Shown: positions 1 to 55,604 of the stretch, in pieces | How the letters are laid out: every line of letters starts with the position of its first letter | How positions within the stretch are numbered: position 1 is the stretch's first letter | Virus record (IMG/VR): IMGVR_UViG_3300004369_000019 | Coordinates: 1 to 55,604 of that record | DNA from: a virus | Strand: one strand, 5' to 3' | Length of the DNA: 55,604 nucleotides | Translations under genes and position numbers: made by a program | Notes under the pieces: generated by a model | Told to the model about the DNA's origin: nothing | Databases searched by the model: none | What the model saw: only the letters and a program-made list of their open reading frames with translations

Positions 1-622
1 TTACACCACCTGCACCATACCATTCATAGTTAATGGAAATCATCTGCTGTTTTGTAGCATCAGCAGTTACACCAGTGTATCCATTACCATCAAACTTTTC
101 ACCATTCCAGTTTTCTCTGGTTACTCTTGTTTCTGTGGTGATACCAGTTGCACTGCTGCGAATTACATAAGAATATGTGCCTCCATCATCCTCAAAGTAA
201 GCACCATCAGTCTCATTAAACAATCCAAATCTTCTGCGAATACCGACTTGTGGTGTTTCTAGACGAACTGCAAATGCGAGAGTTGCTGGTCTACCAGGAA
301 TGTATCTCATTACCTGTTTAGTCTGTCTGATAATCTTACTACCAGCAGTGGAACCAACTTCCATAACCACATTACTGGAAGCAGGATTATGAGTAGCAGT
401 TGCAACACCAACTAGACTCTCATCCCAAACATCAGTCTCCTTACCATACTGGAAAGTATTGAAGAAAACTGTTTGGAAGGGAGCAACCTTTAGTCTGTTA
501 TTGTCGGAAAACTGAGGTCTCCAGTCAGTCTGGTTTCCCCAGTGATCTGCAATATTAAAAACCTCAAAGAGACTTCTCTCTTGATTCAAGAAGTCTTGAG
601 TTTGTTTATTCCACTGAGCCAT
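1..622 (-). CDS. Virion structural protein, C-terminus beyond the window
   Basis: Partial gene; about 207 codons are visible and it runs off the left edge. I translated it by hand: it starts MAQWNKQTQDFLNQERSLFE and contains IRRRFGLFNE, WNGEKFDGNG and YEWYGAGGV near the visible end. Proteins with the YEWYGAG and RRRxGLF motifs recur as virion structural proteins in T4-like cyanophages, by recollection of the family. The exact location in the particle is not known to me. The ATG lies 3 nt after the stop of the upstream 106-residue gene, so the two are probably co-transcribed and translationally coupled. No membrane segment or signal peptide is visible. Confidence 0.75.
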   Translation of the reverse strand, partial: MAQWNKQTQDFLNQERSLFEVFNIADHWGNQTDWRPQFSDNNRLKVAPFQTVFFNTFQYGKETDVWDESLVGVATATHNPASSNVVMEVGSTAGSKIIRQTKQVMRYIPGRPATLAFAVRLETPQVGIRRRFGLFNETDGAYFEDDGGTYSYVIRSSATGITTETRVTRENWNGEKFDGNGYTGVTADATKQQMISINYEWYGAGGV

Positions 623-625
623 AAT

Positions 626-946
626 TTAGTCAATCCACTCTAGTTTTGAAGGATGGTATCTTCTTGTGTTTTTAATGTTGAAATTCTTTTCTTCTACTGG
701 ATAAATGTTTTGAACCATTGCTCCAGGATAATCTTTCTGTAATTGTTCCCCAAGTTCTTGTTTGGTTGGAATACCATTCTTAGATACCATCTCAAGTCGA
801 TAGATGCTACCCATCCAAGTAACATCTGCAACATAATTCTCACCAACCTGTTTTGATTCTTCAGGTGGAGAGTTTACATATAAGTTTCCGTTGAAGTCGC
901 CAGAGATATTGACTGACTCCGATATAAATTGTTTGAAGGATTTCAT
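626..946 (-). CDS. Small protein with T4 capsid-targeting-like N-terminus
   Basis: I chose the ATG at 946 (106 residues) rather than an upstream in-frame start at 958. The choice rests on a TGATG overlap with the stop of the preceding gene and on the resulting N-terminus MKSFKQFISES. That matches the T4 capsid-targeting sequence MKTYQEFIAE position for position in pattern, with Ile8-x-Glu10 where the T4 gp21 head protease cleaves (L/I-x-E). Residues about 36-85 form a small domain also present in the neighbouring 209-residue protein (VTWxGxxYxLxM, then YPG). Inference: it may be packaged in the head and processed, or it may be an uncharacterised virion protein that merely shares the short motif. 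Confidence 0.7.
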   Translation of the reverse strand: MKSFKQFISESVNISGDFNGNLYVNSPPEESKQVGENYVADVTWMGSIYRLEMVSKNGIPTKQELGEQLQKDYPGAMVQNIYPVEEKNFNIKNTRRYHPSKLEWID

Positions 947-1575
947 CAGCAGTTCCAAGCTCTAAGGGATTTATTGATTCTGCTATCTGGATCGTTAGCA
1001 GTTTTAGAAGAAGTAAGTTTCTTCTTCATACCTTTCATTCTTGCACAGAATGATGCTCTTCTCTTATTTCCAACTTTTTTTGAGGGTGCTTTAAGGTCAG
1101 AACCAGGGTTCTCTCTTTCATAAGACTTACGTCCTTTTTCATTGAGACCCCCCTCAGGGTTCTTACCCGACTTTTTTGTCCAAGAAGCTCCTTCCTCTAG
1201 ATCAACTTCTTCTGCATATAAGAAAGTTTCGCCAGGTTCCTTTTCAATAACAGAAGTGTACTTGACTTTAGATCCAGGATAAATTCCTTGCATCTGTGCT
1301 TCGACTTCTTTTCTTGATGGAAGTTTTGCCTGAGGGAAGAACATTTTTAAGACATATGTTCTCCCTTTCCAGGTCACAACAACCATCATAAGATTGCCGA
1401 TCTTTGAAGGAATTCTAGTTGCTTCTCCAATAATACCAGATTCTACAGCAGCATCATGCTGTTCTTTATCTGATGCATCATCTACACTATAACGATCCCA
1501 CATTTTAGGACCGTAACCACACTCCTTTCTAGTTTCCTTCTTCTTGCAAAGTCGGCAATACTTTTTATCAGACAT
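946..1575 (-). CDS. Conserved phage protein, DUF6321-like C-terminus
   Basis: 209 residues, function unknown. Three parts are visible. Residues 1-20 carry CRLCKKKETRKECGYG, a possible short metal-binding knuckle. Residues about 60-110 carry the VTWKGRTYVLKM...YPGS domain shared with the next gene. The basic C-terminal half contains GLNEKGRKSYERENPGSDLK and SFCARMKGMK. That C-terminal block resembles a small phage domain I remember as DUF6321; the family number should be checked. The gene follows a CTAAATA late motif that overlaps the end of the 731-residue fibre gene, and its stop overlaps the next start in a TGATG. The high Lys/Arg content suggests nucleic-acid or head association, which is inference only. 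Confidence 0.75.
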   Translation of the reverse strand: MSDKKYCRLCKKKETRKECGYGPKMWDRYSVDDASDKEQHDAAVESGIIGEATRIPSKIGNLMMVVVTWKGRTYVLKMFFPQAKLPSRKEVEAQMQGIYPGSKVKYTSVIEKEPGETFLYAEEVDLEEGASWTKKSGKNPEGGLNEKGRKSYERENPGSDLKAPSKKVGNKRRASFCARMKGMKKKLTSSKTANDPDSRINKSLRAWNC

Positions 1576-1592
1576 TATAGAAAAAGACTCTT

Positions 1593-3788
1593 TTAGTTAT
1601 TTAGGAGAGACTTTAGTTCGTCAATCTGCTTCTGTTGATCCTTAACGGCTTCAATCAGAAGAGCAACCATATTTTGGTATGCAACTGACTTGACTCCAAG
1701 AGCATCTTCATAAACAACATCAGGTACGATCTTCTCAACTTCTTGTGCGATAACACCTAAACAATGATCTCCAGTTTTCTTATGATCATATTCAACACCA
1801 CGAAGTTGCTTAACCTTTTCAAGTGCATCTTCAATAGTCTCAACGTTTTCTTTCAATCTTTCATCAGAGTTTGCAGTAACAGTACCACCGCAAACTAAGT
1901 TAGTTCCATCGAAGGTTAAGTTAGCAGAAGTTGTTGCAATATTAGATGCGTTCTTAAATAACACTTGGTTTGCAGAACCAAGAGCATTAATATCCGTAGC
2001 ATCGATGGTAACAGTTGCTTTAGAACCAGCAGATTCGGAAACAATACTAGTAATTGCAGTTCCTTCAAAATTTATTATTGTTGCTTCTGCAACTACTTGC
2101 GAATCATCATCTTGCACTTCAACACCAGAAATAATTCCTGTTAATTGAGAACCATCTCCTATAAATTGTCCACTAGTACTAGTTACATCACCAGAAACAG
2201 TTATATCATTAGGGAATCCTAGAATAATTCTTCCTTCATTTCGTGTAACCGTAATTTCATTCGGTGTTCCATCGGCAGCCATAATTGCTCCGGTAGTAAC
2301 ACTTGCAAGACCAATATGACCAGAACCTAAACTATTATAATTTTCTTCAAAGTGACCACCATAGAAAGAAACTATTCCTTCTTCTCCAACAACAGTAGTT
2401 CCTAATGATATTGTATTTGTTGTAATAATACCTGTAACTCTACCATACTGATCTACTTGAAATGATTCAACAAATCTATCAGATCTACTAGTCGAATCAG
2501 CAAATGAAACTGTTACTTGTGCTAGATTAAGATCATCATCATTAACAACAATTGCGCTAGAATCTAAACTTACAACATCAAATCTGTTACCAACCTTGAT
2601 CAGACCTTTACCAGCTTGTATTTCGCCAGGACTAGAGAACTGGGTAAATTCTAGTGCGCTAACACCGATAGAAACTGGTTCTTTGGTAATCAACACAAAA
2701 CCACCACCAGAATTATCATTACCGTTCAGAACGAACGAGAACGCACCCGAGATAATTTCGGAACTTTCGTCGAAGTCAACAGCACGGGTCAGTTCCCATG
2801 ATGTTGATCCACTTCCAAGTCTAGTAACGGTATAATATCCATTCTCAAATGTATTTCCAATTCCATTAGAACCCTGATCCTTTACAAGAATACGATCAGA
2901 TACTAATAATCCGTTAAATCTATCAACAAGACCTGTTCCAGCAATACCTGTTGTATTAATATTACCATTTGATTGTGCGAAAAGAATAGCACCAATACCA
3001 TCAGGTGGTGTATCTACGTTATCATAGTATGCTACAAGTGCTTCTGTTGTTGCTGCCGATACCGCTTTCTGAACAACAAGACCAGCAGTTGCGAAGTTGT
3101 CCACATAGGCTTTTGTGGCAAGTTCCTGATCTACTATGGGTGTTAAAGTATCTACAGTAGCATAATGTCTAATACCAAATATAGATCCTCCAACACTAAC
3201 AGCTCCACCAACCTCTAATTTATATTGCATTAAGGTAGATCCAATTCCCACTCTACCTGTAGAATCGTTATAAAAAAGATCTGCAGACCCACCAAAAATT
3301 CCTCCATCATTATATTGAACTTGTCCGTTAGTACCACCAGGATCTACATTAGCAATAGTAATAGTAGCACCAATACCAGAAGAAGTTGCAGTGATAAGAT
3401 CACCAACAAAATTAATATCTCTTACACTTTCTGCAGAACCTACAATTGTTCCTTCTTCTCTAATAGTAACACCAAGATCAGCAACCCCCTCAAGAGATTT
3501 CCATGTTACGGAAGTTCCACCCAGAGATACTAATATTTGATTATCAGAACCCATCGTACCATCATAAGCAAATAGTTCCTTATGAATCCTAATGGTTCCA
3601 GTGTCTACATCGGCAGCAGGAGTATCAATATTTCTACCTTCTATTCCATGTGTAGAACCGATACCAACACTACCACCAATTGCAACGTTACCAATAACGT
3701 CCAATACTCTAGTGTTCTCACTGTAATCAGTGATGCCGATTCCAAAAGATCTTTCTCTTCCAGATAGGAATTTACCGTAATTAGCCAT
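1593..3788 (-). CDS. Tail fibre protein with C-terminal S74 chaperone domain
   Basis: 731 residues. The N-terminal and central parts are rich in Gly, Ser, Thr and Val with motifs such as VGIGST and GTNGQVQYNDGG, which recur in the fibre proteins of this window and suggest trimeric beta-structured fibre. The last 91 residues (641-731) are an intramolecular chaperone domain of peptidase family S74: it opens with SDERLKEN and contains LGVIAQEVEKIVPDVVYED. In that family the domain folds the trimer and then releases itself by cleavage just before the Ser-Asp pair, here S641-D642. Expected product: a mature fibre of about 640 residues. The late-promoter motif of the next gene lies within the 3-prime end of this ORF. 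Confidence 0.85.
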   Translation of the reverse strand: MANYGKFLSGRERSFGIGITDYSENTRVLDVIGNVAIGGSVGIGSTHGIEGRNIDTPAADVDTGTIRIHKELFAYDGTMGSDNQILVSLGGTSVTWKSLEGVADLGVTIREEGTIVGSAESVRDINFVGDLITATSSGIGATITIANVDPGGTNGQVQYNDGGIFGGSADLFYNDSTGRVGIGSTLMQYKLEVGGAVSVGGSIFGIRHYATVDTLTPIVDQELATKAYVDNFATAGLVVQKAVSAATTEALVAYYDNVDTPPDGIGAILFAQSNGNINTTGIAGTGLVDRFNGLLVSDRILVKDQGSNGIGNTFENGYYTVTRLGSGSTSWELTRAVDFDESSEIISGAFSFVLNGNDNSGGGFVLITKEPVSIGVSALEFTQFSSPGEIQAGKGLIKVGNRFDVVSLDSSAIVVNDDDLNLAQVTVSFADSTSRSDRFVESFQVDQYGRVTGIITTNTISLGTTVVGEEGIVSFYGGHFEENYNSLGSGHIGLASVTTGAIMAADGTPNEITVTRNEGRIILGFPNDITVSGDVTSTSGQFIGDGSQLTGIISGVEVQDDDSQVVAEATIINFEGTAITSIVSESAGSKATVTIDATDINALGSANQVLFKNASNIATTSANLTFDGTNLVCGGTVTANSDERLKENVETIEDALEKVKQLRGVEYDHKKTGDHCLGVIAQEVEKIVPDVVYEDALGVKSVAYQNMVALLIEAVKDQQKQIDELKSLLNN
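1598..1604 (-). promoter_or_regulatory. Late promoter motif CTAAATA for the 209-residue gene
   Basis: CTAAATA on the minus strand, 22 nt before the ATG at 1575, inside the 3-prime end of the fibre gene. T4-like late consensus is TATAAATA. Confidence 0.65.
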
Positions 3789-3810
3789 GATTTATAAGTT
3801 AAAATTAGAA

Positions 3811-4155
3811 TTAGAAGTTAGAAGTTTCTAGAATTGATGAAAGAAATTTCATGTCCGATCCTGCATCTACAGAAACAGCGATCTTATCTCCTGTTTCTAA
3901 AACTAGTTTTCCAGGAAGAAGATTGACCGTATCTCCTGCAGGAACAGGAAAATCATTTACAATTGGTGTTGTGGTTGTATCAGTGCTGTCGTAGTAACTA
4001 AAAGTAATTTTTCTAGTTACTGTTCCAGTATTGATAGCTTGCGCCAAAAGGAATACTGATGTATATCCTGTTGGTGCTGTATAGATTTGAACGTCTGATG
4101 TTGTGGGCGTATTAGTAATTGTTCTAAAATTATTAATCGCAATTTGAGCAGCCAT
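3811..4155 (-). CDS. Small virion structural protein (putative)
   Basis: 114 residues, starting MAAQIAINNFRTITNTPTTS. The composition is Thr/Val-rich with a predicted all-beta pattern (TGYTSVFLLAQAINTGTVTR, LVLETGDKIAVSVDAGSDMK) and no membrane segment. Short proteins of this type accompany cyanophage fibre genes, but I do not know a specific function. It begins 4 nt after the stop of the 1686-residue fibre gene, so it is probably read on the same transcript. A capping or accessory fibre subunit is possible; this is inference from location. Confidence 0.6.
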   Translation of the reverse strand: MAAQIAINNFRTITNTPTTSDVQIYTAPTGYTSVFLLAQAINTGTVTRKITFSYYDSTDTTTTPIVNDFPVPAGDTVNLLPGKLVLETGDKIAVSVDAGSDMKFLSSILETSNF

Positions 4156-4159
4156 TTAA

Positions 4160-7100
4160 TTAGTCTCCTAGTGCTAGAATGAATGGTGTTACGTTATTGA
4201 ATAGTGACTTCAGATAGGTTCTACCTGTAATCGTTCCACTTGCTTGGTTGATGGTAACACCATCACCAATTCTAAAGTTACCTGCTTGGTCGGTAGAGGT
4301 ATAAATGACCTCACCACCATCTTCTTTAACAACCTCATTTTCTTGAATTGTTACACCACCAACACCAGGTCTTGCGGTAAAGATATCATTACCTGCACCA
4401 ACATATTCAAATGAGTGAGAAGATGTGATCTGTAAACTTTGGCGACTTAGATAAACTGTATCGCCAATTGATACATTATTATTTAACCCCTGAATAATTG
4501 TGATAGTTGAAAGACCTGCTTGTGGTAAAGTTGCAGATAAAACCTTGTAATATAAAGGATCTGCTTTTGTTACCTCTGCTGTTGCTTGTGTACCACCACC
4601 AGGAGGTGCTGCAATAGACACATTTGGAGTAAGAGTTTCATATTGAGTACCAGTATTGATTAATGTAATCGCAGTAATTGCTCCATTTTCTACAGTTGGA
4701 ATTGCTTGTGCGCCAATTCCATTTGGTCCTGTTGGAGCCTCAATAGTAATAATCGCATCATTTGGAGTGTTATATCCAGTTCCACCATTTGTAATGGTGA
4801 TAGTATTCAGAGAATAATAAAGTTTATCAATGTAGAACACTTGACCATCATAAGGTCTTTGTGTTCCAACTCCACTTACTTCTAAAGTAATATCATTCGC
4901 GGGTGCAGCAGATTCAACTTTCGCAGTTTGTCTATAGATAGACTTAGTTGTGTTATCACTAATACCTTGAGAAATCAAACCAATTCTTCCAAATGAAGAG
5001 TTTGAGTTTGTAAGATCACATTGTCCACCACTTCTTGTTACAATCGCTTCATCGCAACAAATTGTAAAGATAGACACTAACTGAGCGTAAGATCCGTTAG
5101 TGATTGATACTCCAATTCCTCTCTGGTTGTACTGAGTATAAGAGTCAACCGACATGGAACCCTGAACACCAATCTCATCCTCATCACCAGGTTCTGCAGC
5201 AAAACCATCGATCTTAAGACCAATACTGTCGAAAATAAAGTTCGTACAGTTTCTTACATACGGACCTTTAAAGACTTGTCCAACTCCAGGACTGAAGTTT
5301 GGATCAGAATCTTCACCTTCGGCAGGACCATAACCAGCACCATTAAATCCTTCAAATCTAGTAGTAATACCAGTTGGATTTACAGGACTTTGAATTGCGG
5401 TAATTCCTCCACCAACAATTGAAGTAACGATACCAATAACAGTATCGATAGAACTCATTACATTTTTACATCCAGCAGGACTTGTATTACTGTTGACTCT
5501 AGGATCATATTGAATAGACTCATCTTTAACTTGACCGCCACCAAAACTAGCATCTGTTTTAGTAAATGGTTGGAACTTCAGAATGTTACCGGTATTATCA
5601 GTATATGTATGCGAAATTTCAGTAGGTCCGAAGTTTGTTGTGAATGTTGTAGGTCCGACAATTGTATCAACATTAAAGATATTTCCAAATGTTCCATCTG
5701 GGAATACTGTTGTTGTAATCCCGATGAAAGCACTTCCACCACCAATGTAAGTATGATCTAGTGTCGAAACACCAGTATTAACGGTAATAGAACTTGCAAT
5801 AGAAAGTGTTGGGAAATTATTCAGATTTCCTGCACCAACGTGAGTTGTAACAATACCAATCAGACTATCAATAGAAGAACGAATATCTGCACAACCTAAA
5901 GGATCTGTATTGACTCCAACTGCAGGATCCGCAGTAATTGTTGTATCTCTATAATTAAGAACATTATTAATAGCTAATTTTGAATATGCTGCAATAGAAG
6001 AGAATGCAGTTACAGACTCTGACTCTTCACCAATTAATCCACCACTAATAGGATCACCAGTAGCAGTAAAATACTTTCTTGTAGTTTCTCTAATATTTTT
6101 ATTACTATCTGTTCTCAAATCATTGATTAGAGCATCAACAACATATGCAATGTCTCTTCTGCACTTAAATTCTCCACCTGGGAAGTTACCGTAATTAATT
6201 GTAAGACCATTGATAACATTAAGATTTTCTGACTCAATAGCTTCTGTTGCAATACCAACTAAGTTATCAATAGATGCTTGAACATCACTGCAAGAATATG
6301 TCTCACTATTTCCGATAGCAGGACTTCCATCACCAAAATAACTGGATCCGCCAGAAACTGTAGTATCTTTAGTTGATAACTGGTTAGCAACCGCCAATTT
6401 CATCTGATCTCTTGCTGTGTCGAAAGCGAGAATAGATTGTACTTCTTCACCATCAAGACCATTGGTAAGGAAAGTTCCAGAAGCATCAAAATACTTCTTA
6501 GCAAAAGCAATTGAATAATTATTTCCACTGGTAAAAATATCTGTCGAAACAGCATCTACAAGATAGTTCAAGTCTCTCTTACACTTATCTTCAGTTCCAG
6601 ATAATGCGGGATATTCTGTGACCATTGTGGTCCATGCTGTTCCAACAATCTCACCTTTGTTTTGTTGAATCAGACGATATGCATCTTTATATCTGGAAGT
6701 TGTTGTTATTGAGGAATCTCCTGGGAAGAAGAAATCTGGATGAACAATTGCAATATTTGCAAGAGCCTTATCTGTGATTTCTAACTTGTTGCCTGCAATT
6801 AAATTCGCAGAATCTTGATATCTATCTCCACCAACTTTCTCTACTGGGAAGTCATAACCAACAGCACCTGATGGGAAGAACTGAGTTGAAAGACCTCCAC
6901 CAGAATCACATTGGAATACTAAATTTTCTAGGCGAACTTTTCCATCATTTGTAATATATGCTGGATCATTATCGGAATTACCAGATCCACTTGCAGTAAA
7001 TCCAATCGTAGTAAATCCAGTGATTCTATCGTAAACGGCAGAATTAATTCCTACTTCTGGTGTATAATATCTCTGTACCTTAATTGTTCCCGATAAACCA

Positions 7101-9220
7101 CCATTGGCTCCAAGACCAGTACCAATTCTTGCTACAAATGAAGCATCAGAAAGTTTATCATCTACAATCAAATTATCAAAATCGCTACCAGTTGTAGAAG
7201 TAACTGTAATACCATTACCAGACTTTAATTCATGATCAGTAGATGTTTCAAATGTAGTAATACCTGTAACACTATCATAATCGACAGTAATAATTGTAAT
7301 TTCATCTCCAGGAGATCCTGAAGGGCATGTAAATCCTAGTCCAGTAATCTCAACGGAATCGTCTTTAGAAAGATCGTGATCATATCTGGTTGTAACCGTC
7401 GCAAAACCAGTATTACTATCATAAACAATTGTATCAATTGGAGTTGTATATCCAATAGAAACTCCACCCCATGTCGTATTGTTAATTACGCATCGAACGA
7501 TGTCTTGAGCATAATCAACAGCACGAATCGTTTGAGTTACTTCATCAATTGGAGAATTATTAAGAGTTCCTGCTACGAATGAAGAAACACCAACTGCAGC
7601 TAAATCGCTGTCGAAGTAAGTCTTACCAGCAGCAACGACTTTTGTGGATCCACCTCTTGTAATATCGTAGCAAACTGCCTTAAGAATATCTCTTACATCT
7701 CTAGAGCAACGGAACGTATCAAGGTTAATACCAGTGATAATTCCAACAACACCAGAAGAAGATCCTGTACCAACAGCATTTGTTGTAATTCCTGCAAGAT
7801 AACTAATGCTATTACCAACACCAGTACACCATCCTGTTCCTACAATAATTCTATCGTTAGAATCATTATAAAGATATTTCTTATTTCTTCTTGTAGAATC
7901 AATTGCTTGAGTATAACTAGTAGAATAATTATTATATTTTTCTACCGTTCCACCAGTATCATAGGTGTGAGTAATTGAAGAAACGCCAACATTTGTTTTG
8001 AAAGTATTTACTCCAACATATTCTGTTACTGTAAAGTACTCTCCGTTTGTACCATCTGGGAAAATAGTTGTAGTAATTCCACTACCTCCAGGGCAGGTAA
8101 ATGCAATTCCAGCTAGTTCAACAATATCACCAGTTGTTACACCATGACCAACAGAGGTAACGGTAGCGATACCAGTTAGATTATCATAAACAAATCCAGT
8201 AACGTTTGTAGTACCACCAGCACCAACACTAGCCCATGGTCTCTGGTTGATTACATATGTTGCGATACCAACAGCACGCTCAATAGCAGCTACAGTAGCA
8301 TCGGCAATACTATATCCATTTGTATCAACACCATCAACATGATCTAAAGCACCACCAGCAGTAAAGTAAGATAATGCTGCACCTACCGACTTTAAATTAC
8401 CAGTAGATTTTAAATCATATGCAATTGCTTTAAATATATCCTTAACATCATCTTTGCAGTCCTGGGGAGCTCCTGGAGTTACGACAAACGCTGGATTTTT
8501 ATAGTCGGTACTTGTAATATAACCAACAGCTTCTTGTGCAATAAAATCAAGGTTTGCCTCAAGAGCAGTTGCACCATCTTGTGCAAGGTGTGTTCCTGCA
8601 TAACCACTATAACCACTGGTCAGGAATCCAACTGCTTCTCTTGCGATAAAGTCTGAGTTGACGCGAATGAGTCTTGCTGCGTCAAAATATCTATCGGATG
8701 CTACACTCTCAAGAGGTCTAAAAGCAACTGCAGCAGATCCAGAATCCATAGATCCTGTAAATCCAAGGTCAGTTAAGTGACATCCATCATTAACCCAAAA
8801 TAAATCTTTGTCTGCATTTGCTGGAGAAACAATACAGTTTCTTAATTCGAGACCTTCTACAGATACATTTTTATCCAGTATAATTGGATTTTGCTCAACA
8901 TATACACCAGGATAAACCTTAATAGTATCAAAGATTTCTGCTATTTCGGCAGCGGCTTTGATTGATAGTTTTGCATCTCTTTCATTTAAACCTGTATTAG
9001 CATCATCACCTTCTTTACATACAAAAATAGTTTTACCTAGAGATCCTCCAGCACCCACTCGGATAACACGAGTTGCAATTCCAACACCTGCTGTATCTTG
9101 CTTTAAGAATACTTCTCCATCAAAAGCATTTACAGCTAACTCACCGATAGCAAGTTGTGCGGTAGTTGGGATTTTACCGGATACTGTTGACCTTTTTAAA
9201 CGAATCTGAGGATCTGCCAT
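4160..9220 (-). CDS. Large tail fibre / adhesin with beta-helix-like N-terminus
   Basis: 1686 residues. The start IRLKRSTVSGKIPTTAQLAI then GELAVNAFDG is typical of phage fibre N-termini. Residues about 60-150 (KTIFVCKEGDDANTGLNERD, VYPGVYVEQNPIILDKNVSV) look like the first turns of a pectate-lyase-like beta-helix. The middle holds four copies of an unnamed module marked by Cys-x-x-Asp or Cys-Arg-Arg-Asp (Cys at 255, 505, 880 and 1020), each followed by a helical stretch and a YF(D/T) motif. The C-terminal part has two GxGY-type repeats (NGGTGYNTP, NTGTQYETL). It is preceded by a CTAAATA motif and a hairpin in the leader. Probable role: host recognition or a lateral fibre. Confidence 0.75.
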   Translation of the reverse strand: MADPQIRLKRSTVSGKIPTTAQLAIGELAVNAFDGEVFLKQDTAGVGIATRVIRVGAGGSLGKTIFVCKEGDDANTGLNERDAKLSIKAAAEIAEIFDTIKVYPGVYVEQNPIILDKNVSVEGLELRNCIVSPANADKDLFWVNDGCHLTDLGFTGSMDSGSAAVAFRPLESVASDRYFDAARLIRVNSDFIAREAVGFLTSGYSGYAGTHLAQDGATALEANLDFIAQEAVGYITSTDYKNPAFVVTPGAPQDCKDDVKDIFKAIAYDLKSTGNLKSVGAALSYFTAGGALDHVDGVDTNGYSIADATVAAIERAVGIATYVINQRPWASVGAGGTTNVTGFVYDNLTGIATVTSVGHGVTTGDIVELAGIAFTCPGGSGITTTIFPDGTNGEYFTVTEYVGVNTFKTNVGVSSITHTYDTGGTVEKYNNYSTSYTQAIDSTRRNKKYLYNDSNDRIIVGTGWCTGVGNSISYLAGITTNAVGTGSSSGVVGIITGINLDTFRCSRDVRDILKAVCYDITRGGSTKVVAAGKTYFDSDLAAVGVSSFVAGTLNNSPIDEVTQTIRAVDYAQDIVRCVINNTTWGGVSIGYTTPIDTIVYDSNTGFATVTTRYDHDLSKDDSVEITGLGFTCPSGSPGDEITIITVDYDSVTGITTFETSTDHELKSGNGITVTSTTGSDFDNLIVDDKLSDASFVARIGTGLGANGGLSGTIKVQRYYTPEVGINSAVYDRITGFTTIGFTASGSGNSDNDPAYITNDGKVRLENLVFQCDSGGGLSTQFFPSGAVGYDFPVEKVGGDRYQDSANLIAGNKLEITDKALANIAIVHPDFFFPGDSSITTTSRYKDAYRLIQQNKGEIVGTAWTTMVTEYPALSGTEDKCKRDLNYLVDAVSTDIFTSGNNYSIAFAKKYFDASGTFLTNGLDGEEVQSILAFDTARDQMKLAVANQLSTKDTTVSGGSSYFGDGSPAIGNSETYSCSDVQASIDNLVGIATEAIESENLNVINGLTINYGNFPGGEFKCRRDIAYVVDALINDLRTDSNKNIRETTRKYFTATGDPISGGLIGEESESVTAFSSIAAYSKLAINNVLNYRDTTITADPAVGVNTDPLGCADIRSSIDSLIGIVTTHVGAGNLNNFPTLSIASSITVNTGVSTLDHTYIGGGSAFIGITTTVFPDGTFGNIFNVDTIVGPTTFTTNFGPTEISHTYTDNTGNILKFQPFTKTDASFGGGQVKDESIQYDPRVNSNTSPAGCKNVMSSIDTVIGIVTSIVGGGITAIQSPVNPTGITTRFEGFNGAGYGPAEGEDSDPNFSPGVGQVFKGPYVRNCTNFIFDSIGLKIDGFAAEPGDEDEIGVQGSMSVDSYTQYNQRGIGVSITNGSYAQLVSIFTICCDEAIVTRSGGQCDLTNSNSSFGRIGLISQGISDNTTKSIYRQTAKVESAAPANDITLEVSGVGTQRPYDGQVFYIDKLYYSLNTITITNGGTGYNTPNDAIITIEAPTGPNGIGAQAIPTVENGAITAITLINTGTQYETLTPNVSIAAPPGGGTQATAEVTKADPLYYKVLSATLPQAGLSTITIIQGLNNNVSIGDTVYLSRQSLQITSSHSFEYVGAGNDIFTARPGVGGVTIQENEVVKEDGGEVIYTSTDQAGNFRIGDGVTINQASGTITGRTYLKSLFNNVTPFILALGD

Positions 9221-9249
9221 CTATCTCCATATTTGGTATATACCGTAAA

Positions 9250-9265
9250 CCTAATAGAAATTAGG
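9250..9265 (-). other. Leader hairpin of the 1686-residue fibre gene
   Basis: A perfect 6-bp stem, CCTAAT and ATTAGG, with a 4-nt loop lies between the late motif and the start codon. It could protect or regulate the transcript; no function is shown. Confidence 0.45.
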
Positions 9266-9273
9266 TGCTATCT

Positions 9274-9280
9274 TATTTAG
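9274..9280 (-). promoter_or_regulatory. Late promoter motif CTAAATA for the 1686-residue fibre
   Basis: CTAAATA, 53 nt before the ATG at 9220, the longest leader of the set. It is the last unit of a 9-nt tandem repeat. Confidence 0.65.
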
Positions 9281-9300
9281 TATTCTTAGTATTCTTAGTA
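9274..9300 (-). repeat. 9-nt tandem repeat running into a late promoter
   Basis: Minus strand reads TACTAAGAA, TACTAAGAA, TACTAAATA. The first unit includes the stop codon of the 1032-residue gene. Confidence 0.85.
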
Positions 9301-12300
9301 TTCCCCACCGTCTATAGTAATATTTACTAAAGTTCTGGTTGAATCTGCACATTCAATAATATCAGAAGTTCCTACGCAATCAGAAATTGTTATTGATTTT
9401 GCAACTAATTTTGCATATTGATTGATAGATAATACTTCAGATGATTCTGAAACATCTGAGGCAATTCCAATAGAACCCAAAGAATCATCCCAGAAAATAG
9501 CAGCTTTCTTTGCGCTAACATCATAATAATTTAAAACTAAACCAACATCTTTATTTTCATCAGAAGTAGGAATAACTAAATCTGTAAAGGGTGATATTGT
9601 ACTTATTCCTAAACCAAGTTCTAATAATCTATCTTTAAATTTAACATTTGCAGAGAGTACGTTAAAATCATCGCCTTTAACAATTAAATTACCATTTACT
9701 GTTAAAGTAGAAACAATTCCAGCATTACCACCAGATTCTAATGTTATAGAAGTAGTTTGATCCGCTGCATTAATGTTATTAGATCCTACTGTTATATCAC
9801 CAGCAACTGTTGTATTTGCAGATCCATCCATCGTAATATTGACGGAATTATCAGACGCTCTGATATTATCGCCATTAACTCTAAGATCTCTTTCAATCTG
9901 AGTATAATTTGTATCAAGCGTAATATTTGTTATACCAGCACCAGACTGAATACTATTTCCCTCAACCTTTAGTGTTCCTGCTATAGAAGTTAGAGAAGGA
10001 GCAAGAGAAATATTTAAACTTCCATTAGATCCTCTAATCTCATCTCCATTAACTTGAATATCTCCAGCAAATATAGTGTTTAGGTTTGTAACCATTGTAA
10101 TATTGGTTACACCACCAGCAACTCTGATATCATTACCATCGACTTGAATATCTCCAGTAAATCTAGTCAAGTCGGCACCGGTCATAATAATATTTTCCTG
10201 ACCATCAGATGCCTGAATAGCGTTACCATCAATTCTAATGTCGCCCGCAAATCTTACAATTGGATTTCTGAAAGAAGTAAAACCTACAGGAGATCCTATT
10301 GTAATTTGATCTCCTAGTGCAAAAGCATTAATTGTTGTAGAATTTGAATTACATAGATTAAACGTTGCATTTCTAACATCAAAAGTACTACCATTCATTG
10401 CAATATCATTTGCAAATTCTGTTAAGGTATTACCATTGATTGTAATATTTTCAAGTCCATTTACATTTTTAATTGCAGCGGTAGTAATTCCAATCGCTCC
10501 TAATAATATATCTCCTCTTACCGAAGTTAAATAGGTATTAATCGTTGAAACACCAATTGTAGATCCAATGGATAAAGATCTTTGATCATTACTAAACATT
10601 TCAATAGTATTGATTCCATCTTCAAAGAATTTTAAATTCTTACTTGTAAGAGATGATGGATTCATCGATATTACGAGATCTTCAGAACCCGCACCATCTA
10701 CATATAGATTTCCTCCAATCAATAAATTATCTGTGAACGGATTATATCTCAGTCCAAGCTCACCATCACCACCAGCAGATCCATCATCAACAAATACGGA
10801 ACTTTCTATATTTCCACCAGTACTATCAGTAAGCATAACTTGATAGTACTGATCAGTAGTAGCAGTACCAACATCGATTGCTTTTGCCCTCAAAGACGTT
10901 GTTGCTGTTCCTAAAATATCTTCAATAGCAGTTAACTGCCTTATAGTTACTGTGTCTATTGTAGATTCATTTTGAAGATCTACTCCATTATAAAATATTG
11001 CACTTCCAGGTGTTCCGCTATGATATAATGCACCAGTAAAAGTTGCAATACCAGAAACAGATAAATTGTTTATTACTGCCTCAGTATTAATAGCAACTGT
11101 ATTAGCAGAAATTTCATTTGTATATACACTAAACCATTTATATGAGGGATCTCCCAGATTATATCCTGAATCTGTTGTAGGAACAATAGCACTATCTACT
11201 TGAGTATTAAATCTAATAATGTGTGTAGAAACACCGATTACTTCACCTGGATTACCAAGGTCAATAGAAGATGATCTTATTAATGTTGTTCCACCATCGA
11301 ACGAGGTAGGAGCCACTTGAAAATCTCTACAAGATACCAAACCAGTGGTCATCAATTCATTTACTACATGAAGATTATCTCCAAATATTCCTCCCCCAGA
11401 AACTTGCAATGCGGGAGCATTAGTTCCAGTAACTCCGATGCTAGTAAAATCAAATGCTTTTTGAGCATTATCAATAAAAAATAAATTTTGAAAAGTTGAG
11501 AGACCAACTGGTCCTCCAGAAACGTATATGTCTCCAATTTCACATGGTCCTTCATTAAATCTCACTCCAGACTGAACTATTAATCCAGGTCCAGCTGCAG
11601 CAGATGGTACAAAAATTTCACCATCATCATTAATAATAATTCCATTGGTTCTAATATTTCCATCTGCTTGATAAACTGATCCAGCAATACCAATTCCGCC
11701 TGCAACAGTAACAAGTCCAGAATCTATCGAAGAAGATACTCTATCTGCTTCTGGAAGACCACCATCAGTTATTCTGACTGGTCCTTGTAATTTAATTTGA
11801 CCTCCACCAACATTTAAAGCATCCCGAGCATTTAATCCTGCTATCGATAAATCTCCTCCACCATTAATAGAAAGTGGAATAGTCGATTGTACAATTCCCC
11901 CACTAGAATTTCCAATACTTATTGATGCGTTATTGATAGCAAGAGATATGTGTGTTGTACCTATACCAACTCCAGACTGAACATCAGTATCAATTACTAT
12001 ATTACCACCTATATTTGTTATACCAAGAGGAATGATTAATGCATCTGTATCTTGTGGTGCTGAATCATACTCACCAGCCGTTATAGTAATTGTTGATCCA
12101 AAACTACCTATTCCTTCTACTCTTATTTCCCCTTCTATTTCAACTCCACCACCAAGATTTTCAGAATTTTTTGAAAATAAAGATCCATTTGAAGAAACCA
12201 CCTGAAAAAATCTCGTTATATCAGTGGTTCCTATTCCAACTGCTGGGTTTAGTTCTAATCCAGTGTAAGCAGATGCTCCAATAGCAAGAACTTGGTTAAA

Positions 12301-12393
12301 CTGATAAGAAGCGCCCAGATTTATTTCCTGAGTATGATCTTCAATGCCAATATAAGCGGCTAATTGAGATAGTTCTCTATTGTTCCTTGCCAT
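9295..12393 (-). CDS. Tail fibre protein with 30-residue repeats
   Basis: 1032 residues starting MARNNRELSQLAAYIGIEDH. Residues about 715-900 hold six consecutive repeats of 29-31 residues with the pattern GDIxVxGNxIxxxxGxxNITM, a regular spacing that suggests a beta-helical or beta-prism shaft. The rest is Gly/Ser/Ile-rich with VGIGTT motifs shared with neighbouring fibres. No enzymatic motif is seen. A GATAAATA late motif lies 24 nt upstream of the start. The end overlaps a 9-nt tandem repeat that runs into the next late promoter. Role inferred from composition and position: tail fibre or adhesin shaft. Confidence 0.75.
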   Translation of the reverse strand: MARNNRELSQLAAYIGIEDHTQEINLGASYQFNQVLAIGASAYTGLELNPAVGIGTTDITRFFQVVSSNGSLFSKNSENLGGGVEIEGEIRVEGIGSFGSTITITAGEYDSAPQDTDALIIPLGITNIGGNIVIDTDVQSGVGIGTTHISLAINNASISIGNSSGGIVQSTIPLSINGGGDLSIAGLNARDALNVGGGQIKLQGPVRITDGGLPEADRVSSSIDSGLVTVAGGIGIAGSVYQADGNIRTNGIIINDDGEIFVPSAAAGPGLIVQSGVRFNEGPCEIGDIYVSGGPVGLSTFQNLFFIDNAQKAFDFTSIGVTGTNAPALQVSGGGIFGDNLHVVNELMTTGLVSCRDFQVAPTSFDGGTTLIRSSSIDLGNPGEVIGVSTHIIRFNTQVDSAIVPTTDSGYNLGDPSYKWFSVYTNEISANTVAINTEAVINNLSVSGIATFTGALYHSGTPGSAIFYNGVDLQNESTIDTVTIRQLTAIEDILGTATTSLRAKAIDVGTATTDQYYQVMLTDSTGGNIESSVFVDDGSAGGDGELGLRYNPFTDNLLIGGNLYVDGAGSEDLVISMNPSSLTSKNLKFFEDGINTIEMFSNDQRSLSIGSTIGVSTINTYLTSVRGDILLGAIGITTAAIKNVNGLENITINGNTLTEFANDIAMNGSTFDVRNATFNLCNSNSTTINAFALGDQITIGSPVGFTSFRNPIVRFAGDIRIDGNAIQASDGQENIIMTGADLTRFTGDIQVDGNDIRVAGGVTNITMVTNLNTIFAGDIQVNGDEIRGSNGSLNISLAPSLTSIAGTLKVEGNSIQSGAGITNITLDTNYTQIERDLRVNGDNIRASDNSVNITMDGSANTTVAGDITVGSNNINAADQTTSITLESGGNAGIVSTLTVNGNLIVKGDDFNVLSANVKFKDRLLELGLGISTISPFTDLVIPTSDENKDVGLVLNYYDVSAKKAAIFWDDSLGSIGIASDVSESSEVLSINQYAKLVAKSITISDCVGTSDIIECADSTRTLVNITIDGGEY

Positions 12394-12417
12394 GTTGGTA
12401 GATCTTTCCTATGTTTG

Positions 12418-12425
12418 TATTTATC
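12418..12425 (-). promoter_or_regulatory. Late promoter motif GATAAATA for the 1032-residue fibre
   Basis: GATAAATA, 24 nt before the ATG at 12393, overlapping the end of the 111-residue gene. Confidence 0.7.
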
Positions 12426-12759
12426 AGATAGATACTGTAAATAGAGTTCCATCAGTGTGTACACCAACTCTATATTGAGTTCCCGTAGAATCAGTCAAAA
12501 TCAATCCTTTAGAGGTATCTACGCCAACTCTTGCATCACCATTGATGTCCAAATTTGCTGTAGGTTGAGTGCTACCAATACCTACAGAATATCCAGTTCC
12601 AACAATAACATCTGATTGAACTTTACCTCCAATCGTGACATCCGTACTAATCGCAACAGTATTTGCGTTTAGATTAAGATTAGTTGGACTTGTTAAATTG
12701 GGGGTGCCAGATGAACCAATCAGTTTTATCTTCTTTACACCAAAATCCTTATTAGCCAT
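12424..12759 (-). CDS. Small fibre-like structural protein
   Basis: 111 residues starting MANKDFGVKKIKLIGSSGTP. It contains NLNLNANTVAISTDVTIGGK and YSVGIGSTQPTANLDINGDA, the same coil-and-strand language as the large fibres here, so it reads like a miniature version of their N-terminal halves. AATAAATA lies 14 nt before the start. It could be a short fibre, an adaptor between longer fibres, or a remnant of a longer gene; it has its own late motif and an intact frame, so I treat it as functional. Confidence 0.65.
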   Translation of the reverse strand: MANKDFGVKKIKLIGSSGTPNLTSPTNLNLNANTVAISTDVTIGGKVQSDVIVGTGYSVGIGSTQPTANLDINGDARVGVDTSKGLILTDSTGTQYRVGVHTDGTLFTVSI

Positions 12760-12773
12760 AAGTCTTTTCTAGT

Positions 12774-12781
12774 TATTTATT
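12774..12781 (-). promoter_or_regulatory. Late promoter motif AATAAATA for the 111-residue gene
   Basis: AATAAATA, 14 nt before the ATG at 12759, overlapping the stop of the protease gene. The spacing is the shortest of the set. Confidence 0.6.
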
Positions 12782-14708
12782 CGTATGATAAATTGATTCC
12801 CTCAAGAGTTATATTTTCCATAGAAACTTTATCATCATTAGCATATGGGTTATAAGTAACTCTTGGATCTGCACCTCTTAAATTATAACTTCCAGTCCAA
12901 TAATTTGTTTGAGTGTCGTCATTAATTGCAGAATAAAAACCATCACCAGAACTAGAAGATGTAGTTACTGGTAAAATAGTAGTGCCATGATCTTTTAACC
13001 AATTCTTCACATCTCTTGATGTTGCCTTTGGATTTGCCTCTAGAAATAGTGCAATTAAACCACATGCAACGGGAGATGCAGCAGAAGTTCCACTAAAAGA
13101 TGCGTCATAAAATCTAGTGTCATCATATCTTTCATAGTCAACATAACTAGCAACACCATTAGTTCCAGCAGCTAAAGTTTCATTTGCTGGAGCCCAAACA
13201 TCAATACCAGGACCATTATTTGAATATGATGCTTGATATTCTGCACCAGCAATAGTTAAAGTATCTTCTAATGCACCGACACATACAACGGGATGAAAAT
13301 CTTTTGTTTCATCAAATCCAATTCCTTGAGGGTTCATCCAATCTCTATGATTGCAAGGAACTGTTGTTGATGGAAATTCATCTCTAGGGTCTGTTGTACT
13401 AAAGTAATCATCTTCAAGATAATTCAAACGATCTGGATCATCTGCACCAATACCAAGTCTTTGATTATTATTACCTGCTGCAGCAACATAAATGACACCT
13501 TCTAACATCATTTCATTAGCAGCAGCATCAGTTGAATTGGAACGTGAAGAAGTTGACCAAGACCTATATGCACCAGGGATTTGATTTATCAATCCACTTT
13601 TCATTGCAGTAACTTGATCTGTTACTGCTGCATTTCCAATAAATGAACCTGTTGAACCTCTGAATTTATAGATTACAGTATCACTAGATGAAAATGCTGC
13701 TTGATAACCCCAACTACCATTAATAATTGTTGGATTTTTTCTACCAGTTGATGAATTGACTGGTTTTAGACGTTGCCAAAGTTTCATCGCATCATAATTA
13801 GTTTCAGCACCCATTGAAACATTATCATCACCAATACCAGGCATATTCCAAATATTTGCTTCAAAAGCATTACCAAAGTTTTTACCTGCAACTAAAGAAG
13901 CACAAGCAGTTCCATGTCCACTTGTTAAACTATTAGTTCCATCTAAAGATGAACCCATAGATCTTGCTTCAGTATAGTTTGATGATACGAAAATAGTTCC
14001 TTCTGATTGAAACTGTGCAGATCTATTAGAACTATTTGTCCACCAATCTCTAGATGCTGATTCTTGTCCTGTTACTCTACCATCTGCTCTTGTAGTTGTA
14101 TATCCATTAGAGATAAAGTAATCTGGATCAATATAATATGGTCCATCAAGAATAATGTCTCTGACTCTTGATTGACCATTTGCATCCATAAACTCTGGAT
14201 GATATTGCAAAACTCCAGAGTCATGAATAATTACATCTACATTTCTTCCAGTAAGAGAATATGAAACATCACCTTCTTGAACTGCAACAGTACTACTATT
14301 ATCTGAGAAAAATTCTCCACTTTTTCTAACCGTTGGTCTTGCTACACCCCAATTAGATCTATTTTCTTCTGCAGAAGTTGGACCTGTAACTGGTATAGAT
14401 TGAGAAACTAAATCCCGATAAAACTTTACATTCTTCTTAAATCTTTTTGTAGCAAAATCTGGTTTTGGATATGCATCTGGATTGTGTGTTGGAGATAATT
14501 CAATCCATTTAACATGTGGATGGTTAGCAATTTCTGCTGCTTCTTCTTCAGTTAGTTCATAAGTTCCTCTGGTAGGACTATGATTTTTAGAATCAGCACA
14601 TGTAACTTGTCTGTCTGGAATATTATCTTGATTAGAATCTACAATTAAAGCATCATGAATCTCAGACCAATATTCCGGACTCGTAACAGCTAATGTGTAT
14701 TTTTTCAT
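12777..14708 (-). CDS. Subtilisin-like serine protease (peptidase S8)
   Basis: 643 residues with a complete S8 active site: Asp163 in VIIHDSGV, His265 in GHGTACASLVAG, oxyanion Asn413 in AAAGNNN and catalytic Ser542 in SGTSAASP. Residues about 1-75 resemble an inhibitor-type propeptide (ELTEEEAAEIANHPHVKWIE). No secretion signal is seen, which fits a virion-associated or intracellular phage enzyme rather than a secreted one. The start overlaps the stop of the preceding 571-residue fibre gene in TGATG, so the two are translationally coupled. Possible roles are processing of neighbouring fibres or degradation of host surface proteins during adsorption; the sequence does not decide between them. 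Confidence 0.92.
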   Translation of the reverse strand: MKKYTLAVTSPEYWSEIHDALIVDSNQDNIPDRQVTCADSKNHSPTRGTYELTEEEAAEIANHPHVKWIELSPTHNPDAYPKPDFATKRFKKNVKFYRDLVSQSIPVTGPTSAEENRSNWGVARPTVRKSGEFFSDNSSTVAVQEGDVSYSLTGRNVDVIIHDSGVLQYHPEFMDANGQSRVRDIILDGPYYIDPDYFISNGYTTTRADGRVTGQESASRDWWTNSSNRSAQFQSEGTIFVSSNYTEARSMGSSLDGTNSLTSGHGTACASLVAGKNFGNAFEANIWNMPGIGDDNVSMGAETNYDAMKLWQRLKPVNSSTGRKNPTIINGSWGYQAAFSSSDTVIYKFRGSTGSFIGNAAVTDQVTAMKSGLINQIPGAYRSWSTSSRSNSTDAAANEMMLEGVIYVAAAGNNNQRLGIGADDPDRLNYLEDDYFSTTDPRDEFPSTTVPCNHRDWMNPQGIGFDETKDFHPVVCVGALEDTLTIAGAEYQASYSNNGPGIDVWAPANETLAAGTNGVASYVDYERYDDTRFYDASFSGTSAASPVACGLIALFLEANPKATSRDVKNWLKDHGTTILPVTTSSSSGDGFYSAINDDTQTNYWTGSYNLRGADPRVTYNPYANDDKVSMENITLEGINLSYE

Positions 14709-16423
14709 CAGATCATCGTCTCCCTAGTAAATCTATAAGTAACAATTCCACTAACTCCAGTTTCAGGTGTCCACCAAAGTTCTACATTACCAGACTTGAC
14801 GGTTGCACCAACAGAAACCAGAAGAGAATCACTATACATAATTGCATATTCCTGTGAATATGCAGTGGAATCATCATCCATAACAAGAATCTTTTGAGAT
14901 TGAATTCCTGATGAGTGTTGGAAGAATAATGTATATTCTGAAGTTACAAAGTCTGAAGATGTATATGAATTTGCAGTATATGCAACACCAGAAGAAGCTG
15001 AGAATGTTCCCACTCCAGTTTCAATACCATAAACATTATTAACTTGAATAGAAGTTAATGGATTGGTTGTACCGAGACCAACATGACTTGCTGTAGTATG
15101 AATACCTGGATTTGTTTGATCATCGCTAAATTTACCACCAACAGGAATACTAATTCCTGTTAGTGCTGATCCATCAATAGCAGGAAGTGCTCCTGTAAGT
15201 TGCCCAGCAGGAATACTTGTAAGACCAGCACCAGAACCAGAGTAAGATGTAGCAGTAACTACTCCAGTAAATGACCCTCCACCATCAACTGTTAATTTTG
15301 CTGTTGGATTTGTGGTTCCAATACCAACACTAGAAAGTGTGTGAATACCAACATCAGTTGAATCCCAATATGTTTGAGTATTTACTCTTACAGTTACAAC
15401 TCCTGCTTGAATTGGATCAACACTAAATCCATCTGCAAAACTAATTGTTGCTGCAGTTCCAACAATTGAACCGTCTTCCTGAACTTCTACACCAGTTCCA
15501 ATAGAAACAATATTGGTAAGTCCAGATCCATCACCATATAGTGTTGTAGCTGTTAATGATCCAGAAACATTAACATTATTAAAATCACTTGTTCCTGTGG
15601 TATTAATTCCAGAGTTAATCGTTATCGTAGATCCCGCACCACTTGCCGTTGCTTGTACAGCATTTCCAGTAAAATTAATAGAAGTTACTGAACCTTGAAT
15701 TACATCATCATCTCTAATAATAGTTGATCCACCAGAAGCACCGCTTGCATATACAGTTACTCCAGCTCCACTACCAACAGCAGTAACGGCAACCCCAATA
15801 AAGTTTATTGAATTAACACCATTATCATTACCAACTATGACTCCTTCTTCTAGAACCGTAATTCCAAGGATACCGGTATTTCCAGAACCAACAGCAGCAG
15901 GGTTATACGCAAGTAATTCTACAAAATCACCTACAAAACACTCCTCATTTAAAACAATATTTACGCCATTGTTAGCAATATAATCTGTTGTATCAGTAAC
16001 TCCATCTCCTTTTAACTTAACACCGTTTACATATACATCAACATATCCAATGTTATATGCGTATGTAAAAGTTGTTTGATCATCTATTGCAGTAAATGCT
16101 TGAGAAGATCTAACAGTAGTTGGAAAAGTTGCCCATTCAACACCATCACCAGTTGATCTTAAATACTGTCCAGGTTGACCACTGGTCGAACCAATTGTTA
16201 AAGGATCTCCAGTGAACTGAAGTTGATTAAAGGTTGATATGCCACTAACTCTTAAATTTCTAGTTGCCTCAAAATCAGTACATCCTATTGATCCGATTAC
16301 TCTAAGTTCTACGTCTGGAAAAATTGTACCAACGCCAACCTTATTCTCATCAGAATCAACATAAAAAGTATTTGTATCAACTTCTAGTCCGTTTTTGACT
16401 ACAAAATTCTTCTGAATACCCAA
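14708..16423 (-). CDS. Tail fibre protein, TTG start
   Basis: 571 residues. No in-frame ATG lies near the N-terminus, and a stop sits two codons upstream of the TTG at 16423, which is preceded by AAAGGGG about 10 nt before it; I therefore accept TTG. The protein starts with IQKNFVVKNGLEVDTNTFYV, a common cyanophage fibre start. Residues about 110-180 contain NIGYVDVYVNGVKLKGDGVT and GDFVELLAYNP, a small beta domain found in many phage fibres. The remainder is Gly/Ser/Thr-rich. A perfect TATAAATA lies 35 nt upstream. The stop overlaps the protease start. Confidence 0.75.
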   Translation of the reverse strand: MGIQKNFVVKNGLEVDTNTFYVDSDENKVGVGTIFPDVELRVIGSIGCTDFEATRNLRVSGISTFNQLQFTGDPLTIGSTSGQPGQYLRSTGDGVEWATFPTTVRSSQAFTAIDDQTTFTYAYNIGYVDVYVNGVKLKGDGVTDTTDYIANNGVNIVLNEECFVGDFVELLAYNPAAVGSGNTGILGITVLEEGVIVGNDNGVNSINFIGVAVTAVGSGAGVTVYASGASGGSTIIRDDDVIQGSVTSINFTGNAVQATASGAGSTITINSGINTTGTSDFNNVNVSGSLTATTLYGDGSGLTNIVSIGTGVEVQEDGSIVGTAATISFADGFSVDPIQAGVVTVRVNTQTYWDSTDVGIHTLSSVGIGTTNPTAKLTVDGGGSFTGVVTATSYSGSGAGLTSIPAGQLTGALPAIDGSALTGISIPVGGKFSDDQTNPGIHTTASHVGLGTTNPLTSIQVNNVYGIETGVGTFSASSGVAYTANSYTSSDFVTSEYTLFFQHSSGIQSQKILVMDDDSTAYSQEYAIMYSDSLLVSVGATVKSGNVELWWTPETGVSGIVTYRFTRETMI

Positions 16424-16458
16424 GGTTCACTATCCCCTTTACTGATTTTAGTTTTAGT

Positions 16459-16466
16459 TATTTATA
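16459..16466 (-). promoter_or_regulatory. Perfect late promoter TATAAATA for the 571-residue fibre
   Basis: An exact T4 late consensus, 35 nt before the TTG start at 16423. It probably drives both the fibre and the coupled protease. Confidence 0.8.
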
Positions 16467-19166
16467 TTAAGTTGGGTCGTGATATGCCTGCCATTCTGCA
16501 AATACGCTGAACTCGCTATTTGTATCATGAACAATCTTGAATTCTACAATATCAAAGTGATTTGCTGCACCTGTTACTGTACCAACTGGTTGAGCACCAT
16601 TTCTCCAGAGAATATTTGTTGGTGTCTGACCATTGACTTTAACAACAACACTTCCTTCATTCCAATCATTAGCACCATCAGTAAATGTAATTAATGTTGC
16701 TCTTGTAGAGTATTGGAAAGATGTTGGGAGATTTGCAAGTTCAATTGTACCAATACCATTATCAGCTTCACCACCAATTACTGAAGGTGCTGTAGCAAAG
16801 TCCCAATAAAGAGTGTCTGTTACTCCACCAGTCCATGCGACACCGGTAATATTATTGAAGTCTCCTCCATTTCTTAAATTAGTATCAGAATCTAGTTCAT
16901 CATAAACAAATCCAGCAAATGTCGTTATACCAGAAATACTTACGTTATCTAAGTTTGTATGACCATCTACATCTAATTCTACAAAATCTCCATCTCCAAC
17001 AAATGTTGTTGCGGTGATTACTCCAGCAACAGAGACATTATCTAAGTTTGTATGACCATCTACATCTAATTCTACAAAATCTCCATCTCCAACAAATGTT
17101 GTTGCTGTTACAACACCAGCAATGCTTACGTTATCGAGATTTGTGTGACCGTCCACATCAATATCACCAGTAAATGTAGAAATACCAGTGATACTTAAAG
17201 TATCCGCAGTAAATGTTCCATATACTGTTGCACCTGATCCGGCAGTTGCAAATTTTTCTACATTATCGTAGTAAAGTCTTACTGGACCATTTGTAACAAA
17301 TCTAGCTTTTGTTTCGGTAACATAATCGGAAGCGTTCGGTCCTGAACCTGATGCATCGGCAATAATAACTTCGTTACTACCAGCAATGTATACATTTCCA
17401 GTACCTCCTCTATCAAAGACATATGAATTAGCTCCATTATGTACAATCCCAAAATCAAGTCCTTCTCCAAAATAAATACCAGCACCATCTTGTTCTGTTA
17501 ATCGGATATCACCTCTAAAAGTAGATACTCCAGAAACATTTAGGTCATGAGTTAAGATACCTGTTTGTAGAACTGTTGTTAGACCAACAGTAGTAACACC
17601 AGAAATGTTTACATTGTCTAGTTCGGTATGCCCATCAACATCCAAATCTGCTTGAGCAGTAATATTTCCAGAAAGTGTAGAAACACCAGATACGTTGATA
17701 GTTGTACCACTAATATTTCCAGTAACATTTAGAGATGCATTATTAAGATCTAAGAGATTAAAATGAGTTGTTACTCCAGCAATACTTACATTATCAAGAT
17801 TGGTATGTCCGTCTACATCTAAGTCAGTCTGAGCAGTGATGTTACCTGATACCGTAAGTCCTGTTAATGTACCAACAGAAGTTATATTGGTTTGCGATGC
17901 TGTATTAACTGTTCCTTCTAAATTACCAGTAAATGTAGTAGCCGTGATAGCACCAGAAACATTTACATTATCAAGATTTGTATGACCATCTACATCAATA
18001 TCACCGGTAAATGTAGAAATACCTGCTCTCAAAGTAGCAGCGTTAATATTTCCGGTAACATCAATAGAGGCATTATTAATATCCAATAGATCTGTAAATG
18101 TTGTTACACCACTAATAGAAACATTTGCTAAAGAAGTTCCTCCAGTTATAGTTGTAAATCCATCAACATTTACATTTGTTAGTTCAGAAGTACCTTGAAC
18201 ATCTAATTGTCCTGTTATATCTACATCAGATAGTGTAACAACACCTGTAAAAGTAGATGCTCCAGATACATTAACTGTCGCGCAATTTATGTTCCCAGAA
18301 ACATCAATAGATGCATCATTGATATCTAAATTAGAAGCAAACGTTGTAACACCAGAAACATTAAGACCAGCAAGAGTACCTACGTTTTCTAATGAAGAAT
18401 TAGTTACACCTGCTCCAAGAGAATCGGAAGATAATACATTTGTTGTATTAATCTTAAAGGTCTTATTAGAAGCAAGATCGATATTTTCGGATGAAGTCCA
18501 AGAATCTGTTGCATCTACCCAATTAAATGTTTTATTTCCTTCTCCAGATTCTAGTGTGATACCACCACCATCAGAGGATGCATCGGTAAGAGATCCACTA
18601 GCAAGAATAATATTTTTATCGTCTACAGTTAAAGTAGTGGAATTTATGGTTGTTGTATCACCCTCTACTTGAAGATCACCCTGAATTACAACTGTTCCTG
18701 TATTTGTCCCAATACCAGCAGGATCAATTGTAAGTGTTGCTGGTCCACTAATTGTATTTGAAGATATTCTAATAGCAGAAGCTTCTGCTCCGGTTGTTAA
18801 TGTAGAAGCGGTTAGGATTCCAGACGCATTTAATGTGTTAATTTCTGCATGACCAAATATATCAATATCAGCATTGAGATCAATATTAGAACCAAATGTA
18901 GCGATTCCGCTTACGTTTAAACTTGTAAAATCATTTGGAGCATTAGCAATAGCAGACTCTATGGTTGCAGTTGTAGTTGTATCTAAACCAGCGATGTTTT
19001 TCAGTTCAAATGCACCACTAATAACTTCTGTAGCTCCAATAGAAACCGCCTCTCCACTAAGAGCTCCAGATGCTGTAATGACTCCAGAGAGGACGATACC
19101 CTTGTCGAAAACTGGGGCACCATTACCATCTCTATTTCTTATAGTATCAACGTATAATGAGGACAT
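16467..19166 (-). CDS. Tail fibre protein with tandem repeats and distinct tip domain
   Basis: 899 residues. Most of the length is built from approximate repeats around DVDGHTNLDNVSIAGV and TFTGDI, each about 31 residues, consistent with a repetitive beta shaft. Two copies near residues 690-740 are almost identical at DNA level. The last ~130 residues change character (GVAWTGGVTDTLYWDF, VVVKVNGQTPTNILWRNG, AEWQAYHDP) and probably form the receptor-contacting tip. The CTAAATA late motif is 24 nt upstream and overlaps the stop of the chaperone-like gene, an arrangement in keeping with a fibre and its assembly factor being adjacent. Confidence 0.78.
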   Translation of the reverse strand: MSSLYVDTIRNRDGNGAPVFDKGIVLSGVITASGALSGEAVSIGATEVISGAFELKNIAGLDTTTTATIESAIANAPNDFTSLNVSGIATFGSNIDLNADIDIFGHAEINTLNASGILTASTLTTGAEASAIRISSNTISGPATLTIDPAGIGTNTGTVVIQGDLQVEGDTTTINSTTLTVDDKNIILASGSLTDASSDGGGITLESGEGNKTFNWVDATDSWTSSENIDLASNKTFKINTTNVLSSDSLGAGVTNSSLENVGTLAGLNVSGVTTFASNLDINDASIDVSGNINCATVNVSGASTFTGVVTLSDVDITGQLDVQGTSELTNVNVDGFTTITGGTSLANVSISGVTTFTDLLDINNASIDVTGNINAATLRAGISTFTGDIDVDGHTNLDNVNVSGAITATTFTGNLEGTVNTASQTNITSVGTLTGLTVSGNITAQTDLDVDGHTNLDNVSIAGVTTHFNLLDLNNASLNVTGNISGTTINVSGVSTLSGNITAQADLDVDGHTELDNVNISGVTTVGLTTVLQTGILTHDLNVSGVSTFRGDIRLTEQDGAGIYFGEGLDFGIVHNGANSYVFDRGGTGNVYIAGSNEVIIADASGSGPNASDYVTETKARFVTNGPVRLYYDNVEKFATAGSGATVYGTFTADTLSITGISTFTGDIDVDGHTNLDNVSIAGVVTATTFVGDGDFVELDVDGHTNLDNVSVAGVITATTFVGDGDFVELDVDGHTNLDNVSISGITTFAGFVYDELDSDTNLRNGGDFNNITGVAWTGGVTDTLYWDFATAPSVIGGEADNGIGTIELANLPTSFQYSTRATLITFTDGANDWNEGSVVVKVNGQTPTNILWRNGAQPVGTVTGAANHFDIVEFKIVHDTNSEFSVFAEWQAYHDPT
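16945..17105 (-). repeat. Tandem repeat of 93 nt in the 899-residue fibre gene
   Basis: 68 nt at 16945-17012 recur exactly at 17038-17105, giving a 93-nt (31-codon) period. A third, diverged copy follows towards 17170. Confidence 0.92.
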
Positions 19167-19189
19167 TCTCGTCTTTTTTTAGTATGTTT

Positions 19190-19675
19190 TTATTTAGTAA
19201 GGGTAGGCTCGGATGGCCATTTAATATTCCAAGGAAATCCTGGTTGATCACTTATTCTTCTTAATTGTTCTCTATATTCTATCCAAGCACTAATAAAATC
19301 ACCTGAATAGTCACTATTTTCTATAACATCATATAACATAATCCAATCACTTGATCTTAATTTTCCAGTTCTTATAGATCTAACTTCATTTTTTTTCTCT
19401 TCTAAGCAAGATTCTATTTCTTGAGAAGACATTGCTACAGTCTTCCACGTCTGAATATATATTCCTCTCTCATCTTTTCTTGGAATATCTTCAACGCATT
19501 TCATATATCTTAAAGGTTCTGGAGATTTAGTATATTCAAAAATTCCAAAACCAAAAGATTCAACAGATTCTGGCGTTAAAATCTTTGGAAAAGATGTGGT
19601 TTTGAATAGCGATCTGAAATTTTTTTCATCAACAGGATTTCCAACAGGAACTCCATTTTCTAATTTTATTAACAT
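19190..19675 (-). CDS. Tail fibre assembly chaperone-like protein
   Basis: 161 residues. The C-terminal ~70 residues (TGKLRSSDWIMLYDV, WIEYREQLRRISDQPGFPWN, KWPSEP) match the usual ending of phage tail assembly chaperones, in which a SDW...D segment is followed by W..YR..LR and a Pro-Trp-Pro tail. Such proteins help fibres fold or trimerise and are not always in the virion. It sits directly before the 899-residue repeat fibre and after the glycine-rich adhesin-like gene, the expected neighbourhood. CTAAATA lies 26 nt upstream. Confidence 0.75.
   Translation of the reverse strand: MLIKLENGVPVGNPVDEKNFRSLFKTTSFPKILTPESVESFGFGIFEYTKSPEPLRYMKCVEDIPRKDERGIYIQTWKTVAMSSQEIESCLEEKKNEVRSIRTGKLRSSDWIMLYDVIENSDYSGDFISAWIEYREQLRRISDQPGFPWNIKWPSEPTLTK
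19191..19197 (-). promoter_or_regulatory. Late promoter motif CTAAATA for the 899-residue fibre
   Basis: CTAAATA, 24 nt before the ATG at 19166, overlapping the stop of the chaperone-like gene. Confidence 0.7.
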
Positions 19676-19687
19676 TTAAAATCTCTA

Positions 19688-20587
19688 CTATATCTCTTGA
19701 GTATTTAGTGAAGGGAACTGTCTAACATTCCCTGGCCAAATTATACGGACAACTCCATTACCACCACTTCCTCCAGCAAGATAGAGGTTAGGAGATCCAA
19801 ATTTAACGAACCCAGATCTTCCACCACCACCATACAATCCACCGTTTAGATCTCCATTTGTACCACCACTACCACCTCCAGCAGCAGTTGCATTTCCTAA
19901 ACCAGATGCTGACGAAGCACCAGATCCTCCTGTTCCGTTAGATCCCAGACCAAAAATTCCTGTTCCTCCTCCAGAAGAAGCTCTTCCTGGTTGAGTTGTA
20001 GTGTATGTTTGATCATAAGAACCACCACCTCCACCACCGGCGCCGCCAGTTCCATCACTACCGGATGAAGCTAATGATGAAGATCCACCAGATCCTCCAT
20101 TTCCACCATCACCAGAATATCCTCCAGCACCACCACCTCCGGCACCACTAGAATCGGTAGAACCACCGTTACCACCACCATCACCACCAGATTTAGTACC
20201 TCCAGTACCGTTAGCAAAACCACCATTTGCAGTAATAGTGATTACTCCATTAGAAAAACTAGATGCTCCTCCATTATTGCCGGAAAGTGGAGATGTATCT
20301 GATCCCTGACTTTCTCCACCAGATCCAACAACTACTGTATATGTTTCTCCAGGAACAACTTCAATATTATTTGCGTAGACAAGAGAACCCCCTCCGCCAC
20401 CAGGATAAACTCCTAGAGAAACTACGGGACTTGCTCCACCACCAATACAGACAACACTTACATTTCGTACTTTTGGAGGAGCAATCCAGGAATGTGTACC
20501 TGGAGTTGTAAATACTTGTTCATCATCATTTGGAGATGCCGCAAGAATTGCTGACGACATCATCATAAATTGAGATAAAAAATTCAT
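19688..20587 (-). CDS. Glycine-rich adhesin-like protein
   Basis: 299 residues, of which roughly residues 80-275 are glycine-dominated (runs such as GGAGGGGGGS and GGDGGGNGGS). The N-terminal 60 residues contain FTTPGTHSWIAPPKVRNVSV followed by VCIGGG, and the C-terminus ends NGVVRIIWPGNVRQFPS. A VRIIWPG...FPS ending after a Gly-rich block is common in marine phage proteins. The layout recalls the polyglycine-sandwich distal adhesins (gp38 type) of T-even phages, though I see no direct alignment. The start overlaps the stop of the 108-residue gene (ATGA). The Gly-rich loops are a plausible variable receptor-binding surface. Confidence 0.7.
   Translation of the reverse strand: MNFLSQFMMMSSAILAASPNDDEQVFTTPGTHSWIAPPKVRNVSVVCIGGGASPVVSLGVYPGGGGGSLVYANNIEVVPGETYTVVVGSGGESQGSDTSPLSGNNGGASSFSNGVITITANGGFANGTGGTKSGGDGGGNGGSTDSSGAGGGGAGGYSGDGGNGGSGGSSSLASSGSDGTGGAGGGGGGSYDQTYTTTQPGRASSGGGTGIFGLGSNGTGGSGASSASGLGNATAAGGGSGGTNGDLNGGLYGGGGRSGFVKFGSPNLYLAGGSGGNGVVRIIWPGNVRQFPSLNTQEI
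19702..19708 (-). promoter_or_regulatory. Late promoter motif CTAAATA for the chaperone-like gene
   Basis: CTAAATA, 26 nt before the ATG at 19675, within the end of the glycine-rich gene. Confidence 0.65.
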
Positions 20588-20910
20588 GAGGATACTGTTG
20601 GATTTACTATTATTGAACCTTCAACCAATTTCATAATTTTATTGGTAGATGAATTTTGAGAAATTATATCAAAATAATTTCTCCCTTCGGTTAAATCATC
20701 AGTTACACTATTACCCATTGATATAACAACTGCATTGTTGGTTGTATCGATATGAGTATCAAAACTATATGAAGTACTTGCGGTTTCGTGTTTTCTTATT
20801 TTTGCTGTTACTGTTTCTGTTCCATCTAAAGTAGTCAAAGCTATCGCAACTTTTTTTTCAAAGTCAGTTCCTTTATATATTACTAAAGATGTTACTGCAG
20901 GAACACTCAT
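20584..20910 (-). CDS. Conserved small virion protein (putative)
   Basis: 108 residues starting MSVPAVTSLVIYKGTDFEKK, followed by VTAKIRKHETASTSYSFDTH and LTEGRNYFDIIS. The kGTDFe...kIRKh...GRyxyDi pattern is that of short all-beta proteins that occur beside fibre genes in cyanophages. I do not know its exact role; a fibre adaptor or Ig-like decoration is possible. AATAAATA lies 23 nt upstream, at the end of gp16, so late expression is likely. It is coupled to the glycine-rich gene by a 4-nt ATGA overlap. Confidence 0.65.
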   Translation of the reverse strand: MSVPAVTSLVIYKGTDFEKKVAIALTTLDGTETVTAKIRKHETASTSYSFDTHIDTTNNAVVISMGNSVTDDLTEGRNYFDIISQNSSTNKIMKLVEGSIIVNPTVSS

Positions 20911-20932
20911 TGATTTTTTTATAGATATAAAC

Positions 20933-21352
20933 TTATTTATTATCTTGTTGCTGTTTCAATAATTTTGCTAGATCTGCTGTAGATCCAACAAAAAGAGCAT
21001 TAGTAACATTCGTCGGTCCTTTTGATGATTCTTCTTCAACTTCTTTAAGTTTTTTCTGAAGTTCCATCAATTTATCCGTTGCATCTGCAACATTTTTAAT
21101 TAATTGACCAGCAACCTCATACGCTCTTGCTTGTTCCGTTTCTTGAGCCAATTCAAGAATACCATTAATTGCTTCTTGACCTTTTTCAATTAAAGAATAA
21201 AGATTTCCTCTCGTATAATCATAGTCTTTTTTAATATCATTAGAGGTTGCTTTTATTTGTTCAATTTTCTTTTCGGGAATCGAAGGTTCTACTTCAACTA
21301 TATCCGCAGAAACATTAAAGGTATCATCTAGTTCTTCAAACTTATTACTCAT
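20933..21352 (-). CDS. gp16: Terminase small subunit
   Basis: 139 residues, mostly helical, with the gp16 core DYDYTRGNLYSLIEKGQEAI, LELAQETEQARAYEVAGQLI, a coiled-coil stretch (KLMELQKKLKEVEEE, about 90-110) and the conserved ending NALFVGSTADLAKLLK. In T4-like phages this protein forms the ring that helps the large terminase start headful packaging. T4 gp16 is 164 residues. The start overlaps gp15 by 4 nt (ATGA). The usual partner gp17 is not the next gene: about 19 kb of adhesion genes follow, and gp17 must lie beyond the left edge. Confidence 0.88.
   Translation of the reverse strand: MSNKFEELDDTFNVSADIVEVEPSIPEKKIEQIKATSNDIKKDYDYTRGNLYSLIEKGQEAINGILELAQETEQARAYEVAGQLIKNVADATDKLMELQKKLKEVEEESSKGPTNVTNALFVGSTADLAKLLKQQQDNK
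20934..20941 (-). promoter_or_regulatory. Late promoter motif AATAAATA for the 108-residue gene
   Basis: AATAAATA, 23 nt before the ATG at 20910, overlapping the gp16 stop. It would start the adhesion-gene block. Confidence 0.68.
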
Positions 21353-22350
21353 AACGAATTACCACTAAATCCAAAATCATCTCCTATTTCAATCTTCGCG
21401 TTATCTGCTTCAGTAATAAGTTTAACTCCTGTTCCACTAACATGGTCAATAACAGAAGTTGAATAGTAACCTCTGGTTACTCTTAATTTGTTTCCAGTTA
21501 CATCAGACACATATACGGTTTCTTCTCCAATTGATAATTTGTCTCCAGGTGAAATTCCTGAAGAAGAAACAACTTCAAGAACTGTTTCTGTCTTAAGTAA
21601 ATCTTTAAGTAAAGTAGTTGTATTTGTATCTGAATAACTCTTGGTTGCAACAGGTTCAGAGGAATATCTAACATCAATTTGCCTTGATCCCACTTCGCCA
21701 GCACCAAAACCAATAGTAGATTTTCTGATAATATCTGTAACACTTGCGGAAGAAATCGGTCCAAAAATATATGTTTTTGCAGTAAACCTTAAAGTATAAA
21801 TTAAAGATCTTCTAGTTTCAAAATTTCCTTCATATTGATCATCTATCGACACAGAATTCAAAATAACTGGAATATCTCTTTTTTCGCCAATAGTGTCTAT
21901 TAAATTCACAGTCATTGTGTACTGTGGTTGAAAATATGGTAAGATCTGCTCAACAATTTGAAGCATATCATCATTTATTTTCGTGTATATGCTTAATTCA
22001 AAATCAACATTATATGGAACAGGCATATAATTTTTTCTAATGTCTTTTCCATCACTACTTATTGCTGATAGAAATGTTTGAGTGGTTGTTACCTTTCTTG
22101 ATGAATCATATCCAATACCAGTCATCTCAAAAGACATTCTTGGTAATGTAATTTGAGTAGATCTATTTAAATCTGGAGATTGCTCAAGTCTTGCAAGAAA
22201 CTTTTGCATTGGTCCATATGCAAGAGGGACTTTTACAACAGAAGTAACATTATCCTCAGAATCTGTTTTTTTAATGGATATATCATTAAAAAGTGTTCCG
22301 AATGATATTACTGTTTTTCTTAATATCTCGTTGTAAAAGTACTCAAACAT
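21349..22350 (-). CDS. gp15: Tail sheath stabiliser and completion protein
   Basis: 333 residues (T4 gp15 is 272). Conserved features are the start MFEYFYNEILRKTVISFGTL, YGPMQKFLARLEQSPDLN, LPRMSFEMTGIGYD, NYMPVPYNVDFELSIYTK and TAKTYIFGPI. gp15 caps the contracted or extended tail and contacts the gp13/gp14 neck. The C-terminal ~90 residues (SSGISPGDKLSIGEETVYVS, RGYYSTSVIDHVSGTG) look like an added beta domain. Position between gp14 and gp16 matches T4. A weak TTAAATA element lies upstream. Confidence 0.9.
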   Translation of the reverse strand: MFEYFYNEILRKTVISFGTLFNDISIKKTDSEDNVTSVVKVPLAYGPMQKFLARLEQSPDLNRSTQITLPRMSFEMTGIGYDSSRKVTTTQTFLSAISSDGKDIRKNYMPVPYNVDFELSIYTKINDDMLQIVEQILPYFQPQYTMTVNLIDTIGEKRDIPVILNSVSIDDQYEGNFETRRSLIYTLRFTAKTYIFGPISSASVTDIIRKSTIGFGAGEVGSRQIDVRYSSEPVATKSYSDTNTTTLLKDLLKTETVLEVVSSSGISPGDKLSIGEETVYVSDVTGNKLRVTRGYYSTSVIDHVSGTGVKLITEADNAKIEIGDDFGFSGNSL

Positions 22351-22373
22351 GAGATTAAATGATAATTATATAC

Positions 22374-22380
22374 TATTTAA
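22374..22380 (-). promoter_or_regulatory. Weak late-like motif TTAAATA upstream of gp15
   Basis: TTAAATA, 23 nt before the ATG at 22350. Spacing fits the others but the first base differs from the common forms. Confidence 0.4.
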
Positions 22381-22393
22381 CAAAAAATGGCTT

Positions 22394-23845
22394 CTATGGT
22401 CTTCCAAAAGGATTAATTTCACTAAAATCTAAAATATCATCTGCTTCGGATTCTATTTCAGAATTAGAAGCGAATGGATTTGGTATATTCAATGAATCTG
22501 CTATTGAATTTGGAGTTGCTTTATGTCTAGCTCCTGATTCTTCTCCGATAAATTCATCATAAATGTTAAACTCTCCAGTTAATCTGTAAAGTTGCAACTC
22601 ATTAGTTGTAGAATTCCAATATTTAACAACACCTGTAGTAGAACTGCTAGATCCAACAACAGTTTCTCCTATTTTATAATTACCAGACCCATTTAAATAT
22701 GGGTCTTCAATAGTTATCGTTGGGGGATTTGTTGTAGCATATCCAGCTCCAGCATCAAGTATTTGAATCGATGTAATTGTACCTAATCCACTTACAACAG
22801 CTTCGGCAATTGCTGTTGTACCAGATCCTGTAGGAGCACTAAATGTTATAGTTGGAAGTCCGGAATATCCACTTCCACTATCTGTTACTGTGATAATTCC
22901 AACAACTCCAGCTGTAGTAGATGCTGTTGCTACAAATCCAGACCCATCACCACCACCAATTGCTTGTATTAGAGGATCTGATGTATATCCATATCCAGTA
23001 TTAGTTAATCTAACTCCCTGAATCCTAGATTTATCGTCATTAGTATTGCAATAATCTACAATTCCAGAAATCATAGTTGCTACACCCACAGCAGTATATC
23101 CTGTTCCTGCGGGAGCTGAAGAAAATACAATATCTGGAGTAGAAGAATATCCATTTCCTCTATTTGTAATAGTAATATATCTAACACCACCATTAAAAAC
23201 AGTTGCTACGGCAGAAGCAGTAGATCCTACACCAAGCATGGTATAAGATCTAGATCCTGATGTAAGACCTCCAATACCAAGAGACGAAGATCCTGCTACA
23301 GAAGAATCTCCGAGAATAGCAGCATCTATAGTTTCTACATCAGTATCAATAATTTCATCACCATAACGGAATAATTCACATCTTAATTCATAAACATAAT
23401 TTTTTTGTAACTGATAAAATGGCTTCTCATGTTCAACAAATTTAATTTCAAATATTCTTCCACCCAAAGGAAAATAAATTAAATCTCCTTCTTTAGGTCT
23501 TTTTGATAATTTAATATTACTCTTATTTTCGATTAGAGGTTTAATATATTCTTCATAACGTTCTTTTGAAATGATAAGAGTTAAATCATCTTGCGATTGA
23601 ATACCAAATTTACTCATTATTTCGCCAGAACCTTCATATCCTTCACTAGTATCTACATATGCTTCAATAGGATATGCATCTCTAAATTCAGAATCTACTA
23701 CTTCTCTTATAACGGTTTTTTCATTTACATATAATCTTGGAATGTAGTAAACATCCACTCCATACATCCGAAGTTGCTCATTGACTAAATCTTGAATCAG
23801 ATTTTGTTCTGATTTTGATCCTTGTAGAAAAAATGGATTGAGCAT
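22394..23845 (-). CDS. gp14: Neck protein gp14 with inserted GxGY repeats
   Basis: 483 residues, nearly twice T4 gp14 (256). Residues 1-180 are the conserved neck part: MLNPFFLQGSKSEQNLIQDL, VDVYYIPRLYVNE, LIYFPLGGRIFEIKFVEHEK, PFYQLQKNYVYELRCELFRY. Residues about 205-375 are four repeats with the core [VI]T[ND]xGxGYxxxP (NRGNGYSSTP, NTGYGYTSDP, DSGSGYSGLP, DAGAGYATTN). The gp14-like C-terminus resumes near IYDEFIGEESGARHKATPNS. The repeat block is an insertion relative to T4 and would decorate the neck surface. It follows gp13 with a 6-nt gap. Confidence 0.88.
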   Translation of the reverse strand: MLNPFFLQGSKSEQNLIQDLVNEQLRMYGVDVYYIPRLYVNEKTVIREVVDSEFRDAYPIEAYVDTSEGYEGSGEIMSKFGIQSQDDLTLIISKERYEEYIKPLIENKSNIKLSKRPKEGDLIYFPLGGRIFEIKFVEHEKPFYQLQKNYVYELRCELFRYGDEIIDTDVETIDAAILGDSSVAGSSSLGIGGLTSGSRSYTMLGVGSTASAVATVFNGGVRYITITNRGNGYSSTPDIVFSSAPAGTGYTAVGVATMISGIVDYCNTNDDKSRIQGVRLTNTGYGYTSDPLIQAIGGGDGSGFVATASTTAGVVGIITVTDSGSGYSGLPTITFSAPTGSGTTAIAEAVVSGLGTITSIQILDAGAGYATTNPPTITIEDPYLNGSGNYKIGETVVGSSSSTTGVVKYWNSTTNELQLYRLTGEFNIYDEFIGEESGARHKATPNSIADSLNIPNPFASNSEIESEADDILDFSEINPFGRP

Positions 23846-23851
23846 ATCTTA

Positions 23852-24670
23852 TTATCCTATCATATCTAATGGAGGCATTTCATAATAAGTGGGCATTTTC
23901 TCCAAAATATTATCAATTTCTTTCTGAGCATCATCGAATAATTGTCTACCATTTAATTCAATACCACCAGGAAGTTTAACTCCTTGGAATTTAATAAGAT
24001 TCATTCCCCATTGACGCTTTATGAGAGCTGTAAGATATTGCTTCAAGAAAGAATCATTATAGACTTTTGAATATGTCGCTGGATCAGCAATAGCGTAGCA
24101 ATCCATCACCAAATATTCATTAGCAATTACAGTTGACCAATCCATATCAATGTATAATCTTCCTTTTCTTTGATTAAATCTAATCTTCTTTTGTGTGGTA
24201 AGTAAATGGTCAATATCAGACAAGAACGTATTGACCATTTTATAAGTCAATAATTCTGTAGCTCCCCAATAATGAACATCATTCAAGAATAATTGATATT
24301 TGAAATTAAACATCCCGCTAGAAATGTTATTTGATCCATCAAAATGAAGAACTCTTTCAACTCCAATTACACCATCTGGAAGAGGTAAATAATTTGAATT
24401 TTCTTCATAATCATAATCAATACTATTACTACTTACTGTTGATGTAGTTATCCCTGAAGTACCTTTCCCTCTATCAATATCGGTTTGAGTAAGTTTGTAC
24501 TTTAGATAAGTTCTTTCAACACCGTCAAAGTGGCGCTCCTGAAAGAACTGAAGCGCATCATCCACAAGATCATCTATTTGTTCATCTGCAACGTTAATTT
24601 CCAATACAGGAGCACCTAGCTGCCTCTTGCAGTAATCTATTAGTGTTTGTCTGGATGATGGTTGAGCCAT
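23852..24670 (-). CDS. gp13: Neck protein gp13
   Basis: 272 residues (T4 gp13 is 309). It starts MAQPSSRQTLIDYCKRQLGA and has PVLEINVADEQIDDLVDDAL, the acidic helix typical of the family, followed by FFQERHFDGVERTYLKYKLT and WGMNLIKFQGVKLPGGIELN. gp13 joins the head portal to gp14 and the tail. The start overlaps the stop of the preceding 61-residue gene in TAATG, so translation is coupled. No unusual insertion is seen, in contrast to gp14. Confidence 0.9.
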   Translation of the reverse strand: MAQPSSRQTLIDYCKRQLGAPVLEINVADEQIDDLVDDALQFFQERHFDGVERTYLKYKLTQTDIDRGKGTSGITTSTVSSNSIDYDYEENSNYLPLPDGVIGVERVLHFDGSNNISSGMFNFKYQLFLNDVHYWGATELLTYKMVNTFLSDIDHLLTTQKKIRFNQRKGRLYIDMDWSTVIANEYLVMDCYAIADPATYSKVYNDSFLKQYLTALIKRQWGMNLIKFQGVKLPGGIELNGRQLFDDAQKEIDNILEKMPTYYEMPPLDMIG

Positions 24671-24855
24671 TATTTTGAAATGTCTATGGACGGTAATACC
24701 GAAAGAGTTTCTTGTTGTTTGAAGTATAACTTAACGTAACTTTTAGCTACATTTCGGAGAACTTTAATATCATCTATACTATCTATATCTCTAGAAAGTT
24801 TTTCATATTGAAAAGACTTGGACACACTTTGCAGACTGATATCATCTGGATTCAT
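24670..24855 (-). CDS. Conserved small protein upstream of gp13
   Basis: 61 residues starting MNPDDISLQSVSKSFQYEKL, then SRDIDSIDDIKVLRNVAKSY. I chose the ATG at 24855 because GAGGAG lies 7 nt before it at 24863-24868; a longer form would need a TTG at 24870. Short proteins with this VSKxFxYEKLSRxID...LRxxAKSYxKLY pattern sit next to gp13 in cyanomyoviruses as I remember them; function unknown. The likely structure is two or three helices. It overlaps the previous gene by 14 nt and gp13 by 1 nt, so the three genes form a tightly coupled unit. Confidence 0.78.
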   Translation of the reverse strand: MNPDDISLQSVSKSFQYEKLSRDIDSIDDIKVLRNVAKSYVKLYFKQQETLSVLPSIDISK

Positions 24856-25126
24856 TTTGCAACTCCTCAATTTGTTTTTTCATTTCTGTTATCTGTCTTT
24901 TCAAATTATCTAATTGCGATTGAATAGAATCTGTTTTTTCTAATTCTCTTTCTTTTGCAAGCTTAGCAGACAAATATGCTTGATATTCATCATAATTTGC
25001 AGAAATAACAGCGCCACTTTGAGAATCTTTAAAAAGAGTCTCATGACCTTTTACTCTAGTATAATGACCTTCATCATATTCGTCATCATTGTTTATATCA
25101 TAATCAAGATAAAGTTCTTCTCTCAT
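24842..25126 (-). CDS. Small acidic coiled-coil protein
   Basis: 94 residues. Residues 1-25 are very acidic (YDINNDDEYDEGHY), residues 30-52 contain the compact segment SGAVISANYDEYQAYLSAKL, and residues about 58-92 are a heptad-patterned coiled coil (SIQSQLDNLKRQITEMKKQI). I know no function; the placement between the 834-residue structural gene and the gp13 cluster suggests a structural or assembly role. It begins 2 nt after the preceding stop. The SD for the next gene lies inside its final codons. Confidence 0.7.
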   Translation of the reverse strand: MREELYLDYDINNDDEYDEGHYTRVKGHETLFKDSQSGAVISANYDEYQAYLSAKLAKERELEKTDSIQSQLDNLKRQITEMKKQIEELQNESR

Positions 25127-25128
25127 AA

Positions 25129-27633
25129 TTACGCAAGAGCTATAACTCGTAAGTCTCTCATTCTAACAGGATAAGTAGTATCTTCTGTAGTAGCAACTAA
25201 TTTTATTCCAAATGCTTTGAATGATGGTAGTTTATTAATTGAGAACTTAAACTCTTTGTATGTTAAATCTTCAGGTTTAAATCCAATAGAGTCTGTTAGT
25301 TTTACTTTTTTATCAGTTGTTCCATCACTTTTAGAAATATCAATTACTTCTCCCCTTTCATTCAAGTTTGCATACCCTGGGAAAGGATAATAAATCATTT
25401 CCTCTTTAGCTTCATCAGATATAGAGTAAAAAGCTCTTATATCACTTTTTGTGTTAACATATGCAGTCAAGAAAACTTGAATAGAAGTAGCAGGAGTTTC
25501 TAAAGCAATTGGTCTTGTAGCATAAACAAAAGCATGTGGATCGTTTTCTAAATCAGATGTTCTTTCATCTGTAATATAATCATCTATTGGTTTATTCATT
25601 CTATTTCCAATTAAAATGACCGAGCAACGATCCAAATCAATTACAGGAGAAAGAGTAGGAGTAGTTGTAGTTAAATTGACTGAAAGATTTAAAGACTTAT
25701 TTCCTTCAATTCCTTCAACTCCATCTAATAATTCTGTTTCATTAATTCTTGAACATATTATTCTTGGAGAACTGAGATATGTTTCTTCTGTTGTCGAGAT
25801 AGTTTCAAATTCAGTAGCAAGGAAAGATTCTTGATTACCACCAACACTTCTTCCAGTAATAGACCTCAAATTAATTTCAATATCAGTTCCAGTGAGTTCC
25901 GCAACTTTAATTTCTGGGTCAATAATTTCATATTGAATATTTTGTGTAGCATTTATATCATCTCCACCAGAAGACTTAGTTTCCCTAATAAACAAATCTG
26001 GATATCCGTCAATATTATTTGATCTATCAACTCCAGATTCTTGCATATCTATTTTTATATGATAGTAATCCAAATCTATTGGATTATCTACAGTTGCATC
26101 TTGCAATTCATGGGTCTTATTCAATCTTCTTAAAGAAATACCATTACATTCATACTTTACAACATCAACTCCTTTTTCATATTCAGATCCTTTAGTTCCA
26201 TCAACTTCTCTAATAATTCCTGTTAAAGTATTGCTACTAATTCCTGTATATCCAATAATTTCTTCTTCAATTTCAATATATCCTGGATTTGTAGAAGAAA
26301 CACCTACGTTTTCAAAAGTTGCAAATACGCTAAGTCCAGTTGTTTCATTAATTAACATATTCTCCAATTGAATTGGAGCCGTTGAATCTTCTAGAACATC
26401 AGCAGCCAAATCTACACTTGGATGATCAGCATCTACATCAGCGATAGTAACTACATTTTCCTCAGCATACATCCCATGATTGGGATGATTTACTTTTATG
26501 TGAAGTCCATCATGTATAATTGTAGAATCTGTTGTAAGCACACCACCACCATTCAAGGCTGTTACTATTCCACTAGAATTTTCATATTGAATAGTAGTTC
26601 CAGCACCAGTTAAGAATAATCCTTGAATATCATCTACTATGATTTCATTAATGTTTCCTAATTCGGAAACAGTAAGTCTTAAATTTCTACCTAAACCTGT
26701 TCCAACAGTATTTGCGGTTACGAGATCGCCAACTGCAAATCCAGTTCCACCATCAACAATAGTTGCTCCTACAGCAACACCATTTTGAATGGTTAAATTG
26801 CATGTAGCATTTTTTCCTAGTCCAGTAACTTTAGTTAATGGTACATCAAAATAAGTTAATCCGCCAGCAGAGGGAGTATATCCAATTCCAGCATTAAAAA
26901 TTGTTAATGAAGAAGCAGCTCCAGCATTTCCAATATAGTTACCAGCAGCATCACTACTACCTTGTTGAGAAACTGTAACTCCAGTTGTAAATCCTACATC
27001 GTTTATACCGGTGCTTAAAAGTAGTCTTTCCTGACGCGATTCAAACTCAAATGCATCTCCATCTAAAATAGCAATTTGTTGGTTTCCTAAATCAAGTTCT
27101 GGATTGTAAAAATTTATATTTCCAGAATTTTCTTTAAAGTTTGCCCTACTAAGAGTAAATTTTAAATCTTCAGTTTCGGATGGAGTCCAAACAGCTCCAT
27201 TTTGAGATCTAAAGAAATTTCCAGAGTTTGGGTTTGCTGATACAAAAACTCTTTTAGAAGTAGCATCATTCAGTTTTGTAACATCAGTGTCTCCCATTTT
27301 TGCAACCCAGACTGAATAGTCTTTACTGTTGCAAAGTAAAACAATTGCATGAAAAGTCTCGCCTTTTAAAAAAACGGGAGATGGAAATGTAAATCTAGTC
27401 GGTCCAGCAGCATCAGGAGACACAACAATTTCCGGTGGATTTAATGTTACTGAAGAAAATGGATATATGTCTGTTGCTGAAGGAAGTCCATTTACAGTTG
27501 GTCTCAACTGCAACGTCACAGGAGACGAACTATCTCCTTCATAAAAGAAAATATCAACAGATGTAGCAAAAATCCCCTTTGGATTATCTACATAAAATGT
27601 TTGTGCTAAGGGATCAATTAAACTATTTGCCAT
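25129..27633 (-). CDS. Virion structural protein, separated DPLAQTF part of a DUF4815 protein
   Basis: 834 residues starting MANSLIDPLAQTFYVDNPKG, then GIFATSVDIFFYEGD, VTLQLRPTVNGLPS and VWVAKMGDTDVT. In the T4-like marine phages I remember, this DPLAQ(T/S)F...TSVDxFF...VNGxPS...MGDT segment is the continuation of the large DUF4815 baseplate/fibre protein, not the N-terminus of a separate one. Here it has its own ATG and an AATAAATA late motif 35 nt upstream. Residues about 240-330 hold two GxGY/GxGF repeats (NAGIGYTPS, DGGTGFAVG). Role: baseplate periphery or fibre attachment, by position between gp8 and gp13. Confidence 0.8.
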   Translation of the reverse strand: MANSLIDPLAQTFYVDNPKGIFATSVDIFFYEGDSSSPVTLQLRPTVNGLPSATDIYPFSSVTLNPPEIVVSPDAAGPTRFTFPSPVFLKGETFHAIVLLCNSKDYSVWVAKMGDTDVTKLNDATSKRVFVSANPNSGNFFRSQNGAVWTPSETEDLKFTLSRANFKENSGNINFYNPELDLGNQQIAILDGDAFEFESRQERLLLSTGINDVGFTTGVTVSQQGSSDAAGNYIGNAGAASSLTIFNAGIGYTPSAGGLTYFDVPLTKVTGLGKNATCNLTIQNGVAVGATIVDGGTGFAVGDLVTANTVGTGLGRNLRLTVSELGNINEIIVDDIQGLFLTGAGTTIQYENSSGIVTALNGGGVLTTDSTIIHDGLHIKVNHPNHGMYAEENVVTIADVDADHPSVDLAADVLEDSTAPIQLENMLINETTGLSVFATFENVGVSSTNPGYIEIEEEIIGYTGISSNTLTGIIREVDGTKGSEYEKGVDVVKYECNGISLRRLNKTHELQDATVDNPIDLDYYHIKIDMQESGVDRSNNIDGYPDLFIRETKSSGGDDINATQNIQYEIIDPEIKVAELTGTDIEINLRSITGRSVGGNQESFLATEFETISTTEETYLSSPRIICSRINETELLDGVEGIEGNKSLNLSVNLTTTTPTLSPVIDLDRCSVILIGNRMNKPIDDYITDERTSDLENDPHAFVYATRPIALETPATSIQVFLTAYVNTKSDIRAFYSISDEAKEEMIYYPFPGYANLNERGEVIDISKSDGTTDKKVKLTDSIGFKPEDLTYKEFKFSINKLPSFKAFGIKLVATTEDTTYPVRMRDLRVIALA

Positions 27634-27667
27634 TTATTTTACGTGAGACACATCTTAATAGTTAACT

Positions 27668-27919
27668 TTATTTATTCTTTAAAGTATCTATTTCTTTTTT
27701 TAACTCTTTTATACACTCAACCAAAACCGGTATCATCTGTATATAATCAACAGACAAATACCCATCTTCCTCATAAACCATCTCTGGAAATTCTTTTTTA
27801 ACTTCTTGGGCTATGAGTCCGTGCTCATAGCCCTTTCTTCCATGATATTTTACCATTTTATCATCCCACTCATAAAACATACCATTCAATTTACACACTT
27901 TATTCAAAGAAGAAGTCAT
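27668..27919 (-). CDS. Orphan C-terminal part of an S74 chaperone domain
   Basis: 83 residues from the ATG at 27919; a TTG at 27931 would give 87 residues and a TTGA overlap with the previous stop. The sequence is the body of a peptidase S74 domain: SLNKVCKLNGMFYEWDD, GLIAQEVKKEFPEMVYEEDG, YLSVDYIQMIPVLVECIKEL. It lacks the opening Ser-Asp-x-x-Leu-Lys, which instead ends the preceding 2233-residue ORF. CTAAATA lies 25 nt upstream of the ATG, but no clear SD is present. It may be made as a separate chaperone fragment, or be the broken tail of a former single gene. The domain identity is firm; expression is uncertain. Confidence 0.75.
   Translation of the reverse strand: MTSSLNKVCKLNGMFYEWDDKMVKYHGRKGYEHGLIAQEVKKEFPEMVYEEDGYLSVDYIQMIPVLVECIKELKKEIDTLKNK
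27669..27676 (-). promoter_or_regulatory. Late promoter motif AATAAATA for the 834-residue gene
   Basis: AATAAATA, 35 nt before the ATG at 27633, overlapping the end of the S74 fragment. Confidence 0.68.
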
Positions 27920-27972
27920 AATATAATTCAAATTCTAATCAATCTATTTAGTGCATTTCTAATAATCATAAT
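27916..27972. repeat. 7-nt direct repeat bounding a 50-nt insertion in the S74 region
   Basis: TCATAAT on the plus strand occurs at 27916-27922 and 27966-27972, exactly 50 nt apart. The intervening DNA holds the stop of the 2233-residue ORF and the CTAAATA motif. Removing one copy plus the intervening segment joins the two S74 fragments in frame. 50 is not a multiple of three, which explains the frame change. Confidence 0.85.
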
Positions 27973-30900
27973 GTTTGTCTTCAGTAAGAAGTCAGACCTT
28001 CTTCCTCTTCTTCCACCTCCTCTTTCACCTCCTCTTCTAGCAGGTCTACCTCCCGGACGTGGTGGACGTGGAGCAGGTCTTGGTCTAGGTCTTGGTGCAG
28101 GTCTTGGTGGATAACCACTTCCTAATGCTCTTCTCCTATTTGCGCTTGGTGCTGGACTTGGTGCTGGTCTTGGACGTGTTCTCCGTCTTGGTGGTGTTGG
28201 TCTTGGATGATACTTCTTAATACTTCCTCTCTTAAGTGGAAGTTTATTGATGGGGAATCCTTCTCCTTTCTTCTCAAATTTCTTCTCACCACGCTTGGTA
28301 ACTTTCTTAGATGCCTTTGGATGCTGTGTAGCAATTAGAGTTGCTCCATACTTCCACAATTGAGGTTCACCCTTATTGTAGAATCCATAATCTTTATCCT
28401 CTGGTTTAATTATATCAATTCTATTACTCTTCACACCCTTCTTCTGAAGTTTTCTTGCCTTCTTAGTGGTATCAATTATAACCATTTCGCCATTTCTCTT
28501 TTGACGAACTGCAATTGAAGTTGTCTTTTTTTTACCTCCTATTGGTCTTGCAGGTTTTCCTCTACCAGGATACTTCTTAGGGGGAAGTGGATATCCTTCT
28601 GCTTTAAATGCTTTCTTAGCGTCTTTGTTTCCTCCTCTTTCCCTAATCTGGTCAAAAGTTAAATATCTAGTTTTACCTTTGTTTTTACCTTTTTTAATTG
28701 TATAAGGAACATACCAAACAGGAAGTGCTTTTCCTTTCTTATCAAAGACGTATTTAACTTTAGCAGTTTTAATCTTTGGTCTAGGTCTCTTGCCTGAAGG
28801 CGGTGTAGGTTGAGGATCTCCTGTAGGATTCCCTTTGTTAGGGAGATTCACTGGAGGAAACGGGTCTTCGTGGGGTTTTGGCTCCTCCGGTGGTGGTGGT
28901 GGTGGTGGTTTCCTCTTGTTGTGAGAAAGTAGACCTTCTGAAATATAAGTATGAGCACCTTCAACTGTGATATGAACAACTGGTCCATTTTCAACAGTTT
29001 CAATACTCTTCAATGTTTGTCCAGAAACTTCATCACCGACTTCCATGTCTCTGGCTTCTTTCCAAGAGTCACCAACACGGAACTTGTGGTAAATTGAACA
29101 AGTTATTTCACTTTCACTAAAGATTAACTTGAGTTTTTCAACATCTTCTACAATAGAAGCATGAATGACTGGATAATCGCCATATTCAAAAGTATCTTCA
29201 TGATATGTTTTGACCATATCACCGACTACCAGATCTCCTGCTCTCTTCTGAGAACCATCGTGCATTAAAATTAATGCATTAGGATCTGGACATACCACCG
29301 GGGGTCGTGGGCGAATCGGGTCACCGCCGCCATCGGGACCTGGATCAATAGGATCAGGTTCTGGAACAACTGGATATTGTGGTCTTTGAGGTTGTGGACC
29401 TGGTGGTTGTGGTCTCGGTCTTGGTCTAGGTCTTGTAGGCTGAGTGGGTACGCCTGGTCCTCTTGGTCCTGGACGAGGACGTGGATCTGGTTCTGGTCTT
29501 GGTGGTTTTGGTTTTTTCTTAGTACACTTGAGAAGAACTTTTGGATCACCAACTTCAGCGATAGGAAGTAAAGTACATTTCCGACTCTTAGGAATTTTCC
29601 ATCTTCTAACATAGAATCTTTTCGCAACATCACTACCAACGCAAGTAAATTGATCTTCTGCTGCGGTTGTTATTTCACCTTCTCTTTCACTATTAGTTGG
29701 TGAGTCAACTAATCTAAAAGTTTTAACTCCAGCCGTAAATGTACGCCCAAATTTATTCTTTCTTACACCATCTGCCTTTGGTAGGAAGAAGTTTCCTCTT
29801 AATTGACCATTTTCGTCAGTAACAAATTTTTTATTAACAATTTTACATATTGCTTTACTTGTCTGACCCTTTAACTTCATTCCAGCGCCAGTAATAAATC
29901 CCCAATACTTTCCTTTAGACTGTAAAGTCATGATAAAAGTATCAATATTCAATATTGTAGAATTTGATGCGTAACTAGTAGGCATCAAAGTCTGACTATA
30001 TGGATTTACCCTATAGAATTTTGTTGGTGCATTAAAAGGTCCATCCAGATGATTTATCTTACATACTCTAGAAGAAAATCTAGTATGATGTCTCCAGCCT
30101 CTTATGGCCTTCATTTGAACTTTTCTTTTTCTTACTTTAATTGCAAGTGTATTATGGACTCTAAATCTTCTTCTCTTAGCAGCAATAACTGTTTCCCCAA
30201 CTTGGAAAGTTCCCTTAACCATTTGTATTTCTAATAGTTTGGGGAAAGAAGTATTTGATACTGGAATATCATCAAAGAAAGGATATACCCTTGTAAAGGG
30301 TTTCATTTTGACGGCTCTAAATTCAATATTCCGCATTCTCATCCATTTGCGGAAAGTTACAGATACAAATCTTGCGCCAACTTTTACTCTCTTAGCCCAG
30401 AATGGGTTTTTAATCGGAACTGCACCTATTCCATCTTTATTAATTTTAATTTTTCTCTGCCCAAATATTCTTTTTCTTAATCTCTTTCTATCACCTTTTC
30501 TGTTTGGTCGATCTCCTTTAACTTTATCGCCTCTTCTATCTGGAACACCTTTCCAATGATTTCTCCAATCTCTCCAAGTAACTCCACCCCAACCCCAATT
30601 GGGGTTGTTTTTCATTTTCCTCATTTGTCGATTGGTAAACCAGTATTTACCTCTTCTATTATTAAATCCTACACAACCACCTCTATTTTGTTGAACCCAT
30701 GCATCGGTTTCTGGTTGAAGCGTAAGTTCTCCCTGATAAAATATATCGACAATAGTATTAATTGGAACGTTCTGTGTTGCATATGGTTGTACAATTTCAA
30801 CTTGCTCATCATAGTCTAATGTGATTACTCTTCCAGTTTTTCTAACACCTTCACCAATTAAATTAGAATCATATTCTGGATCCAAATTAACAGAATCTAC

Positions 30901-33900
30901 TACATCTGTTCCAATTCCAAGATTATTAAATGTACCTAACTCTAAATCAATTTGAGTTGTATAAGGAGCGGCTCTTAATTCTCTCTTTTCAGTATCAACA
31001 GAGTTTTTATTAATTGTAATTTTTAATTGATTTTCTGCTGTAGAGAAATCATCAACAAAGAAACCAGATTTAAATCTATCTAAACCTGTAACGGAGTCTG
31101 TTACCTTAAGAGCAGCCGTGCTACTCTCAAGCATACTTAAAGAAGTATAATATTCAAGTTTTTTAATACGATCTTCAAGATCTCCAATATCATCCATACT
31201 GTAGCGTTTATATTCCGCTACTTCAATTCTTGCATCATCAACGTCTTCTAAGAAAGCTGGTAATGAAATAGTAGCAATTTCAATTGCATTTTCTTTTGAT
31301 GCAGGAACAACTGGTTCTTCTGCTGCAGCTCCCTCCACATTGTGGAAAACACCAGTTTCATCCAAGAAAATTTTATCAACTCTTGGAAGGAAAAATTCAT
31401 AATCTATAACTATTAATTCATCTGATGCAAGAATATGTTGTGATGAATTTCCATCTCCATCAAAAGATCTTCCAAAGAATTCAAATGGTGAGCGTCCACC
31501 TTCAACGACATTATACGCATCTACTCTAGGTCTTAAATCAATAATGTCAGCATGTCTGATTTCATCAGTTTCTGGAATATCCTTATACTTGAAGTTTTTA
31601 TAAGAATTTACAGTTGTAATATCTCCAGTATCTGCAACACCATAATCAGCATAAGAATATAAAATTTTTAACTTTCTCTTTGATGGTTTAACATCTTTTT
31701 TTCTCTTTATATAAGCATAATCATAAATTGTATCTCGATATCCATCTTCTAGCTCATATTTATCAGTTACATTATTATCAGCACCACTTAGTTTTACTAC
31801 TGTAGCAGTTATTTGACTATCTTGAAAACCAATATTTTCTCCTGCTTCAAATGAATCGTCATTTATTAGAACATATGAAATAGTAGTATCATTTACTCTT
31901 TCAATTACCATTCCAATTGCTTCGGATTTAGCACCTTGAAATCTTTCTCCAATAGCAACATCTCTTGTAGTATTTGTTATTCCTCCGATATTAGATAATT
32001 CTAATCTTAGAATATCCGGTTCATTAGTATCATCAGACTCATAGATAGCTAATACATCTGTAACATCAGGTCTAAATAAACAAATTTCTTCATCTTGAAC
32101 ACGAGTTCCATATGGATAATTTCCATATGTTAGACCATCATTTATTGTTGTTGATCCTATTCCAGAACCTCTATCTCTAGACTTATCAATTACAATACTA
32201 CCAACTTTAGTAATAATCTTTACTTTATTTTTTAGATTATTCTTTGTTAGTGTTGCTAGTAATTTTCCTGTTGTATTTGAACCTAAACCTTTAATTGTAA
32301 CTTGTGTAAAATCAGAAGAAAAATCAAATTTATCTTCAGTTAATTCTTCTATAGAACCATCGTCTCTAGTCAAGATATATCTTGATGGATTGAATGGTAA
32401 GAAAGCGCGATCCGTTCCTGCTTGTATTGCAGCAGTCACATTATTGGTAATAGTTACGTCAAAAACTTCTCTGATATCTATAGAAGACTCTACAAGATCT
32501 ACATTACTAACATAATCTTTCGGAAGTTCTGTGTATAGTTTTGCTTCTTCATCAGATCCTTCTAGTCCTTCCTGGAATTTTGCCTGAATCTTTTTAAAGT
32601 CAGATGGAGTAATTTCACTTGTTGGTAGAGAACCTTGATTAATATCTGTAACAGTGGTTATACCACTAATTCTCATGTTAGTTTTTGCTACAGCAGTAAC
32701 CTGAGAATAAGTTATTAATTCTGAATTTTGAGGATTTGTATAAGATACATAATCTCCTACATCAAATATCTTATCTAAATTTACAGTTGCTGAACTTACT
32801 GTAGAAACTCCACCAACTGCTGTTGATATGGAAACTGATCCAATTACATCATTTGTAGCGAATAGTTTAGTATCCGCGTTAAAATACGTTCCATTGGAAT
32901 TTGTTCCATGAACAGATCTAACATTGCTTATACCAAATTCTGTTGATTTTTTAACAACTCTTGAATTTTCTTCAACGCCGTTAAAAATTAATTTTTCACC
33001 AACATTAAATCTTCCATTTACATCATATACAGTTGCAATTCCAGAATTACTAACATCAAATCTTAAGTGTGCTATCGATCCAGTAGCTTTTCCTTTTATA
33101 TGAATTGGAGTTGTTAATGTAACTGGAGCATTAAGTTCCAATTCTACATATGGTCTAACGTCATATAATGCTAAATCGAAGACATTAAGATCCAAATTAG
33201 TAGCATCATATGAACCATCTTCTAATTCATAATCCCATACTCTAGCAACTCCAATTTCTTTACCTGCTGCAATAGTTTGAGCAGTTCCTACTCTTTCATC
33301 TCTAAGTGTAACATAAAAACTTGTTTGAATTCCTATAGTTGGATATCCATATACTCGATTTAATTGTAAAGTAGGTCCAGTATTATACTTTATCTGCTGA
33401 TCTAGTAGTTTTTTAGTTGTTCTTGGTTTTTTAAAATCTAGATATGTTGGAGTTGGAATTTCAGTCTCAAATCCATTTACATATGCTTTTAATGGAGAAA
33501 TTTTATAAACTCCAAGATCGTCATCTGGTTGTTGACCTTGAATTGTAGTTTGTCCTTGATCATAAACTCCATCATTTCCTTCTTTATCATTCAAGGATTC
33601 TAAGACATCGATATCCGGAGCGGCAACATAAAAATCTCCAGCAATATCATCTACTATTTCCGCTAATCTCTTATCAAATTCTGTTTGCTGAGCACTTCTA
33701 TTTCTATTAACTACTTCTCCATTGATAACTTCCATGATCTGAATGAAGTTTTCAAGATCATCGTTTTCATCTAAATCTATTTTTACCAGGTCAATATCTA
33801 TCTTAAATCGATCTGCTCCAGGTGCTGTGAAATTTGAAAATCCCTGAGCGTTATCTAAAAGGTTTTCATCATCAACATACGTTACAATTTCTTCATTAAC

Positions 33901-34629
33901 TATAAATCCAATTTTATATGTTGGTTGGTCATCATATTGATCTAGTAATAATGTTTTTTCTTCACATTCTACAAAATGACCTCTAATATAATAAACACCT
34001 TCATTAATATGAACAGCAGATCCTATTTCGTTTGGGTTTGTTGAAATGCACTGAAGGACAGGATCTAATGAATTAAAAATAATTACATTTGATAGATCTT
34101 CTTGAACTGCTGCATTTGGATCATCATTTTCAAATTCTTCTGCTAAGTTATTCGTGGTTTGGAAACCATCTTCAGTTAAAAGTACTTCTCCGGCAGTAAA
34201 ACCTGTAAATGATTTTGTTGATGCATCAGAACTTAGGTATCTAATATAAAAAGTATGTAATCCTCTCTCAGAAGTTGTTGCTGGTTGATAAGAGTCAATT
34301 TTAGCTCTAATTCCAGATGTTTGACCAACAATAATCTCACCAACAAGATCGGCAGCATATTCTAGAATTCCTTTTCCGTTATAAGTTTCTTCAACGATAA
34401 CGCATGGATATTTCTCATAATATTGAACTTCACCACCAGAAATTGCTCTACCTTCTTTAAAAAAATGATCTCCAAACTTTTCAATCTGAGATTGAAGTAT
34501 TGACTGGAGAGTTGTTAGCTCTCTAGCCTGAATTGGATAACCAGGTTTAAATAGGACGCGATAAAAATCATCGTCCCTGTCAAAATCATCATAATAAGGA
34601 GCGGTATTTAAGTTAAATTCCTGTGGCAT
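27928..34629 (-). CDS. DUF4815 baseplate/fibre protein carrying a Hint domain and half an S74 domain
   Basis: 2233 residues. The N-terminus (MPQEFNLNTAPYYDDFDRDD, FKPGYPIQARELTTLQSILQ) is the DUF4815 signature; the family part runs to about residue 1650, with FTRVYPFFDDIPVS and VKTFRLVDSPTNSEREGEIT as late markers. Then come a Pro/Arg-rich linker (about 1700-1779), a 125-residue Hint domain (Cys1780 to Asn1904), a second proline run with seven consecutive Pro, a Lys/Arg-rich region of ~250 residues, an Arg/Pro/Gly linker, and finally SDFLLKTN (Ser2212), the first residues of an S74 domain, cut off at 2233. It occupies the T4 gp9/gp10 position after gp8. The family part probably belongs to the baseplate periphery; the cassette is unusual. 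Confidence 0.85.
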   Translation of the reverse strand: MPQEFNLNTAPYYDDFDRDDDFYRVLFKPGYPIQARELTTLQSILQSQIEKFGDHFFKEGRAISGGEVQYYEKYPCVIVEETYNGKGILEYAADLVGEIIVGQTSGIRAKIDSYQPATTSERGLHTFYIRYLSSDASTKSFTGFTAGEVLLTEDGFQTTNNLAEEFENDDPNAAVQEDLSNVIIFNSLDPVLQCISTNPNEIGSAVHINEGVYYIRGHFVECEEKTLLLDQYDDQPTYKIGFIVNEEIVTYVDDENLLDNAQGFSNFTAPGADRFKIDIDLVKIDLDENDDLENFIQIMEVINGEVVNRNRSAQQTEFDKRLAEIVDDIAGDFYVAAPDIDVLESLNDKEGNDGVYDQGQTTIQGQQPDDDLGVYKISPLKAYVNGFETEIPTPTYLDFKKPRTTKKLLDQQIKYNTGPTLQLNRVYGYPTIGIQTSFYVTLRDERVGTAQTIAAGKEIGVARVWDYELEDGSYDATNLDLNVFDLALYDVRPYVELELNAPVTLTTPIHIKGKATGSIAHLRFDVSNSGIATVYDVNGRFNVGEKLIFNGVEENSRVVKKSTEFGISNVRSVHGTNSNGTYFNADTKLFATNDVIGSVSISTAVGGVSTVSSATVNLDKIFDVGDYVSYTNPQNSELITYSQVTAVAKTNMRISGITTVTDINQGSLPTSEITPSDFKKIQAKFQEGLEGSDEEAKLYTELPKDYVSNVDLVESSIDIREVFDVTITNNVTAAIQAGTDRAFLPFNPSRYILTRDDGSIEELTEDKFDFSSDFTQVTIKGLGSNTTGKLLATLTKNNLKNKVKIITKVGSIVIDKSRDRGSGIGSTTINDGLTYGNYPYGTRVQDEEICLFRPDVTDVLAIYESDDTNEPDILRLELSNIGGITNTTRDVAIGERFQGAKSEAIGMVIERVNDTTISYVLINDDSFEAGENIGFQDSQITATVVKLSGADNNVTDKYELEDGYRDTIYDYAYIKRKKDVKPSKRKLKILYSYADYGVADTGDITTVNSYKNFKYKDIPETDEIRHADIIDLRPRVDAYNVVEGGRSPFEFFGRSFDGDGNSSQHILASDELIVIDYEFFLPRVDKIFLDETGVFHNVEGAAAEEPVVPASKENAIEIATISLPAFLEDVDDARIEVAEYKRYSMDDIGDLEDRIKKLEYYTSLSMLESSTAALKVTDSVTGLDRFKSGFFVDDFSTAENQLKITINKNSVDTEKRELRAAPYTTQIDLELGTFNNLGIGTDVVDSVNLDPEYDSNLIGEGVRKTGRVITLDYDEQVEIVQPYATQNVPINTIVDIFYQGELTLQPETDAWVQQNRGGCVGFNNRRGKYWFTNRQMRKMKNNPNWGWGGVTWRDWRNHWKGVPDRRGDKVKGDRPNRKGDRKRLRKRIFGQRKIKINKDGIGAVPIKNPFWAKRVKVGARFVSVTFRKWMRMRNIEFRAVKMKPFTRVYPFFDDIPVSNTSFPKLLEIQMVKGTFQVGETVIAAKRRRFRVHNTLAIKVRKRKVQMKAIRGWRHHTRFSSRVCKINHLDGPFNAPTKFYRVNPYSQTLMPTSYASNSTILNIDTFIMTLQSKGKYWGFITGAGMKLKGQTSKAICKIVNKKFVTDENGQLRGNFFLPKADGVRKNKFGRTFTAGVKTFRLVDSPTNSEREGEITTAAEDQFTCVGSDVAKRFYVRRWKIPKSRKCTLLPIAEVGDPKVLLKCTKKKPKPPRPEPDPRPRPGPRGPGVPTQPTRPRPRPRPQPPGPQPQRPQYPVVPEPDPIDPGPDGGGDPIRPRPPVVCPDPNALILMHDGSQKRAGDLVVGDMVKTYHEDTFEYGDYPVIHASIVEDVEKLKLIFSESEITCSIYHKFRVGDSWKEARDMEVGDEVSGQTLKSIETVENGPVVHITVEGAHTYISEGLLSHNKRKPPPPPPPEEPKPHEDPFPPVNLPNKGNPTGDPQPTPPSGKRPRPKIKTAKVKYVFDKKGKALPVWYVPYTIKKGKNKGKTRYLTFDQIRERGGNKDAKKAFKAEGYPLPPKKYPGRGKPARPIGGKKKTTSIAVRQKRNGEMVIIDTTKKARKLQKKGVKSNRIDIIKPEDKDYGFYNKGEPQLWKYGATLIATQHPKASKKVTKRGEKKFEKKGEGFPINKLPLKRGSIKKYHPRPTPPRRRTRPRPAPSPAPSANRRRALGSGYPPRPAPRPRPRPAPRPPRPGGRPARRGGERGGGRRGRRSDFLLKTNIMIIRNALNRLIRI
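27945..27951 (-). promoter_or_regulatory. Late promoter motif CTAAATA inside the S74 insertion
   Basis: CTAAATA, 25 nt before the ATG of the S74 fragment. It lies wholly within the 50-nt inserted segment and still codes for part of the 2233-residue ORF. Confidence 0.55.
28889..28909 (-). repeat. Seven-copy GGT (ACC on the coding strand) microsatellite
   Basis: Seven perfect triplets on the plus strand, read on the coding strand as a run of seven proline codons just after the Hint domain. The length is a multiple of three, so slippage would change the linker without shifting frame. Confidence 0.9.
28918..29292 (-). other. Hint (bacterial intein-like) domain within the DUF4815 protein
   Basis: Residues 1780-1904. 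It opens CPDPNALILMHDGSQKRAGD, an intein block A pattern with Cys1; block B is TCSIYHKF with His1848; the end is VEGAHTYISEGLLSHN, matching blocks F and G with His1903-Asn1904. There is no room for a homing endonuclease. The next residue is Lys, not Cys, Ser or Thr, so standard splicing is not expected. A-type BIL domains with a non-nucleophilic +1 residue can cleave at one or both ends. Flanking proline-rich linkers fit an exposed cleavable joint. Activity is inference. Confidence 0.85.
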
Positions 34630-34635
34630 GATTTC

Positions 34636-36189
34636 TTAGAATTGCAAAATAACTTTAACGTCTTCTTTTTGACTCTTTGATCTTGTGATCGCCGGTCTGT
34701 TATCGACATATATGATGTCTCCTGAATATTTCTTTACTTCTGGAGGTGCAACACCATTCGTAAAATATTGTCCTAGATTGTAGGTAGTACTATTTATAGA
34801 TGTTGTTAGACCTGTGAAGTCTTCATCTATGTCTAATTCAATTGATCCACCGGAGATAGTCAAATTTCCAGTATCACCAATATCATTAGTAAATCTATGC
34901 TGAATATATCCATATTCTGGTATTCTCTGAGAACCATCTGTATTGAATCCAACTTGAGATTTATCCTGCCAGTATTTCAAAACTCCAGTTGTTTCGTCAT
35001 AAGATACTACTCTTCCAACAGCTGTGCTTCCTAAACCAACAGTTTGAGTTATTTCAGAATCAAACTCAAATGCAGCAGAACTATATCCAACTCCTGTTAA
35101 TTTTAATGCATAAACCGCACTAACTTTATCTTCAACAAGAAGTTCATTAGAACCATTTTTAGTTGGATTATGAACTATTCCAACTCTTGCGATTTGGTTT
35201 CCAACAACAAAATCTGGATTATCAGAATCATTTTCAATCCTTGTATATAAGAGAATATTGGTTGAACCAAGTTCTTTATAAATGTCTGCTCCATGTCCTC
35301 CTGGAGGAGGAATAATTACATCAAATGTTGGGATTTTATCTCCAAAATTTAAAGATGAATTTGTTAAATCTACTCTTCCGTGAGTATATCCTTCTCCACC
35401 ATCAGAAACGGTTATACTATCAACTTCAGATTCATTATTAATAATAATAGTACATTCTGCTCCTTCTCCATCGCCACTGATAGGTATATTATTGTAAGTT
35501 ACACCACCAGTTCCTAGTCCTGATCCTCTATCCGTAATAGTTACGATTTTAATTTGACCACTTGTTTGTGCAGTATCTCGCATAGAATCAAATGTTGTAT
35601 CAGTATCCCAATTTTTAGGAACAGGAATAAAATTAATCGAGTCAAATTTTACAATGTCCGCTGGTTTAATAGTGTATAGATATTTCCATACATACCCATC
35701 TCCACTATCTCCAGGAATCTGTGGTTCCAAATCTGTAAATAAAGGTTCGTCAAGAGATGGTCTTCCTTCTGGATTTTCTGGATCAGATCCATTTTGTAGG
35801 CAAATATAAACTCTGAAGTCACTATTGATAATATAAAAGTTTGATGAATAAAGACTTGTAGCGTTTGATGGTTTAGATAAGTTTGTTCTACTGATATCAT
35901 GGCGATACATATCGTAAGTAGTACCAGAACTCCAAGTAATTTTTCTAATTACCTGACGAATATCTTGTGAAGAAATTCTTTTAAGAGCAATCATGGTATC
36001 CCAATAATCAAATTCTTGCTCAAAAGAATCTTTTGGAGCAGGAGGAGATACATCCCAATTGCTAACAACATCTGTGGGATTTGGAAGTCCTATAAATGCG
36101 TAGAAAACATTATTTTCCGCATCTTCTGCAAGATCCAGAAAATTTTGCGAATTCAAAATTCTAATTTGATCAGTTATAATAGCGGACAT
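34636..36189 (-). CDS. gp8: Baseplate wedge subunit gp8
   Basis: 517 residues (T4 gp8 is 334). Family features are IRILNSQNFLDLAEDAENNV, FYAFIGLPNPTDVVSNWDV, IALKRISSQDIRQVIRKITW, SSGTTYDMYRHDISRTN and GDGYVWKYLYTIKPADIVKF. gp8 binds the upper part of the wedge beside gp7. Relative to T4 there is extra sequence about residues 215-300 with GxG(L/Y) repeats (DRGSGLGTG, DGGEGYTHG). It lies between the giant gp7-position protein and the DUF4815 protein, exactly the T4 place. CTAAATA is 30 nt upstream, overlapping the end of the giant gene. Confidence 0.88.
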   Translation of the reverse strand: MSAIITDQIRILNSQNFLDLAEDAENNVFYAFIGLPNPTDVVSNWDVSPPAPKDSFEQEFDYWDTMIALKRISSQDIRQVIRKITWSSGTTYDMYRHDISRTNLSKPSNATSLYSSNFYIINSDFRVYICLQNGSDPENPEGRPSLDEPLFTDLEPQIPGDSGDGYVWKYLYTIKPADIVKFDSINFIPVPKNWDTDTTFDSMRDTAQTSGQIKIVTITDRGSGLGTGGVTYNNIPISGDGEGAECTIIINNESEVDSITVSDGGEGYTHGRVDLTNSSLNFGDKIPTFDVIIPPPGGHGADIYKELGSTNILLYTRIENDSDNPDFVVGNQIARVGIVHNPTKNGSNELLVEDKVSAVYALKLTGVGYSSAAFEFDSEITQTVGLGSTAVGRVVSYDETTGVLKYWQDKSQVGFNTDGSQRIPEYGYIQHRFTNDIGDTGNLTISGGSIELDIDEDFTGLTTSINSTTYNLGQYFTNGVAPPEVKKYSGDIIYVDNRPAITRSKSQKEDVKVILQF

Positions 36190-36219
36190 TTTTTACTTTA
36201 GCGGTAAAATTTTTCTAAT

Positions 36220-36226
36220 TATTTAG
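36220..36226 (-). promoter_or_regulatory. Late promoter motif CTAAATA for gp8
   Basis: CTAAATA, 30 nt before the ATG at 36189, overlapping the stop of the giant gene. Confidence 0.68.
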
Positions 36227-39200
36227 ACGTTATAATTAAGTGATTTTAAAGGATTCTTCCTTCTTAACATTGGAGAAGTATTAATACCTGTAACTCCATT
36301 ATCTCTCTTAATATTGTATACCTCTGGATAAGGTCTAACAATATTATCAAGTCTTCCCCAAGAGAAAGTTCCAAATGTTTGTCTAGAGAGGAATGAAGTA
36401 ATTCCTAAAGACTCATAAGTTTCAACAACAGTAACAACTTTTGTATTAGTATCTATGATCAATGTTGCATCATCCGCAACAGTAGTAGATACTCCAAATC
36501 CAATTGAATATGATCCATACCTTGTTAAACTCGCAATAAAGTCATCGCTAAGAACAATTATAGGAATATCTGTTGCAATATCATGAACTTGGTATACATT
36601 ATCAATATAATCTTTACCATCCACTAAATCAGAACCATCTGTTTCAATAGAAGTCAATCCAGCACCAGATATTCCAATGATTGAATCTCTGATAACAAAG
36701 TAATCTCCCGTTCCAATACCACTGTAGATAATTGTATTTCCACTTCCAACAATACTTTCATCCTTTAATGGAGAATTTTCTGGAATTGAGAATTCAAAAA
36801 CTAAACCTTGCGAAGACCCAGCTCCAATAGTTGTTGTTCCAACACCAATAACTTCACCAAAATCACCAGCATAATCAACTCTAAAGACAGTTTCTGATCT
36901 TGGAGTTGGTGGAGAAATTAGAACTGCTGGTGGATGGTTATCATCATAACCAGTTCCTCCTGCAGATACAGTAATAGTTGTTAATTGCCCAGAAGCAATA
37001 GCAGCAGAAGCTGTTGCTTGATCTCCACCATCTTCTACTGGTTTTCCTATAGAAATAGTTGGAATCTTGAAATATCCACTACCAGTATTTGTTACTGTAA
37101 TTTGGGTAACAATACCTGCTGTAACAGATGCAGTAGCTAATGCTTCTGAGGTATCATCTTGATCAATAATATCAACAGTGCTTACATATAAATCTGTTGT
37201 GTTTTCTTTTTGGTTATCAAAGAATGTTTTTACACCTTCAATCCATATTTGAGTGCTTGCTGCACCAACATCATAAATCAATGTAGTTAATGGAAGTATA
37301 GATGCTTCATAGATATCTCTATCTTTAGTAATTTCTTGACCATCGATGATAGCATCGGATGTTGCTCGACACCAGTTAACTGACCTTTCTATAAATGGAT
37401 CATCACTAATTCCAACACCACCATATAAAAATGTATCTACAGAATCCGTAGAAGTAACTTCTTTTACAGAACGGTCAGTCTGATCGAGATCTGGTTCATC
37501 ACTGAGCATTGTTAAAAGATCTCCAGCAGATACTGTCTCTAAGATATCTACAAATTCAACATCAATATCTCCAGTTCCTTTATAGAATAGAATCTTGCAA
37601 GAATCTCCTAATGCAGGAGCTTCAGTGAATCTAATAGTACTTCCTCCTGGGAACAAGTAAGCTTCTCCAGGAACTTGAAGAACGTCATTGATAAAAACAA
37701 GGAGAGTTGCTTGAACGTCGATTAAAGATCCTTTTCCTGCTTTAATTGATGTTCTAACACCATTGAATTTAATTGCAAATCTTGTTTTTTCTCCATTAAA
37801 TTGATCACTGATATCATCAATTACATCAAGATCTCCAATAGTCCATCCAGTAAATTGGTCAGTTTCAGTTTTGGTAATATAGAAATTGAACTCATTAAAA
37901 TCTAATGTTGTTGGTAACGTTAAAGTTGGTTCAGCGGAAGGAGATTCAATTACCGGAGCATATGCAGATCCATCACCAATAATTGTGGTAATAATTCCAA
38001 CTAAGTTATAAATTGAAGATGCAACATCAGAACAGCAGTCCACACTATAAGAAGGACTGCAATCAGTATCATAATCAATTGTAGTATCTGTATACTGAGT
38101 AACCGATACTGCTATTCCTTGATATGATACTGGTAAAATTTGATTGTTTATAACGTATGTTGAAATACCAGCAAGATAATCATATGTTGCAATAGTTTCT
38201 GTAGTCTCTCCGGTAACATAGTTTAGTGGTCCATTCCAATACTTATTACCAGCTGCAACAGAATTAAAGTTTCCGCCAAAGAAGAGATCATTTGCTAAGG
38301 CATCAACAATATATCCAGTGTCTCTTTCGCACTTAGTTTCATCGTAATCTGGGTTAGAAAGTAGAGAAGGATATGTAGCCGTTGCATATCCAACAGCTTC
38401 TTTAATCAAGAATTGCCTATTGTAAGCAAGGAGATTTCCAGCATCAGCAAATCTTCCATGATACATGTAAGGAATTCCATCTGTTCCACCAACAGAAACT
38501 GTTAATACATTGTTGATTTCATATCCATATCCAACATTTTTTATTTCAAAGTCAGTTACACTAGATCCTTCTCCAACAACAACACTAACCTTTGCAGCTC
38601 TTCCTCCAGTATCTCCAATTGAAGTTGTGGAATATGTTGTAGCAAGATTATCATATGGAAGAGGATCATCAAAGTCCACTGTAAAGTATTTTTCAACCTT
38701 ACCGCCAGAACTATAAGAGTAAGAATCTGTAGTGACTCCAGTATTAACTTCAAACTCAGTACCACTATTAACTGCTCTTACACTTAAATATTCTATTATG
38801 GGACTATTAATAATTTCTCCCACTCCAGAAAGAACAACTTCATTACCAACAGATAATCCATGTGCAGTAGATGTTGTAACTGTTGTTAACCCAGTTGTTG
38901 TAGTATGACCAACAGTAGATATATCTCTAGGAACATAGAATACATCAGAATTTGTAACAGCTACTCCAGTAACTCTTCCTCTAGTAACAAGAGCAGTTCC
39001 TATTGCAACTTTACTGGAGGATTCTACAGTTTCTTCGCGAATATAAACTTCGATATTGGTTTGAATTCCAGTTCTATATCCACCACCAACATTAGAAATG
39101 TTAATCGCACTGATAGTTCCTGCAGAAGAAACTGTAGCGGTTCCAGCAGCAGAAACTAACGATTGATATCCAAATCCTTTGGTAGATCCAACAGAAACAA

Positions 39201-42200
39201 TTCTTCCACCAACAGGAAGACCCTTGATAATAATATCATCTTCTCTATCATATTCACTTTCATCAAATATGATATTTGTAGACCCACCACTTTCTTCTAA
39301 AGTATAGTTTCCTTCAATATCAACATTAGACTGATCTACTTTAGGTGACTGGAAAAGATCGTTTACTGTGATGATAGCATTACTTGCGGAAATTCCATCA
39401 ATACTTTGTCCACCAACTTTTAATTCAAAAGAACTTTGAATTCCAGTAAATTGATCTTCAATTCCATCAAACACATAGTTTTTATAATATGGATCATTTG
39501 TTGTATCAACATCTGCATTTCTCATGAAAGTTCTTCCACTAAATCTAGAGAAAGTTGTAATTCCCGTATAATCTCTTTGATCTGGACGGTTATCTGGAAG
39601 CCCAACTGGTGTTTTTCCATATGGAGCATCAGCGAAACTAATTGTATTATCAACAATATTATAGTTACCAATGATTTTGGTCATTAAATCATACTGTCCA
39701 TGATTCGCCAACTTTGTACCAAGAACTGCTCTCTGAACGTAAATATCATTATCAGATCCACCATATCCAACTATGGTGACTCTAACAATTTCATCATTTA
39801 TTTGTAGAAAATCTCCAGTGAAGAATTTCTCTGGTTCTGAAACTATAGTAAGAACATCTTCGACTGTAGTAAATCCGTTAAGAAGAGATGTAGTAGTAGC
39901 TGTAGATACAATCGGAGACTGTATCATATTATCAATGGTTACTAAAGATTTAGGATTTTGATTTTTTGCAGTTATATAGTGTTCGGATCCAACACCAACA
40001 CTTATAATATCAAGGGGTGTTGGTCTTAATGCTAAAGCATCTGTAGCAGAAGCGGCTACTTTAACCAGCAGTTCATCTTCTTTGATTATGAATAATGAAG
40101 AAGGTAACTTATCAGTGCTTCCTATTCCTGGAATTGTTGTGGTAGCAATTCCAATTGGTTCATTTGTAGAATCATAAGAATATATGACTTCCTCTCCAGT
40201 TACAAAGAAATGCTGAGGTAATTCAATAGTGTTTTCTGTTACACTAGTAATAGCAATGTTAGATCCATCAAATTCTTTCTGGAAAATTGGATTACCTTTA
40301 TGGAAAAGTTCAAAATCTCTCTTAATTTCATTTTGAGTTCCAATGTATTCTGAGTTACCAGTTAATATCTCACCATTAGTAAGATTAATTTCAGTTACAT
40401 CATTTGAAAGATCTCTTATTCCGATATGATGTGCATACACTCTAACTTCAGCATCAATTGAAGATCCTGCTGTAAAATAAATGTTTGTTACTGTTCCTGC
40501 AACTCCTGCAGTAACTATACCAACTTCGCTATCAGTAAATAATTGACCAAATTCTGTATAATAAGCTGTTGTTGCTGTAGATGCAACAACTACCTCAGAA
40601 AGTTGATATTTTTGATTCGTGTTATCATCAATACTAACAATATAGTAACCACTACTGTAATCATTAATTCCAGTAATACCATTATCATAAGAAGCAATAA
40701 TATTTCCTCCTGTACTTTCTGTGCTTGCTATAGATGTGAAAGTAGATTCAATGAGTGTGGTAGACATATTGGTCTCACCAGGTGTTGTAAATCCAGACTC
40801 TGAGGAAGCCAAGGATACTCTCATAACATTAACATCTGCATTCAATAACACGTTAGGAATAAGGTCAACTTTAATATTTGATCCATCAATGTATGCATTG
40901 TATGTTCCTATTCCATCAGTAGAATATTCTGTTAAAGTAGTTGTTAATTGACCATAATCTTGAATAGTAACGTCAGATCCATCATGAATAACAGAAATTT
41001 CATCAAATTCATATACTTGAGTACTATCTTCTACTTGAACAAGTAATTTTGAAGATCTATAATCTAATGGTATGGTTGCAATAGTTGTTGTTGCTCCAGA
41101 AGAAACTGAAGAATTTTCTAAGTAAACAGTAGCAACGTTTCCAAATACGGTTGATCCAATTCCTGATGTATAATCATCGATGTTATAAGTAACAAAGCTT
41201 AAATCATAATCATTGACCAAATATTTGTTTGGATAGAATTTGAATTGACCTTCATCCTCAAAAATAGAGAAATCAAAAGATCCTAAGTCTCCAACTGTTT
41301 CAACTCTTCCGTATTGATTGACATAGAAATTGTTATCATCATGTATGGTTGTTACGATATAAACTTGTCTTTCTCCAGTAAATCTACTATCTCTTGAGAA
41401 TACGATGTATTTTCTAGCTCTACTATCTGCAAGTTTAAAATTATCAATTACACTAAATCTATCTGATCTTGGTTCACTGTTAAATTGATCGCTAATATCA
41501 TCAATAATAAGAACTCTATTACCAACAGATTTATTAAAATCTTGAAGTTCTCTGCTATTGAAAACCATTCCGGTTGAGAATCTCTTCGATCCAATTAAAG
41601 TTGTCTCATCAACAACAATATCAAAATCATAAACACAATTTGTATTTACAACTCTACTGAAATCTGCAACAGAAACAAAATCTCCTCCATCTTGCGATGT
41701 CGATATTCCTGTATAAGAAAGATCTCTAGACTCTATACTGTAATCACTAAATCTCTTCCATCCAACAAGGTGATTTAATCTTCCAACTTCGTCTTCCCAA
41801 ATATTTTCAGAAACTGTACTTTGAATACTGTAAGAGAAGTGCTGATAATAGTCACTATCATGAATCTTATATTCATTGTAATTAAGGAATCCTTTAGTAT
41901 CAGTCCACTCTTTAGTAATTATAGCAGAAGATCTAATATCATAATAAAGTTCTGTTAATTGAATATCATTAATTTTACCAACGGTTCCACTTTTTGCTCC
42001 TTCGACATCTTCATTAAGTTCAAATGTTTGTTGTCCAAAATATTTTAATACTTCTGATCCAGAATCATATCTTTGGACTTCTCCTTTAGATCCTGTTGTT
42101 CTTCCTGTTATTATTTCTCCAGGTATAAATTCATTTCTTTTTGTTTTTACAACAAATGTTGGGAAATATACTTCAGGAACAACAATTCCTGTTGCACTGA

Positions 42201-45200
42201 TATCATCATATTCTCCAAGAGTTTCTACACTTCCAACAACTGGAGACATATCAAATTTTATGGATCCAAGAGATCCTCCGAAGTTTGGATCTATTTCTGT
42301 TATTTTATATAATGAATATTCAAAATCAGAACTATTGAAAGATCTTCCAGAACTTCCTAAAGTTTTTGAAGCACATCCTTCGATTAAAACCTTCTTACCA
42401 ACTTCAAATGGGAAATCAAAACCAGCACTAAAACTAGTCTTGAATGTTAAAGTAGCTATTTTAGTAGAATTATCGAAAGTCAAAGATTTGATACTAAATC
42501 CATTTGAGTTATTGGTTGGAATTATTTGTGGAGTATTATTTGATAATTCGTTTGTATTTTTAACTATGAATACAGATCCACTTAATTCATATTTTAATAT
42601 AAGATCTGTTAGAACTTTATTTGATGCTGTATCCTTTACGATTAAATCTGGAGCAACAGTATAGTTAATTCCTGATGTTTCTCTAGTGATTGTATCAAAA
42701 GAAAGTTTTTGATCAAGAATTAATACATCTGGAAGTTTAGCAGTTGGCTTTAATGTAACATCTGTTGGATAATCCCAACCAACATCTTCAGTTTTAAATA
42801 CTTTTTTACCACCAATCGAATCAGTTACAATTCTAACCTTTGCTCCAGATCCTGTTTCAGTTGCAACCGTGACTATTCCAACAATTGATTTATATCCAAA
42901 TCCACCATTAGCAACATATACATCGTGTATTGGTCCAGTTGCATTAATAGATCTTGTAACATAATTCAAAGAAGAATCTGTAGATGTAAAAGAAGTTATT
43001 CCTGGATAAGATCTGGGACTATCATAAACAAAAGAAGATGTGGAAGTAGAGACAACAACATGACCACCAGATAGTCCTTGCTCTGTTATCTCTATTTGAC
43101 CTGGATTTTGAACTCTGTAGGAATCAACTATAGAACCAGACTTTAATTCTGAAATTCCTTTAACTTCTTTAGGACTTAATACATAATATAAAAATCTTGG
43201 AGTTAGTCCGTTTACAGTTATTTCAACTTTAGCATCATTATCAACACCTATCCGTCCAGTTTGTTTAACAACAAAATTTCCAAATTGATCTGTAATATAT
43301 TCGTTTTGATAAGATGAATCTGTATAAATTTTAAAATCAAATGCAGTTAGTTGTGTAGTTCCATCAACATACGAGAGAGATGAATCTCCTAAATTAAATC
43401 TTATTGTTTTGTCTCGATTAACTTTTAATTTGGGATGAACAGTTCTCAAAAATACATTACCTGCAGTAGAAAATCTTATTGTGTTTCCGAGATTGCTAAT
43501 AATAGTTGTCGTTCCAAGTCCAACAGCTTGATCATAATATTCATAAAGATTAAATTTATTTCTACTTACATATTCTGTAAAATAGAATTTGTCTTTAAGA
43601 AGATCTGGAGTATCTGTAAATTGCACAAGCACCTTATCACCATCTTCAAAACCATGATCTTCAACAGTTATTTCATTGGTTGATGTATTAATTCCTGCAG
43701 ATGGTATGAATACTTGATTAACTAAGGTTCTCTTAGTTGCATCATTATAATAAACATCGAATTCTTCAACCCCACCTGGTCTTATGAATATTCTAAATTT
43801 ATCTCCAACTTCCATACCATGAGTTTCTGCTGTAGATACAGTAACTCTGGACTTAGATACTTCTAAAGGCATGAATTCAAAAGCTGTCTTAAAGCTATGA
43901 TTTTCCCCTGTACCTAATCCAACAAAATACAATAAATCTACATCAATATCAGTTCCAGCAACACCAACATATGACTGATCATATCCTGGTTTTGTTATTG
44001 TGGAAATTCCAATTTCATTTGTAGATATTCCTATTAAATCTTTTGTTAATCTTACAGCAAATAGTGATTGACCATCACTGAGATGAGTAGATCCAATACC
44101 TGTAGTTGATACTGCTAGAGGATCTCCAGTATTTGAATAGTATATTAATTCATCATTAGTCTGTATACCATGACCTGGAAAATATAATGCTCTAGTTGGA
44201 ATATTTAAATATGTTGCTCCAGATCCAGGATTATTAAAATACAAATTAGTAGTTATTCCCGTTCCTGCTGTCGTTCCAATTCCAACTGTTTCTTCTGGAT
44301 TAAAATAAATCTCTCTATTTACTGTAGAAAAATCACCTAAGTTTAAACTTATTTTAAAATGAGTTGGTAAAATAGTTGCTTTATTTTCCAATGAATGTGC
44401 AGATCCAACTGTACCATCATGCTCTCTTAAAACTCTTAATCTAGAATTTTTCTTATCTATATTAAGAATTTTCATTTTTTCATCATTTATAATAAAAATA
44501 TCATTTGGATATACCGAGACATTATTTTCTTTAATAGGAAAATAAATTACAGGACCAGTAGTAGCAGCATCCGCAATATCTCTTGTTAAAGTAAAAATTT
44601 TATTTTCGACAATAACAGCAGCTTGAGTATCTACAGCAATTGCAGATGCCGTAGATACTCCAACAACATCTACAAAATTATCATTAGTCAGTCCATGTTC
44701 TTGCTCACAAAATATAATTGTTTTACCATTAGCAACTTGATATCCTTGAGCTACTGGTATATACGTTTCCGTAACAGCTAAAGAAGTTATAGTTTTTCCT
44801 TTAATTTCGGATACAAAAGCAACAGCTCCTGTTCCACCAGTACCCACATTATCTACAAAAGAAATTGGATCTTTTACTTTGTAATTATCTCCGGAATCTA
44901 AAACATCTATATCATCAACTGATCCAGCAGAAAGATCAGTGATTTTTGAAAAATGAGCATCAAATTGATTTGGTTGGATAAGATACTCATATCCACTATA
45001 CCATTGTTTTAAATTATATGGAGTTACATTTCTCCTACATCCATATTCTTGAAAATCAAATTCAACTTGATTTGTATCTTTTGCAGTATTATAGTTAAAA
45101 AGTATTGGAGTGTATTCAAAATCGTCTCCAACTATATAAGGAAAAGCTGGGAGTTTGTTTTGTGAAAATTGACCTTCCGCTTGGACGATTTCACCTATGG

Positions 45201-48200
45201 TCATGAAATATGCATAAACTCCATTAGGAAACTCTGGAGTTATACAAAATCTACCATTATTTCTATCTAAATCCCCATTCCCTCTGAATTGATAATCATT
45301 AATAAAAAGTCCTAATTTAAAATTTGGTCTATTATCTTGTTCTTCTAATTCATATCCAGAAGTCATTCTACGAACTTGACCACCTTCTGGAGTATCATAT
45401 CCATATGGTCCATAAATGGGACTACCATCATAAGCCCAACCAATAATTGGTGAATGATATGGATCCGATGCAAAATCATTATTTAAATCAGTTCTATATT
45501 TTTGAACGCCCTCTTCAAACTTTTTAGCATAACACAAATTTCTTAATTTTCTAGGCGGATATATATGCGTATATTGCATCTCAAAGTCTTTATCAATACT
45601 TCTTACAAGATATCCGTCATCACTAGTAATTGATTGCTCATCAATAAGTCTTGCAACTTGATCAAAAGTCCATTTTTTAATTTTAAACTGTAACTGAGCT
45701 CCGACTCCAGGAGAATTTATTACAACTGATGGATTACTACCGTAATTATTTCCTTTACCATTTATATAAACTCCGCTAATTTTTCCTCCAGAAACAATCG
45801 GTGATATTTCTGCACTTGATGTTCTAAATCGATTACCTTGTTCATTCAATTGGAACAATTCAATATCTGGAGTTGCATTATAATTAGTTCCTCCAGAAAC
45901 AACAACTACATTTTCTAATCTTCCATCAAAAATAATTGGATTTAATACTGCACCATCTCCAGTGAGTATAGAATAATTTGGTTGTCTTTCAGAGTTAATA
46001 ACATTTTCAGACCCATAATTACTTCCACCATCAACTACATCTACTCTTATAACTTCACCTCTAAAAATAGGATCTATCTTTGCTTTAGCAGTATTTTCTA
46101 CTTTTCGAGAAACATCTAAAATTCCATTTATTTCTATAGTAATTGGAACATCTTTAAATATATGATATCCCGATGGGGCAGAACCTAACTCTACAATTCT
46201 ACCAAGTTTTGCATAATAATCTGATCCACCAAGACTTAGATCAGTATTTTTCTCATAAAGAGAAAAAGAATTGTCGGTTGTCTTAATAACATAATAAGTA
46301 GATGATGTAGAAAGACCTGCAATAGGCTCACTTCCTGTGTATTGGTATACAACTTCATCACCATTGTTAAATAAATGATTTGATTTTGAAATACTATAAG
46401 CGGATGTACTTATACCAGATGAAGTAACTGTAACTACATTATTTCTGTATCCTTCTCCTGGTTGAGTAATTTCAACTCTTCGTAAAGAAAATTTTGGTGC
46501 TGTTGATGTAAAAATGTGATTACCAACACCACGTGTTGTTATACCTACTGTGTTTATTCCCGCAGCAGCGTCAAATGGTGACTCATGTAATGTAAACTTA
46601 GTAGTATTGATTGGATTAATATAATATACATTACCGTCTACTAATCCCCCTAAAGCAGTTTGACCTTGACTAGAGTAAATTACTTCATCATCATCTCTGA
46701 AGTTATGAGGATTTTCTGAAATAATAGATCCATCGGAAAGAGAAACTTTGGTAGAAAGATCAGATCTAAAAGTAACTACATGATTTACAGACTGTAAAAT
46801 TGGCTCAACTTCTGCAGCTTTAGTTGGATTTCCTCCACTTATAATAATACTATCAATTTTTATATAATCAATTCCAGGATATGTAACATTTACTCTTTGT
46901 AGCAGTCCTCTTACACATACATTTCCTGAGAAATTTGATCCGGAAGAATCAATAACACTTAACTCTGGAGGATTTATTACGTCGTAACCCTCTCCTCCAC
47001 TGTTAACAACTACTTCTTCAATTTCTCCATAAAAACAAGCATCTTTAGATTTGTAAGATATAATCTCAACTCCATTTTTAAATATTCCAACTCTTTCTTG
47101 AGGTAAAATTTCATAATCAACTTCGTCTATTGTATAATTTTTTTGATCTCTTATTTTTCTTATTGCATATTGTGGAGATAATTTTAATTGCTGATTACTG
47201 GCACCAATATTACTGATTCTCACTAATTTAGCAAAGTCTGCAAAACCATTAAATGTAACAAAAAATTGAGATTCTAAATTACTTCTACTTTTAGAAAGTC
47301 TAAAAGAATCATCATCAATTTTGAATATAAAATAATAACCAACTAGATCAAGAGTATTTTCTTCGGAAAATGAAGAATCATACCATACAGCATCTCCCGT
47401 ATAAAAACCATGTTTATTTGAAGTTATAATAGTAGAATTTACAAAAGTTCCCTTAATTATAACATCTCTATAATTTAATTCTAGATCATCATTAAAATAA
47501 TTTGGAAGAGAATTCGTCGCCACATAAACACTGTTTTCTAAATCTACATATGTGTTTTGAACGTTTGCAATAAATTCAGTATTTTTTGCTTTTGTTATAA
47601 ATCTCTTTACATAATAAGCTTCTACAATTTCTCTATCATTGATAATTCTAAATGAATTATCTGGTGTTGGACCAGAAAATACTTCAAAAACTTTTTCTAT
47701 TCTTTCTAAAGAACCGTCTAAATTTCTAACATCACAATTAACTAATACTGATTCGCCACCATTAATTCTACACTTATCATAAGTAGTAATTGAATAATTT
47801 AAATTTCCTTCGTCAGATAATTCAAAAACCCTATTTGATATAGCATGGTTGTACATCCATTCTGTTGTTCTGATATCATCTGTCTCTTTTCCTAACGTCC
47901 ATACCTTAGCATAATCTCCTATTTCGCTAAATGAAGAAGATCTTATTTCTTTGATCTCTCCAAGAACTCCAGAAACTCTCATTCTTACTTCTTTTTCTTC
48001 ATTATCATAAGAGTAAACATAAGAATTTACTCCAATAGTCCACCCAGATTCAATTGGTTTTGTTACTCCAGTTACATTTAAAAACTGATTTAAGTTAACT
48101 CCATTATAATTAACGAGCATGAATGTATCTTGAATTCCAGCATCTTCATCCCCATTAAATAAAACTAATAGCTCTCCCTCTGCAGCAAATCCTACTGTAG

Positions 48201-49197
48201 AATCAACAGTAATTGTACTGGATCCAATTGAAACAGATTCTAAAGTTTGTGTTTGTGAATGTAAGCTAAATTCTCCAAATACTGTTCCTTGTGTACTTAA
48301 ATCTCTGTTATATCCATAATCTAAGCTAATAACATAATAATCATTTCCATTTTTTTCAATATTCTTTACTCCTACAACTGTTCCATAAGATGTCGGAATA
48401 TCTCCATCTTTTTCTTGATATAATACCCTATTTAAAATTTGACTTGGATCTCCTGATATCTCTTCAACTACTAAGTCTAAAGTTTTTCTATAGTCAGCAG
48501 ATGATGGCTTGATTAAGAAATCTCTTGGTCTTATTATTTTTGCAGTAGTTCCATACAGAGCTTTAAATAAAATATTGAAAGAATCATCTCCACCCTTAGT
48601 GCTATAAAAATCTTTTATTTGTTTAATAAAAAGACTTCTATTTAATTTTTCTGTAAAAGTTACATCTTCAAATCCAGGAGCAAATTGAATTTTTAGTTTA
48701 GTAAAAAATTCATCAAGCAATAAAGCATTTAAATTATTTACTAAAGCTCCAGAAAGATGATCATCAATTGTCGTTTCTGAGAATTCTAAAACATCAGTTT
48801 TATCAAAAACAGTATAACTAGTAACTCCACTAAAACCTCTAATACATTCTTCAAAAGAAGTTTCAGTTTTAGATTTATAGTAAATTATCTCATCATCTAT
48901 TTTTAACATCCCATTTTCAAAAGGATATCCTTTTGTAGATGTTACATAAACAACATCATCAAAAGCACCCAGATCTTGTGTTAATTCTGTTGTGCTAATA
49001 GAATCAGCTACAAAATCTAACCTTGTGTATGAATCTGGATTTGTTAATAAATCATATGCTTGTCCAGGATTTTCTAGATACTCGTAGTATTGTTGTAGAA
49101 ACTCAACAAAAAAAGGATAATCTTCTCTCGCAAATAGAGGTAACTGACTCTCTACTATGGAGGATAATTTGACTTTGTTGCGAGAACTTCCGTGCAT
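36223..49197 (-). CDS. Giant baseplate wedge protein in the gp7 position
   Basis: 4324 residues in one uninterrupted frame, about four times T4 gp7 (1032), located exactly between gp6 and gp8. The N-terminal ~250 residues look like the conserved wedge part: SSIVESQLPLFAREDYPFFV, EFLQQYYEYLENPGQAYDLL, FYSTKGGDDSFNILFKALYG. Beyond that are many GxGY-type repeats (NSGGEGYDV, QPGEGYRNN, GKGNNYGSN), a YHYH-family domain at about 1253-1335 (GWAYDGSPIYGPYGY, NGDLDRNNGRF) and a Cys-x-RD module with Cys3623 shared with the 1686-residue fibre. No membrane segment is evident. The C-terminus is short and basic. Identity as gp7 is by position; I cannot show sequence homology to T4 gp7. Confidence 0.8.
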   Translation of the reverse strand: MHGSSRNKVKLSSIVESQLPLFAREDYPFFVEFLQQYYEYLENPGQAYDLLTNPDSYTRLDFVADSISTTELTQDLGAFDDVVYVTSTKGYPFENGMLKIDDEIIYYKSKTETSFEECIRGFSGVTSYTVFDKTDVLEFSETTIDDHLSGALVNNLNALLLDEFFTKLKIQFAPGFEDVTFTEKLNRSLFIKQIKDFYSTKGGDDSFNILFKALYGTTAKIIRPRDFLIKPSSADYRKTLDLVVEEISGDPSQILNRVLYQEKDGDIPTSYGTVVGVKNIEKNGNDYYVISLDYGYNRDLSTQGTVFGEFSLHSQTQTLESVSIGSSTITVDSTVGFAAEGELLVLFNGDEDAGIQDTFMLVNYNGVNLNQFLNVTGVTKPIESGWTIGVNSYVYSYDNEEKEVRMRVSGVLGEIKEIRSSSFSEIGDYAKVWTLGKETDDIRTTEWMYNHAISNRVFELSDEGNLNYSITTYDKCRINGGESVLVNCDVRNLDGSLERIEKVFEVFSGPTPDNSFRIINDREIVEAYYVKRFITKAKNTEFIANVQNTYVDLENSVYVATNSLPNYFNDDLELNYRDVIIKGTFVNSTIITSNKHGFYTGDAVWYDSSFSEENTLDLVGYYFIFKIDDDSFRLSKSRSNLESQFFVTFNGFADFAKLVRISNIGASNQQLKLSPQYAIRKIRDQKNYTIDEVDYEILPQERVGIFKNGVEIISYKSKDACFYGEIEEVVVNSGGEGYDVINPPELSVIDSSGSNFSGNVCVRGLLQRVNVTYPGIDYIKIDSIIISGGNPTKAAEVEPILQSVNHVVTFRSDLSTKVSLSDGSIISENPHNFRDDDEVIYSSQGQTALGGLVDGNVYYINPINTTKFTLHESPFDAAAGINTVGITTRGVGNHIFTSTAPKFSLRRVEITQPGEGYRNNVVTVTSSGISTSAYSISKSNHLFNNGDEVVYQYTGSEPIAGLSTSSTYYVIKTTDNSFSLYEKNTDLSLGGSDYYAKLGRIVELGSAPSGYHIFKDVPITIEINGILDVSRKVENTAKAKIDPIFRGEVIRVDVVDGGSNYGSENVINSERQPNYSILTGDGAVLNPIIFDGRLENVVVVSGGTNYNATPDIELFQLNEQGNRFRTSSAEISPIVSGGKISGVYINGKGNNYGSNPSVVINSPGVGAQLQFKIKKWTFDQVARLIDEQSITSDDGYLVRSIDKDFEMQYTHIYPPRKLRNLCYAKKFEEGVQKYRTDLNNDFASDPYHSPIIGWAYDGSPIYGPYGYDTPEGGQVRRMTSGYELEEQDNRPNFKLGLFINDYQFRGNGDLDRNNGRFCITPEFPNGVYAYFMTIGEIVQAEGQFSQNKLPAFPYIVGDDFEYTPILFNYNTAKDTNQVEFDFQEYGCRRNVTPYNLKQWYSGYEYLIQPNQFDAHFSKITDLSAGSVDDIDVLDSGDNYKVKDPISFVDNVGTGGTGAVAFVSEIKGKTITSLAVTETYIPVAQGYQVANGKTIIFCEQEHGLTNDNFVDVVGVSTASAIAVDTQAAVIVENKIFTLTRDIADAATTGPVIYFPIKENNVSVYPNDIFIINDEKMKILNIDKKNSRLRVLREHDGTVGSAHSLENKATILPTHFKISLNLGDFSTVNREIYFNPEETVGIGTTAGTGITTNLYFNNPGSGATYLNIPTRALYFPGHGIQTNDELIYYSNTGDPLAVSTTGIGSTHLSDGQSLFAVRLTKDLIGISTNEIGISTITKPGYDQSYVGVAGTDIDVDLLYFVGLGTGENHSFKTAFEFMPLEVSKSRVTVSTAETHGMEVGDKFRIFIRPGGVEEFDVYYNDATKRTLVNQVFIPSAGINTSTNEITVEDHGFEDGDKVLVQFTDTPDLLKDKFYFTEYVSRNKFNLYEYYDQAVGLGTTTIISNLGNTIRFSTAGNVFLRTVHPKLKVNRDKTIRFNLGDSSLSYVDGTTQLTAFDFKIYTDSSYQNEYITDQFGNFVVKQTGRIGVDNDAKVEITVNGLTPRFLYYVLSPKEVKGISELKSGSIVDSYRVQNPGQIEITEQGLSGGHVVVSTSTSSFVYDSPRSYPGITSFTSTDSSLNYVTRSINATGPIHDVYVANGGFGYKSIVGIVTVATETGSGAKVRIVTDSIGGKKVFKTEDVGWDYPTDVTLKPTAKLPDVLILDQKLSFDTITRETSGINYTVAPDLIVKDTASNKVLTDLILKYELSGSVFIVKNTNELSNNTPQIIPTNNSNGFSIKSLTFDNSTKIATLTFKTSFSAGFDFPFEVGKKVLIEGCASKTLGSSGRSFNSSDFEYSLYKITEIDPNFGGSLGSIKFDMSPVVGSVETLGEYDDISATGIVVPEVYFPTFVVKTKRNEFIPGEIITGRTTGSKGEVQRYDSGSEVLKYFGQQTFELNEDVEGAKSGTVGKINDIQLTELYYDIRSSAIITKEWTDTKGFLNYNEYKIHDSDYYQHFSYSIQSTVSENIWEDEVGRLNHLVGWKRFSDYSIESRDLSYTGISTSQDGGDFVSVADFSRVVNTNCVYDFDIVVDETTLIGSKRFSTGMVFNSRELQDFNKSVGNRVLIIDDISDQFNSEPRSDRFSVIDNFKLADSRARKYIVFSRDSRFTGERQVYIVTTIHDDNNFYVNQYGRVETVGDLGSFDFSIFEDEGQFKFYPNKYLVNDYDLSFVTYNIDDYTSGIGSTVFGNVATVYLENSSVSSGATTTIATIPLDYRSSKLLVQVEDSTQVYEFDEISVIHDGSDVTIQDYGQLTTTLTEYSTDGIGTYNAYIDGSNIKVDLIPNVLLNADVNVMRVSLASSESGFTTPGETNMSTTLIESTFTSIASTESTGGNIIASYDNGITGINDYSSGYYIVSIDDNTNQKYQLSEVVVASTATTAYYTEFGQLFTDSEVGIVTAGVAGTVTNIYFTAGSSIDAEVRVYAHHIGIRDLSNDVTEINLTNGEILTGNSEYIGTQNEIKRDFELFHKGNPIFQKEFDGSNIAITSVTENTIELPQHFFVTGEEVIYSYDSTNEPIGIATTTIPGIGSTDKLPSSLFIIKEDELLVKVAASATDALALRPTPLDIISVGVGSEHYITAKNQNPKSLVTIDNMIQSPIVSTATTTSLLNGFTTVEDVLTIVSEPEKFFTGDFLQINDEIVRVTIVGYGGSDNDIYVQRAVLGTKLANHGQYDLMTKIIGNYNIVDNTISFADAPYGKTPVGLPDNRPDQRDYTGITTFSRFSGRTFMRNADVDTTNDPYYKNYVFDGIEDQFTGIQSSFELKVGGQSIDGISASNAIITVNDLFQSPKVDQSNVDIEGNYTLEESGGSTNIIFDESEYDREDDIIIKGLPVGGRIVSVGSTKGFGYQSLVSAAGTATVSSAGTISAINISNVGGGYRTGIQTNIEVYIREETVESSSKVAIGTALVTRGRVTGVAVTNSDVFYVPRDISTVGHTTTTGLTTVTTSTAHGLSVGNEVVLSGVGEIINSPIIEYLSVRAVNSGTEFEVNTGVTTDSYSYSSGGKVEKYFTVDFDDPLPYDNLATTYSTTSIGDTGGRAAKVSVVVGEGSSVTDFEIKNVGYGYEINNVLTVSVGGTDGIPYMYHGRFADAGNLLAYNRQFLIKEAVGYATATYPSLLSNPDYDETKCERDTGYIVDALANDLFFGGNFNSVAAGNKYWNGPLNYVTGETTETIATYDYLAGISTYVINNQILPVSYQGIAVSVTQYTDTTIDYDTDCSPSYSVDCCSDVASSIYNLVGIITTIIGDGSAYAPVIESPSAEPTLTLPTTLDFNEFNFYITKTETDQFTGWTIGDLDVIDDISDQFNGEKTRFAIKFNGVRTSIKAGKGSLIDVQATLLVFINDVLQVPGEAYLFPGGSTIRFTEAPALGDSCKILFYKGTGDIDVEFVDILETVSAGDLLTMLSDEPDLDQTDRSVKEVTSTDSVDTFLYGGVGISDDPFIERSVNWCRATSDAIIDGQEITKDRDIYEASILPLTTLIYDVGAASTQIWIEGVKTFFDNQKENTTDLYVSTVDIIDQDDTSEALATASVTAGIVTQITVTNTGSGYFKIPTISIGKPVEDGGDQATASAAIASGQLTTITVSAGGTGYDDNHPPAVLISPPTPRSETVFRVDYAGDFGEVIGVGTTTIGAGSSQGLVFEFSIPENSPLKDESIVGSGNTIIYSGIGTGDYFVIRDSIIGISGAGLTSIETDGSDLVDGKDYIDNVYQVHDIATDIPIIVLSDDFIASLTRYGSYSIGFGVSTTVADDATLIIDTNTKVVTVVETYESLGITSFLSRQTFGTFSWGRLDNIVRPYPEVYNIKRDNGVTGINTSPMLRRKNPLKSLNYNV

Positions 49198-49235
49198 TGC
49201 TTTATCTTATCGTTGTTTGAATCTCTTTTTTTGAA

Positions 49236-51155
49236 TTAATTACGAATTAAATCATTTTCAAAATCAGCATAACTAGAACTTCTAATATATGTAGACCCGG
49301 AAAGATCAGTCCCTGACGAAATTTTATCTATAATTCCTGTAACAATGCTTTTTGAGACATCTAACTGTAAATATAAATCTTGCAGTCCTATCACATCATT
49401 AGATTCTGGTGCGGCAGATATTTCAATAACAGGAGTGTCATTAAAAAGTGTTTTAGTTGTACTTTCTATATCAATATTATAAAGAATTATTTCTCCTTTA
49501 ACATAATCAATAGTTCCAACTTCTCTTGCAATTTGAGTCTCTGTTTTTCCTAGTAATCTAAACACGACAACTTTTCCATTTACTCCATCATCAGAAGGGA
49601 TATCCCCAAGATAAACTGTCCCCTCAATTCCATCAACAGAAAATCCACTAGATCTAATATTATAATTTCCAGATTCATGCAAAATTCTTATTGGATTTCC
49701 AAAACAAATTTCATAAGTTGCAACAGAATTTAATGTAGTTACAATATCTCTCCTCATCTGAACATTTGTTATATTTGATGTAATTGATCTATGACTATTA
49801 TCAATTATATTAAGTAATTTACTATATTTAAATCTAGATCCTGGTCCATTCATTTCCGCAGATTTTGAGTACGCATTTAAACTATCTGTAACCAAACTTT
49901 GTACAGCAGCTGCTGAAGAAACTTTATTTGAATCAAAGTAAGCTGATGTTTCTACTTCAATGTATAAAAACTTCATATCAACCAATTGAATATCAACACC
50001 AACAACAGCATATGATCTTAAATTAGTAATTAAATTTCTTTTATCCAAATCAGTCAAAAATTGACTATACTTTGGTTTTATTGCTAGAAAAACTCTACCA
50101 AATTGTGGAGGATTCATAGTCTCTCCACCATAAGCAGAAACAATCTCAGCTTCTGGATAGACTGTAGGAACTATTGCTTCCCAATCTGCTGTTGTTACTG
50201 CTCTATTTTGCGCTGCATATATTCTTGGTGCATATTTTTTAATTGAATCTATAGATTCAATTTCTTCACCAAATCTTGAAGATGCTACTGTTTCTATAGG
50301 ACTTATTCCAGTAGTAACTCTATCGCCATTGTTATCTTCTAATTTTCCAGTAAAAGTAAATCCTCTTACTCCATTACCAGCAACTCCTTTACTAATAACA
50401 TAACTTACATCAACTACGTTTCCTGGTTCTAGAGATTTACCAAAAATATTATCACCAAATATTAATTCATATCTTTGATCCTGAACTTCTTGAATAAAGA
50501 AAATATTTGCATTTTCTTTTGCTTCAAATAAATTATTGATTAATCTAAATTTATCTCCACCAACTAATGTGGCGTTTTTCCTAACCCTAACTTCTAAAGT
50601 AGATGTATCAACACCACTATTTTCTAAAATAATTCTCGGATCTCTAACTTCTGGATTATATACATGAGACTCTGATACTAATACTCCCTCTACTACTTCA
50701 ATATCCGCAAATAATGCAGTATTTCCAACAACAGGTACGGTAACGTCATCCTTAACAACAAAAGTATATGTTCCTTGACCAGAAGAACTAGATGATATAA
50801 CACATAATCCTTTATGAAGTTTAATAGTTACTGGTTTAATTTCACTTTCTTTATACTGAACAACAAATGAGATAGTTGCTCTTGCACCTTTTTTAGATCT
50901 TGGTACATAACCAATATTTCTTGCTAACGAAACTACATTCTCTCTTAGAGTAGCACTATCAATAAACACCTCATTGCTAACCATGTTAGCATTGAAAGAT
51001 GCAATATATGTATTGTATGCAAGAGTGTCTATTAAGACTGAAAGGTTTGATCCCTCAAAGTCGTAATCAGTAAAAGTAGAATTGGCTTTTAAATGATCAA
51101 TGATGGACTTTTTAATGTCCGCATAATCTAAATTTGAAAAGTTAACTAACGACAT
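49236..51155 (-). CDS. gp6: Baseplate wedge subunit gp6
   Basis: 639 residues (T4 gp6 is 660). Strong family features: MSLVNFSNLDYADIKKSIID, FTDYDFEGSNLSVLIDTLAY, NTYIASFNANMVSNEVFIDS, RENVVSLARNIGYVPRSKKG, and VTTADWEAIVPTVYPEAEIV in the middle (baseplate J-like core). gp6 dimers form the continuous ring that joins the wedges. It begins 1 nt after the gp25 stop, so gp25 and gp6 are read together. Length and motif order are normal. Confidence 0.93.
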   Translation of the reverse strand: MSLVNFSNLDYADIKKSIIDHLKANSTFTDYDFEGSNLSVLIDTLAYNTYIASFNANMVSNEVFIDSATLRENVVSLARNIGYVPRSKKGARATISFVVQYKESEIKPVTIKLHKGLCVISSSSSGQGTYTFVVKDDVTVPVVGNTALFADIEVVEGVLVSESHVYNPEVRDPRIILENSGVDTSTLEVRVRKNATLVGGDKFRLINNLFEAKENANIFFIQEVQDQRYELIFGDNIFGKSLEPGNVVDVSYVISKGVAGNGVRGFTFTGKLEDNNGDRVTTGISPIETVASSRFGEEIESIDSIKKYAPRIYAAQNRAVTTADWEAIVPTVYPEAEIVSAYGGETMNPPQFGRVFLAIKPKYSQFLTDLDKRNLITNLRSYAVVGVDIQLVDMKFLYIEVETSAYFDSNKVSSAAAVQSLVTDSLNAYSKSAEMNGPGSRFKYSKLLNIIDNSHRSITSNITNVQMRRDIVTTLNSVATYEICFGNPIRILHESGNYNIRSSGFSVDGIEGTVYLGDIPSDDGVNGKVVVFRLLGKTETQIAREVGTIDYVKGEIILYNIDIESTTKTLFNDTPVIEISAAPESNDVIGLQDLYLQLDVSKSIVTGIIDKISSGTDLSGSTYIRSSSYADFENDLIRN

Positions 51156-51156
51156 T

Positions 51157-51567
51157 TTATCTTAGTGGTTGGAATACAAACTCTAATGTTTCTATATCTG
51201 GACTAATTCCAATTATTCTGTATGTTATCTTAATATCTACCGAATTTGAATCATATGGACTTGCATTAACTACTACATCATCCAACTCTACTCTTGGTTC
51301 AAACTCCTTAATAGTTTGTTTTATCTCTGAACGTATAACTTCTCTGGAGTTTTCATCCAAAGAATTTGTAAATAATAATGCATTAACTCCACAACCAATA
51401 TCTGGTTCAAAAAATCTCTCTCCGCGTATTGTGGAGACTAAATTCCTAACAGCCCTTGATATTGCACGAGAATTTGATAAAGAAACACAGTCACCCGTTG
51501 TGGGATTTTTAACAAATGAAAGGCTAATATCTTTAAATTGCTTGGAAGTAACCAGTTCTAAAGGCAT
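51157..51567 (-). CDS. gp25: Baseplate wedge subunit gp25
   Basis: 136 residues (T4 gp25 is 132). It carries the GPW/gp25 fold features: IRGERFFEPDIGCGVNALLF near residues 48-66 and the conserved EPR motif at Glu90-Pro91-Arg92 in IKEFEPRVELDD. gp25 nucleates sheath assembly on the baseplate, in contact with gp6 and gp53. Homologues exist in contractile systems generally, including type VI secretion. AATAAATA lies 21 nt before the ATG. It is immediately followed by gp6. Confidence 0.94.
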   Translation of the reverse strand: MPLELVTSKQFKDISLSFVKNPTTGDCVSLSNSRAISRAVRNLVSTIRGERFFEPDIGCGVNALLFTNSLDENSREVIRSEIKQTIKEFEPRVELDDVVVNASPYDSNSVDIKITYRIIGISPDIETLEFVFQPLR

Positions 51568-51588
51568 TAATTTATATCATAATATGTT

Positions 51589-51596
51589 TATTTATT
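51589..51596 (-). promoter_or_regulatory. Late promoter motif AATAAATA for gp25-gp6
   Basis: AATAAATA, 21 nt before the gp25 ATG at 51567. No such motif was seen directly before gp6 or the giant gene, so this may serve all three. Confidence 0.72.
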
Positions 51597-51603
51597 ACCA
51601 ATT

Positions 51604-51765
51604 TCACTCATAAAGTGTTTCTGGTTCACTATCATTAGTGAAAATTTCACTCTCTTTGCGAACTTTTGTTTTTTTAGGATCCGAATCATCGTTAAGGATC
51701 TCACGAATTAGTTTTTCGTCTTGCTTTGCAGCTAAATTATCCAAAAAATCGTTTTCAAATAGCAT
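51604..51765 (-). CDS. Small charged protein upstream of gp25
   Basis: 53 residues, translated by hand: MLFENDFLDNLAAKQDEKLI at the start, a Lys/Arg patch in the middle (DPKKTKVRKES) and an acidic end (SEPETLYE). It has one of the best ribosome-binding sites in the window, AAGGAGG, just upstream, and an AATAAATA late motif 17 nt before the start. Both argue that it is expressed although too short for a usual ORF cut-off. No known family is recognised. It may be a small baseplate accessory protein. Confidence 0.72.
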   Translation of the reverse strand: MLFENDFLDNLAAKQDEKLIREILNDDSDPKKTKVRKESEIFTNDSEPETLYE

Positions 51766-51782
51766 ATTTCCTCCTTTTTTTG

Positions 51783-51790
51783 TATTTATT
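51783..51790 (-). promoter_or_regulatory. Late promoter motif AATAAATA for the 53-residue gene
   Basis: AATAAATA, 17 nt before the ATG at 51765, followed by a strong AAGGAGG ribosome-binding site. Confidence 0.68.
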
Positions 51791-52541
51791 GGGTATCAAG
51801 ATGACGACCCTCTTGTGATTTATACATATCTATTGGATTTTCTTCTTCTTTGACTGTGTACCAGTCGTAGTCAGCGATTGTTGGTTCTTCTTTTTTACGT
51901 TCTTTTGCTGTTTTCCAAAAATATTCGTCCTCTCGACCCATACCAAGTCGATCAAAACCGTTCTCAACACTATATTCTATGGTTGAAACCTTGAAATCAG
52001 GCATTTTTGGTTCTTCTGGAGTCAATGAGTTGTCGAAAATGCGTAATCTATTGTTTGGATATAGTGCATATTGACCATTATTGAGTTGAATTAGGTTATG
52101 TGACTTATGTTCTGCTGGATTTTCACTTGTAGCATAATCAATTACATCAGGATCTTGATGATAGTTGTCTATTGTACAGATATAAGTACCTTTTTGAATT
52201 CCATGATCGCGGGTATAGCATTCAAAATCCATACTTCCAATGAATTGCTTAGTGACTGCTACGACCCCATAATCCATACAATTCCAGAATTGGAGGTTAG
52301 GTAGCGACATATCAGGTTCGGGCGCTTCCGGGCGATTTAAGAAGGCACTGATGGGCAATTTGTCGTACATTGCCGCATATTCTGGTAGATAAGTTTCAAA
52401 GTAAAATGCTCTTCCTGGTATACTCTTACAACTAACCCATACACCCTTTACATATTCCCCATGACCGCTCTGATGATCTGTTAAGTATTCTTTTCGGACC
52501 CATACTTCAACAGATGGTAAATTACAAATCAAAGCAGCCAT
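51786..52541 (-). CDS. Conserved cyanophage protein of unknown function
   Basis: 251 residues starting MAALICNLPSVEVWVRKEYL. It is rich in aromatic residues and has conserved-looking blocks GVWVSCKSIPGRAFYFETYL, PISAFLNRPEAPEPDMSLPN and LIQLNNGQYALYPNNRLRIF. No enzyme motif, signal peptide or membrane segment is seen. I recall similar ORFs next to gp25 in cyanomyoviruses, without assigned function. A TAATAAATA element follows the terminator of the preceding gene and lies 27 nt upstream of the ATG. The stop falls within the next gene's late-promoter element. Confidence 0.75.
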   Translation of the reverse strand: MAALICNLPSVEVWVRKEYLTDHQSGHGEYVKGVWVSCKSIPGRAFYFETYLPEYAAMYDKLPISAFLNRPEAPEPDMSLPNLQFWNCMDYGVVAVTKQFIGSMDFECYTRDHGIQKGTYICTIDNYHQDPDVIDYATSENPAEHKSHNLIQLNNGQYALYPNNRLRIFDNSLTPEEPKMPDFKVSTIEYSVENGFDRLGMGREDEYFWKTAKERKKEEPTIADYDWYTVKEEENPIDMYKSQEGRHLDTQ

Positions 52542-52568
52542 AGTGAGACTTTCCGGTGAGTTTCCGGA

Positions 52569-52576
52569 TATTTATT
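52569..52576 (-). promoter_or_regulatory. Late promoter motif AATAAATA for the 251-residue gene
   Basis: AATAAATA, 27 nt before the ATG at 52541, directly after the terminator T-tract. Confidence 0.68.
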
Positions 52577-52600
52577 AAAAAAGCGCCCCGAAGGACGCTC
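52574..52600 (-). terminator. Rho-independent terminator after the 46-residue gene
   Basis: On the minus strand a 7-bp stem (AGCGTCC with GGGCGCT, one T-G pair) closes a TTCG tetraloop and is followed by a T-tract. It lies 7 nt after the stop at 52607. Confidence 0.93.
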
Positions 52601-52606
52601 TGAATA

Positions 52607-52747
52607 TTATTTACCTTGACCTCTATAAGGTTTCCGCTTGTTATTGCGAGAAGTAGCGGCATACTTTGTATGTTCTCCATCACCTTGCCGAGTCTTCTTA
52701 GGAGTTGTTTCAATGATGTCTTTGTTTGCGTTAAACCGTACAGCCAT
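52607..52747 (-). CDS. Small basic conserved protein
   Basis: 46 residues, found by hand translation: MAVRFNANKDIIETTPKKTR, then QGDGEHTKYAATSRNNKRKP, ending YRGQGK. It is strongly basic, with a TPKKTRQG core that I remember from short cyanophage proteins; function unknown. It follows the preceding 53-residue gene by 2 nt and is ended by a strong hairpin terminator. The basic character and small size would suit nucleic-acid or ribosome contact, but that is a guess. The terminator directly after the stop supports it being a real last gene of a transcript. Confidence 0.75.
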   Translation of the reverse strand: MAVRFNANKDIIETTPKKTRQGDGEHTKYAATSRNNKRKPYRGQGK

Positions 52748-52749
52748 GA

Positions 52750-52911
52750 TTAATCTTCAAATAGTGGATCTAATTTAATGAGAGTGGGATCGAGTGAAGC
52801 AGCAGGGTCTTCATAATATGCATCCGCATATAATTGCATTAACTCTGCTGCCGACTCTGGGGAAATTCTCTCTTGTAAAAGTTTTTCCCCATAGTACACA
52901 TTATACAACAT
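52750..52911 (-). CDS. Small acidic protein coupled to the glycosyltransferase
   Basis: 53 residues found by hand translation: MLYNVYYGEKLLQERISPES, then AAELMQLYADAYYEDP and a short Leu/Asp-rich end (IKLDPLFED). The ATG shares one base with the glycosyltransferase stop (TGATG), so translation is probably coupled. It is predicted helical and has no recognised family. A partner or regulator of the upstream glycosyltransferase is possible from the coupling alone. Confidence 0.65.
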   Translation of the reverse strand: MLYNVYYGEKLLQERISPESAAELMQLYADAYYEDPAASLDPTLIKLDPLFED

Positions 52912-53690
52912 CAGATGACTCTTATCTTCTCATGTCCAACACGAATTCGTGGATCACACCAAATCTCAAATCCTTCTTCCTTTGCATCAAGACAGAATGA
53001 AACATCTTCTCCACACATATCTTGTACTGCACCAGACTCAAAGACTTGCATCTTAGGAGCAAACCAAGGATACTCCAGACTTTCAAATACTCCCTTCTTA
53101 ATAAGTACCCAACCAAAACCAGTGTAATCTACAGTAAATGGTTTCTTACGCTTCGACATTGTTTCAATGGTTTCATGATTCATCACACCACCATTGTTAC
53201 GGAAATCATCTTCTTCCAACCAATGTGCAACAGATGAAGTTTTACCATCTTCAGTCAAATACCAACCAGCAACAACTTCCTTCTCATCACCTTCTGCAGG
53301 TAATGCAAGATCACACAATTGCCAGAACTTTTCAGTGTTGAATACAATATCACTATCAATCCACAACTGATAATCGTAAGGGAGTTTACCATCCCAAGGA
53401 ATCTGCTTAGGACCACGAAGAACATTTGCACCGAGTACTTTACAACGTGCAAAGTTAACCATTGAACTATAGTCTTGACTGATCTGAATACTCAGACCAC
53501 TCTGTACTAGATCAAAACATAGTTGTACAAATGATTTCAAAAATGTATATGAGCATCCACGTCCAGGAAGACAAAATACAATTGTCTTCCCTCGCATTCT
53601 TTCTTTAATTGCTTGATAGTCCCATTCGGGACCTGCTGCTTTTTTTGCCACCCTTGGCGTTGCAGCTTTTACAGTAAATCCTTTAGCCAT
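52911..53690 (-). CDS. GT-A-like glycosyltransferase
   Basis: 259 residues. Features of a GT-A nucleotide-sugar transferase are a GKTIVFCLPGRGCSYTF start to the Rossmann-like part (about 34-50), the DxD metal motif Asp112-Ser113-Asp114 in LWIDSDIVF, an acidic GEDVSFC motif at 227-233 that fits the acceptor/catalytic position, and His253 in VGHEK as a possible metal ligand. The first ~20 residues are Lys/Ala-rich. It would transfer a sugar to DNA bases, virion protein or host surface; the acceptor cannot be read from sequence. CTAAATA lies 35 nt upstream, and the gene also falls within reach of the strong early-type promoter before the 62-residue gene. Confidence 0.75.
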   Translation of the reverse strand: MAKGFTVKAATPRVAKKAAGPEWDYQAIKERMRGKTIVFCLPGRGCSYTFLKSFVQLCFDLVQSGLSIQISQDYSSMVNFARCKVLGANVLRGPKQIPWDGKLPYDYQLWIDSDIVFNTEKFWQLCDLALPAEGDEKEVVAGWYLTEDGKTSSVAHWLEEDDFRNNGGVMNHETIETMSKRKKPFTVDYTGFGWVLIKKGVFESLEYPWFAPKMQVFESGAVQDMCGEDVSFCLDAKEEGFEIWCDPRIRVGHEKIRVI

Positions 53691-53725
53691 AAGAGAATAA
53701 AAACCTCAAATCAATTCTAACGTCT

Positions 53726-53732
53726 TATTTAG
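53726..53732 (-). promoter_or_regulatory. Late promoter motif CTAAATA for the glycosyltransferase
   Basis: CTAAATA, 35 nt before the ATG at 53690, just after the stop of the 62-residue gene. Confidence 0.65.
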
Positions 53733-53738
53733 TGTAAG

Positions 53739-53927
53739 TCAATAACTCGCTTCCTCATATTGAGGAACCGTAACCTCTTCATATGAAAGATCTTTAATAG
53801 TATAGTCCGATTTCATTAATCCAACAAGGGCATATACTGTATTCCATGTTGTCTTGAATTCTTCCTCACTAATACAACTCATAATACATTGCTTCTTTGC
53901 ATAAATGTGAAAAACCTTTTCGTTCAT
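53739..53927 (-). CDS. Small protein behind a sigma-70-type promoter
   Basis: 62 residues starting MNEKVFHIYAKKQCIMSCIS, followed by EEEFKTTWNTVYALVGLMKS and an acidic end. GGAG lies 7 nt before the ATG. It is the first gene after a near-consensus bacterial promoter, so unlike most genes here it may be expressed early by host RNA polymerase. No family recognised; a small host-takeover or regulatory protein would fit the promoter type, but this is inference. Confidence 0.7.
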   Translation of the reverse strand: MNEKVFHIYAKKQCIMSCISEEEFKTTWNTVYALVGLMKSDYTIKDLSYEEVTVPQYEEASY

Positions 53928-53972
53928 TTTTTTACTCCGGAAATTTTTTAACTATTGGGGTCTTCAAGACAC

Positions 53973-54001
53973 ATTATATATCACACATTCCTTTTAGTCA
54001 A
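53973..54001 (-). promoter_or_regulatory. Sigma-70-type promoter
   Basis: On the minus strand TTGACT (-35, plus 53996-54001) and TATAAT (-10, plus 53973-53978) are separated by exactly 17 nt. This is a near-perfect host-type promoter, as used by T4-like early genes. It points to the 62-residue gene at 53927. Confidence 0.85.
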
Positions 54002-54157
54002 TTTTTATACCAAAAAATTTTTTTATGGATTCGTTATCTCTCTCTCGTTTTTGGTTCGTTGTAGGTTGGGGTAGTTAGGCGTTTTTAGCTAAGGGCGGCA
54101 ATTCTTTACATTTAAGACCCATAATTAACTGTCCTAAGTGTTAACGAATACGAATAA
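54002..54157 (-). other. Non-coding stretch between terminator and early promoter
   Basis: I see no convincing gene here on either strand. A 15-codon ORF on the minus strand at 54075-54122 (MGLKCKELPPLAKNA) has an AGGA 9 nt upstream but nothing else in its favour. No tRNA-like cloverleaf was recognised. Confidence 0.5.
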
Positions 54158-54185
54158 TAAAAAAGGAGACTGTTAGACAGTCCCC
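54158..54185 (-). terminator. Rho-independent terminator after the 248-residue gene
   Basis: On the minus strand a 9-bp stem (GGGGACTGT with ACAGTCTCC, one G-T pair) closes a CTA loop and is followed by six T. It lies 11 nt downstream of the stop at 54197. Confidence 0.92.
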
Positions 54186-54196
54186 TTATTCGTGTC

Positions 54197-54943
54197 TCAA
54201 TAACTGATAACCTCAGCGTTACAATCATTCAAAAGATTTTTAACTTTGTCCTGCTGCAATTTCATAACTACAGAAGAATTAGCGTTTGCTTTGCTGTTAC
54301 CGAGAAAAGCATTGATTCCATTATTCGATGTTACTCTCAGGCGCAATCCACAATCGACAACATTACCCTCAGCGGTAACAAAGTAGATAGAGCGAGAAGA
54401 TTTACCGCCGCCCTGAAGAACAATAGAAGCGCGATTGTTCAGAAGATTGATAACAGGGTGCTGCGCTACTTTGAACTTATAGAGGTTGCGATTCTCGGTG
54501 TCGTTGATAATAACGTCCATGTCCTTATGTGAATCAAACTCCTTAAGGAGGATGTCTCTCAGGTCATCATAATCGATGCTATCTAATGCTAACTCACAGA
54601 GTGCATTAAAGCTATCGCGCATCTTCAAAATGAACTCTTCGTCGCAGCGAATTGATGTAGGTAACTGCCGCAACTCCTGCATGTTAGATAGGAAGTGTTT
54701 GAAGGTATCACCTAGAGCAGCATTATGTGCTGTAGTGTTAAACCAATCAAACGATCCGTTGTTGATACCTTTCTTACGCTTAATGCTGATTTTGTTATGA
54801 CCAGCAACGGCATCTTCTTTTAACTTAGTGCCGCCGCGCTTCTCTACAGTTTCACTATAGAGATTGAGGTCGTTAAGTAATGCTACTGTGTTGCCCTCGT
54901 TAGCAACACCGTCGCGATGAACTTGGCCAGTTGTGTTGTACAT
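54197..54943 (-). CDS. Unknown protein with a possible nuclease-like motif
   Basis: 248 residues from the ATG at 54943; an in-frame GTG at 54955 would add four residues. Neither start has a clear SD. The N-terminus contains GQVHRDGVANEGNTVALLND. Residues 37-57 (GGTKLKEDAVAGHNKISIKR) recall the GG(T/S)..K.D.....ISIK arrangement of some PD-(D/E)xK-fold phage proteins, with Asp44 and Lys55 as candidate residues; this is a weak, by-eye resemblance. The C-terminal half is basic and mixed alpha/beta. It has its own strong terminator. Function not known. Confidence 0.7.
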   Translation of the reverse strand: MYNTTGQVHRDGVANEGNTVALLNDLNLYSETVEKRGGTKLKEDAVAGHNKISIKRKKGINNGSFDWFNTTAHNAALGDTFKHFLSNMQELRQLPTSIRCDEEFILKMRDSFNALCELALDSIDYDDLRDILLKEFDSHKDMDVIINDTENRNLYKFKVAQHPVINLLNNRASIVLQGGGKSSRSIYFVTAEGNVVDCGLRLRVTSNNGINAFLGNSKANANSSVVMKLQQDKVKNLLNDCNAEVISY

Positions 54944-54974
54944 AGTGATCGACACTGAATAAAGAGAATTGAGG

Positions 54975-54991
54975 GAGGTTAGGGGAACCTC
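54975..54991 (-). other. Leader hairpin upstream of the 248-residue gene
   Basis: A perfect 6-bp inverted repeat, GAGGTT and AACCTC, with a 5-nt loop. No T-tract follows on the minus strand, so it is more likely a leader structure than a terminator. A competing CTCAG/CTGAG pairing (54989-54993 with 55007-55011) is also possible. Confidence 0.45.
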
Positions 54992-55233
54992 AGTTTAGAC
55001 GCATACCTGAGAATTAGGAAGGGTTTGCATAGAACAGGTTGTGAATCTTAGCACGGATGCTATACACATCCTCTTTATCATAATCATCATTATCGAGTGC
55101 ATTTCCGATAAAGTTGTATATCATGTCCCACTCAGTTTCTGTAAAGAATGTTTGCATAGTTGAGGTCATTAGTTGTCTCCAAAAATGAAATGAGTGTTAC
55201 TTAAGAGTGATAGATTCAGTTCAGGCGCATACC
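54990..55233 (-). repeat. Two near-identical 18-nt intergenic elements
   Basis: TCAGTTTAGACGCATACC at 54990-55007 and TCAGTTCAGGCGCATACC at 55216-55233 differ at two of 18 bases. Each lies just downstream of a ~50-residue gene and upstream of the next. On the minus strand both contain ATG CGY CTR AAC TGA, a four-codon mini-ORF that is the same at protein level (MRLN). Confidence 0.7.
55014..55169 (-). CDS. Small acidic protein
   Basis: 51 residues found by hand translation: MTSTMQTFFTETEWDMIYNF, then IGNALDNDDYDKEDVYSIRA and a short end (HNLFYANPS). GGAGACAACTA directly before the ATG gives a good SD at normal spacing. It is predicted helical and acidic. No family recognised. It belongs to a run of short genes in the same direction at the right end of the window. 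Confidence 0.68.
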   Translation of the reverse strand: MTSTMQTFFTETEWDMIYNFIGNALDNDDYDKEDVYSIRAKIHNLFYANPS

Positions 55234-55253
55234 ATCAAAGAAGGGAATAGTCT

Positions 55254-55403
55254 TTAATCAAGGCAGATAAAATCGTAGTCAATAATGTCCTCACCTTCTT
55301 CAAGATTCAGACATTCAGCAATGGCATCTGGAATGAACTTGCGAGGATGACTATTCTCATCAATCTCGATTTCAATTTTAACAACCCAGGTTTTAGTAGT
55401 CAT
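55254..55403 (-). CDS. Small protein of unknown function
   Basis: 49 residues found by hand translation: MTTKTWVVKIEIEIDENSHP, then RKFIPDAIAECLNLEEGEDI and an acidic end (DYDFICLD). The VVKIEIEI strand followed by a helix suggests a small alpha/beta fold. The SD is weak. A similar codon style to neighbours and the absence of stops support coding. Function not known. Confidence 0.65.
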   Translation of the reverse strand: MTTKTWVVKIEIEIDENSHPRKFIPDAIAECLNLEEGEDIIDYDFICLD

Positions 55404-55469
55404 AATCAACGGAATGCACCGAGTGATAGGAAAGTGGAAGGAAATGTGTGCTGGGAGGAGTATATTTAA

Positions 55470-55490
55470 TGACCCCTACTCTCAGGGTCA
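55470..55490 (-). other. Hairpin after the right-edge gene
   Basis: TGACCC and GGGTCA form a 6-bp stem with a 9-nt loop, 7 nt beyond the stop at 55498. The following TTAAATATA is not a proper T-tract, so termination is uncertain. The same TTAAATA could be a late-promoter element for the 49-residue gene, 50-60 nt upstream of its start. Confidence 0.4.
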
Positions 55491-55497
55491 GTGTAAC

Positions 55498-55604
55498 TCA
55501 GAAGTCGAACACGTCAGAGTTAAGTTGAATCACATTCACCCTAGGGTCAGAGAACTTAACACCGTCACCAGTGGTAGCATTACCAACCAACTCTAGGAAG
55601 GTTT
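55498..55604 (-). CDS. C-terminal fragment of a gene entering from the right
   Basis: The last 34 codons of an ORF whose start lies outside the window: TFLELVGNATTGDGVKFSDP, then RVNVIQLNSDVFDF and a TGA. The codon style matches the neighbours. Too little is visible to assign a family. Confidence 0.6.
   Translation of the reverse strand, partial: TFLELVGNATTGDGVKFSDPRVNVIQLNSDVFDF

Follow-up and report, generated by a model that had tools for sequence, protein, structure and literature searches.

An S74/ICA chaperone domain is divided between two neighbouring genes in a virus record of 55,604 bases with T4-like baseplate, connector and tail genes (the whole stretch analysed, here called the window). 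Domains of this family are described as intramolecular chaperones, borne on the protein that is folded and then cut off. Here, as in every other pair found, domain and substrate are not joined in one polypeptide, so the locus is a variant of S74 rather than an ordinary member. That the two-gene arrangement is conserved and old is nearly certain. We consider it likely, with a probability of about 0.75, that the product of the small gene, ORF2, acts as an S74 chaperone, assembling in trans on a C-terminal tag of the large virion protein, ORF1, and cleaving the tag off. The broader proposal, that this is a naturally split, self-cleaving trans chaperone whose tag and body form a portable module for unrelated virion proteins and whose promoter lies in the tag codons, is one that we favour with less assurance.

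Table 1. Features of the split S74 locus in the window
Feature	Position	Strand	Description or evidence
ORF1, 2233 aa	27928..34629	minus	N-terminal part of VrlC/DUF4815, linker and S74 tag
ORF1 residues 1 to ~1668			VrlC/DUF4815: PF16075 (Pfam), phrog_358 positions 1-1383, tblastn against cyanophage VrlC
ORF1 after the VrlC part			variable low-complexity linker, then S74 opening as C-terminal tag
S74 opening (tag) SDFLLKTNIMIIRNALNRLIRI, ORF1 residues 2212-2233	27931..27996	minus
Tag catalytic Ser; Lys	27994-27996; 27979-27981	minus	dyad assigned from PMC8326128
ORF1 stop codon TGA	27928-27930	minus
ORF2, 83 aa	27668..27919	minus	S74/ICA body with its own helix 1 and C-terminal coiled-coil helix
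Separate 834-aa ORF	25129..27633	minus	VrlC C-terminal part, phrog_358 positions 1421-2055
CTAAATA in tag codons Leu16-Asn17	27945..27951	minus	putative late promoter, 25 nt before ORF2 ATG
7-nt repeat ATTATGA	27966-27972 and 27916-27922	minus	judged incidental; TCATAAT on the plus strand
Hint/intein-like domain, ORF1 residues 1780-1904	28918..29292	minus	sub-threshold Pfam match to Intein_splicing (weak, E 0.006)

The two halves of the domain and their conservation

On the minus strand ORF1 ends in ...GRRSDFLLKTNIMIIRNALNRLIRI*, and the sequence-only reading was right that this protein closes with the opening of an S74 domain and that the small downstream ORF supplies the remainder. It had counted 12 residues after that opening as extra; they are the ordinary S74 continuation (xxIxNALxxLxxI). 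ORF2 matches PF13884 (Peptidase_S74) from model position 14 to the end of the model at position 58 (Pfam, E 2e-7). Its ATG at 27919, giving 83 aa, opens 8 nt past the ORF1 TGA; with a TTG start at 27931 it would have 87 aa. Sequence alignments place helix 1 in both halves, which overlap by about 8-11 residues.

A sequence search of the PDB gave no S74 match, whereas Foldseek, applied to an AlphaFold model of ORF2 (pLDDT 90.6, from an alignment of 41 sequences), returned solved ICA structures as its best matches, the closest being MyRF (7dc3, TM 0.88). Superposition on MyRF residues 598-695 gave Z 8.4 with an rmsd of 1.8 over 83 residues, compared with Z 7.2 for endoNF (3gw6) and Z 5.8 for the GA-1 neck appendage (3gud). 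The model has the elements of the S74/ICA body, namely helix 1, the strands, the helices and a long C-terminal helix resembling the trimerising helix of MyRF, and ORF2 alone is thus predicted to form a complete S74/ICA fold that lacks only the cleavage-site strand. In MyRF and endoNF a Ser and the Lys at +5 form the catalytic dyad (S587/K592 and S911/K916, respectively); cleavage in MyRF takes place immediately before the Ser and requires trimerisation, which is driven mainly by the C-terminal coiled coil (PMC8326128). The split locus shares with these three proteins the body fold and the Ser-Lys spacing. It differs from them in having two genes, with dyad and body on different polypeptides and helix 1 in both: the complete dyad is on the ORF1 product and none is on the body.

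Profile searches, combined with a script that sought the S74 opening in the same or another frame, yielded 35 distinct tag/body pairs from the window and IMG/VR contigs, and all 35 are split. In each, a virion protein ends in SDxxLKxNI... followed by a stop, and a separate ORF with the rest of the domain starts within 17 nt; the Ser-Asp opening with Lys at +5 is on the first product and not on the second in every case. An initial protein search had already found eight contigs with bodies 77-81% identical and a ninth whose body is 56% identical; stop and start are arranged alike in all of them. Since the tag pattern demanded SD, a basic residue (K or R) at position 6, and one of I, L or V at position 9, the residues at positions 1 and 2 and the residue classes at 6 and 9 were fixed by the search; the independent fact is that no body lacks such a tag, an SD...K/R tag adjoining every body with readable upstream DNA. 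Left out of the 35 were L193, which has a tag and no ATG in the tested range, L185, at a contig edge, and L008/L220, a single contig with a one-base variant of L004 that shortens ORF2. This contig (L008:4001-4219) otherwise matches L004 but has one base more, which gives an ORF2 of 70 aa and is either a sequencing error or a recent mutation.

The split bodies form a single clade, with 100/99 support and in all bootstrap trees, when placed with 32 fused S74 domains that include the window's own 731-aa fibre. No fused member was found inside this clade, and the S74 domains examined outside it are fused. Among 80 matches in bacterial genomes none is split (76 fused, four unclear), and opening and body share one frame, with no split, in the sequenced phages KVP40, S-8S53, DSL-LC03, Roth68, S-SSM7, P-SSM2 and S-SRM01, in two single-cell marine viruses and in Aeromonas phage TS3. 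When two split bodies were searched against phage records the best matches were less than 50% identical, not every lower match being inspected. The bearers of the split domain are a group of uncultured T4-like aquatic phages. A partial survey of the literature, by titles and the openings of abstracts, found no description of a split S74 domain.

Tag and body are both under purifying selection: dN/dS for ORF2 is 0.05-0.14 in the pairs that allowed the calculation, and in the tag dN falls well short of dS. All 35 tags retain the catalytic Ser and Lys, with both TCN and AGY codons in use for the Ser. When the distinct tags are tabulated, S1, D2, L5, K6, N8 and I9 are invariant and positions 3, 4, 7, 10 and 11 vary. 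The ORF1 linker ahead of the tag is hypervariable and of low complexity, with a length of 426-1971 nt.

A promoter motif within the tag

All seven occurrences of CTAAATA on the coding strand of the window precede a gene start, at a distance of 22-53 nt (P 2e-12). The motif resembles the cyanophage late promoter motif NATAAATA (PMC2984593), and its placement is that of a T4-type late promoter. The copy in the tag lies at the distance from the ORF2 ATG that the sequence-only reading had given, and the late-promoter call made there is supported and further strengthened by conservation at the level of codons. CTAAATA is found 19-25 nt before the body ATG in 30 of the 35 pairs and is missing in five; in L034 it has been lost from the usual place and a copy is present four codons later, and in L042 it sits in a different peptide context. 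Leu16 of the tag is encoded by CTA in 29 of 34 tags, against 12% of Leu codons in the window, whereas Leu5 uses six synonymous codons; the heptamer is thus conserved at the DNA level. The embedded promoter may be part of the reason why NALNR is nearly invariant in the tag, which would make this an instance of protein sequence apparently being constrained by a promoter.

Measured from the end of the ORF1 stop, the body ATG of the 35 pairs falls anywhere from 17 nt upstream to 8 nt downstream. This proximity of stop and start suggests translational coupling; no strong ribosome-binding site is obvious before ORF2. A separate promoter would permit an excess of chaperone over substrate, and a free body could act repeatedly.

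Proposed assembly in trans and its alternatives

A mechanism can be proposed on the model of the fused domains. As a tag of 22-30 residues, the virion protein (in the window, the N-terminal half of VrlC) would keep the cleavage-site strand, the Ser-Lys dyad and helix 1, while the body would be made separately from its own late promoter, by translational coupling, or by both. ORF2 would trimerise through its C-terminal coiled-coil helix and take up three tags, the cleavage-site strand of each threading the domain, so that the docked trimer would align the low-complexity C-terminal linkers of the virion protein. Docking would then trigger a cut just before the Ser, with release of tag and chaperone. 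Docking in trans, trimerisation, cleavage and promoter activity are all inferred. That the dyad has been retained speaks for continued use of cleavage, and on balance we expect that self-cleavage has been kept.

The sequence-only reading had offered two explanations, a chaperone converted to act in trans and a recent inactivating event. Conversion to a trans chaperone is the better supported of these; that a working fused domain was recently broken by an inactivating insertion, or only seemingly so by an assembly error, we regard as practically excluded. The case for an insertion came from the 7-nt direct repeat, which does exist, with copies whose starts are 50 nt apart and 43 nt between them rather than the 50 first claimed. 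Only the closest relatives, L002-L004 and the L004 near-duplicate L008, have this repeat too, and it is absent from the corresponding site elsewhere among the split loci; 6% of random sites show a similarly spaced repeat of 7 nt or longer. Being unconserved and frequent by chance, it was rejected as an insertion scar. A recent inactivating insertion is refuted by the 35 conserved pairs, by the low dN/dS of ORF2 and by the lack of any fused relative within the clade, and selection on both halves tells against inactivation. Separate ORFs in the relatives, with fused ones only outside the clade, are what that reading had itself named as grounds for abandoning an insertion. An assembly error is ruled out too, because independent contigs show the identical arrangement. 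It is also highly improbable that the split is only apparent, with a frameshift or stop bypass joining ORF1 and ORF2 in one S74 domain. The ORFs do touch or overlap in most pairs, but the frame of ORF2 is offset from that of ORF1 by 2 in 23 pairs, by 1 in 11 and by 0 in one, and these three frame relations argue against a conserved frameshift and led us to reject fusion by this route. A joined product would moreover bear helix 1 twice, and a conserved ATG and promoter motif belong to ORF2 itself. An AlphaFold model of the L039 read-through product (pLDDT 87.3) shows the opening as one long helix without canonical docking, in a single chain, where a trimeric arrangement cannot appear.

Other alternatives accept two products and differ in what these do. 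ORF2 might dock on or cap the tag in trans with self-cleavage lost, the tag staying on the virion protein. Docking in trans needs no cleavage, but the two residues on which cleavage depends in MyRF and endoNF, Ser and Lys, are invariant across the 35 tags, and we think this unlikely. Less probable again, and in our view very unlikely, is that ORF2 serves other fibre proteins as a free chaperone and that the tag on ORF1 is a vestige. Its predicted fold is complete and the window does encode other fibres; against this, selection acts on the tag whereas the linker before it is unconserved, the S74 fibre of the window has a complete copy of the domain of its own, and tag and body are adjacent at every locus. 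Neither the window nor the fetched flanks yielded any other short SD tag that might mark a further substrate.

A chaperone that assembles in trans on the ORF1 tag and removes it would resemble in role the trans-acting tail-fibre assembly chaperones, such as T4 gp38/gp57A and the Tfa family and reportedly also the Pam3 fibre chaperone. These likewise are products of a small separate gene beside a virion substrate and aid assembly, but belong to different fold families, and we know of none with a conserved substrate tag that carries a self-cleaving dyad. As a stable natural split, the locus indicates that the S74 reaction centre and body are separable. Whether an S74 chaperone can work in trans, and whether it can do so repeatedly, becomes directly testable, and the locus offers a small pair of cleavable tag and chaperone.

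Genomic context of the split locus

The carrier of the tag in the window is itself half of a divided protein. ORF1 and the 834-aa ORF correspond to the two parts of VrlC (phrog_358, DUF4815) of cyanophages and pelagimyophages, and only jointly do they cover the whole profile of 2056 positions. In the nine annotated cyanophages examined VrlC is a single gene of ~2,510-2,625 codons, following gp8 where this is annotated, whereas here there are two genes with the S74 pair between them. Among the contigs, the VrlC parts share one frame in L130, L131, L135, L140, L141, L143-L145 and L152; VrlC is split without an S74 tag in L117, L120, L124 and L126; and in the clade of the window the S74 pair occupies the gap between the two separate VrlC parts. 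The existence of these three kinds of relative suggests that the break in VrlC came first and the chaperone was added second, a large baseplate gene having been broken where the chaperone was added.

The tag/body pair is also found behind two other proteins, one of 235 aa (L199) and one of 483 aa with a Hint domain (L042/L043). The 235-aa carrier (L199:2291-2995) matches Gp38-adhesin weakly (E 1.5e-4, short of the curated cut-off), and in its end Pfam sees S74 positions 1-23, just below cut-off. The bodies of L199 and L042/L043 nest within the split clade in the tree, so the two-gene S74 unit appears to have moved as a unit. The gene for the 235-aa protein comes after one that ends in a complete, fused S74 domain.

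The Hint domain of ORF1 (CPDPNALIL...SHN), whose Pfam score is below cut-off, has the first Cys and the His-Asn, but the residue at +1 is Lys rather than the Cys, Ser or Thr of a splicing intein; self-cleavage without splicing is possible. In close relatives the domain may be present, absent (L027) or duplicated (L025), and since it is missing from some split loci it lies outside the core split-S74 module. Fractured genes with split inteins were reportedly described from phage metagenomes by Dassa et al. in 2009. The present locus is like them in having a broken phage gene and a Hint domain in the region; it differs in that the Hint domain is whole within ORF1, is followed by a Lys and not by a nucleophile, and is not found in many split loci. 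The Hint domain of the 483-aa protein of L042, beside the split S74 of that contig, is similar to that of ORF1.

Some further features of these regions were noted. L193 has a SET-domain gene (L193:3258-3722; PF00856, E 4.5e-13) between ORF2 and the C-terminal VrlC ORF, at a place where a gap of 440-510 nt is seen in L035, L037, L038, L040 and L046. From about position 1100, L036 has, as read by eye, what appear to be the terminase and tail genes of a different type of phage and no VrlC C-terminal part; it is possibly a chimeric contig. In the window, the C-terminal part (~residues 270-410) of the head-closure protein at 22394-23845 on the minus strand matches phrog_701 and phrog_2885, which are domains of large virion structural/baseplate proteins.
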